Assembly (NCBI GenBank): GCA_017556045.1
Contig: JAFZFF010000015.1
Coordinates: forward strand, 1 to 32,909
Reading direction: 5' to 3'
Source of the DNA: Bacteroidaceae bacterium
GTDB taxonomy: Bacteria > Bacteroidota > Bacteroidia > Bacteroidales > Bacteroidaceae
DNA length: 32,909 bases
The notes under the pieces were generated by a model. The model saw only the letters and a list, made by a program, of their open reading frames with translations. It did not search any database and had not been told where the DNA came from. Of this stretch, positions 1-32,909 are shown one piece after another. Position 1 is the stretch's first letter. Each line of letters starts with the position of its first letter. The position numbers were made by a program, and so were the translations under genes.

Positions 1-5
1 ACAAA

Positions 6-101
6 ATGAACAAACCTGACTGGAAACAAATTCTCAAAGTATTAATCGCAGTGCTCACGGCTATAGCTGGCTCGATAGGTGTAGTGAGCTGCATATCGTA
101 A
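6..101 (+). CDS. smalltalk family micro-protein (copy 1)
   Basis: A 31-codon ORF whose product has the shape of the Bacteroidota 'smalltalk' micro-protein family: a short basic N-terminus with a Trp (MNKPDWK), one hydrophobic helix rich in Ile, Val, Leu and Ala, then a Ser-Cys near the C-terminus (VVSCIS). It shares the core WKxILKxLIAVLTAIAG pattern with a second gene at 16870-16962, which is strong internal support that both are real. The family is often found beside HU-like and amidase genes; here the upstream neighbour lies outside the window. The function is not known. The SC ending of the helix resembles a lipobox, but the Cys is only two or three residues from the end, so lipidation would leave almost nothing to anchor. 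Confidence 0.85.
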   Translation: MNKPDWKQILKVLIAVLTAIAGSIGVVSCIS

Positions 102-110
102 CGTAGCGCT

Positions 111-182
111 ATGGTAGCGCAAGTAATCACCCGAGTGGCTCGCGCCATCGGACTCGTCCTATTGGGGCTGGTGCTCGCATGA
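111..182 (+). CDS. possible 23-residue membrane micro-peptide
   Basis: An ATG-started ORF begins 9 bp after the smalltalk stop codon and would encode a 23-residue peptide: a polar, Arg-containing N-terminal part followed by one hydrophobic run (IGLVLLGLVLA). Its spacing would suit a two-gene unit with the smalltalk gene. I do not recognise the peptide, and an ORF of this size can occur by chance, so this is a weak call. Confidence 0.2.
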   Translation: MVAQVITRVARAIGLVLLGLVLA

Positions 183-210
183 GCATGGCCCTAATTTGTT
201 TCCAAAAAGG

Positions 211-230
211 GGTACAGGGTACAGGGTACA
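211..230. repeat. 7-bp tandem repeat, nearly three units
   Basis: GGTACAG occurs twice in tandem and is followed by GGTACA, between the smalltalk gene and the terminator. It is too short to assign a role and may be slippage. Confidence 0.7.
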
Positions 231-255
231 ATTAATATGCGCACTCGACCAAGAA

Positions 256-282
256 AAGAGGGTGCTTCAAATGCACCCTCTT
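256..282 (-). terminator. terminator of the ileS operon
   Basis: A perfect 10-bp stem (AAGAGGGTGC / GCACCCTCTT) with a 7-nt loop lies 19 bp past the stop codon of the last minus-strand gene. Read on the minus strand, the stem is followed by TTCTTGG. The T-tract is short, but the position and stem fit an intrinsic terminator. Confidence 0.7.
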
Positions 283-301
283 AGTATCTATAAACAATTA
301 C

Positions 302-604
302 TCAAAGCTTTGTCATTGTGTAGCGATCACCCTTACATACAGGGCAGGGGGTAAGGGAGTAAGCATAGATGGAAGAGGCATTAGCATCTGCTCCCATCGC
401 CCAAGTCAATTGGTTAAGCGCTATAGTCTTCCCATCTAAATCAGAGCGATGGCTTAAGAGGATAGGAGTCTCGAGATAGATAGTAGAGTGTACCTCACCT
501 ACAAACGGGTAATAGACTACTGAGATGCCATCTGTCTCGACAATGAAATCCACCAAGTGGGTCTCATCGGGTAGGATTACGGAATGAGAGAAATAACGTG
601 CCAT
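302..604 (-). CDS. hypothetical protein, 100 residues, ileS operon
   Basis: Last gene of the minus-strand ileS operon. Its ATG overlaps the stop codon of the DUF4296 gene (TAATG arrangement), which implies translational coupling and supports the start and the reality of the gene. The protein has no signal peptide or membrane segment. It looks like a small beta-rich cytosolic protein (SVILPDETHLVDFIVETDG near the N-terminus) with a CPVCKGD motif close to the C-terminus. That single CxxC could bind metal or form a disulfide, but a zinc site would need a second pair that is absent. I do not recognise the family by name and assign no function. Confidence 0.75.
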   Translation of the reverse strand: MARYFSHSVILPDETHLVDFIVETDGISVVYYPFVGEVHSTIYLETPILLSHRSDLDGKTIALNQLTWAMGADANASSIYAYSLTPCPVCKGDRYTMTKL

Positions 605-1506
605 TACGATTGCTTATCCTTCGTCTTCTTTGCTCTCTTTGAAGACTTTTTAGACTTTACATTTAAGGTATCGGAATGTACCTTATCCACGAGATGGGTA
701 GTATCTGACAAAATACTATCAGCAGGAGCAACCTTGTGATAGCGCATCAGGTGCAGGTTGTAAAGCAGGAGATCATCACCACCATCAGAGCCCTTGTAAT
801 AGGCGTCAGCTGAGACATTACGGAGCTTGAATCCTGTAGTATCGGGGAGAGAAAGATGGTATGACCCCGACGTATAGAGCAGAGTATCCACCGAAGCAAG
901 CGAATCATTGTCAAATTCTACGACAAGTGCCAGGTGAAGGTATCTGTAGAGCGAGTCAGGTTCGGGATTGAAGAAGAGCACATCGCCACTCCACTCGAAG
1001 CTATCGTGGCTCTTAAAGTTGGTGTCATAGGGGATAGTGGCAGTAAAGCGATTAGAGATATAAGATGGTGACATCTGTAACAATGGTCTCTCATACCATA
1101 AATCTGCCGAATCGCCCTCTACAGCTTTCGGGACACGAAGGACTGTCAGGATAGTCTCATCCTCGATGCGCTGGATTGTACGATCCACTCTATCTGAAAG
1201 TTTCAGATATATCAGCGAGAGCGCCTTAGGATTGCGCGCATAGTATACCAATGAGGAGTCGACCACCTCTGCTGTCACACCATGCTTTGCATATATATAA
1301 TCAAAATAGAGGTCTTTCTGGTATCGCTCTGAGGAAGGAAGTTCGCTTATCATCGACTGGGCCAAATGATAGTCATACAATATAGCTTCTAACTTCTCGG
1401 GAGGCAACACCCCTGAGGGCAACCTATTGGTACAGGCAGCCAACGACAGCAACACACAGAGTATCGCCGTGAGACCCTTCTTATTTCTTATGAGACTTGA
1501 CATCAT
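604..1506 (-). CDS. DUF4296-type lipoprotein
   Basis: A 300-residue protein with a lipoprotein signal: basic start, hydrophobic core, lipobox SLAAC with Cys25. The following region (PPEKLEAILYDYHLAQSM, with YDYHLAQ typical of the family) matches the helical DUF4296 domain. A longer variable region follows, ending in a Lys/Ser-rich tail. In Bacteroidales this gene commonly lies directly downstream of lspA, as here. The reading frames overlap by 26 bp, so the two are probably translated together. The start could be either of two adjacent ATG codons at 1506 and 1503. Function unknown; a cell-envelope role is inferred. It would itself be a substrate of the signal peptidase encoded just upstream. 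Confidence 0.85.
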   Translation of the reverse strand: MMSSLIRNKKGLTAILCVLLSLAACTNRLPSGVLPPEKLEAILYDYHLAQSMISELPSSERYQKDLYFDYIYAKHGVTAEVVDSSLVYYARNPKALSLIYLKLSDRVDRTIQRIEDETILTVLRVPKAVEGDSADLWYERPLLQMSPSYISNRFTATIPYDTNFKSHDSFEWSGDVLFFNPEPDSLYRYLHLALVVEFDNDSLASVDTLLYTSGSYHLSLPDTTGFKLRNVSADAYYKGSDGGDDLLLYNLHLMRYHKVAPADSILSDTTHLVDKVHSDTLNVKSKKSSKRAKKTKDKQS

Positions 1507-2134
1507 CGTCCTGCGCAGGAACCTCGAGTCCCCAGTTCATACATTTGCTATAGAACAACAATATTGCTATCACGCCGCAACTGATGCAGGCATCAGCAAA
1601 GTTGAAGATAGGACTGAAGAAGATGAAATGGTTACCACCGATGAAGGGGAGCCAATCAGGCCAGTTCCACTCCACCAGAGGGAAGTAGAACATGTCGACC
1701 ACCTTGCCCTTCAGCATAGGAGCATATCCCTCACCCCAAGGTACGAGCTGCGACACGCTATAGGGGGTGCTCTCTGAGAAGAGCGGTCCGTACAGCACGC
1801 AATCTACTATGTTGCCTGCCGCACCTGCTATGATGAGTGCCACACACACAAGGTATCCGCGAGGGAAGCCCTTGCCACGTATCTTGCATACATAATACAC
1901 AAGGGCACAGATGGCTACGATGCGGAAGAGCGTGAGGAACAGCTTGCCGAAAATCTCCATGCCAAAGGCCATGCCGGGGTTCTCGGTAAAATAGATGTAA
2001 AACCAGTCGGTAATGTGGATGCTCTCGTAGAGGCGCATGCCGAGCTTTACCGATAGCTTGATGATTTGGTCAATAATAAGGGCTATGGCTACGATAAGCG
2101 CAACCATACGCCCTTCAGTCAGTTTTTGCTTCAT
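1481..2134 (-). CDS. lspA: lipoprotein signal peptidase (signal peptidase II)
   Basis: Membrane aspartyl protease that cleaves the signal peptide from diacylglyceryl-modified prolipoproteins. The 217-residue protein has the expected helices and the family motifs: DQIIK (residues 22-26), FTENPGMAFG (49-58), AGNIVD with catalytic Asp111, and FNFADA with catalytic Asp181. At 217 residues it is longer than the roughly 165 residues of the E. coli enzyme; the extra length is mainly an insertion between the two catalytic blocks (about 117-170), common in Bacteroidetes. It lies between dksA-like and DUF4296 genes in the ileS operon. ileS-lspA linkage is also widespread in other bacteria. Confidence 0.97.
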   Translation of the reverse strand: MKQKLTEGRMVALIVAIALIIDQIIKLSVKLGMRLYESIHITDWFYIYFTENPGMAFGMEIFGKLFLTLFRIVAICALVYYVCKIRGKGFPRGYLVCVALIIAGAAGNIVDCVLYGPLFSESTPYSVSQLVPWGEGYAPMLKGKVVDMFYFPLVEWNWPDWLPFIGGNHFIFFSPIFNFADACISCGVIAILLFYSKCMNWGLEVPAQDDDVKSHKK

Positions 2135-2148
2135 TAATTCAATTAGTA

Positions 2149-2276
2149 GTTAAAGGGAGTTAAAGGGAGATACCACTTCGCCTTGCTCCGTTGAGGAGTT
2201 AAATGCCAATAGTTTTTGTGCACCGCGTACAGTACATTTGGCCTTTATCTCCATTTATCTCCATTTATCTTCTCAC
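2149..2276. repeat. intergenic repeat family A, copy 1
   Basis: One of three imperfect copies (others at 9316-9440 and 10867-10992). All share GAGTTAAATGCC[AG]ATAGTTT, a following TACACCGCG/GCACCGCG block and CATTTGGCCTTTATCTCC. The ends are built from short units (GTTAAAGGGA and TTTATCTCCA) that are roughly complementary, so the transcript could fold into a long imperfect hairpin. This copy fills most of the gap between dksA-like and lspA genes. No ORF is seen in it. Confidence 0.8.
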
Positions 2277-2289
2277 ATTCCCTTCATTT

Positions 2290-2670
2290 TTATTTCTTCT
2301 GCGCCTCCTTAGCCTCGATACTGAGTGTAGCGTGGGGCACTGCGCGAAGGCGACCTGCAGGGATGAGCTTACCCGTCTCGCGACAAATACCATAGGTCTT
2401 GTTTTCGATACGTACGAGCGCAGCCTGCAAGCTCTGTATAAACTTCATCTGACGTTGTGCCAAGCGCATAGACTCCTCTTTTGAAAGTGTGTTTGCACCC
2501 TCTTCGAGCACCTTGTAGGTAGGAGCAGTATCGTTGTCTGTGTTGTTGTCACGATTGCTCAGTGAACCCTTGAGGTTGTCATAGTCGCGTTGAGCCAACT
2601 CTAATTTCTCTAAGATGATGGCGCGGAATTCTTCCAACTCCTCATCTGTGTAACGTGTTTTTTCTGCCAT
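2290..2670 (-). CDS. DksA/TraR-like regulator without a zinc finger
   Basis: A 126-residue protein related to DksA/TraR, which bind RNA polymerase in the secondary channel and alter promoter selectivity, in E. coli with ppGpp. It has an N-terminal coiled-coil-like region (about 8-35), an acidic central part, and the C-terminal globular motif YGICRETGKLIPAGRLRAVP. Only the first of the four zinc-binding cysteines is kept (Cys96); the later positions are occupied by other residues (ATLSIEAK in place of ATLCxxC). This is usual for the Bacteroidota branch, so I infer a metal-free fold. The gene lies between ileS and lspA, separated from both by repeat elements. Confidence 0.88.
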   Translation of the reverse strand: MAEKTRYTDEELEEFRAIILEKLELAQRDYDNLKGSLSNRDNNTDNDTAPTYKVLEEGANTLSKEESMRLAQRQMKFIQSLQAALVRIENKTYGICRETGKLIPAGRLRAVPHATLSIEAKEAQKK

Positions 2671-2696
2671 AGTTTTTAATCTTAAAAGTTTATCAT

Positions 2697-2832
2697 TAGG
2701 AGTACAGGAGTCAGGAGTTATCGCTTCGCTCAGGAGTGCAGACGAATGTCCTCACCTTAAGTTCTTGTCGGGAGTACAGATGTTCAAGGCTATTAACTGA
2801 ACTTCTGAACTCCTCAACTCCAGAACTCCTAT
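2697..2832. repeat. intergenic repeat family B, copy 1
   Basis: The left end has iterated AGGAGTACAGGAGTCAGGAGT units and the right end has the complementary style (GAACTTCTGAACTCC, CAGAACTCC). The block CAGGAGTGCAGACGA (2731-2745) is shared exactly with the copy at 27036-27050. It fills the gap between ileS and the dksA-like gene. Confidence 0.7.
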
Positions 2833-2835
2833 ATT

Positions 2836-5800
2836 TTAAAGTTTTTGAATATTTGCCTGCAGTGTAAAGCCATCAAACTCGAGTGCTGTGCCCTCAGCTA
2901 CCTCGGCAATGGTGAGGCTATCGGCCAACACTTGATTGCAGATGTATGCCTTGTGCTCCTCGATGGCAGCATCGGTGTTCTCATTGCTTGAGATGATCAC
3001 AGCGATGCGGTCAGAGATCTCGAAGCCGCTTGACTTACGGATGTTCTGAATCTTGCTCACAAGCTCGCGGGCAATACCCTCGCGACGGAGCTCCTCGGTA
3101 ACGGTCACGTCGAGTGCCACGGTGAGCACGCCTTCGTTGGCTACTACCCATCCGGGGATGTCCTCGCTATAGATCTCTACCTCGCCAGCCTCAATCTCTG
3201 CAGGTGTGCCGTTCAAGTCGAGGGTCAAGCGACCAGCGCTCTCGAGCTCAGCAATCTGCTCCTTGCTCATAGCGGTAACAGCAGCTGCTACCTGCTTCAT
3301 CAAAGGACCAAACTTCTTACCCAAGATCTTGAAGTTACACTTCACCTTCTTCACGAGGATGTCTGATGCGCCCTCCACGAAGTCGATTTCCTTTACGTTC
3401 ACCTCGTTCATGATGAGGGGCTTCACAGCCTCGAGGCGTGCCTTCATCTCAGCATCTACGGGGATCATGAGCTTCTGCAAGGGCTGCTTCACGATGATAT
3501 TCACCTTCTTACGTAGTGCCAAGCCCATAGAAGAAATCTTCTGAGCCATCTCCATACGTACCTCGAGTTCCTTATCTACGAGGGTCTCATCGCATACGGG
3601 GAACTGTGCCAAGTGTACCGAAGCTACAGTGTCGCGACCAGTGGTGCGCACGAGGTCCATGTACAACTTATCTGCATAGAACGGAGCGATGGGAGCCATC
3701 AGCTTAGCCACGGTCTCTAAGCATACGTAGAGGGTCTGGTATGCAGCCAGCTTGTCCTCGGTGTAGCCTGCACCCCAGAAACGCTTACGGCAGAGACGCA
3801 CGTACCAGTTAGAGAGGTTATCGTTCACGAAGTCATTGATCAAGCGGCCTGCGCGTGTGGGCTCATACTCGGTGTAGCAAGCATCTACATTCTTCACCAA
3901 GGTGTTGAGTTCAGAGATGATCCAGCGGTCAATCTCGGGACGCTCAGCTACAGGGATCTCCTGCTCGCCATAGCAGAAACCATCGAGGTTAGCATAGGGA
4001 GCGAAGAACTTATAGGTATTGTGCAAAGTACCGAAGAACTTGCGGGTAACCTCCATCACACCCTCCTCGTCAAACTTGAGGTTGTCCCAAGGTGAAGAGT
4101 TGGTGATCATGTACCAGCGCAAGGGGTCGCTACCATACTTCTCGATAGCGCCGAAGGGGTCAACGGCATTGCCCAGACGCTTTGACATCTTATTGCCATT
4201 CTTGTCGAGCACGAGGCCGTTAGAGATTACAGCCTTGTAAGCCACGCTACCCTTCACCATGGTAGAGATAGCGTGCAAGGTGAAGAACCAACCACGAGTC
4301 TGGTCTACACCCTCGGCAATGAAGTCGGCAGGATATACGGTATTGTTATCTACAATTTCCTTATTCTCAAACGGATAGTGGAGCTGAGCGAAGGGCATAG
4401 CACCTGAGTCGAACCATACGTCGATGAGGTCGGTCTCACGCTTCATCACCTTGCCTGAGGGAGATACCAAGTAGATATCATCCACATAGGGGCGGTGGAG
4501 GTCAATCTTGTCGTAGTTCTCCTTAGAGTAGTCGCCAGGCACGAATCCGAGCGCCTTATAGGGGTTCTCGCTCATCACACCAGCAGCTACAGCCTTCTCG
4601 ATTTCGTTATAGAGCTCCTCTACCGAACCGATGCAGAGCTCCTCGCCCTCCTCACTGCGCCAGATGGGCAGCGGAGTACCCCAGTAGCGTGAACGGCTGA
4701 GGTTCCAGTCATTGAGGTTCTCGAGCCACTTGCCGAAACGACCTGTACCTGTTGACTCGGGCTTCCAGAGGATGCTCTTGTTGAGCTCCATCATCTCCTC
4801 CTTCACCGCGGTAGAGCGGATGAACCATGAGTCAAGCGGATAGTAGAGTACGGGCTTGTCGGTACGCCAGCAGTGGGGGTAGTTATGTACGTGCTTCTCA
4901 ATCTTGAATGCAAGATTGTTGGCCTTCATCATCATACAGATAGCCACGTCGAGTGTCTCATCCTTGTCGGTGAGGGTAGCATCATAAGCGTTCTTCACGT
5001 AGCGACCAGCAAACTCGCTGTAAGCCTCTACGTTGACACGCTCAGCTACGAACGCATCGTCCAACTCGTCGATGAGGTAGAACTTACCTGTGAGGTCCAC
5101 CATGGGGCGAGTCTCACCCTTCTTATTGATAAGGTGCAAGGGAGGAACGCCAGCCTGCTTAGCCACGAAGGCGTCATCAGCACCGAAGGTAGGAGCAATA
5201 TGTACGATACCTGTACCATCCTCAGTAGTAACATAATCACCAGGGATCACGCGGAAAGCACCCTCACCGGGGTTCACCCACGGCATCAGCTGCTCATACT
5301 CCATACCCACGAGGTCAGTACCCTTGTACTCAGCAATCACCTTATAGGGGATGAGCTTGTCGCCAGGATTGTAGTCCTCGAGAGCGATCTCAGCAGCCTT
5401 AGGATTGAAGTGTGCACCTACGAGCTCCTTTGCCAATACCACAGTGATGGGCTGGCCAGTGTAGCCATTATAGGTCTGCACAGCTACGTAGTCGATCTTA
5501 GGACCTACGCAGAGTGCGGTATTTGAGGGCAATGTCCAGGGTGTGGTGGTCCAAGCGAGGAAGTAGGGTGTACCCCACTCTGCCATCTCGGGCTTGGGGT
5601 TCTTCATCTTGAACTGACCCACTACCGTGGTATCCTTCACATCGCGATAGCAGCCAGGCTGGTTGAGCTCGTGTGAGCTAAGTCCAGTACCTGCAGCAGG
5701 CGAATAGGGCTGAATGGTGTATCCTTTATATAAGAGATTCTTGCCGTAGAGCTGCTTGAGCAACCACCACAAGGTCTCGATATAGCGATTGTCATAAGTG

Positions 5801-6252
5801 ATGTAGGGGTCATTAAGGTCTACCCAGTAACCCATCTTGTGAGTCAGGTCGGTCCACTCCTTGGTAAACTTCATCACATCCTTGCGGCAAGCAGCATTGT
5901 ACTCAGCCACAGAGATGGTCTTACCGATGTCCTCCTTAGTGATGCCGAGCGCCTTCTCCACGCCAAGCTCCACAGGCAGACCGTGAGTATCCCATCCAGC
6001 CTTACGCTTCACCTGGAAACCCTTCATTGTCTTATAACGACAGAAGATATCCTTGATAGCGCGTGCCATCACGTGGTGAATACCGGGCATACCGTTTGCC
6101 GAGGGAGGACCCTCATAGAACACGAACGAAGGGCATCCCTCACGCTCGGTCATACTCTTGGTAAACACATCCTTCTCATCCCAAGCCTTGAGCACCTCTT
6201 TGTTCACTTCCGAGAGGTTCAACTGGCCATATTCGGTAAATTTCTGTTCCAT
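2836..6252 (-). CDS. ileS: isoleucyl-tRNA synthetase
   Basis: A class I synthetase that charges tRNA-Ile and hydrolyses mischarged Val-tRNA in its CP1 editing domain. The 1138-residue protein shows the nucleotide-binding signature as GIHH (57-60, in GPPSANGMPGIHHVMAR), the WDTHGLPVE motif around 88-96, a large editing insertion, and KMSKR near residue 687. Anticodon-binding helices follow, then a long C-terminal extension resembling DUF5915 (from about 960). The length and this C-terminal part point to the eukaryote-like (type 2) lineage rather than the ~940-residue E. coli type; that assignment is from motifs only. It is the first gene of the operon, with its own promoter 41 bp upstream. Confidence 0.97.
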   Translation of the reverse strand: MEQKFTEYGQLNLSEVNKEVLKAWDEKDVFTKSMTEREGCPSFVFYEGPPSANGMPGIHHVMARAIKDIFCRYKTMKGFQVKRKAGWDTHGLPVELGVEKALGITKEDIGKTISVAEYNAACRKDVMKFTKEWTDLTHKMGYWVDLNDPYITYDNRYIETLWWLLKQLYGKNLLYKGYTIQPYSPAAGTGLSSHELNQPGCYRDVKDTTVVGQFKMKNPKPEMAEWGTPYFLAWTTTPWTLPSNTALCVGPKIDYVAVQTYNGYTGQPITVVLAKELVGAHFNPKAAEIALEDYNPGDKLIPYKVIAEYKGTDLVGMEYEQLMPWVNPGEGAFRVIPGDYVTTEDGTGIVHIAPTFGADDAFVAKQAGVPPLHLINKKGETRPMVDLTGKFYLIDELDDAFVAERVNVEAYSEFAGRYVKNAYDATLTDKDETLDVAICMMMKANNLAFKIEKHVHNYPHCWRTDKPVLYYPLDSWFIRSTAVKEEMMELNKSILWKPESTGTGRFGKWLENLNDWNLSRSRYWGTPLPIWRSEEGEELCIGSVEELYNEIEKAVAAGVMSENPYKALGFVPGDYSKENYDKIDLHRPYVDDIYLVSPSGKVMKRETDLIDVWFDSGAMPFAQLHYPFENKEIVDNNTVYPADFIAEGVDQTRGWFFTLHAISTMVKGSVAYKAVISNGLVLDKNGNKMSKRLGNAVDPFGAIEKYGSDPLRWYMITNSSPWDNLKFDEEGVMEVTRKFFGTLHNTYKFFAPYANLDGFCYGEQEIPVAERPEIDRWIISELNTLVKNVDACYTEYEPTRAGRLINDFVNDNLSNWYVRLCRKRFWGAGYTEDKLAAYQTLYVCLETVAKLMAPIAPFYADKLYMDLVRTTGRDTVASVHLAQFPVCDETLVDKELEVRMEMAQKISSMGLALRKKVNIIVKQPLQKLMIPVDAEMKARLEAVKPLIMNEVNVKEIDFVEGASDILVKKVKCNFKILGKKFGPLMKQVAAAVTAMSKEQIAELESAGRLTLDLNGTPAEIEAGEVEIYSEDIPGWVVANEGVLTVALDVTVTEELRREGIARELVSKIQNIRKSSGFEISDRIAVIISSNENTDAAIEEHKAYICNQVLADSLTIAEVAEGTALEFDGFTLQANIQKL

Positions 6253-6292
6253 ATATCGTCTGTGTATTTTATACCTATTTTATAATAAGGCG

Positions 6293-6324
6293 CAAAGATA
6301 CAACAAGACGAGCAAAATATCAAA
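6293..6324 (-). promoter_or_regulatory. ileS operon promoter
   Basis: On the minus strand, TTTG (6324-6321), a 20-bp spacer and TATCTTTG (6300-6293) match the Bacteroidota housekeeping promoter consensus (-33 TTTG, -7 TAnnTTTG). It ends 41 bp upstream of the ileS start codon. Confidence 0.8.
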
Positions 6325-6379
6325 TTTATTTGAGCATTTCCGAGCCCAAACGAGATATCTAATCTACCTGATTCTCTCC

Positions 6380-7159
6380 TTAATAAGTATGAACGCTGAC
6401 TCCCTGGGCAGAAGGGAGGAGATTAATGCCCCACCAACACATTTGCAGCAGGATAAAGCTGAATGTCAGCCAAGCAAATAGGAGGTGATGATTGCGGTTG
6501 GCTGGGCGGAGGTGCAGATAGAGCAGATAGCTGAACCATGTGGCTAAGGCCCACGTCTCTTTGGGGTCCCAAGTCCAATAATCACCCCATGCCTCTTTGG
6601 CCCAGAGAGCACCCATCGTCATGCCCAAAGAGAGGAAGGCCCAGCCTATGCGCACCAGGCTATCGCACACACTCCACTCCTCATCAGAGGGCTCTTCGGG
6701 CGACTTGCGTAGCCACAAATAGAGCGCAAAGAGCGTAGCGGCACCCAGCATGGCATAGGAGAACATATACACTATGACATGAGGCACGAACCATAGACTC
6801 TGCAGCGCTGGCATGAGGGTTTGGCTATGTATCTCGGGCTTTAAGATATTGATAAGCGTGAAGACCAGCGACATCAGTGTACTGAAGCCCAACATCCAGG
6901 GATAGCGGCACTTGCTATACAGACCTATACCCACTACGGAGAGGAAGAAAGAGTACCACAGACGGGTCTCACCCATCGTACGCAAGGGAGGGCGGTCAAG
7001 CACCATCCAAAAGCCTATGATAAAGACCAAGAAGATGGCCGAGCCCAAGCCCGACAGCACCAACGCACCACGCTGGCGCTTCCGAAAAGCACTGAGCGTA
7101 CCTGCCAACCAGCAGAGCACTGCGGCTATGGCAAAATAGGGGAACGACTGCCAATTCAT
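6380..7159 (-). CDS. ccsA: cytochrome c maturation protein CcsA (ResC)
   Basis: Integral membrane subunit of the system II cytochrome c maturation machinery, which moves haem across the membrane and presents it to apocytochromes. The 259-residue protein has about eight hydrophobic helices and the hallmark tryptophan-rich motif WGDYWTWDPKE (191-201). Candidate haem-ligating histidines are His127 (FVPHV) and His224/225. Its ATG overlaps the resB stop by 4 bp (ATGA), so the two are coupled. It is the last gene of the cytochrome cluster; the ileS promoter lies in the short gap after it. Confidence 0.95.
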   Translation of the reverse strand: MNWQSFPYFAIAAVLCWLAGTLSAFRKRQRGALVLSGLGSAIFLVFIIGFWMVLDRPPLRTMGETRLWYSFFLSVVGIGLYSKCRYPWMLGFSTLMSLVFTLINILKPEIHSQTLMPALQSLWFVPHVIVYMFSYAMLGAATLFALYLWLRKSPEEPSDEEWSVCDSLVRIGWAFLSLGMTMGALWAKEAWGDYWTWDPKETWALATWFSYLLYLHLRPANRNHHLLFAWLTFSFILLQMCWWGINLLPSAQGVSVHTY

Positions 7160-8367
7160 ACCTTCTCCTCCTTCTGTTTCTTACGGCTACCCCACCCCAT
7201 AGCAAATAGCAGAGCGCCAGCAGCCAATATCATCCACATGGCAATGTGTACCAAAGTGTACCAACCATCTTTCACGCATTCCAGCACGCTGATGGTGCTC
7301 CAGCGCCCACGCGCACTATCGTATCCCGTCTGGTATATCTTCCATGGGCCGAGAGTAGCAGGGTGGTTCACCGAGATGTCAAACGTGCGGCTCTGCTTGG
7401 CGCTTACGACCTCTACACGCGACAAGTATTTCTTGGCCTCACGCTGCGGCATCACCAGCTGACTGCCATCGGGCAAATGCAGTGTACTGCCACCGAAGAT
7501 ATGGCTACCACAACTCACCCACCCCTCGACAGACTGCCCCGTATCGGTGTGTACCGCCTTGAGGAGCACTGCCGTAGTAGCACCTACATGTTGCATGTCG
7601 ACATATCCCGAGTCGGCAGAGAGACGGGCTGCATGAGACAGATAGCCTACGCACTCGACCCTCCAAGGGCCAAGCTCTCCCCCACTACCCTCTCCGTCAA
7701 TCACGACAAACTCTGGTGAGAGCGCCTCCATGGCATACAGATGTATGTGGGGCGGATATTCATCGAGCACAAACTCCTTGAGCGTCAGCGCAAAGGGGAG
7801 CCTTGCCGACAATCCATCATGAGCAACGCCCATCTGCTCGGGCACTCCCAAGGGGAGCGTCACCTTCACCTTCTCCTTATCGCCACTACCAAAGATTGCC
7901 GCCGTAAAGATGATGAATACTGAGAGATGTATCAGCACATTGGGTAGCTTGCGCCTCCGCCAATGCCACACATCATCTATAGCCTTCAGGCCCATGACGG
8001 TAGTGAAGTGCAGCAAGAAGAGATTGAATATCCACGACGAGGACATCTGCGTGAGTCCCAAGACCCCAGCTAACCCTTCGGTAGAGCCATCTTGTCGGAT
8101 AAGGCCGAAGAGCAGTGTGAGCACCAGCATCGAGGCCAGTGAGGTGATATAGGCCGCACGGTCATACCACCGCTTCACCCACTGCCACTTGTCAGCATTG
8201 GCACGCAGTAGTATGAGCAGATAGAGGTAGTTGACAGCCAGTATCACTCCCCACGGATAGGCCAAGAATGAGGGGTTAGCCCTACCCAAAGAGAAATGCA
8301 ACGCTGTGCCTGCTCCCAAGAGCAAGACACAACGTTGCAACATACGTTTATATTGTTTTGAGAGCAT
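7156..8367 (-). CDS. resB: cytochrome c maturation protein ResB (CcsB)
   Basis: Partner of CcsA in system II maturation. The 403-residue protein has three or four N-terminal helices (about 10-30, 40-60, 75-95, and around 150-165 in LPNVLIHLSVFIIFTAAIFGSG). A large periplasmic domain follows, then one C-terminal helix (TLVHIAMWMILAAGALLFAMGWG) and a basic tail, the usual ResB layout. HLS in the fourth helix supplies a likely haem-ligand histidine. The gene starts 4 bp after the stop of the TIM-barrel gene and overlaps ccsA by 4 bp, so all three are almost surely one transcript. Confidence 0.9.
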   Translation of the reverse strand: MLSKQYKRMLQRCVLLLGAGTALHFSLGRANPSFLAYPWGVILAVNYLYLLILLRANADKWQWVKRWYDRAAYITSLASMLVLTLLFGLIRQDGSTEGLAGVLGLTQMSSSWIFNLFLLHFTTVMGLKAIDDVWHWRRRKLPNVLIHLSVFIIFTAAIFGSGDKEKVKVTLPLGVPEQMGVAHDGLSARLPFALTLKEFVLDEYPPHIHLYAMEALSPEFVVIDGEGSGGELGPWRVECVGYLSHAARLSADSGYVDMQHVGATTAVLLKAVHTDTGQSVEGWVSCGSHIFGGSTLHLPDGSQLVMPQREAKKYLSRVEVVSAKQSRTFDISVNHPATLGPWKIYQTGYDSARGRWSTISVLECVKDGWYTLVHIAMWMILAAGALLFAMGWGSRKKQKEEKV

Positions 8368-8371
8368 ATAC

Positions 8372-9289
8372 TTATGCTTGCTCCCACTGACTGCGCAGCA
8401 GCTCTACGGCAGCAGTCACAGTCTGTGTACGGTCACCCTTGGTGCCACACTCGAAGCTTACATAGTGAGGATACTCCAACTGCTTCAGAGCGCGGAATCC
8501 CTCTACATAGTTGTCCAGCTCGCCATCTTCACCAGGCATGATACGACGGCCACGGCTTGCCACGTGTACGTGTTGCAGGTACTCCTTACCAGCAGCCATG
8601 AAGGCAGCATAGTCAGAGGTCTCCTCCTGCATGTGCCAGAAGTCACCCATACACTTCACGCCAGCGCTCTTCGAGTCGCGACAGATAGCAGCAGCATCGG
8701 CCACCTGACGCAAGTAGTGAGCCTCCTTGCGATTGAGTGGTTCGAGGATTACAGTGGTATTATGCTTCAAGGCATATTCGCCCAGTTCATGCATCTGCTC
8801 ACACAAGTACTGACGGGTGTCGAGGGTGTGAGGCAAGCTGGGAGCCTGCCAGTTGAACACGGGCACCATGATGACACCTGTAGAGCCGAGCTCACCTGCA
8901 GCAGCGATGATATCGCGCATGGTAGCATCAAACTCAGCCTTCACCTTGGGGTCTTCGGCCAAGATAAAGCCACCGAAGCCTGCGCAGATAGCCGACAACT
9001 TGATATTACGACCCGAGAGCGCCTGCTGGAACTCACCCACACGGTTAGCGAGGTTACGTCCGCCCGGCTCGAAACCTACGATGCCGAGGTTCTCCATGAA
9101 GTCGAAGCGCTCGTTCAAGCTATCGCCCGGAGCGGTATGTTCCTGGAACGAGAGTCTCAGGGGAGTAGAGGGAATTTGCTCCTTCTTACATGCTGATGAG
9201 CATGAGGTGAGCATTGATGCACTTGAGGTAGTCAACGCTACTGAAGCGGCACCCAGCATAGAGCTGGTCAAAAATTTTCTTCTATCCAT
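8372..9289 (-). CDS. Tat-type lipoprotein sugar isomerase/epimerase-like TIM barrel
   Basis: A 305-residue protein with an N-terminal twin-arginine motif (DRRKFL) and a lipobox (MLTSC, Cys30), so it is probably exported folded and lipid-anchored. The rest resembles the xylose-isomerase-like TIM barrel family (AP endonuclease 2 fold). The expected metal-ligand pattern is visible: Glu183 (ILEPLNR), Asp216 and His219 (MGDFWHM), His242 (HVHVAS) and Glu280 (SFECG). Family members isomerise, epimerise or dehydrate sugars and keto-sugars; the substrate cannot be read from sequence. It lies directly behind a Gfo/Idh/MocA oxidoreductase, a pairing known from keto-sugar pathways, and 4 bp ahead of resB. 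Confidence 0.88.
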   Translation of the reverse strand: MDRRKFLTSSMLGAASVALTTSSASMLTSCSSACKKEQIPSTPLRLSFQEHTAPGDSLNERFDFMENLGIVGFEPGGRNLANRVGEFQQALSGRNIKLSAICAGFGGFILAEDPKVKAEFDATMRDIIAAAGELGSTGVIMVPVFNWQAPSLPHTLDTRQYLCEQMHELGEYALKHNTTVILEPLNRKEAHYLRQVADAAAICRDSKSAGVKCMGDFWHMQEETSDYAAFMAAGKEYLQHVHVASRGRRIMPGEDGELDNYVEGFRALKQLEYPHYVSFECGTKGDRTQTVTAAVELLRSQWEQA

Positions 9290-9315
9290 AATATTCTTTT
9301 TTTAGCTTAATTCTT

Positions 9316-9440
9316 AGGAGTTAAAGGTACTTAAAGGAGATACCACTTTGCTTCGTTGAGGAGTTAAATGCCGATAGTTTTGTACACCGCGTACAGCACA
9401 TTTGGCCTTTATCTCCATTTAACTCCATTTATCTCCTCAT
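9316..9440. repeat. intergenic repeat family A, copy 2
   Basis: Same orientation and core as copies 1 and 3 (GAGTTAAATGCCGATAGTTT, TACACCGCGTACAGCACATTTGGCC). It fills most of the 181-bp gap between the oxidoreductase and TIM-barrel genes. I see no minus-strand TAnnTTTG promoter in the gap. Confidence 0.8.
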
Positions 9441-9470
9441 CTACTAAAAATTTCCTTATCTCCTCAATGA

Positions 9471-10823
9471 TTATCTTGTCTTACCAGGTACTGCTACCTT
9501 ATAAGATTCCATGTCCATATCGCCGAGCTCGAGCTTTGCGGGCATGAGATCCATGTCAGACTTGCTCATCTCGTCCCAAGTGATAGTGCGTCCGGTATAT
9601 GCAGACTCACGGCCCATCACACCAGCCAAGCTTGAGATAGCACACTCTGTAGCCTCATCGTGCATGGTGCCCTTACGGATGTGGTTCACCCAGTCTACAT
9701 GCTCGAGTACATAGGGGTTGTGCTGCTTGAACTCAGCCTTTGCAGCCTCATCGTCATACTTCCAGAGCACGTTGCCCTTGAGATCCTTGATGGTATTGTC
9801 AAAGCTACTGTATACACCCTTCGTACCGTAGATAATCTCACCTACAGCATTGCTACAGCCATCGATCTGACGACACATACTGTGGAGGTGTACGCCATTC
9901 TCCATCTCAAAGTCGATGCTGAAGTTGTCATACTGGTCACCCGTCACACGGCGCTGACGGCTACCGAAACCTGTAGCCTTAGCCACCTTATAGCCCGACA
10001 TCCAGAGGAACACGTCGATATTGTGTACGTGCTGCTCTACGATGTGGTCACCAGAGAGCCATGTCCAGTTCACCCAGTCGCGAATCATCCACTCCATATC
10101 GCTCCACTCCTGCTGACGGTTGCGATACCAGAGCATTGACTGATTCCAATATACATTACCACCAGTGATCTCACCGATGAGACCAGCCTGGATCTGCTTG
10201 TTAGCCTCTACGTAGCGACGCTCGTGGTGACGCTGTGTACCTGTCACCACGCTCAGGTTCTTAGCCTGTGCCTGCTTAGCAGAAGCCATGATGGTACGGT
10301 ATCCCTTAGCATCTACAGCGATGGGCTTCTCCATGAATGAGTGCTTGCCCTTCTGTGTAGCGTATTGGAAGTGTACGGGACGGAATGCGGGAGGAGTAGC
10401 GAGAATCACCATATCTACGCCAGCATCTACTACCTGCTTGTATGCCTCGAAGCCGAGGAAGCACTTGTCATCGGGGATATTCTGTCCATGGTTCTTATTG
10501 AGGTCGCGCTGCAAGCCACCCATGCGGTCAGCAAACACATCGCCCAACGCCACTACCTTGATATTGTTAGCAGCTGCGAGCAGGTCCTTTACAGCACCGC
10601 TACCACGGCCACCGCAACCAATCACACCTACCTTCAGCTCGCGGCCATCGATAGCCATATCGGGCAGTTCGGGTACATAAAACTCACCGGGGTTCTTCAG
10701 GGGCACCAATGCGTTGCCATCCTTACATGATGCGAGCAGTGCTGATGCACCTACTACGCTACCTACACCCAGTACGGTAGAAGCCTGCAAGAAGCTTCTT
10801 CTGTTCATCTTGTTCTCACTCAT
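9471..10823 (-). CDS. Tat-type lipoprotein Gfo/Idh/MocA oxidoreductase
   Basis: A 450-residue NAD(P)-dependent oxidoreductase. The N-terminus has a twin-arginine motif (NRRSFL, Arg8-Arg9) and a lipobox (LLASC, Cys33), so export and lipid anchoring are likely. The Rossmann fold starts with VGVIGCGGRGSG (65-76). The family's catalytic-region motif EKP is at 165-167, and a His-rich active-site segment follows (SGDHIVEQHVHNID, 258-270). Exported members of this family oxidise sugars with a tightly bound, recycled cofactor, often making 3-keto sugars; that is family knowledge, and the substrate here is unknown. The gene lies between the tetraheme cytochrome and the TIM-barrel gene. Related GH109 enzymes share the fold, so hydrolase activity cannot be excluded. 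Confidence 0.9.
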   Translation of the reverse strand: MSENKMNRRSFLQASTVLGVGSVVGASALLASCKDGNALVPLKNPGEFYVPELPDMAIDGRELKVGVIGCGGRGSGAVKDLLAAANNIKVVALGDVFADRMGGLQRDLNKNHGQNIPDDKCFLGFEAYKQVVDAGVDMVILATPPAFRPVHFQYATQKGKHSFMEKPIAVDAKGYRTIMASAKQAQAKNLSVVTGTQRHHERRYVEANKQIQAGLIGEITGGNVYWNQSMLWYRNRQQEWSDMEWMIRDWVNWTWLSGDHIVEQHVHNIDVFLWMSGYKVAKATGFGSRQRRVTGDQYDNFSIDFEMENGVHLHSMCRQIDGCSNAVGEIIYGTKGVYSSFDNTIKDLKGNVLWKYDDEAAKAEFKQHNPYVLEHVDWVNHIRKGTMHDEATECAISSLAGVMGRESAYTGRTITWDEMSKSDMDLMPAKLELGDMDMESYKVAVPGKTR

Positions 10824-10866
10824 GGTTCTTTATATTTTTGTGTTGTTATGTTATTCTTTCATTATG

Positions 10867-10992
10867 TAGTTAAATGGAGCTAAATGGAGATATCGCTTCG
10901 CTCTTGGGGAGTTAAATGCCAATAGTTTGGTACACCGCGCACAATACATTTGGCCTTTATCTCCATTTATCTTCCTTTATCTTCTCATCTCC
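10867..10992. repeat. intergenic repeat family A, copy 3
   Basis: Third copy, same orientation. Its ends are nearly complementary: AAATGGAGCTAAATGGAGATA on the left against TTTATCTCCATTTATC on the right. After it, iterated CTCTTCACTCTTAACTCTT runs to the stop codon of the cytochrome gene at 11031. No minus-strand promoter match is seen in the 207-bp gap. Confidence 0.8.
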
Positions 10993-11030
10993 TCAAAAAT
11001 TTCACTCTTCACTCTTAACTCTTCACTCTC

Positions 11031-12554
11031 TCAAATTCCCTCGGGCACCTCACACACTACGCGGAAGCCGATACCCTTGATGTCAGAGTACCACCAGATG
11101 CTCTTGGGGTTCTGCGGGTCGGTGCGGAGCCACTCGTCATGCTGTGTATGGCTACGAGCTGCACATCTCAACTCTGCCGCATCGCTCGTGTAGTTACCAC
11201 CACGCACCACGTGCTCTGTACCGAACTCGGGGCCCTTGGGGTCCTTGGCGCCATCGCTCAGCTGGCTGTATGCATCCTCGGCATACCAGTCAGAGCAATA
11301 CTCCATGACGTTACCCAACATATTCTTCAGTCCGAACGGGTTGGCCTGCACCAGACTGGGCTCCTGCGTACGGCTCTGACTATTGTTCACATATATAGCA
11401 TAGCTATTGATATATGCAGTGTCGGCACCGAAGAGTCCGTTCCAGAAGCCCTCGTTAGAGTACTTCTTGGGCTTACCCTCGAAGAAGTATGCACCTGTGG
11501 TACCGCCACGTGCAGCATACTCCCACTCAGCCTCTGTCGGCAGACGATACTTCTTACCCGTCTTCAGTGACAACCACTGGCAGAAGGTCTCAGCCGAGTA
11601 GTGCGTCATCGTGATGGCAGGACGATCGCCCATGCCCCAGCCCTGGTCGGGGAATCCAAACGGAGGAGTAGGACCGCTCACTGCGTCTACATCCTCGCGG
11701 CTATTGTTGGCATAGATCACCATGGGAGGCGTACGTCCCTCTGACATGGTCTCACCATAGAATGCCCAGAACTGATCCCAGGTCACCTCCATCTCGCCCA
11801 TGAAGAAGCGCGACACCTCTACGCGGCGTTGCGGAGCCTCATCAGCCTCGTGGAAAGGCTCTGACTCGGGCGAACCCATCTCGAACTCACCACCGGGGAT
11901 AGCAATCATGCTGATGGCAGCCGATGTGCCGGGCACGGTCTCCACGTAGTTCTCGAAGCTTGTCACCTCAGCGGCAGCCTCATACACCACACCACTACCC
12001 TTGGGAGCCTCCGTCAGTGCAGCATGCTTATAGTTGGGGTTATAGTGACCCGCATCCAAGTGGCAATTGATACAGTGCTGGTCGCCGCTAGCCTTGTTAT
12101 CATCGTAGTAGAGGTGTGCAGTGACACCCTCGTCAGAGATGCCCTCAGGGTAGATGTTCACGTGGCAAGCCTCGCACGACTCATTGTACACAATCTTGCG
12201 AGCATACTCCAGCTCGCCCTTAGCATCCCAGTTGATATCCTCCTTATCCTTGGTGAGGTACGACCACACATCCTTCACGCCAGCCGAGAGCTTCGCCTTG
12301 GTATAGTCCATCGTGCCACGGGGCGGCAGGTGACAAGCTGCACAGTCGGTCTTCGTACCACTCTGACTATTGTAGTGTACCGACTGCTTCCAGTTGATGT
12401 CAGCATCCGTATGATAGTGACACGACATACATGAGTCATTCAGCGAGCTCTTGTCCCAAGCCCAGTTAAATGCGATGATCAGTGAAAAGCCAGCCACCAC
12501 GATGGCCAAAGCTCCCAAGAATATGAGTTTCTTATTTTTCTTTTTTTCAGACAT
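11031..12554 (-). CDS. tetraheme NrfH/NapC-like cytochrome fused to a formylglycine-enzyme-like domain
   Basis: A 507-residue two-part protein. Part 1 has one N-terminal membrane helix (about 9-31) and four CXXCH haem sites (42-46, 71-75, 127-131, 161-165). The text between the first two resembles the NrfH/NapC family of membrane menaquinol-oxidising cytochromes. Part 2 (about 214-505) resembles the FGE-sulfatase/SUMF1 fold: IPGGEFEMGS, the RLPTEAEWEYAARGG block, GLKNMLGNVMEYCSDWY, VVRGGNY and a GFRVV end. The two active-site cysteines of true formylglycine-generating enzyme, expected just after RGG(S/N)(F/Y), are not present (TSDAAELRCA instead), so formylglycine formation is unlikely. No NrfA is found nearby. 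It is the first gene of the cluster that ends with ResB/CcsA, which would load its haems. Confidence 0.92.
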   Translation of the reverse strand: MSEKKKNKKLIFLGALAIVVAGFSLIIAFNWAWDKSSLNDSCMSCHYHTDADINWKQSVHYNSQSGTKTDCAACHLPPRGTMDYTKAKLSAGVKDVWSYLTKDKEDINWDAKGELEYARKIVYNESCEACHVNIYPEGISDEGVTAHLYYDDNKASGDQHCINCHLDAGHYNPNYKHAALTEAPKGSGVVYEAAAEVTSFENYVETVPGTSAAISMIAIPGGEFEMGSPESEPFHEADEAPQRRVEVSRFFMGEMEVTWDQFWAFYGETMSEGRTPPMVIYANNSREDVDAVSGPTPPFGFPDQGWGMGDRPAITMTHYSAETFCQWLSLKTGKKYRLPTEAEWEYAARGGTTGAYFFEGKPKKYSNEGFWNGLFGADTAYINSYAIYVNNSQSRTQEPSLVQANPFGLKNMLGNVMEYCSDWYAEDAYSQLSDGAKDPKGPEFGTEHVVRGGNYTSDAAELRCAARSHTQHDEWLRTDPQNPKSIWWYSDIKGIGFRVVCEVPEGI

Positions 12555-12579
12555 AACGACACTTTTTACTACGGATATG

Positions 12580-12610
12580 CAAAGATACTGATATTCCCAC
12601 CAACATCAAA
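12580..12610 (-). promoter_or_regulatory. promoter of the cytochrome / oxidoreductase cluster
   Basis: On the minus strand, TTTG (12610-12607), a 19-bp spacer and TATCTTTG (12587-12580) are a full match to the Bacteroidota consensus. It lies 25 bp upstream of the cytochrome start codon, and it is the only such match I find ahead of the five-gene cluster. Confidence 0.85.
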
Positions 12611-12660
12611 ACTTTTAGTTAAAATTTTCTTTACTTTAACATTGTGCCAATAGATAAAGC

Positions 12661-12690
12661 AAAAGGCACCCCCATGAGGGATGCCCTTTA
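12661..12690 (-). terminator. terminator of the 1191-residue secreted protein gene
   Basis: On the minus strand the hairpin AAAGGGCATCCC - TCAT - GGGGTGCCTTT has about 11 pairs with one bulged G and is followed by TTGCTTTAT. It begins about 23 bp after the stop codon of the upstream gene and sits before the cytochrome promoter. Confidence 0.8.
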
Positions 12691-12712
12691 CCATTATGTC
12701 AAACTAAGAAAT

Positions 12713-15700
12713 TTACTTCTTAATCAACTTCTTCTTACCTTCAACGATATAGATACCTGTAACCATAGGAGCCTCGATACGGCGGCCATAGAGGTCAAAT
12801 ACACCCTTCACGGCGGGAGCCACAGACTCGTCCACCTCGACGTCTTCGATGCCATCATGAGAGAACTGCGAGAGATACTCCATGACCCCCTTCTCAGCCT
12901 CTACGATATACATACCGCAAGAGACGTCCGTATTGGTCCAGGTAAACATGATACCCTGAGAGTATGCTCCCACGCCATCCTTGTGGTTCATGGGATTCAT
13001 GCTCCAACGGCCATTTTCGTAGCGGCTGTCGCCGATGCTTGCCTTGCCGCCACCTACCATGCGCAAGTCCCAAGGCACGGTCTCCGTGATCTCCTCCACG
13101 AGTGAGAGCTGACCATTGCTATCGGGGCGCGGCGAGAGGTAACAGCCCGTACCTACGTTGAGGAGGTAGTATGCGGGCACACCATTCTTGAGCTCACCAC
13201 AGTCTACAAACCGCCAGCGCTGGGTCAGATTATTGATATTCCAGTAGCCCCAGCACACGAGGTTCTCCTTGGTGAACACAGCCATCTCAGAGCCCCACTT
13301 CTGATAGAAGGGTACAGAGAGGATGATAAAGTACTCATCTCCTGCCTTGGGATAGTTGTAGTACAGATTATCTATCGCATGACCCAGGTCGGCAATAACC
13401 TTTGCTATCTCCTCGTCGGTACCTCCGAAACTGAGTATCTGCTCCGCCTCCTCGAGAGCTGAGTAGTAGCCATGAGCATCATTCACCTGACCTACGCCAC
13501 TACCCTCAATCACGTTGAGAGCAAGCGCCTTATCATAGGCTGCCTGCAGGTCATTGAGCTTAGAGGCACTGGCATTGACTGTCACGGTAGCCACACCCTC
13601 GCCATTGACGAATGAGAACTTCAGCGCATCTACCATGACACCATCAAGCAAGATCGCAGCCTTCGTTCCGTCCGTATTGAGCTGAGCAATGGGGAGCAAA
13701 TTGCCAAACACGTCAGTGATGATAAGTTCCTCAAATGAGCACACCTTGTCGGCAGTGAGCGTGATGAAGTTGACACCTTCGTAGAATGCCAACACATCAG
13801 ACTGAAAGCGCTCCTCAGTCAAGCTCTTCGCCTCGCAGGGGAGGGTCACCAGTTCGCGTATCCACCATGATGACCAGTCGTTGGGTCCCGAGGGATAGAT
13901 CACGGTGGTAGCTGTGGTACCATTACCACTATTATGGCTACCGAGGTGTATCATGCCGCCACGTACGATGGCAAACTGACCATAACCCTGCGACTGCAGC
14001 TCGAAGGCATCTTTGCGCTCATCGGTGAGGCTGAAGTAGTTGTTCACCTTGTTGCCATCGGCATCGTACATATCGCCCAGGTAGAGACCTGTAGCGGCGT
14101 GCTTGATAGCGTAGTAGTCCTTGCCCTCATCATTATCGATAGGCTCAAACATAAATTCCTGCTGCTCTTTCTCAGCCTCGGCGGTCTCCCACCACAGCCA
14201 GTTGGGCTTGCTCGCGTCACCATTGTAGATAGTCCATCCCTTGACGAGACCCTGCTTGGTGATAAAGTCGGTGCGCGAGGTGATCACGCGGTATTTCTTC
14301 TCGGGGTCGGGCATGATGCGTCCGCTCTCCACCACCTTGTCATACTCCTCCTTGATAGCCTCATACACAGCCTCCAGCTCGCCCTGCGGCACATTACCCG
14401 CGATGGCAGCCTCGGCGCGAGCCAAAGCCTCGTGATAGGCCGTGAGGTCTACGTTGTAGAATCCGGGCGAAGTGCCTTGATAGGGGTTCAGCTTGGTAGC
14501 CTCATTCACCACGGCCAACAGCTTGTCCATGATGTCGGTGACGTGTACAATCTCGAGCTCTGAGGGGAGCTGACCAGGCCAGCTCTGTCGAGAGATAAAC
14601 TTGAAGCTGAATGCCGAGTACTCACCCTCGGGGAGCTCCACCTCGAGGTAGTGCCACTCCTTCGGACCATTCTGCCATGCAGAGTGGAAGTAGGTAGCGG
14701 GATTTCCATCGAGCAGACCTGCCAGTCCGTCACCATCAATCTTGTTGGGGTTGAGGGCATTGTGGTCAGCATTAGAACTTATCATGTCGGTAGTGATCTC
14801 GATGGGCTCGCCATCAGCATCATACATCTCGAAGGCCGATGCCGCAAAGTAGGGATAGCCATTCTGATAGTAGTTGTCACCCATAGCCTTCACGATGAAG
14901 CGTATCTTTGACAAGGTAAAGTCAAAGCTATAGAGCGGCGAGCGATATACCACCAGTCCCTCGCTATTGAGCTCACAGCCCTCCATGAGGTACTTGCCAG
15001 CCACGGCCGTCTGACTCTTCTTGATGATGATGGGAAACTCCGTGAAGGTGATCGGGTGAGCGACGATATCCTCTATCTCGGCAAAGAATTTCGCACACGC
15101 CGTCTTCGCATAGGTCGCCGCGGTAGAGCCCTCGGCCACCTCACTCAAGATGATGCCTACCTCCTCCAAGAGCGCATATATCAGCTCCACATCATTCTCC
15201 GTATACTCACCCATCTGGTCGCCTACGGCGAGCCCGTCACATATCTCCGTATACTTATCGAGCAGTACGTAGCAGCTATCGAGCTCGACCAGCGCAGCCG
15301 CCTCGCTGAGCGCGAGCTTCAGTCCCTCTATCTCGCCACGATCGACCTTGGCCTCCGCATACTTCGCCTCGCCCTGAGCGATTAGCTCGTTCAGCGCGCC
15401 GAGTGCCGCTACGGTAGTCTCCTCCTCGCTCCAGCTCTTGGCCGCCGTCACCTTGGCCACGGCGATAGCCTTGCTCAGTGAGGCATAGTCGGCCGCCGAC
15501 TTGCGTGCCAGGCGCATACCCCACCACAGCTCCTCATCCGCCATATAGGCATCGTCAGCCTTGGTGAGCGCCTTGGCAGCCTCCATCTTCTCATTGAGGT
15601 ATGCCAGCGTATCCACATTTATCTTGAGCACCGCACAGGTGTCAGCGATAGCCAGCGAGCGCTTCATATCGACCTGCGCCATAGCATCGAGTGCCGCACC

Positions 15701-16288
15701 CAGCTCCACCTCCTCGCCGAAGTAGTAGAGCGTAGCGTTGTCCATGCAGACGAAGTTGGCATTGGTAGCCTCACACTTGATGCCCACCTTCAGTGTGCCA
15801 TCGGTCACGCGCACCGCCACGTTGAACTTCGCCGTATGGCCCCATATCTCGCCTACGCCCTCTACACGATTGGTACCCACGGGGATAGACTGCTCATTAG
15901 CAAAGAGTGTCACACCCTCGATAGCCTCCATCGAAGGCTCCCACGAGTCATTGGTAGCTAACATATAAGCGCCAAATACATACACGCCATTGGGCATATC
16001 CGTCAACGTCTGCGAAGCCTCATTGTCTGTCAGTCCACTGCCAGCACCCTTCCAGTTCTCCAGGCATAGGTTGTTAAATCCATAATAACCCGGTGCCTTA
16101 GCGTCACCCTTCAGACCCTGATACCAGTTATGCTGTTCCGCCACGATATCCCATCCGTTGGGACCATGCTCAAAATCCGCGTTCAGCAACTTTCCCGTCA
16201 AGTTGTAGCCCGAGATTCCCTGCGCCATACCCGCCAGAGAGAGAACCGAGGCCACACCCATACACAACATTCGTAAAGACTTCTTCAT
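12713..16288 (-). CDS. large secreted multidomain carbohydrate-binding-like protein with type IX-like C-terminal tail
   Basis: A 1191-residue protein with a Sec signal peptide (about 1-23, ending AGMAQG). After it come a beta-sandwich-like N-terminal module (about 25-195) and helical FIVAR-like segments. A discoidin/F5-8-like module follows (around 440-600), with the LLDGNPATYFHSAW block typical of that fold. Lectin-like stretches (YYAIKHAATGLYLG and, later, YYLLNVGTGCYLSP) are separated by another helical segment. The end, FDLYGRRIEAP...GIYIVEGKKKLIKK, matches the C-terminal sorting-type tail common in Bacteroidales. I see no catalytic motif, so glycan or host binding at the cell surface is the best inference. 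It has its own terminator and no close operon partner. Confidence 0.85.
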   Translation of the reverse strand: MKKSLRMLCMGVASVLSLAGMAQGISGYNLTGKLLNADFEHGPNGWDIVAEQHNWYQGLKGDAKAPGYYGFNNLCLENWKGAGSGLTDNEASQTLTDMPNGVYVFGAYMLATNDSWEPSMEAIEGVTLFANEQSIPVGTNRVEGVGEIWGHTAKFNVAVRVTDGTLKVGIKCEATNANFVCMDNATLYYFGEEVELGAALDAMAQVDMKRSLAIADTCAVLKINVDTLAYLNEKMEAAKALTKADDAYMADEELWWGMRLARKSAADYASLSKAIAVAKVTAAKSWSEEETTVAALGALNELIAQGEAKYAEAKVDRGEIEGLKLALSEAAALVELDSCYVLLDKYTEICDGLAVGDQMGEYTENDVELIYALLEEVGIILSEVAEGSTAATYAKTACAKFFAEIEDIVAHPITFTEFPIIIKKSQTAVAGKYLMEGCELNSEGLVVYRSPLYSFDFTLSKIRFIVKAMGDNYYQNGYPYFAASAFEMYDADGEPIEITTDMISSNADHNALNPNKIDGDGLAGLLDGNPATYFHSAWQNGPKEWHYLEVELPEGEYSAFSFKFISRQSWPGQLPSELEIVHVTDIMDKLLAVVNEATKLNPYQGTSPGFYNVDLTAYHEALARAEAAIAGNVPQGELEAVYEAIKEEYDKVVESGRIMPDPEKKYRVITSRTDFITKQGLVKGWTIYNGDASKPNWLWWETAEAEKEQQEFMFEPIDNDEGKDYYAIKHAATGLYLGDMYDADGNKVNNYFSLTDERKDAFELQSQGYGQFAIVRGGMIHLGSHNSGNGTTATTVIYPSGPNDWSSWWIRELVTLPCEAKSLTEERFQSDVLAFYEGVNFITLTADKVCSFEELIITDVFGNLLPIAQLNTDGTKAAILLDGVMVDALKFSFVNGEGVATVTVNASASKLNDLQAAYDKALALNVIEGSGVGQVNDAHGYYSALEEAEQILSFGGTDEEIAKVIADLGHAIDNLYYNYPKAGDEYFIILSVPFYQKWGSEMAVFTKENLVCWGYWNINNLTQRWRFVDCGELKNGVPAYYLLNVGTGCYLSPRPDSNGQLSLVEEITETVPWDLRMVGGGKASIGDSRYENGRWSMNPMNHKDGVGAYSQGIMFTWTNTDVSCGMYIVEAEKGVMEYLSQFSHDGIEDVEVDESVAPAVKGVFDLYGRRIEAPMVTGIYIVEGKKKLIKK

Positions 16289-16362
16289 ACTACTCTACAT
16301 TTTGTAAATTATTGATATTTTTATTGATTTCTCACCTATACACGCCCTTATCAAAGACTATG

Positions 16363-16370
16363 CAAATTTA
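16363..16370 (-). promoter_or_regulatory. possible -7 box for the 1191-residue gene
   Basis: TAAATTTG on the minus strand matches TAnnTTTG, 75-82 bp upstream of the start codon. No good TTTG element is found at the right distance, so this is tentative. Confidence 0.4.
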
Positions 16371-16810
16371 ATAAAAATTAAGCAATTTACGATAACTTTC
16401 ACACGATTATTTTACACAAAAAAAACTCATTTTTTTGCAGATATCACTCCCCTCGCATGCCACACACAGCACCACCCACGATGAAGTTCATGCCAGGTAG
16501 ACACGAGTGATGAGGTCTCATGCAGCCCTCCCCTGCCAGTAAAATGAGCGATAACAAATGACGTTGTCGATAACAAACTTTGGCTGCTCACGATGGTGTG
16601 ATACATCGCCACCGCACCTGCCTGGCCTATGCGCCACACCGCAGATATTCGCGTATCGGCTGTGCGCTATAGTAAGCTTACACCGCCCATACGCGACGCG
16701 CAGCACATCAATACATTACACCCACATATCCAAACACTTACGCTCACTAAGTCGCAGTAAGTCGCAGTAAAGTCAGGTGCCAAAAATCTTTGCAGTAACT
16801 TTATCTTCGC

Positions 16811-16868
16811 AATTGAGAATTAGCCGTCCGGAAGGCATCACCCTAAACCCTAAACTTTAAACACTAAC
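16811..16868. repeat. repeat family C, short copy
   Basis: AATTGAGAATTAGCC, then a CCGTCCGGAAGG-type core, then CCCTAAA-like heptamers. It shares the order and wording of the block at 19279-19445 (AATTGAAAATTAGCC, CATCTGGACGG, then ACTCTAA heptamers). It ends one base before the second smalltalk gene. Confidence 0.65.
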
Positions 16869-16869
16869 T

Positions 16870-16962
16870 ATGGTGAAAAACTGGAAAGAAATACTCAAAC
16901 TACTTATTGCCGTACTTACCGCCATCGCTGGCACCCTGGGCGTGATGTCGTGCGTAGGATAA
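16870..16962 (+). CDS. smalltalk family micro-protein (copy 2)
   Basis: A 30-residue product, paralogous to the gene at 6-101: Trp5-Lys6 near the start, the shared IAVLTAIAG helix core, and a MSCVG end. It lies on its own between repeat family C and the esterase gene, without the HU-like or amidase neighbours often seen with this family. Function unknown. Its conservation with copy 1 at protein level, in a different sequence context, argues for selection as a protein. Confidence 0.85.
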   Translation: MVKNWKEILKLLIAVLTAIAGTLGVMSCVG

Positions 16963-17009
16963 GTAGTAAGAGATGTAAAAAAAAATAAAATTGGTAAGAA
17001 TTTTTGTAG

Positions 17010-17017
17010 TACCTTTG
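17010..17017 (+). promoter_or_regulatory. -7 box just upstream of the esterase gene
   Basis: TACCTTTG matches TAnnTTTG and ends 6 bp before the ATG at 17024. The only TTG upstream (16991-16993) gives a 16-bp spacer, shorter than usual, so the -33 part is weak. If used, transcription would start at or next to the start codon. Confidence 0.55.
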
Positions 17018-17023
17018 CAAGCT

Positions 17024-17905
17024 ATGAGACATTCGCGACTATTACTGTCATCTATCATCATGTTGCTCTTGAGCTCATGCTCCGTATCGCGCCATGCGGC
17101 GGTAGTGGAGTACCCCGCGATCAAGGAGGGGTATAGCCACAAGGGTATACTGGAGGAGTGCTTCTACGAGTGCACCGTGAAGGGACCACGCGAGAGGCGT
17201 ATGCTCGTATACCTCCCCGCAGACTATTACGACACGGAGGAGAGGTACCCCGTACTGTACCTGCTACATGGGGCACAGGGCAACGAGACCTCGTGGATAG
17301 ACAAGGGCGACCTGCTGCAAAACATAGATAGCCTCATGGCGCACGGACTGATGAAGAGCTGCATCGTGGTGCTGCCCAACACGAACCAGCACAATAGCGA
17401 CCAAGACTATGGGAAGTCGCGCATCAAGGGTGCCCTGGAGGCATTCTTCGAGAACGATGGCATGGTGGAATATGCGTTCGTGAGCGACGTGGTGGGCAAG
17501 GTGGACGACACCTACCGCACCATACCCGAGAAGAGCGCACGTGCCATAGCTGGTCTCTCGATAGGGGCGCTGCAGTCTATACACATCACGGCCAACCACC
17601 CCGACATGTTTGACTACGTGGGACTGTTCTCCCCGATGGTGCATCCCGTGCCACGCCCGAGCGCTCACTGCGCATTCTACCGCAAGCTGAAGGTGAGGCA
17701 TAAGGTGCAATTTGCCACAGCGCCACAGCTCTACTGGGTGATGATAGGGCGCACAGACTTCTTCTACCCCAGGATGATAGCTTACCACAACTACCTGGAG
17801 CGCAACGCTTATGAGCATGAGTATCGTACCACGCGCGGCGGACATCAGTGGTACAATTGGGAGGACTACAGTATACTCTTCATGCAGCGGCTATGGGGTA
17901 ATTAG
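17024..17905 (+). CDS. lipoprotein esterase, alpha/beta hydrolase (esterase D / CE1-like)
   Basis: A 293-residue hydrolase. The start was set at ATG 17024 because it gives a clean lipoprotein signal (MRHSRLLLSS..LLLSSC, Cys19); an upstream TTG would place the promoter box inside the gene. The protein follows the esterase D/feruloyl-esterase pattern: RRMLVYLPADYY, VLYLLHG (oxyanion-hole HG), the nucleophile elbow GLSIGA, IGRTDFFYP with the likely Asp, and the GGHQWYNW His near the C-terminus. Such enzymes remove acyl or aromatic esters from polysaccharides, or act on other esters; the substrate is unknown. Single gene, convergent with the M16 gene. Confidence 0.88.
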   Translation: MRHSRLLLSSIIMLLLSSCSVSRHAAVVEYPAIKEGYSHKGILEECFYECTVKGPRERRMLVYLPADYYDTEERYPVLYLLHGAQGNETSWIDKGDLLQNIDSLMAHGLMKSCIVVLPNTNQHNSDQDYGKSRIKGALEAFFENDGMVEYAFVSDVVGKVDDTYRTIPEKSARAIAGLSIGALQSIHITANHPDMFDYVGLFSPMVHPVPRPSAHCAFYRKLKVRHKVQFATAPQLYWVMIGRTDFFYPRMIAYHNYLERNAYEHEYRTTRGGHQWYNWEDYSILFMQRLWGN

Positions 17906-17914
17906 ATATTAGGA

Positions 17915-17998
17915 GGTAGGAATTAAAAGTTGATAGTTAAAAATTAAAAGACTATCGGCATTTAACCCCCAAAAAGTTGAGCCCAACGAAAAGTTAAG
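17915..17998. repeat. partial repeat between convergent genes, related to family A
   Basis: Iterated AATTAAAAG / GTTAAAAATTAAAAG flanks the block ACTATCGGCATTTAAC. That block is the exact reverse complement of GTTAAATGCCGATAGT in family A copy 2, so this is an inverted remnant or cousin of family A. No terminator hairpin is evident in the gap. Confidence 0.55.
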
Positions 17999-18003
17999 AA
18001 TAT

Positions 18004-19278
18004 TTACGGCTTCACCACTACGGTATAGAGCGACTCGGGGCGGAGGTAGCGCTGGGCGAGCTGCTGCAGGCGAGCGGCATCGGTAGTGCGTATGGCCTCT
18101 ATGGTATTCTCGATATGGGTCTCGGGCAGACCGAGGTGCTCTAAGAAGATGTAGGCGTCGGCGAGGGAGAAGGCGCCTTCGTAGTTGCGGCATATCTCAC
18201 CCGTCATATAGTTGCGCACCATGAGGAGCTCGGCATCGGAGATGGGTTCGTGCTGGAGGCGGAGCATCTCGTCATGTACCTCGGCGATGACCTCATCTGC
18301 TTTGTCTGTCAGGGCTTCGCAGCCCACGAGGAGGAGCACCTGTGAGGTGTTGGTCACGAGGTCTGAACTGATGTGGTAGGTATACCCCTTCTCCTCGCGC
18401 ACATTCTTCATGAGGCGGCTGCCAAAGTAGCCACCGAGCACGGTGGTGAGCACACGCATAGAGAGGTAGTCGGGGTCAGCGACATCCATCAGCAGGGCAC
18501 CCATGCGTATGCTGCTCTGCAGGGCATCGGGACGGATGATATGCTGAACCCTTTCCTCTGAGGGGGCGAGGCTGTAGTGCGGAGACTCCACAGGGGTGTC
18601 GCTACCCCAGGGAGCAAGGCCGAAGAGTTGCTCTACACGCTGCAACACGCCATCATCAATGCTACCCGAGAGGTAGATGGCACAGTTGCGCGAGCCGTAG
18701 TAGCGCTCAAAGAAGCTATGCAGGTGGCTCGGCAGCAGGGCATCATAATCCTCAGGCTCGGCAGACATGCCGCAGGGATGGGTAGCACCGTAGATATTGC
18801 GGCGCAGGGCGCGCTGGGCACATACATCGCCCTTCTGCATATTGACAAGGAGCTGCGCCTTATTGTTGGCACGTATGGTGAGGAACTGCTCCTCGCCATA
18901 GGCGGGCTCAGAGAGCATACTATGTACCAACTGCAGGGTCTGATCGAAAAACTTCTTGAGGGTATAGAGGGTGACAAAGCTGCGGTTCATGCCCACACTG
19001 AGCTCGAGCCAAGCACCATAGTAGTCGAGACGCTCGGCAAAGTCGGCAGAGCTATAGCCACGGCATCCCTCACGGAGCATGCGGCAGGTGAAGAGTGCCT
19101 GCAACTTCTGTACCTGATGCCACTGCCCTACGACAAAGACAAAGTCGATACGCAGCACCTCCTCGTGACCCGCAGAGGCTATGGTACTGAGCATGATGCC
19201 ATTGGGGAGGATGTGGCGTTCGGGCTTGCGGAAGGCGAAGTCCTGCGACTGTATGAGCGGTGGGATGGTACGGTCCAT
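18004..19278 (-). CDS. M16 peptidase-like protein lacking the zinc motif
   Basis: A 424-residue protein with the two-lobed M16 (insulinase/processing peptidase) pattern. The C-terminal lobe keeps GGYFGSRLMKNVREEKGYTYHISS, whose Arg and Tyr shape the substrate pocket. The N-terminal lobe should carry HxxEH in a GLAHFLEH-type context. Here the equivalent stretch reads KLQALFTCRMLREGC and has no such motif, so the protein is unlikely to cleave peptides alone. Family knowledge: non-catalytic M16 subunits pair with an active partner. No partner is in the window. No signal peptide is seen. It is followed in the same direction by nothing and preceded by the PBP gene on the other side of a repeat array. 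Confidence 0.85.
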   Translation of the reverse strand: MDRTIPPLIQSQDFAFRKPERHILPNGIMLSTIASAGHEEVLRIDFVFVVGQWHQVQKLQALFTCRMLREGCRGYSSADFAERLDYYGAWLELSVGMNRSFVTLYTLKKFFDQTLQLVHSMLSEPAYGEEQFLTIRANNKAQLLVNMQKGDVCAQRALRRNIYGATHPCGMSAEPEDYDALLPSHLHSFFERYYGSRNCAIYLSGSIDDGVLQRVEQLFGLAPWGSDTPVESPHYSLAPSEERVQHIIRPDALQSSIRMGALLMDVADPDYLSMRVLTTVLGGYFGSRLMKNVREEKGYTYHISSDLVTNTSQVLLLVGCEALTDKADEVIAEVHDEMLRLQHEPISDAELLMVRNYMTGEICRNYEGAFSLADAYIFLEHLGLPETHIENTIEAIRTTDAARLQQLAQRYLRPESLYTVVVKP

Positions 19279-19445
19279 TTAAAATTGAAAATTGAAAATT
19301 AAGAATTGAAAATTAGCCATCTGGACGGTAACTCTAAACATTAAACTCTAAACCCTAAGCTCTAAACTCCAAACTCTAAACACTAAGCTCTAAACTCTAA
19401 ACCCTAAGCTCTAAACTCTAAACACTAAACTCCAAACATTAATCC
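19279..19445. repeat. repeat family C, long copy with telomere-like heptamer array
   Basis: AAAATTG units and the AATTAGCCATCTGGACGG core are followed from 19331 by about 16 consecutive 7-bp units (ACTCTAA, ACATTAA, ACCCTAA, GCTCTAA, ACACTAA, ACTCCAA). They run in register up to the stop codon of the PBP gene at 19446. It fills the whole gap between the M16 and PBP genes. Confidence 0.85.
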
Positions 19446-21773
19446 TTAAAATCCAAACGACTCGTCGAGCTGATGCTCTTGCTCGAAGTTGGTCACTACG
19501 GACTGCTGGGCGCAGGGGTCGAAGTCTTCGGGGATATTAAACGTCTCGTCTTGTGAGTAGCCCAATGACTCGTCGGCATAGACCTTCTGCATGTAGAGTG
19601 CCCACACGGGGAGTGCCATAGAGGCGCCCTGGCCATCGCTCATGCTGGTAAAGTGGATGTCGCGGTCGTCGCCACCTACCCAACAACCACTCACGAGTGA
19701 GGGGGTGTAGCCCATGAACCATCCGTCGGCATTGTCATTGGTGGTACCTGTCTTACCGGCAATCTCGGCCTTGAAGCCATAGCGGAAGCGCAGGCGGCGA
19801 CCTGTACCCTCGTCGATAACGGCCTTCATCATGTCGATCATCTTATATGAGCTCTCCTTGCTGATCACCTCATAGGTCTTGGGAGAGAAGGTAGCCACGA
19901 TGTTGCCTTCATTGTCCTCGATACGAGTCACAAAGATGGGTTCGGTGCGTATACCATTGTTGGGGAAGGCGGTGTAGGCACCCACCATCTCGCCCACGGA
20001 GATGTCACACGGGCCGAGACAGAGAGAGGGCGTAGCCTGTATCTCTTGGTTGCGCACGCCGAAGCGGTGTATCAGACTCTTGAAGGCATAGGGGTTGAGC
20101 TTACCCATGAGGTATGCCGATATCCAGTTGTTTGACTGAGACAAGCCCCAGCGCAGGGTCACGATCTTGCCATAGTCGTCCTTGCTACCCGTATTGCGGG
20201 GTATCCATATCTGTCCGTCTTCGGTGAGGATGGTCTGCTCTACATTACGTGTCTGGTCGCAGGGTGAGAAGCCATTCTCCATCGCCAAGGTATAGAGGTA
20301 GGGCTTGATGGTAGAGCCTACCTGACGGCGACCTACCATGGCCATATCGTACTGGAAGTGGGTGTAGTCGGGACCTCCCACATAGGCCTTCACATGGCCT
20401 GTCACGGGGTCCATAGACATGAATCCTACGCGCAGGAAGTGCTTGTAGTAGCGTATAGAGTCCATGGGCGACATGATGGTGTCGCGGTCGCCAGCGTAGG
20501 CAAACACGCGCATCTCACGCTTCACGTCAAACGAGTCGCGTATAGCCTTCTCGCTATAGCCCTCCTTCTTCATGCCACGGTAGCGGTCGGTCTGCTTCAT
20601 GGCACGCACGAGCAGGTCATCGATTTCCTTTGAGGTCAAGTTGTCATACGGGGCATTCTTGCGATTCTTCTTGCTCTTGAAGAAGCGGGGCTGCAGGTAG
20701 TCCTGGATGTGCTCCTTCACTGCCTCCTCAGCATACTGCTGCATGCGTGAGTCGATGGTCACGTGTACCTTCAAGCCGTCGGTATAGAGGTTATAGGGCG
20801 TACCATCGCGCTTGACATTCTTGTTACACCAGCCATACAGGGGGTTCTGCGCCCAGTCGAGCGAGTCCTCGTAATACTTCTGCATCTGCCATCCGCGGTA
20901 GTTCTTCTTCTCGGGCTTCTTGGCAGTCATCACACCGCGCAGATACTCGCGGAAGTAGGGTGCCGGGCCCAGTTTGTGGTCTACACGGCGATACTTGAGC
21001 ACGAGAGGGGTAGCCTGCAGCGAGTCGCACTCGGCAGCAGTGAGGCAATTGTTCTTCTCCATCTGCGAGAGCACCACATTACGTCTGATGCGTGTGGTCT
21101 CGTTGCGGCGTATGGGGTTATAGAGCGATGAGTTCTTACACATACCCACCAGCGTAGCTGCCTCCTCCACGGAGAGCTGCTTGGGCTCCTTAGAGAAATA
21201 GGTGTTAGACGCAGTCTTGATACCGATGGCGTTGTTACCGAAGTCATACTTATTGAGGTACATCGTGAGGATCTCCTCCTTGGTGTAGTACTTCTCGAGC
21301 TTCACGGCGATAACCCACTCGATGGGCTTCTGGAAGAGGCGCTCCACCTTGTTGCCCGCCACCTCGGTATAGAGCTGCTTGGCGAGCTGCTGGGTGAGTG
21401 TACTACCACCTCCCGAGCCCGACTGACGCAGCAGGCCTGTCTTCACGATGGCACGCATCAATGCACGCAGGTCTATGCCCGAGTGCTCGGTAAAGCGCAC
21501 GTCCTCGGTGCTTATCAATGCCTCGATGAGCGCAGGAGACAGGTCGTTATAGTCGGTCCACACACGATTTTCGCGGCTATATGAGTAGGTGCTCAGCAGC
21601 TTGCCATCTGATGAGATGATCTGTGTGGCAAACTTGTAGTTCGGGTTCTCCAACTCCTCGACGGGGGGCACAAAGCCTATCCAACCCTTAGTGATGGAGT
21701 AAAACACCAGAAACAGGGCGATAAGACCCACTGCCAATAGTCCCCAAAGGGCATATATAAGTTTCTTTACCAT
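19446..21773 (-). CDS. class A penicillin-binding protein (PBP1A-like)
   Basis: Bifunctional peptidoglycan synthase. ATG at 21773 was chosen over a GTG nine bases upstream, giving 775 residues. There is a short cytoplasmic start, one membrane helix (about 7-28) and a GT51 glycosyltransferase domain with STEDVRF..HSGID (catalytic Glu near residue 90) and GGGSTLTQQLAKQLY. The transpeptidase domain has STIK (Ser near 487), SNN (near 547) and KTG (near 673). All catalytic motifs are intact. The gene is divergent from a BlaI/BlaR1-type pair, so their promoter regions face each other over about 215 bp, and regulation of the PBP by BlaI is possible but unproven. Confidence 0.95.
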   Translation of the reverse strand: MVKKLIYALWGLLAVGLIALFLVFYSITKGWIGFVPPVEELENPNYKFATQIISSDGKLLSTYSYSRENRVWTDYNDLSPALIEALISTEDVRFTEHSGIDLRALMRAIVKTGLLRQSGSGGGSTLTQQLAKQLYTEVAGNKVERLFQKPIEWVIAVKLEKYYTKEEILTMYLNKYDFGNNAIGIKTASNTYFSKEPKQLSVEEAATLVGMCKNSSLYNPIRRNETTRIRRNVVLSQMEKNNCLTAAECDSLQATPLVLKYRRVDHKLGPAPYFREYLRGVMTAKKPEKKNYRGWQMQKYYEDSLDWAQNPLYGWCNKNVKRDGTPYNLYTDGLKVHVTIDSRMQQYAEEAVKEHIQDYLQPRFFKSKKNRKNAPYDNLTSKEIDDLLVRAMKQTDRYRGMKKEGYSEKAIRDSFDVKREMRVFAYAGDRDTIMSPMDSIRYYKHFLRVGFMSMDPVTGHVKAYVGGPDYTHFQYDMAMVGRRQVGSTIKPYLYTLAMENGFSPCDQTRNVEQTILTEDGQIWIPRNTGSKDDYGKIVTLRWGLSQSNNWISAYLMGKLNPYAFKSLIHRFGVRNQEIQATPSLCLGPCDISVGEMVGAYTAFPNNGIRTEPIFVTRIEDNEGNIVATFSPKTYEVISKESSYKMIDMMKAVIDEGTGRRLRFRYGFKAEIAGKTGTTNDNADGWFMGYTPSLVSGCWVGGDDRDIHFTSMSDGQGASMALPVWALYMQKVYADESLGYSQDETFNIPEDFDPCAQQSVVTNFEQEHQLDESFGF

Positions 21774-21796
21774 AGTGCACACTTTTATTTATGGGA

Positions 21797-21825
21797 CAAA
21801 ATTACAACATTTTCTTGAATGCCAA
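21797..21825 (-). promoter_or_regulatory. probable promoter of the PBP gene
   Basis: Minus-strand TTG (21825-21823), an 18-bp spacer and TAATTTTG (21804-21797), which matches the -7 consensus. It lies 23 bp upstream of the ATG. The spacer is slightly short. Confidence 0.6.
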
Positions 21826-21990
21826 TACCTTTTTTATGTAAAACTACTATAACTATACCTATCTCCTCGCCCATCAACTAATAATAAACGTTAAATATTC
21901 GTCACACATCGCAAATTCTTAAATTTTTAGTTGGTTTGTAAAAAAGAATTGTTTTCCTTTGCCGAAGAATCTACTAAAACTTTAAGAGAT

Positions 21991-22359
21991 ATGAGAAAGA
22001 CAAACCAGCTCACTCCTGCAGAACTGCAGATAATGAACATCTTATGGGACATGGAGAGCGGCACCGTGAGCGAGGTACTGGACAAGTACCCCGACCCCAA
22101 GCCTGCCTACAACACGGTGCTCACCTTCCTGCGCATCCTCAAGGAGAAGAAGTACGTAGCCAGCGAGCCCATCGGCAAGCAACACCGCTTTCGCCCCATC
22201 GTGAAGCATAGCGAATACACCAGCAGCTTCCTGAGCGACATCAAGGAAAACCTCTTCCGTGGCTCGGCATCAAGCCTGGTCAACTTCTTCGTCAAGGAGG
22301 AGAAGCTCACTGCAGAAGAGATCGAGGAGCTGATAGAGCTACTCAGAGACAAGCAATAA
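21991..22359 (+). CDS. BlaI/MecI-type winged-helix repressor
   Basis: A 122-residue repressor of the BlaI/MecI family, which dimerises on operator DNA and is inactivated by cleavage triggered by its BlaR1 partner. The start at ATG 21991 (MRKTNQLTPAELQIM) fits the family; a longer frame from a TTG would add an unrelated 20-residue extension. The winged-helix region includes AELQIMNILWD, a recognition-helix region AYNTVLTFLRILKEKKYV, and QHRFRP. The C-terminal helices (SLVNFFVKEEKLTAEEIEELIELL) match the dimerisation part. It is followed after 9 bp by a BlaR1-type gene. Targets may include this operon and the divergent PBP gene. Confidence 0.93.
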   Translation: MRKTNQLTPAELQIMNILWDMESGTVSEVLDKYPDPKPAYNTVLTFLRILKEKKYVASEPIGKQHRFRPIVKHSEYTSSFLSDIKENLFRGSASSLVNFFVKEEKLTAEEIEELIELLRDKQ

Positions 22360-22368
22360 GTATAGATA

Positions 22369-24066
22369 ATGCTCGGAAAACCTATGCTATACCTCCTCAA
22401 GACCTCACTCAGCCTGGCAGCCTTCTACCTATTCTATAAGCTGCTATGCAGTCGCGACACGTGGCACCGTCAAAACCGCGTGCTGCTGCTCCTCATCTTT
22501 GCCCTCTCGGCAGTGATACCCTTCCTCTACATCGACCTCGGACAAGCAGCGCAAGAGGCCAGCGTCATCATCGAAGAGCTCAGCACCAGCCTTGTGGGCG
22601 AAGCCGTAGAGCTCGAAGGCGGCACTCCCGACGCAATGCTCCACCCCACCTGGTGGCAACAGATACCGTGGCGCATGCTCCTCACCTCGCTCTACCTCGC
22701 AGGACTGATGATATGCATCGCACACTTCACCGTGTCGCTCCTTGCCATCATCAGCCTCATCCGCAAGAGCAAGCGTAGTACCCTGCCCGACGGCACCATC
22801 CTCGTCACCCACACCAAGAGCTACGGCCCCTTCTCATGGATGCGCTACATCATCGTCTCAGAGCGCGACCTGAGCGACAACTCCGACATGATACTTGCCC
22901 ATGAGCGAGCCCACATACGCCTACATCACTCGTGGGACCTCCTCTTCGTACAACTCTGTGCCACAGCGCAGTGGTTCAACCCCGCCGCTTGGCTCCTCAA
23001 GCGCGAGCTCGAAGCCATACACGAATATGAGGCCGATAGCGAGACCCTACGTCAAGGGTTCGATGCCCGCCAATACCAACTCCGACTCTTCGAAGCCGTC
23101 GTAGGCGCCAATTTCAACACGATAACTAATAACTTTAATAATTGTTCCACCAAAAAACGTATCATTATGATGATGAGAACTCAATCCAACCCCTGGACAC
23201 GCATGAAGGCCCTCTTCGTGCTCCCCGTAACATTCGTGGCAGTAGCCGTAATCTCTTGCACCTCACCGAAGGAGAAGAACGTAGAGGACCAAGAAGCCAC
23301 CGAGCAGGTACAACCTACAGGTATTGACGACGTCCAAGTCACCGGCTTTGCCACTGCTCCCCAAACTCAAGAGCAAGGCGAAATCTTCATGGTTGCAGAA
23401 GAGCAACCCATGTTCCCTGGCGGCATGCAAGAGATGATGAAGTTTATCCAAAGCGAAGTCAAGTACCCCAAAGAGGCACAAGACAAGGGTCTGCAAGGCC
23501 GTGTAATCGTACAATTCGTAGTAAACACAGATGGTAGCATCTGCGAAGACACCGTAGTTCGCTCCGTAGCTCCCTCGCTCGACGCCGAAGCCGTCCGCGT
23601 AGTTCGTAGCATGCCCAACTGGACACCCGGCAAGCAGAAGGGCGAGCCCGTACGCGTACGCTTTACATTGCCTGTAACCTTCCGCTTGGACGGTCTAAAA
23701 GACAATCCCACACAGGTGCAAGTCACTCAAGAAAAAACTGCAGAAGACGACATCGTCAATGTGCCAGAGAACATACCCGAGTACCCCGGTGGCATGGGCG
23801 AACTGATGAAGTACCTCTCAATGAATATCAGATACCCCAAAGAGGCACAAAACAAGGGCATCCAAGGTCGTGTAGTGGTGCAGTTCGTAGTCAACAAAGA
23901 TGGTAGCATCACCGACGCCAAGGTAGTGAAAGCCGTTGACCCACAGCTCGACGCAGAGGCCCTGCGCGTAGTAAACGCCATGCCCAACTGGACACCTGGC
24001 AAGCATAAGGGCGAAGCTGTACGTACACACTTCACCATCCCCGTAAGCTTCAAACTCAACAACTAA
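22369..24066 (+). CDS. BlaR1-type M56 metallopeptidase with two TonB C-terminal domains
   Basis: A 565-residue membrane sensor/protease. Three N-terminal helices surround the M56 zinc protease domain with HERAH (178-182) and downstream AIHEYEADSE carrying the third ligand. Another helix (about 285-300, LFVLPVTFVAVAVISC) leads to the periplasm. There, instead of a penicillin-sensor domain, are two tandem TonB C-terminal domains (about 345-445 and 465-565). Each has a PGGM start, [IV]QGRVxVQFVVNxDGSI, and NWTPGKxKGEPVR-type endings. The signal is therefore not expected to be a covalently bound beta-lactam. A second ATG at 22384 is an equally good start. It follows the BlaI-type gene by 9 bp, a regulator-protease pair. 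Confidence 0.93.
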   Translation: MLGKPMLYLLKTSLSLAAFYLFYKLLCSRDTWHRQNRVLLLLIFALSAVIPFLYIDLGQAAQEASVIIEELSTSLVGEAVELEGGTPDAMLHPTWWQQIPWRMLLTSLYLAGLMICIAHFTVSLLAIISLIRKSKRSTLPDGTILVTHTKSYGPFSWMRYIIVSERDLSDNSDMILAHERAHIRLHHSWDLLFVQLCATAQWFNPAAWLLKRELEAIHEYEADSETLRQGFDARQYQLRLFEAVVGANFNTITNNFNNCSTKKRIIMMMRTQSNPWTRMKALFVLPVTFVAVAVISCTSPKEKNVEDQEATEQVQPTGIDDVQVTGFATAPQTQEQGEIFMVAEEQPMFPGGMQEMMKFIQSEVKYPKEAQDKGLQGRVIVQFVVNTDGSICEDTVVRSVAPSLDAEAVRVVRSMPNWTPGKQKGEPVRVRFTLPVTFRLDGLKDNPTQVQVTQEKTAEDDIVNVPENIPEYPGGMGELMKYLSMNIRYPKEAQNKGIQGRVVVQFVVNKDGSITDAKVVKAVDPQLDAEALRVVNAMPNWTPGKHKGEAVRTHFTIPVSFKLNN

Positions 24067-24130
24067 AAATTTATCACAGGACCAATAAATATTTAGAGAC
24101 TTTGTAATATTTTTTCGCGCAAAGCCAAGA

Positions 24131-24164
24131 CGGGCGGACACATCTAATGGGATATGTCCGCTCG
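24131..24164 (+). other. strong hairpin between BlaR1-type and TPR genes
   Basis: Ten consecutive pairs (CGGGCGGACA with TGTCCGCTCG, one G-U) close a 14-nt loop. No T-run follows, so a simple intrinsic terminator is unlikely. It sits 25-58 bp before the preferred TPR start, so it may act in the leader of that gene. A single TTATCCACA follows at 24166-24174. Confidence 0.65.
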
Positions 24165-24188
24165 GTTATCCACACTAACGACACACTC

Positions 24189-25301
24189 ATGAGACTACGC
24201 ATCATCCTACTCTCATACCTCCTCATCACCCTATGCCTCAGCAGCATGAGCGCACAGGCCGAGCACAATGCATCATACATCAAATCACTCGTATACGAAG
24301 CCGATAGCTGCCGACAGAGCAACGATCTCTATCGTGCGCTCAAGCTATATGAGAAAGCCTACGCACAAGACTCCTCGGCCCTATTGATGAGAAGGATCAT
24401 ACAATGCCACTACGACAGAGGAGGATATCAGCGATGTATCGCACTATACGGCTCCATCTCGCCCGACAGCATTGTGACAAGCGACCTGAAGATGAAATTC
24501 TTATGCTTCTCAAACATCGCATTGATGGATAGCGCCATACACTATGGCAGAATGGCCAATATAGCCGACCCTCACGACTGTAAGATAGTATCTAAGCTGG
24601 CCAGCCACTACAATAAGACACAACAGCCCGACACGGCGCTACACATCACAAGCCTCTACTGCCAGTACGACTCCACCAATGTCTTCGTCAATCGCCAAAA
24701 GGCTCACTCGCTCTATCTCATGGAAGACTATGAGGGGGCATTGCACGAATACAAAAAACTGAAGCGCAATGAAGACATCAACGAGTCGACCCTATACTAC
24801 CTGGCGCTGTGCTACGCCAAGTCAGACAGCCTGTACCAGGCCTATGAGAACTACAAGGCTGCGGCAGAGATAGGACACTACGAAAATCCTCATATCATGG
24901 CCCAGTTGGGAATCGTCGCCACAGAACTGGGACTTGCCATAGAGGGAGTGGAATACATAGAGCAGAGCATCAAGATGATGCAGCCCGACGAAAAGCTCAT
25001 GTATGCACTGACCAAGACACTGGGCAAAGGATATTTCGATTGCAGACAATACGACAAGGCCATCACATGCATGAAGCAGAGCCTGAAGTATCCCGACAGC
25101 GACATCTACACCTATTACCGCATAGCACAAGCCTACGGGATGAAGAAGGAGCCTAAGAGCGAACGCGAATACTATCAGAAATTCGTAGACAAGGCTCAAA
25201 AGGAACCCACTCCCTCATCTACACTGAAGGAGCGCATCGAATACGCAAACGAACGCATCAACAAAATCACAGAGACGCTGTTCTTCCAAGGAGAGCTGTG
25301 A
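24189..25301 (+). CDS. periplasmic TPR-repeat protein
   Basis: The start at ATG 24189 gives a 370-residue protein with a clean Sec signal (MRLRIILLSYLLITLCLSSMSAQA). An upstream in-frame ATG at 24147 falls inside a hairpin loop and adds polar residues ahead of the signal. The rest is a series of helix-turn-helix repeats of TPR type, e.g. NDLYRALKLYEKAYAQDSS, YYLALCYAKSDSLYQAYENYKAAAEIG, YDKAITCMKQSLKYP. TPR proteins bind partners; no enzyme motif is present. It lies in the same direction as the BlaI/BlaR1 pair, 122 bp after it. A role in sensing or in supporting that system is possible but not shown. Confidence 0.85.
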   Translation: MRLRIILLSYLLITLCLSSMSAQAEHNASYIKSLVYEADSCRQSNDLYRALKLYEKAYAQDSSALLMRRIIQCHYDRGGYQRCIALYGSISPDSIVTSDLKMKFLCFSNIALMDSAIHYGRMANIADPHDCKIVSKLASHYNKTQQPDTALHITSLYCQYDSTNVFVNRQKAHSLYLMEDYEGALHEYKKLKRNEDINESTLYYLALCYAKSDSLYQAYENYKAAAEIGHYENPHIMAQLGIVATELGLAIEGVEYIEQSIKMMQPDEKLMYALTKTLGKGYFDCRQYDKAITCMKQSLKYPDSDIYTYYRIAQAYGMKKEPKSEREYYQKFVDKAQKEPTPSSTLKERIEYANERINKITETLFFQGEL

Positions 25302-25352
25302 TAGATGCTTCTTTTTTCGCACATCGTCAACTTTCGCTCGACGATACTTGTT

Positions 25353-25371
25353 TTTTCGCTCGCCTTGCACT
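25353..25371 (+). repeat. direct repeat unit upstream of the MATE gene (copy 1)
   Basis: TTTTCGCTCGCCTTGCACT occurs exactly here and at 25582-25600. A third, diverged version (GTTTCGTTCG..TTGCACTAATTTT) ends at 25448. Only the last copy has a full TAnnTTTG box, so the others look like decayed or alternative promoter modules. Confidence 0.8.
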
Positions 25372-25494
25372 TCGTCTTCCTCCTCCTTACAAGGCATAGT
25401 ATGCAAGCATCCTCTGCCCTTGTTTCGTTCGTCGGTTGCACTAATTTTAATCTGCCAGGCAGCTTGAAATTGGGCTGCGGCTCGGAAAAGTTAA

Positions 25495-25513
25495 AATAAA
25501 ATTTAATTTTATT
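25495..25513. promoter_or_regulatory. perfect AT-rich palindrome upstream of the MATE gene
   Basis: AATAAAATT-T-AATTTTATT: 9-bp arms around one base, about 65 bp upstream of the -33 box. It could bind a dimeric regulator; the AT-richness means chance is possible. Confidence 0.5.
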
Positions 25514-25531
25514 GAATCTCCGCCTCGTTCA

Positions 25532-25560
25532 ATTAAGAAAAAATCAAGTTCTTTCTTAAT
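25532..25560. promoter_or_regulatory. inverted repeat next to the MATE promoter
   Basis: ATTAAGAAA and TTTCTTAAT are perfect 9-bp arms around an 11-nt loop, ending 15 bp before the TTTG box. The position suits an operator, or a hairpin ending transcripts from upstream. Confidence 0.5.
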
Positions 25561-25575
25561 ATTCTCTCGTTGAGA

Positions 25576-25607
25576 TTTGACTTTTCGCTCGCCTTGCACT
25601 AATTTTG
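25576..25607 (+). promoter_or_regulatory. promoter of the MATE gene
   Basis: TTTG (25576-25579), a 20-bp spacer and TAATTTTG (25600-25607), a full consensus match. The ATG follows 24 bp later. The spacer holds the TTTTCGCTCGCCTTGCACT direct repeat. Confidence 0.82.
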
Positions 25608-25631
25608 TAGCAATAAAACTATACAATAGGA

Positions 25632-27008
25632 ATGAGTGAAAAGAAAATACCCAGTGAACTGGGTACGCAACCTGTGGGCAAACTACTGAAACAATATGCC
25701 TTGCCCTCAATTATCGCGATGCTGGCTTCGTCGCTATACAACATCGTCGACAGCATCTTTATCGGACACGGCGTAGATGCATTGGCCCTGTCGGGACTGG
25801 CAGTGACCTTCCCCCTGATGAATATCTCCACTGCGTTTGGCGCTATGGTGGGTATGGGTTCATCGACCCTCATCTCGGTAAAGCTGGGACAGAAGGACTA
25901 TGGCACGGCACAAAGCATATTGGGCAATGCGGTGGTGATGAACATCCTCATGGGCGTCATCTTTGCGGCCATATCGCTCATCTTCCTTGACCCCATCCTC
26001 TACTTTTTCGGAGCGAGTGAGGCTACCATAAGCTACGCACGTGACTACATGGTCATCATCCTATTGGGCAATGTGATCACACACATGTACTTCGGATTCA
26101 ACGCCCTGCTGCGCGCCATGGGTCACCCCAAGATGGCCATGAAGGCGACCATCGCTACGGTGCTCATCAATACGGTGCTCGACCCACTGCTCATCTTTGA
26201 GACCATCGACCTCGGATTCGTAGAGTTTAGCGGGGCAGGCTGGGGCATACGCGGTGCGGCTATCGCTACGGTAGCGGCGCAGTGCATCTCACTCGTATGG
26301 CAGGTGCGCGTGATGAGTGATAAACGCGAGCTACTACACTTCCGTCGCGGCATCTACAAGCTCAAGAGCTATATCGTCCGTGAGGTGCTCACCATCGGTC
26401 TGCCTCCCTGCTTGATGAACCTCGCCTCATGCTTTGTGGTCATCTTCATCAATCGCGGACTCACCAGCTATGGCGGCGACTATGCCGTAGGTGCATACGG
26501 TATCGTACATAAGATGACCTTCATCTTCGTGATGATTGTGATGGGATTCCAGCAGGCTATGCAGCCTATCGCAGGATATAACTATGGCGCCAAGGCCTAC
26601 GACCGCGTGACCAAGGTGCTCAAGATCACTATCGCCCTGGCTACGGGTGTCACCACATTGGCCTTTGTTGTAGGCGAGTTCTTCCCCGAATATGTGGCTC
26701 GCATCTTCACCTCTGATGCGAAGATGATCGAGATGGCTATGGTGGGTATGCGCTACAACTGTCTGCTCTTCCCCATCGTGGGCTTCCAGATGGTAACAGG
26801 TAGCTTCTTCCAGAGCATCGCTCAGCCAGGCAAGGCTATCTTCCTCTCGCTGAGCCGCCAGCTACTATTCCTCGTACCATTCATCATCATCTTCCCCCAC
26901 TTCTGGGGCATCAACGGCGTGTGGATTAGCCTTCCCGCTTCAGACTTCGTGTCGGCAATCATCACTACAGTGCTCTTGACAAACTATTTTAGAAAACATA
27001 AGATGTAA
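25632..27008 (+). CDS. MATE family multidrug/cation antiporter
   Basis: A 458-residue inner-membrane exporter with about 12 hydrophobic helices in two similar halves. Family features are visible: the N-terminal start PVGKLLKQYALPSIIAMLASSLYNIVDSIFIG, GLAVTFPLMN, and ALLRAMGHPKMAMKATIATVLINTVLDPLLIF in the first half. The second half has GLPPCLMNLASCFVVIFINR and FQQAMQPIAGYNYGAKAYDR. MATE proteins export drugs, dyes or metabolites in exchange for Na+ or H+; the sequence resembles the MepA/DinF-type branch more than plant-type members, and the substrate cannot be told. It has its own promoter and a run of promoter-like repeats upstream. Confidence 0.95.
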   Translation: MSEKKIPSELGTQPVGKLLKQYALPSIIAMLASSLYNIVDSIFIGHGVDALALSGLAVTFPLMNISTAFGAMVGMGSSTLISVKLGQKDYGTAQSILGNAVVMNILMGVIFAAISLIFLDPILYFFGASEATISYARDYMVIILLGNVITHMYFGFNALLRAMGHPKMAMKATIATVLINTVLDPLLIFETIDLGFVEFSGAGWGIRGAAIATVAAQCISLVWQVRVMSDKRELLHFRRGIYKLKSYIVREVLTIGLPPCLMNLASCFVVIFINRGLTSYGGDYAVGAYGIVHKMTFIFVMIVMGFQQAMQPIAGYNYGAKAYDRVTKVLKITIALATGVTTLAFVVGEFFPEYVARIFTSDAKMIEMAMVGMRYNCLLFPIVGFQMVTGSFFQSIAQPGKAIFLSLSRQLLFLVPFIIIFPHFWGINGVWISLPASDFVSAIITTVLLTNYFRKHKM

Positions 27009-27012
27009 AAAT

Positions 27013-27115
27013 AGGAGTTCTGTAGTTCAGGAGTACAGGAGTGCAGACGATAGTCCGTATGCTGGATTATTCATAGTCGAAGCATTTGTCTGAACTCCAG
27101 ACTTCCGAACTCCAT
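27013..27115. repeat. intergenic repeat family B, copy 2
   Basis: The left end is built of GGAGTTCTGTAGTTCAGGAGTACAGGAG-style units broken by CAGGAGTGCAGACGA (27036-27050, identical to copy 1). The right end has CTGAACTCCAGACTTCCGAACTCC-style units, so the ends are complementary. It fills the gap between the MATE and cytidylate-kinase-like genes. Confidence 0.7.
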
Positions 27116-27128
27116 AAAAATAACAACT

Positions 27129-27749
27129 ATGAACCAATTCATCATCACTATCGGCCGCCAATTGGGTAGTGGCGGACTCCGCATCGCCAACCTCTTGGCC
27201 CAGCACTACGGCATCACCGCATATGACCGCAAAGTCATCGAGATGGCTGCTCAGGAGAGCGGACTCAGTGCCGAGTTCTTCGAGAATGCCGATGAGAAGA
27301 AGTGGCACGGGTTCTTCCACGCCATATTCTCAAACCGCGCAGCGGCTAACGCCTTGGGAAGCAACGAAAACTACCTGAGCAATGATGCACTGTTTAAGAT
27401 TCAGAGCGACACCATACGCGACTTGGCAGAGCGCGAGTCATGCATCTTCGTAGGACGTTGCGCCGACTATATTCTCCGCGACCACCCCTGCCACATCAAT
27501 CTATTCTTCACTGCCGACCTTGCCGACCGCGTGGCCCGCATCGCTGAAGAGAAGGGCATCTCCGAGGAGAAAGCCGCCGAGTTCATAGAGAAGACAGACC
27601 GCCGCCGTGCCGACTACTACAACTACTATAGCGGCAAGACATGGGGTGCTGCCGAGAGCTACGACCTCTGCATCAACACCTCTCACCTCGGCATAGAGGG
27701 CACCGTAGAGATACTGAAGAAGTATATAGAGTTAAGAGTGAAGAATTAA
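27129..27749 (+). CDS. cytidylate kinase-like family protein
   Basis: A 206-residue P-loop protein. The loop reads GRQLGSGG (9-16), the modified form seen in the cytidylate-kinase-like family, without the classic GK(S/T). AYDRKVIEMAA, ESCIFVGRCADYIL and the TDRRRADYYNYYSGKTWG segment also fit. The last is a lid-type Arg-rich region. A nucleotide or small-molecule kinase role is inferred; canonical CMP kinase function is not established for this group. The last six codons lie inside an iterated repeat, so the C-terminus (ELRVKN) is probably repeat-derived. Confidence 0.88.
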   Translation: MNQFIITIGRQLGSGGLRIANLLAQHYGITAYDRKVIEMAAQESGLSAEFFENADEKKWHGFFHAIFSNRAAANALGSNENYLSNDALFKIQSDTIRDLAERESCIFVGRCADYILRDHPCHINLFFTADLADRVARIAEEKGISEEKAAEFIEKTDRRRADYYNYYSGKTWGAAESYDLCINTSHLGIEGTVEILKKYIELRVKN

Positions 27750-27843
27750 AAGTGAAGAGTTGCGTACATCGCTGGACATAACTCTTCCCTTTTCCCTCTT
27801 AACTCTTAACTCTTAACTTTTAACTTTTCCCTCTTCCCTCATA
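27728..27843. repeat. iterated short-unit repeat with complementary ends
   Basis: The left end has units such as GAGTTAAGAGTGAAGAATTAAAAGTG, here broken into GAGTTAA, GAGTGAA, AAGTGAA. The right end has CTTAACTCTTAACTCTTAAC units. A non-repeated middle (GCGTACATCGCTGGACA) lies between. Same architecture as families A and B but different sequence. It overlaps the 3' end of the upstream gene and ends at the YfcE-like start codon. Confidence 0.7.
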
Positions 27844-28335
27844 ATGAAGCGCATCGGACTACTCTCTGACACCCATGGCCACTGGGACGAACGCTACACA
27901 CGGCACTTTGCCGAGTGCGACGAGGTGTGGCACGCTGGCGATATCGGTTCGCTCGAGGTAGCTGAGAAGTTCGAGGCCTTCCGTCCCTTCCGTGCCATAC
28001 GCGGCAATATAGATGGGCGCGACATCCGCTTGCGCTATCCCGAGATACAGCGCTTCACCATCGAGGGGGCAGACGTACTCATCAAGCATATCGGCGGTTA
28101 CCCAGGCAACTACGACGCCTCCATCCGCCAGACGCTATACCTGCATCCCCCCACCCTCTTCATCAGTGGCCACTCACACATCCTAAAGGTAATGCACGAT
28201 AACCGCTTGGGCACTCTGCATATGAACCCCGGTGCGGCAGGCATACACGGCTTCCACAAGGTGCGCACCCTCCTGCGCTTCACCATCGACAAAGGCATAT
28301 TCAGCGACCTCGAGGTGATAGAACTGGCCGAATAA
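27844..28335 (+). CDS. YfcE/MJ0936-type metallophosphoesterase
   Basis: A 163-residue calcineurin-like phosphodiesterase with the full dinuclear metal signature: DTH (Asp9, His11), GDIG, GNID, GHSH and MNPGAAG. Family members hydrolyse phosphodiesters in vitro, and the physiological substrate is mostly unknown. No signal peptide, so it is cytosolic. The start ATG follows directly on a repeat. It is the last gene before a 912-bp non-coding stretch. Confidence 0.93.
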   Translation: MKRIGLLSDTHGHWDERYTRHFAECDEVWHAGDIGSLEVAEKFEAFRPFRAIRGNIDGRDIRLRYPEIQRFTIEGADVLIKHIGGYPGNYDASIRQTLYLHPPTLFISGHSHILKVMHDNRLGTLHMNPGAAGIHGFHKVRTLLRFTIDKGIFSDLEVIELAE

Positions 28336-28373
28336 GAATATAAATGATGCAGCCAAGGAATGCTAAAGCCTAC

Positions 28374-28390
28374 CACTAATATGATTAGTG
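28374..28390 (+). other. hairpin after the YfcE-like gene
   Basis: CACTAAT-ATG-ATTAGTG, perfect 7-bp arms, 39 bp past the stop codon. No T-run follows, so it is a weak terminator at best. Confidence 0.5.
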
Positions 28391-28548
28391 TATGGAAGTT
28401 ATTCCACGAAAGTGTATGATTTGTGTACAAATTGTGTACAATTTCCAGGTTTAACTTCTATGATATACTGCGGATTACGCATTTCAAAGTGTACATTTAT
28501 TGTTTTACGTCTTCTTTTTCTGTTTTCGAGGTTTTTACCAATATTTTT

Positions 28549-28720
28549 GGGAATAATATAGCAGTTTACCCTGATCCAAGGATTGTCCCCCTAACGTAGG
28601 GGGACGAGCGAAGCGGAGGGGGTATTAGCAGAAAGTTCATACCACCTCCCCCTCTACGAGGGTACTCCTCCTACCTTAGGAGGAGAATTGTAAAAATGGG
28701 TAAACACCTATATTATTCCC
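28549..28720 (+). mobile_element. MITE-like element, copy 1 (172 bp)
   Basis: A 172-bp element with 23-bp terminal inverted repeats (21 of 23 match), starting GGGAATAATATAG at both ends when read inwards. It is flanked by the direct repeat ATATTTTT (28541-28548 and 28721-28728), an 8-bp target duplication. Inside are strong hairpins: GTCCCCCTA..TAGGGGGAC and CTCCTCCTA..TAGGAGGAG. No ORF. An inverted copy of the same length, with about seven differences, is at 32485-32656. Confidence 0.92.
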
Positions 28721-28818
28721 ATATTTTTTGGCATACTCTGCGTGGCATTATACTTACAAGCTTACTATCGCAGAAATCAGGACCATCCATTACCTTTATT
28801 TAAAGGCTTCAAAAATAT

Positions 28819-28906
28819 TTCTAACTGCAAGCAGAAACATTTCTAACTGCAAGTAGAAATACGTCTGACTGCAAGTAGAAAACATTCTATCTGCAGCCAG
28901 AAAAAT
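28819..28906. repeat. 4 x 22-bp tandem array of dyad-symmetric units
   Basis: Four units in exact 22-bp register, e.g. TTCTAACTGCAAGTAGAA plus 4 bp. Each unit is an imperfect palindrome with TTCTA at one end, TAGAA (or CAGAA/CCAGAA) at the other and TGCA in the middle. Units 1-3 are most alike; unit 4 (TTCTATCTGCAGCCAGAA) is more diverged. There are no unrelated spacers, so it is not a CRISPR. Confidence 0.9.
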
Positions 28907-29247
28907 GCACAAGGCAAAGAGAAACAGAAAACCAACAAGTTCAATAATGGACAACTCCTCGCAATCCTTACACAAAAACATATCTGAGGGTAAATAATGT
29001 ATAAGTTATTACCCGAAAACAATTGTACACATTTAGTAGGATAACCCATTGACTGACATATGAGATATATCGAAAAATTGTACACAAAATTGTACATAAA
29101 TTGTATAGAAAAATGGCAACAAGCTTCCTCAATAACAAAAGATGAAAAAAGTTTATTATTGTTTTAAACCTTTATCCTTTGGGCGAGTCATATAGATGCG
29201 TGGTATTTTTTCCGCGCAATAGTATTAACCTTTTAATAGAGAGAAAA

Positions 29248-29733
29248 ATGAAGAAAATACTTTTTGCAGCTGTAGCGCTGATGTTCTCTGTGAGCCTCTT
29301 TGCTCAAGCCCCCCAACATCGTGGCGGTGAGCGCGGTCCGCGCCCCGAGTTCAAACCTGAAGAGATAGCTACACGTCTCGCCGATGAGGTAAAGAAGGAT
29401 GTAAACCTCACCGACACTCAGTATAAGGCGGTGTACAACATCTACCTCACACGCACCAAGGCTATGAAGGCAGAGCAGGAGAAGCGCAAGCAAGAGGGTC
29501 AGGAGGCTAAACCCAGCGGCGACCCCAAGAAGGACCGCGAGGCACGCTTCGCAGAGATGAAGAAGCAGCAGGAGGAGATGAATAATCAGCTGAAGCAGAT
29601 CCTCACCGAGAAGCAATATCAGAAGTACGAAGAGGCTCAGAAGAAAAAGATGGAGCAGCGCCGTCAGGGTCCCCCTCCCGGTGGATTCCGTGGTCCTCAG
29701 CAGGGTGCTCCCGCTATGCCTCGTCAAGAATAA
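29248..29733 (+). CDS. Spy/LTXXQ-like periplasmic protein
   Basis: The start at ATG 29248 gives a 161-residue protein with a Sec signal (MKKILFAAVALMFSVSLFAQ). The mature part is mostly helical and very charged: LADEVKKDVNLTDTQYKAVYNIYLTR (an LTxxQ-type motif), a Lys/Glu-rich middle, LKQILTEKQYQKYEEAQKKK, then a Gly/Pro/Arg-rich tail (RRQGPPPGGFRGPQQGAP). Small helical envelope proteins of this kind include Spy-like chaperones and metal-stress proteins; the exact function is unknown. It stands alone between the repeat-rich region and a structured 3' region with a terminator. Confidence 0.85.
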   Translation: MKKILFAAVALMFSVSLFAQAPQHRGGERGPRPEFKPEEIATRLADEVKKDVNLTDTQYKAVYNIYLTRTKAMKAEQEKRKQEGQEAKPSGDPKKDREARFAEMKKQQEEMNNQLKQILTEKQYQKYEEAQKKKMEQRRQGPPPGGFRGPQQGAPAMPRQE

Positions 29734-29791
29734 CGGAAAACGCACTTTAGACTAAATAATATTCTTAAGGTAGAAAGGTTGTTTGAAGAAA

Positions 29792-29895
29792 GTGTCTCCC
29801 TCAAAAAACAAACTCAGTGTGATTCCCCGTTTCATAATAATATAGACTCTCCCTTATATGTGAATATAGGATGAGTCGTCCTCTGAGGGAGACAC
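29792..29895 (+). other. candidate structured RNA / 3' UTR element
   Basis: A perfect 12-bp stem, GTGTCTCCCTCA (29792-29803) with TGAGGGAGACAC (29884-29895), encloses a second hairpin. That hairpin has GACTC/GAGTC (29845-29849 / 29873-29877), then CC..GG, a UAUAU/AUAUA stem with one bulged T, and a GUGA (GNRA-type) tetraloop at 29860-29863. It ends 7 bp before a strong terminator. No promoter consensus is visible inside the gap, so it may be the 3' UTR of the Spy-like gene. Confidence 0.6.
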
Positions 29896-29901
29896 ACCTC
29901 T

Positions 29902-29945
29902 AAGCAGACGCATCAGTTGACACTGGTACGTCTGCTTCTTTTTTT
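29902..29945 (+). terminator. intrinsic terminator
   Basis: AAGCAGACG (29902-29910) pairs with CGTCTGCTT (29929-29937), with an inner CAGT/ACTG stem, and is followed by CTTTTTTTCG. A strong intrinsic terminator ending transcription from the Spy-like gene and the structured region. Confidence 0.92.
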
Positions 29946-29976
29946 CGTCTTATGCGTGTAGTTTTTTGTCCCATCA

Positions 29977-30008
29977 TTGCGTCTAATAGGAAAAAGATGT
30001 TACCTTTG
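29977..30008 (+). promoter_or_regulatory. promoter of the DUF5687 permease gene
   Basis: TTG (29977-29979), a 21-bp spacer and TACCTTTG (30001-30008), matching the -7 consensus. The start codon follows 40 bp later, and the strong terminator lies just upstream. Confidence 0.75.
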
Positions 30009-30048
30009 CCGAGACATACATATAGATATCACACATAGTTAACATACA

Positions 30049-31563
30049 ATGACTAATACGTTCAGCCTCATCCGCGAGCTGCGCCGTCTGCGCAAGATAG
30101 CTACCAAGCGCCACCCGATGTACGAGCAGAATAAGTTTGCCAAGTATCTCATCGGCTTCAGCTTGGCACTGGGAGTAGTGTATCTCATCATGTTTGGCTT
30201 CCTTTTCATAGGATTGTTCAGAGAGATATTCCCCAGCATGGAGCCCTACCATATATTTAATAAAGGTATGGCCTATCTCCTGATGGCCGACTTCCTCATG
30301 CGCTTCACCGTGACCAAGCTCCCCGTGCAGGAGATCAAGCCCTTCGTGCTGCTCCCTATGGGCAAGAATCGCGTGCTGCGCAGCTACCTCGTACTCTCGG
30401 GCATGAGCGGCTACAACTTTATATGGATGTTCATGCTTGTCCCCTTCGGCTTTGGTACCCTGTTCCGCTACTTCGGCTTCGTAGGCGTGCTGGGCTTCCT
30501 CGTAGGCTACTGGCTGCTGATGCTGGCCAACAACTACTGGTATGTGCTGTGTCGCACTCTGATGAACCAAAGCATCCTCTACATCCTTCTCCCCATCGCA
30601 GTATATGCCCTACTGCTCGTAGGACTCCTGGTGCCCGACACCAACTATATCGGCAACTTCTGCCTAGAGCTGGGCGAGGGATTCTTCCAATGGGAGTGGC
30701 CCGCCTTCGTGGGTGTGATGGCTATCATTTGGGGCATGTTTGAGTTGTGCCACATCGTGCAGAAGCGTGTGGTGTACAAGGAGCTATCGAAGACCGAGGT
30801 GGTGAAGAAGATGAAGAGAGTGGCTGAGTACAAATTCCTCGACCGCTTCGGCGAGGTGGGCGAATATATGCGCCTCGAAATCAAGCTGCTCTCGCGCAAC
30901 AAGGTACCCCGCACGCAGTTCTTCATGGGCCTGTCCTTTATGCTCTTATTCAGCGTAGTGCTCGCCTTCACTGACATCTATGACGCCGACTTCATGCGCT
31001 ACTTCATCATTGTGTATAACTTCTCCGTGCTGGGCGTGATGGTATTAAGCCAGACGATGAGTTTTGAGGGCAACTACCTCGACGGCCTCATGAGCCGCAA
31101 GGAGTCTATCCTCAACCTCCTGCGTGCCAAGTACTACGTGCAGTGTGTCATACTCCTACTCCCCCTTATCATCATGCTCATTCCCATTGCCAAGGGCAAG
31201 CTTCCCCTGCTGAGCGCCCTTGCCTGCTTCTTCCTCGCCAGTGGATTCACCTTCTGGATACTGATGCAGCTGGCCGTATACAACAAACTCACCCTCAACC
31301 TCAACACCAAGGTGACGGGTAAGAACAGCGGCGGCACCTTCTTCCAGTCGATGATCATCATGGCTGGTTTCTTTGGCCCCGTCATCGTGATACGTCCCCT
31401 CATCACATTCTTCAGTGAGACCACTGCCATGCTCATCATCCTTGCCATCGGTCTCGGATTTACACTGACTCACCCTCTGTGGCTGCGCAATATCTACAAG
31501 CGATTCATGCAACGCCGCTATGAGAATATGGAGGGCTTCCGTGCCTCGATAGTGAATAATTAA
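30049..31563 (+). CDS. DUF5687-type ABC transporter permease
   Basis: A 504-residue polytopic membrane protein, about 12 hydrophobic segments, with a basic cytoplasmic start (LIRELRRLRKIATKRHPMYEQN) and a long soluble loop around 245-285. The overall shape and segments such as SFEGNYLDGLMSRKESILNLLRAKYY resemble the Bacteroidota DUF5687 family, which is regularly encoded just ahead of an ABC ATPase as here. Substrate unknown. It would form an exporter with the ATPase at 31701, from which it is separated by a 137-bp gap with hairpins. Confidence 0.85.
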   Translation: MTNTFSLIRELRRLRKIATKRHPMYEQNKFAKYLIGFSLALGVVYLIMFGFLFIGLFREIFPSMEPYHIFNKGMAYLLMADFLMRFTVTKLPVQEIKPFVLLPMGKNRVLRSYLVLSGMSGYNFIWMFMLVPFGFGTLFRYFGFVGVLGFLVGYWLLMLANNYWYVLCRTLMNQSILYILLPIAVYALLLVGLLVPDTNYIGNFCLELGEGFFQWEWPAFVGVMAIIWGMFELCHIVQKRVVYKELSKTEVVKKMKRVAEYKFLDRFGEVGEYMRLEIKLLSRNKVPRTQFFMGLSFMLLFSVVLAFTDIYDADFMRYFIIVYNFSVLGVMVLSQTMSFEGNYLDGLMSRKESILNLLRAKYYVQCVILLLPLIIMLIPIAKGKLPLLSALACFFLASGFTFWILMQLAVYNKLTLNLNTKVTGKNSGGTFFQSMIIMAGFFGPVIVIRPLITFFSETTAMLIILAIGLGFTLTHPLWLRNIYKRFMQRRYENMEGFRASIVNN

Positions 31564-31617
31564 GTTTATGAGTTTTCATATCGCGGAGCCTAATTTTCAA
31601 AGTTCGTGCCAACGAGC

Positions 31618-31642
31618 GAAATGCAAGTTTACTTGCGATTTC
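31618..31642 (+). other. hairpin between permease and ATPase genes
   Basis: GAAATGCAAGT-TT-ACTTGC(G)ATTTC: 11 pairs, one bulge, 2-nt loop. A smaller AACTA..TAGTT hairpin follows at 31659-31674. No T-run, so partial attenuation between the two genes is the most that can be suggested. Confidence 0.55.
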
Positions 31643-31700
31643 TCAGCGAGTGCAGCCGAACTAAAAACGTAGTTTAATTTTCAATTCTCAATTAAAAAAT

Positions 31701-32405
31701 ATGCTTACCATCAGCAACCTCACCAAAAGCTTCGGCACCAAAGTCGCCGTTAACATAGATAGCTACACCATTCCCCAAGGCACCATGCTCGGCCTCGTGG
31801 GCAACAATGGAGCGGGCAAGACTACCCTCTTCCGCCTCATTCTCGACCTCCTCAAAGCTGACGAAGGCAACGTCTGCATCGATAGCATCGACGTATCTAA
31901 GAGCGAAGAGTGGAAGAGCCGCACAGGAGCCTTCATCGACGACAGTTTCCTCATCGACTACCTGACTCCCGAAGAGTACTTCTACTTCCTCGGCCGTGCC
32001 TATGGACTCAAGAAAGAGGAGGTAGACGAGCGTCTCGCCCCCTTTGCCCGCTTCATGAGTGGTGAAGTATTGGATCAAAAGAAGCTCATCCGTGACTTCT
32101 CTCGCGGCAACAAGCAGAAGATAGGCATCATCGGCGCTATGCTCCATCGCCCCACTCTGCTCATCTTGGACGAGCCGTTCAACTTCCTCGACCCCTCATC
32201 ACAGTCCATCATCAAGCACCTGCTGGCAGAGTACAATAGAGAAGCCAACGCCACCATCCTCGTATCGAGCCACAACCTCAATCACACCACAGACGTGTGC
32301 CCCCGCATCGCCTTGCTCGAGAATGGCGTCATCATCCGAGACATCGACAATAGCGCCCACACCGCAGAGCAAGAACTCGAGAGCTACTTCAATGTTGAGG
32401 AATAA
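31701..32405 (+). CDS. ABC transporter ATP-binding protein
   Basis: A 234-residue ATPase with all motifs: Walker A GNNGAGKT (34-41), a Q-loop region around FIDDSF, the signature SRGNKQKIG (around 134), Walker B LLILDEP and the H-loop SSHNL. The sequence type is that of export ATPases (CcmA/NatA-like) that pair with a separate permease. The DUF5687 gene just upstream is the probable partner. A MITE copy lies 79 bp after the stop codon. Confidence 0.95.
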   Translation: MLTISNLTKSFGTKVAVNIDSYTIPQGTMLGLVGNNGAGKTTLFRLILDLLKADEGNVCIDSIDVSKSEEWKSRTGAFIDDSFLIDYLTPEEYFYFLGRAYGLKKEEVDERLAPFARFMSGEVLDQKKLIRDFSRGNKQKIGIIGAMLHRPTLLILDEPFNFLDPSSQSIIKHLLAEYNREANATILVSSHNLNHTTDVCPRIALLENGVIIRDIDNSAHTAEQELESYFNVEE

Positions 32406-32484
32406 GGTATATCATTGCGAGAGAGTTTGTCGTATCAGCTCATCCAGTTGACACCTTAAACCCTCAACACAAGTGAATTATTTT

Positions 32485-32656
32485 GGTAATAATATAGGTG
32501 TTTACCCATTTTTACAATTCTCCTCCTAAGGTAGGAGGAGTACCCTCGTAGAGGGGGAGGTGGTATAAACTTTCTGCTTATACCCCCTCCGCTTCGCTCG
32601 TCCCCCTACATTAGGGGGACAATCCGTAGCTCAGGGTAAACTGCTATATTATTCCC
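32485..32656 (-). mobile_element. MITE-like element, copy 2 (172 bp, inverted)
   Basis: Reverse-orientation copy of 28549-28720, the same 172-bp length with about seven substitutions (one in the first bases, GGTAATAATATAG). It is flanked by ATTATTTT on both sides (32477-32484 and 32657-32664), an 8-bp target duplication different from that of copy 1. So the two copies inserted independently. It lies 40 bp upstream of the rplU promoter. Confidence 0.92.
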
Positions 32657-32695
32657 ATTATTTTCATCAAGCAGAGAATAAATTAATTAAAAGAT

Positions 32696-32726
32696 TTTGT
32701 CAATTCGGAGAAAAGCAGTAATTTTG
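32696..32726 (+). promoter_or_regulatory. rplU promoter
   Basis: TTTG (32696-32699), a 19-bp spacer and TAATTTTG (32719-32726), a full match to the Bacteroidota consensus. The start codon of rplU is 85 bp downstream. Confidence 0.88.
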
Positions 32727-32811
32727 CGCCCGATTAGTCCGCAAGGGGTTCGAAGAAGCGATTGCGCGGTTGCAATCCACCTCCCGGAAAACTTTTAAAG
32801 TTTTATATTTA
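32727..32811 (+). promoter_or_regulatory. rplU leader
   Basis: An 85-nt leader with a hairpin GATTGC..GCAATC (32760-32765 / 32772-32777). Near the start codon is a near-palindrome AAAACTTTTAAAGTTTT. A ribosomal-protein leader that binds its own product is possible, but I do not recognise a known motif. Confidence 0.45.
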
Positions 32812-32909
32812 ATGTACGCAATTGTAGAAATTAACGGACAGCAGTTCAAGGCCGAGGCTGGCAAGAAGTTGTTTGTTCACCACATTCAAAACGTTGAGAA
32901 TGGTGCAAC
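32812..32909 (+). CDS. rplU: ribosomal protein bL21 (partial, cut by window end)
   Basis: The first 32 codons of bL21: [20 protein letters not shown] is the typical start of this 50S subunit protein, which binds 23S rRNA. The gene runs off the end of the window. In most bacteria rpmA (bL27) follows; that part is not visible here. Confidence 0.96.

Follow-up and report, generated by a model that had tools for sequence, protein, structure and literature searches.

A cytochrome-SUMF1 fusion paired with an exported Gfo/Idh/MocA oxidoreductase: a candidate electron-transfer module for extracytoplasmic sugar breakdown in Bacteroidales

Gfo/Idh-type oxidoreductases use NAD(P), and many of them are exported to places that are not known to contain a pool of free NAD(P). 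A locus of a Bacteroidaceae bacterium, in which such an enzyme adjoins a fused cytochrome, raises the question of what these proteins do together. The window analysed is a stretch of 32,909 nucleotides (assembly GCA_017556045.1, contig JAFZFF010000015.1). A sequence-only reading had proposed a five-gene sugar-redox module outside the cytoplasm, and gene calls and family profiles confirmed the five genes, all on the minus strand and in the order given, as follows.

12580..12610, minus strand: Bacteroidota-type promoter TTTG-N19-TATCTTTG (sequence match to a consensus that we assume)
11031..12554, minus strand: NapC/NrfH tetrahaem cytochrome fused to a SUMF1-like domain, 507 aa (Pfam profiles, structure model)
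9471..10823, minus strand: Tat-lipoprotein Gfo/Idh/MocA oxidoreductase, 450 aa (gene call, profiles, alignment)
10323..10331, minus strand: EKP of the Gfo protein, residues 165–167, invariant in alignment A4
8372..9289, minus strand: Tat-lipoprotein TIM barrel, xylose-isomerase-like (AP_endonuc_2), 305 aa (gene call, profiles)
7156..8367, minus strand: ResB-like haem-delivery protein, an optional neighbour (Pfam match, synteny)
6380..7159, minus strand: CcsA-like cytochrome c assembly protein, an optional neighbour (Pfam match, synteny)

The promoter match, presumably the Bacteroidota consensus, stands 25 bp 5' of the cytochrome start codon. A scan of the window found no full match within the two inner gaps (cytochrome–Gfo, 207 bp; Gfo–TIM barrel, 181 bp), which agrees with the single promoter proposed earlier and gives the enzyme genes none of their own in sequence. 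The tight packing claimed for the last three genes was also found, with 4 bp between the TIM-barrel gene and resB and a 4-bp overlap of resB and ccsA. Both inner gaps contain a 98-nt repeat, and Rfam gave no match at gathering thresholds. The intergenic spacing in relatives is mostly 2–75 bp, with exceptions of 150 bp (L045) and 135 bp (L046), and one locus (L039) departs from the gene order in having Gfo upstream of the cytochrome.

The conserved core consists of the cytochrome-SUMF1 protein and the exported Gfo. In all 30 fused loci compared (the window, all 15 relatives of the family sample and 14 of 14 named fused loci among the matches listed) the two genes lie side by side, and their orthologs occupy an identical set of 16 of the 201 family genomes. 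Loci L034–L113 were selected for carrying TEAEWEY or PKSIWW[YL]S, and 80 of 544 matches were kept; they are thus no random sample, and comparisons of the PKSxW motif are biased. Planctomycetota, Verrucomicrobiota and other Bacteroidota repeatedly show pairs of SUMF1 and Gfo free of the cytochrome, in some cases with apbE alongside, as in Pedobacter: among the matches listed, apbE lies within 3 kb of 17 of 50 SUMF1-only loci, a set that includes the contig-end cases L049, L058, L062, L066 and L084 (24–1204 bases left downstream). In five Verrucomicrobiota loci among the matches listed, elsewhere on the tree, this SUMF1 subfamily is joined to another c-type cytochrome, PSCyt1 (confirmed by Pfam in L053 and L082, read from the sequence in L055, L064 and L071). 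The earlier interpretation is supported in part: it keeps its extracytoplasmic sugar-redox role and its cytochrome, having missed the pairing of SUMF1 with Gfo across phyla and having counted ResB and CcsA as a defining part.

Regarding the latter two, both System II domains score above the Pfam cut-offs (ResB, 38.9 vs. 24.6 bits; CcsA, 105.2 vs. 29.9 bits); the window CcsA falls short of the CcsB equivalog cut-off (122.2 vs. 187.6 bits) and is the only PF01578 match found in its own genome, which is about 78% complete. The pair adjoins the core in only 4 of 29 relatives (14 of the 29 from the matches listed), and we rejected it as a defining partner. The four comprise three of the 15 family relatives, namely L019, L020 (up to the contig end) and L021 (whose CcsA gene, absent from the gene calls, was recovered by tblastn), and one of the 14 named fused loci among the matches listed, L034, where ResB and CcsA form one fused protein. 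The stretches of L032, L033 and L035 end at most 0.9 kb past the last core gene and are uninformative on this point. When the called genes of L019–L047 were searched with a profile built from 29 CcsA pieces plus two, no additional CcsA came up. In the family genomes the PF01578 matches are on contigs other than that of the module, with G000, G034 and G186 as exceptions and G006 weak. Rather than the cytochrome and ResB/CcsA occurring without the enzymes in most relatives, the reverse was found: cytochrome and Gfo stay together, and ResB/CcsA are usually missing nearby.

The sequence-only reading was correct that the cytochrome is fused, and left its SUMF1 partner domain unnamed. The following features were located in the fusion protein.

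12417..12431, minus strand: haem motif 1, CMSCH, residues 42–46 (sequence alignment)
12330..12344, minus strand: haem motif 2, residues 71–75 (sequence alignment)
12270..12293, minus strand: Lys88 to Asp95, aligned with the Lys/Asp pair of NrfH 2j7a_C
12162..12176, minus strand: haem motif 3, residues 127–131 (sequence alignment)
12060..12074, minus strand: haem motif 4, residues 161–165 (sequence alignment)
11667..11687, minus strand: loop D290-AVSGP-T296, resembling an ApbE flavinylation motif (alignment; pLDDT below 50)
11091..11108, minus strand: PKSIWW, residues 483–488, part of the SUMF1 subfamily signature (alignment)

The N-terminal part belongs to the NapC/NrfH family (NapC/NirT PF03264, 86.6 bits vs. 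a cut-off of 24.1; four CxxCH motifs). It resembles NrfH (PDB 2j7a_C) in its four haems, an N-terminal membrane helix in the structure model, and K88 and D95, which are invariant across 14 aligned proteins and align with a Lys/Asp pair that we take to be the menaquinol site of NrfH; this predicted quinol site is consistent with the menaquinone link suggested earlier. Unlike NrfH, the window protein carries a C-terminal SUMF1 domain, and the Met that marks NrfH proper, two residues past the haem-1 His, is absent and replaced by His48, invariant in alignments A1 and A3. NrfA (PF02335) was found neither in its own genome nor in 15 of the 16 module-bearing genomes, so the cytochrome is not a usual NrfH, and a role in nitrite reduction was rejected. 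A single-sequence phmmer search with the cytochrome part did not return NrfH among its matches; a profile search did recover it.

Both enzymes carry, as read by eye, an N-terminal twin-arginine motif followed by a lipobox. The nucleotide-binding fold of Gfo is recognised by PF01408 (40.5 bits), with G69, G71, G74 and K166 invariant in 25 rows of A4, and EKP is presumably the catalytic-lysine motif of Gfo enzymes. Against the BT_2158 glycoside 3-dehydrogenase model NF058561 the window Gfo reaches 29.8 bits (cut-off 750), which makes it a different Gfo, and identity with the BT_2158 enzyme was rejected; a separate, true BT_2158 member in the same genome scores 831 bits.

The genomic company of the module points to the 3-keto-glycoside pathway. 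BT_2158 was present in 16 of 16 family genomes with the module vs. 21 of 185 without (Fisher 7e-14), and in the order sample in 36 of 38 vs. 42 of 257 (Fisher 4.5e-22), the two exceptions with the module being 61% and 76% complete. The genomes are related, and these Fisher values therefore overstate independence, yet both genes are present in 19 of the families that the order sample covers. The 3-keto-disaccharide hydrolases (PF06439) average 10.4 copies (5–13, n = 16) with the module and 1.35 (0–6, n = 20) without, and within genus g1 the copies number 5–13 vs. 1–2. In the distance check, the BT_2158 gene picked in each genome lies 4.7–8.9 kb from the cytochrome in three family genomes (G034, G186 and G060), 47–59 kb off in three others (G089, G120 and G148), and on another contig in 10 of 16; tatC is within 4.5 kb of a BT_2158 gene in 14 of the 16 module genomes. 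Presence of TatC itself discriminates weakly (16/16 with the module vs. 17/20 without), and within 9 kb the 14 named fused loci among the matches listed show no keto-hydrolase like that of L019/L021. As BT_2158 also occurs without the module in the 21 family and 42 order genomes above, the module is not essential to the pathway.

Overall, this co-occurrence suggests that the keto-sugar role proposed from the sequence is right. The recently discovered Bacteroides 3-keto-glycoside pathway (BT2157/BT2158) likewise has an exported Gfo/Idh enzyme, a TIM barrel and keto-sugar chemistry, and co-occurs with the module near-obligately, the difference being that the window Gfo stands outside the BT_2158 family. 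In PMC9007349, BT2157 is a 3-ketotrehalose hydrolase, and the main text does not mention "cytochrome".

From gene content, pairing, co-occurrence and conserved residues, we infer with a probability of about 0.5 that these genes specify an electron-transfer module that works outside the cytoplasm and serves 3-keto-glycoside sugar breakdown, the substrate, cofactors, complex and direction being predicted. The Tat-exported Gfo would use a tightly bound NAD(P) to give hydride to, or take it from, a sugar or keto-sugar, its SUMF1 partner would relay electrons to the four fused haems, possibly with a flavin splitting the electron pair into single electrons, and the haems would exchange electrons with menaquinone. 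The TIM barrel may isomerise or cleave the keto-sugar, and ResB and CcsA, beside the module only in some genomes, may load haem. The likelier direction is oxidative, from the glycoside via NAD(P)H in Gfo, SUMF1 and the haems to menaquinone, an outlet that would keep exported sugar dehydrogenases from stalling. The PSCyt1 fusions, the lack of NrfA in 15 of the 16 genomes and the K88/D95 alignment were counted for this explanation. In the NapC/NrfH proteins characterised so far, electrons leave quinol and travel outward, opposite to the direction preferred here, and this counts against it. So do the genomes that have BT_2158 but no module, the BT_2158 genes that are distant or on another contig, the lack of nearby keto-hydrolases and the low score of the window Gfo against the BT_2158 model.

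The same wiring could run backwards, from menaquinol through the tetrahaem part and SUMF1 to Gfo, so that a 3-keto-sugar or similar compound is reduced as a respiratory electron sink. Membership in a family of quinol oxidisers, the Lys/Asp pair shared with NrfH and the mostly anaerobic life of Bacteroidales make this possible, but the Verrucomicrobiota versions have PSCyt1 and not NapC-type domains, the NrfH Met after haem 1 is replaced by an invariant His, whatever effect this may have on direction, and the step from NADH to menaquinone is downhill by the potentials we assume, which leaves reduction a rather unlikely direction. Returning to the oxidative module, a known counterpart is LacABC of Caulobacter, with a Pedobacter homologue; it is of the FAD/GMC type and has a small subunit and a cytochrome of its own. 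As predicted for the module, it is membrane-bound and oxidises glycosides to 3-keto products in the periplasm, alongside DUF1080 hydrolases (PMC9007349), and it differs from the window system, which is built of Gfo, SUMF1 and a NapC/NrfH domain.

The relay itself would fall to the SUMF1 domain (FGE-sulfatase PF03781, 143.9 bits, residues 215–472), whose subfamily block reads DPQxPKSxWW. Tentatively, the subfamily may be a new ApbE-flavinylated or flavin-binding relay, in which FMN on a conserved Thr/Ser of the D290–T296 loop would take hydride from the NAD(P)H of the exported Gfo and pass single electrons to c-type haems, the subfamily having acquired its NrfH-like and its PSCyt1 cytochromes in separate fusions. 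The window loop, DAVSGPT, departs at one position from the ApbE motif D-x-x-[ST]-G-A-[ST], which is exact in 7 of 80 aligned SUMF1 relatives among the matches listed (L045 and L047 among them), and in the structure model pLDDT stays under 50 over residues 272–296. The FGE of T. curvata also carries Asp at the position of D290, so that residue alone is no argument for flavin. ApbE occurs once in the window genome, not near the locus; its presence does not discriminate genomes with the module (15/16) from those without (18/20), and the 14 named fused loci among the matches listed have no apbE within 3 kb. At the 17 apbE loci among the matches listed, [ST]GA[ST] occurs in the Gfo protein of two and in the SUMF1 protein of none. 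The neighbouring apbE genes and exact motifs recall known ApbE-flavinylated carriers (FMN-bind, DUF2271, DUF3570), in contrast to which the flavin on the window SUMF1 is putative. The main texts of PMC8238504 and PMC11334425 mention neither "sulfatase" nor "Gfo", and the latter also lacks "formylglycine".

The SUMF1 fold is shared with PvdO and the formylglycine-generating enzyme (FGE), and the domain could instead be an FGE-like protein-modifying or maturation enzyme with Gfo and the TIM barrel as its targets or bystanders. This is improbable. The window protein lacks anything equivalent to the cysteine-bearing stretch of human FGE, no cysteines stand there in the 24 aligned rows listed, and, unlike PvdO and FGE, the domain carries DPQxPKSxWW and is paired with Gfo and cytochromes; FGE-type sulfatase activation was rejected on the missing cysteine pair. 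Least plausible by far is a loose neighbourhood, with cytochrome and ResB/CcsA as one unit and the two enzymes as another, which the inner gaps would suit, but these hold a repeat, relatives are mostly closely spaced, and it is Gfo, not ResB/CcsA, that stays beside the cytochrome (30/30 fused loci vs. 4/29 relatives, 14 loci from the matches listed).

We found no paper on a SUMF1-Gfo-cytochrome system in the open-access literature. For the turnover of NAD(P) in exported Gfo/Idh enzymes, the module offers a concrete, testable answer: a proposed dedicated route for electrons into the quinone pool, which in 19 order-sample families accompanies a 3-keto-glycoside dehydrogenase. If the flavin-relay reading is true, NAD-linked oxidation of sugars outside the cytoplasm would have a respiratory branch of its own, and a new protein class would join extracytoplasmic flavin chemistry.

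Five genes are located on the minus strand of the window (12554–6380), downstream of a single predicted Bacteroidota-type promoter. Judging from the named relatives, the host is probably a Bacteroidales bacterium.

Genes of the module and its intergenic repeat
Gene 1, minus strand: membrane-anchored NapC/NrfH-family tetrahaem cytochrome, fused to a SUMF1-like domain
Genes 2 to 5, minus strand, in order: Gfo/Idh/MocA oxidoreductase, TIM barrel, ResB, CcsA
9356–9453 and 10904–11001: copies of the 98-nt intergenic repeat, 87% identical

The N-termini of Gfo and the TIM barrel were read by eye as Tat-type lipoprotein signals, and the twin arginine of Gfo was found in all 67 aligned rows reaching that column (69 rows in total). 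Besides the module's CcsA, no PF01578 match was found in the genome, which is approximately 78% complete. The inner gaps of the operon (207 and 181 bp) each carry one copy of the repeat, which had no match in Rfam; a third site, an exact 23-base core at 2235–2257, lies outside these gaps. Gene spacing in relatives was mostly 2–75 bp, with exceptions in L045 (150 bp) and L046 (135 bp).

A profile of 14 N-terminal cytochrome domains matched NrfH (2j7a_C) with an E-value of 2.7e-8. The invariant K88 and D95 align with a Lys/Asp pair of 2j7a_C, seven residues apart, which we take to be the menaquinol site. Two residues past the haem-1 His, the module cytochrome has an invariant His, whereas NrfH has Met. 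No NrfA gene was detected in 15 of the 16 module-bearing genomes.

Gfo was adjacent to the cytochrome in all 30 fused loci, namely the window, 15 of 15 family relatives and 14 of 14 named fused loci (on the upstream side in L039). In the family sample, the fused cytochrome and the Gfo ortholog occurred in the identical 16 of 201 genomes. The TIM barrel followed Gfo in 14 of the 15 family relatives, the contig of the 15th stopping there; among the 14 named fused loci, it was next at 54–71% identity in six (L034–L038 and L040) and within 3 kb in eight, including two weak matches (L042 and L046). ResB, with CcsA where the contig extends far enough, was adjacent in 3 of 15 family relatives, and a ResB-CcsA fusion lay downstream in 1 of 14 named fused loci (L034); 3 of the 29 relatives' stretches (L032, L033 and L035) stop no more than 0.9 kb past the last core gene. 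In the order sample of 295 genomes, the fused protein was detected in 38, representing 20 families. Six genomes (G403, G477, G311, G491, G459 and G431) carried two copies, the second of G431 spanning residues 161–504 only.

In several relatives, a small predicted secreted protein (136–153 aa) is encoded immediately upstream of the cytochrome gene; that of L032 had no match in Pfam.

Small secreted proteins
L023, 9465–9875
L024, 8243–8704
L030, 11144–11554
L032, 9117–9530

In four Flavobacteriaceae loci (L050, L052, L056 and L094), a YceI-like gene comes after the SUMF1 gene; it was identified by Pfam in L050 and by eye in the rest. After it, L050 encodes a PSCyt1-PSCyt2-PSD1 protein (Pfam); the similar protein of L056 is 781 aa long and contains two CxxCH motifs.

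The module co-occurred with genes for 3-keto-glycoside breakdown. According to PMC11300592, BT2158 is a periplasmic glycoside 3-dehydrogenase required for disaccharides, and PMC9007349 proposes DUF1080 proteins as 3-ketoglycoside hydrolases. BT_2158-type glycoside 3-dehydrogenase genes, called by NF058561 (E up to 1e-100), were present in all 16 module-bearing genomes of the family and in 21 of the 185 without it; the corresponding figures for the order sample were 36 of 38 and 42 of 257. The two module genomes of that sample that lacked a match have completeness values of 61% and 76%. Matches to PF06439, the 3-keto-disaccharide hydrolase domain, were compared in 36 family genomes: the 16 carrying the module had 5–13 (mean 10.4), versus 0–6 (mean 1.35) in the 20 lacking it; within genus g1, the ranges were 5–13 versus 1–2. 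In G186, ccsA is directly followed by a BT_2158 gene (898 bits), a PF06439 gene, a TIM barrel and tatC, while in G034 pathway genes precede the cytochrome with one gene in between. The BT_2158-to-cytochrome distance was 8.9 kb in G060 and 47–59 kb in G089, G120 and G148, and the copy compared was on a different contig in the other 10 of 16 family genomes. In 14 of 16 module genomes, tatC and a BT_2158 gene were no more than 4.5 kb apart. Downstream of the module, L043–L045 encode an exported Gfo, which in L043 scores 158 bits against BT_2158; L045 additionally has a ThuA protein. Against a tight tie, no hydrolase like those of L019 and L021 occurred within 9 kb in any of the 14 named fused loci. 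Near the module, Gfo genes without an export signal were seen in L039 (11651–15211), L035 (5975–7144), L040 (5331–6497) and L069 (7706–9960), beside a TIM barrel in L039 and L069 and also a transporter-like gene in L039; these perhaps represent the pathway's cytosolic end.

According to PMC12052999, ApbE attaches FMN to the final residue of D-x-x-[ST]-G-A-[ST]. The SUMF1 loop (290–296) resembles this motif, starting with Asp and ending with Thr/Ser in 80 of 80 aligned proteins. All 30 fused proteins have Ser/Thr at position 293 and Gly at 294, with either Pro (27 proteins) or Ala (3) at 295. Of the remaining 50, 40 have Ser/Thr at 293, 7 have Gly and 28 have Arg at 294, and 43 have Pro and 7 have Ala at 295. 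The exact motif occurred in 8 of 1,105 predicted proteins across the 80 loci, seven of them SUMF1 proteins (7 of 80) from two parts of the tree (L045–L047 and four Flavobacteriia). In the structure model, the loop had pLDDT <50, which may fit an exposed loop or merely a locally poor model. Neither PMC8238504 nor PMC11334425 uses the word 'sulfatase' or 'Gfo' in its main text. Several observations count against a flavin: the window loop has Pro in place of the motif Ala, T. curvata FGE likewise has Asp at the loop's Asp position, none of 17 apbE loci had the exact motif in SUMF1, no apbE lay within 3 kb of the exact-motif Flavobacteriia SUMF1 genes, and ApbE presence does not track the module.

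Haem alone does not split a hydride delivered by NAD(P)H, and for this reason a flavin or similar centre housed in SUMF1 would make sense. Overall, the evidence is consistent with an electron path that connects exported Gfo enzymes to the quinone pool, with the oxidative direction tentatively favoured over the reductive. Among known systems, cytochrome-linked extracytoplasmic sugar dehydrogenases come closest, although the module is built from different parts. Such a path would benefit cells that carry out extensive extracytoplasmic oxidation of sugars at C3.
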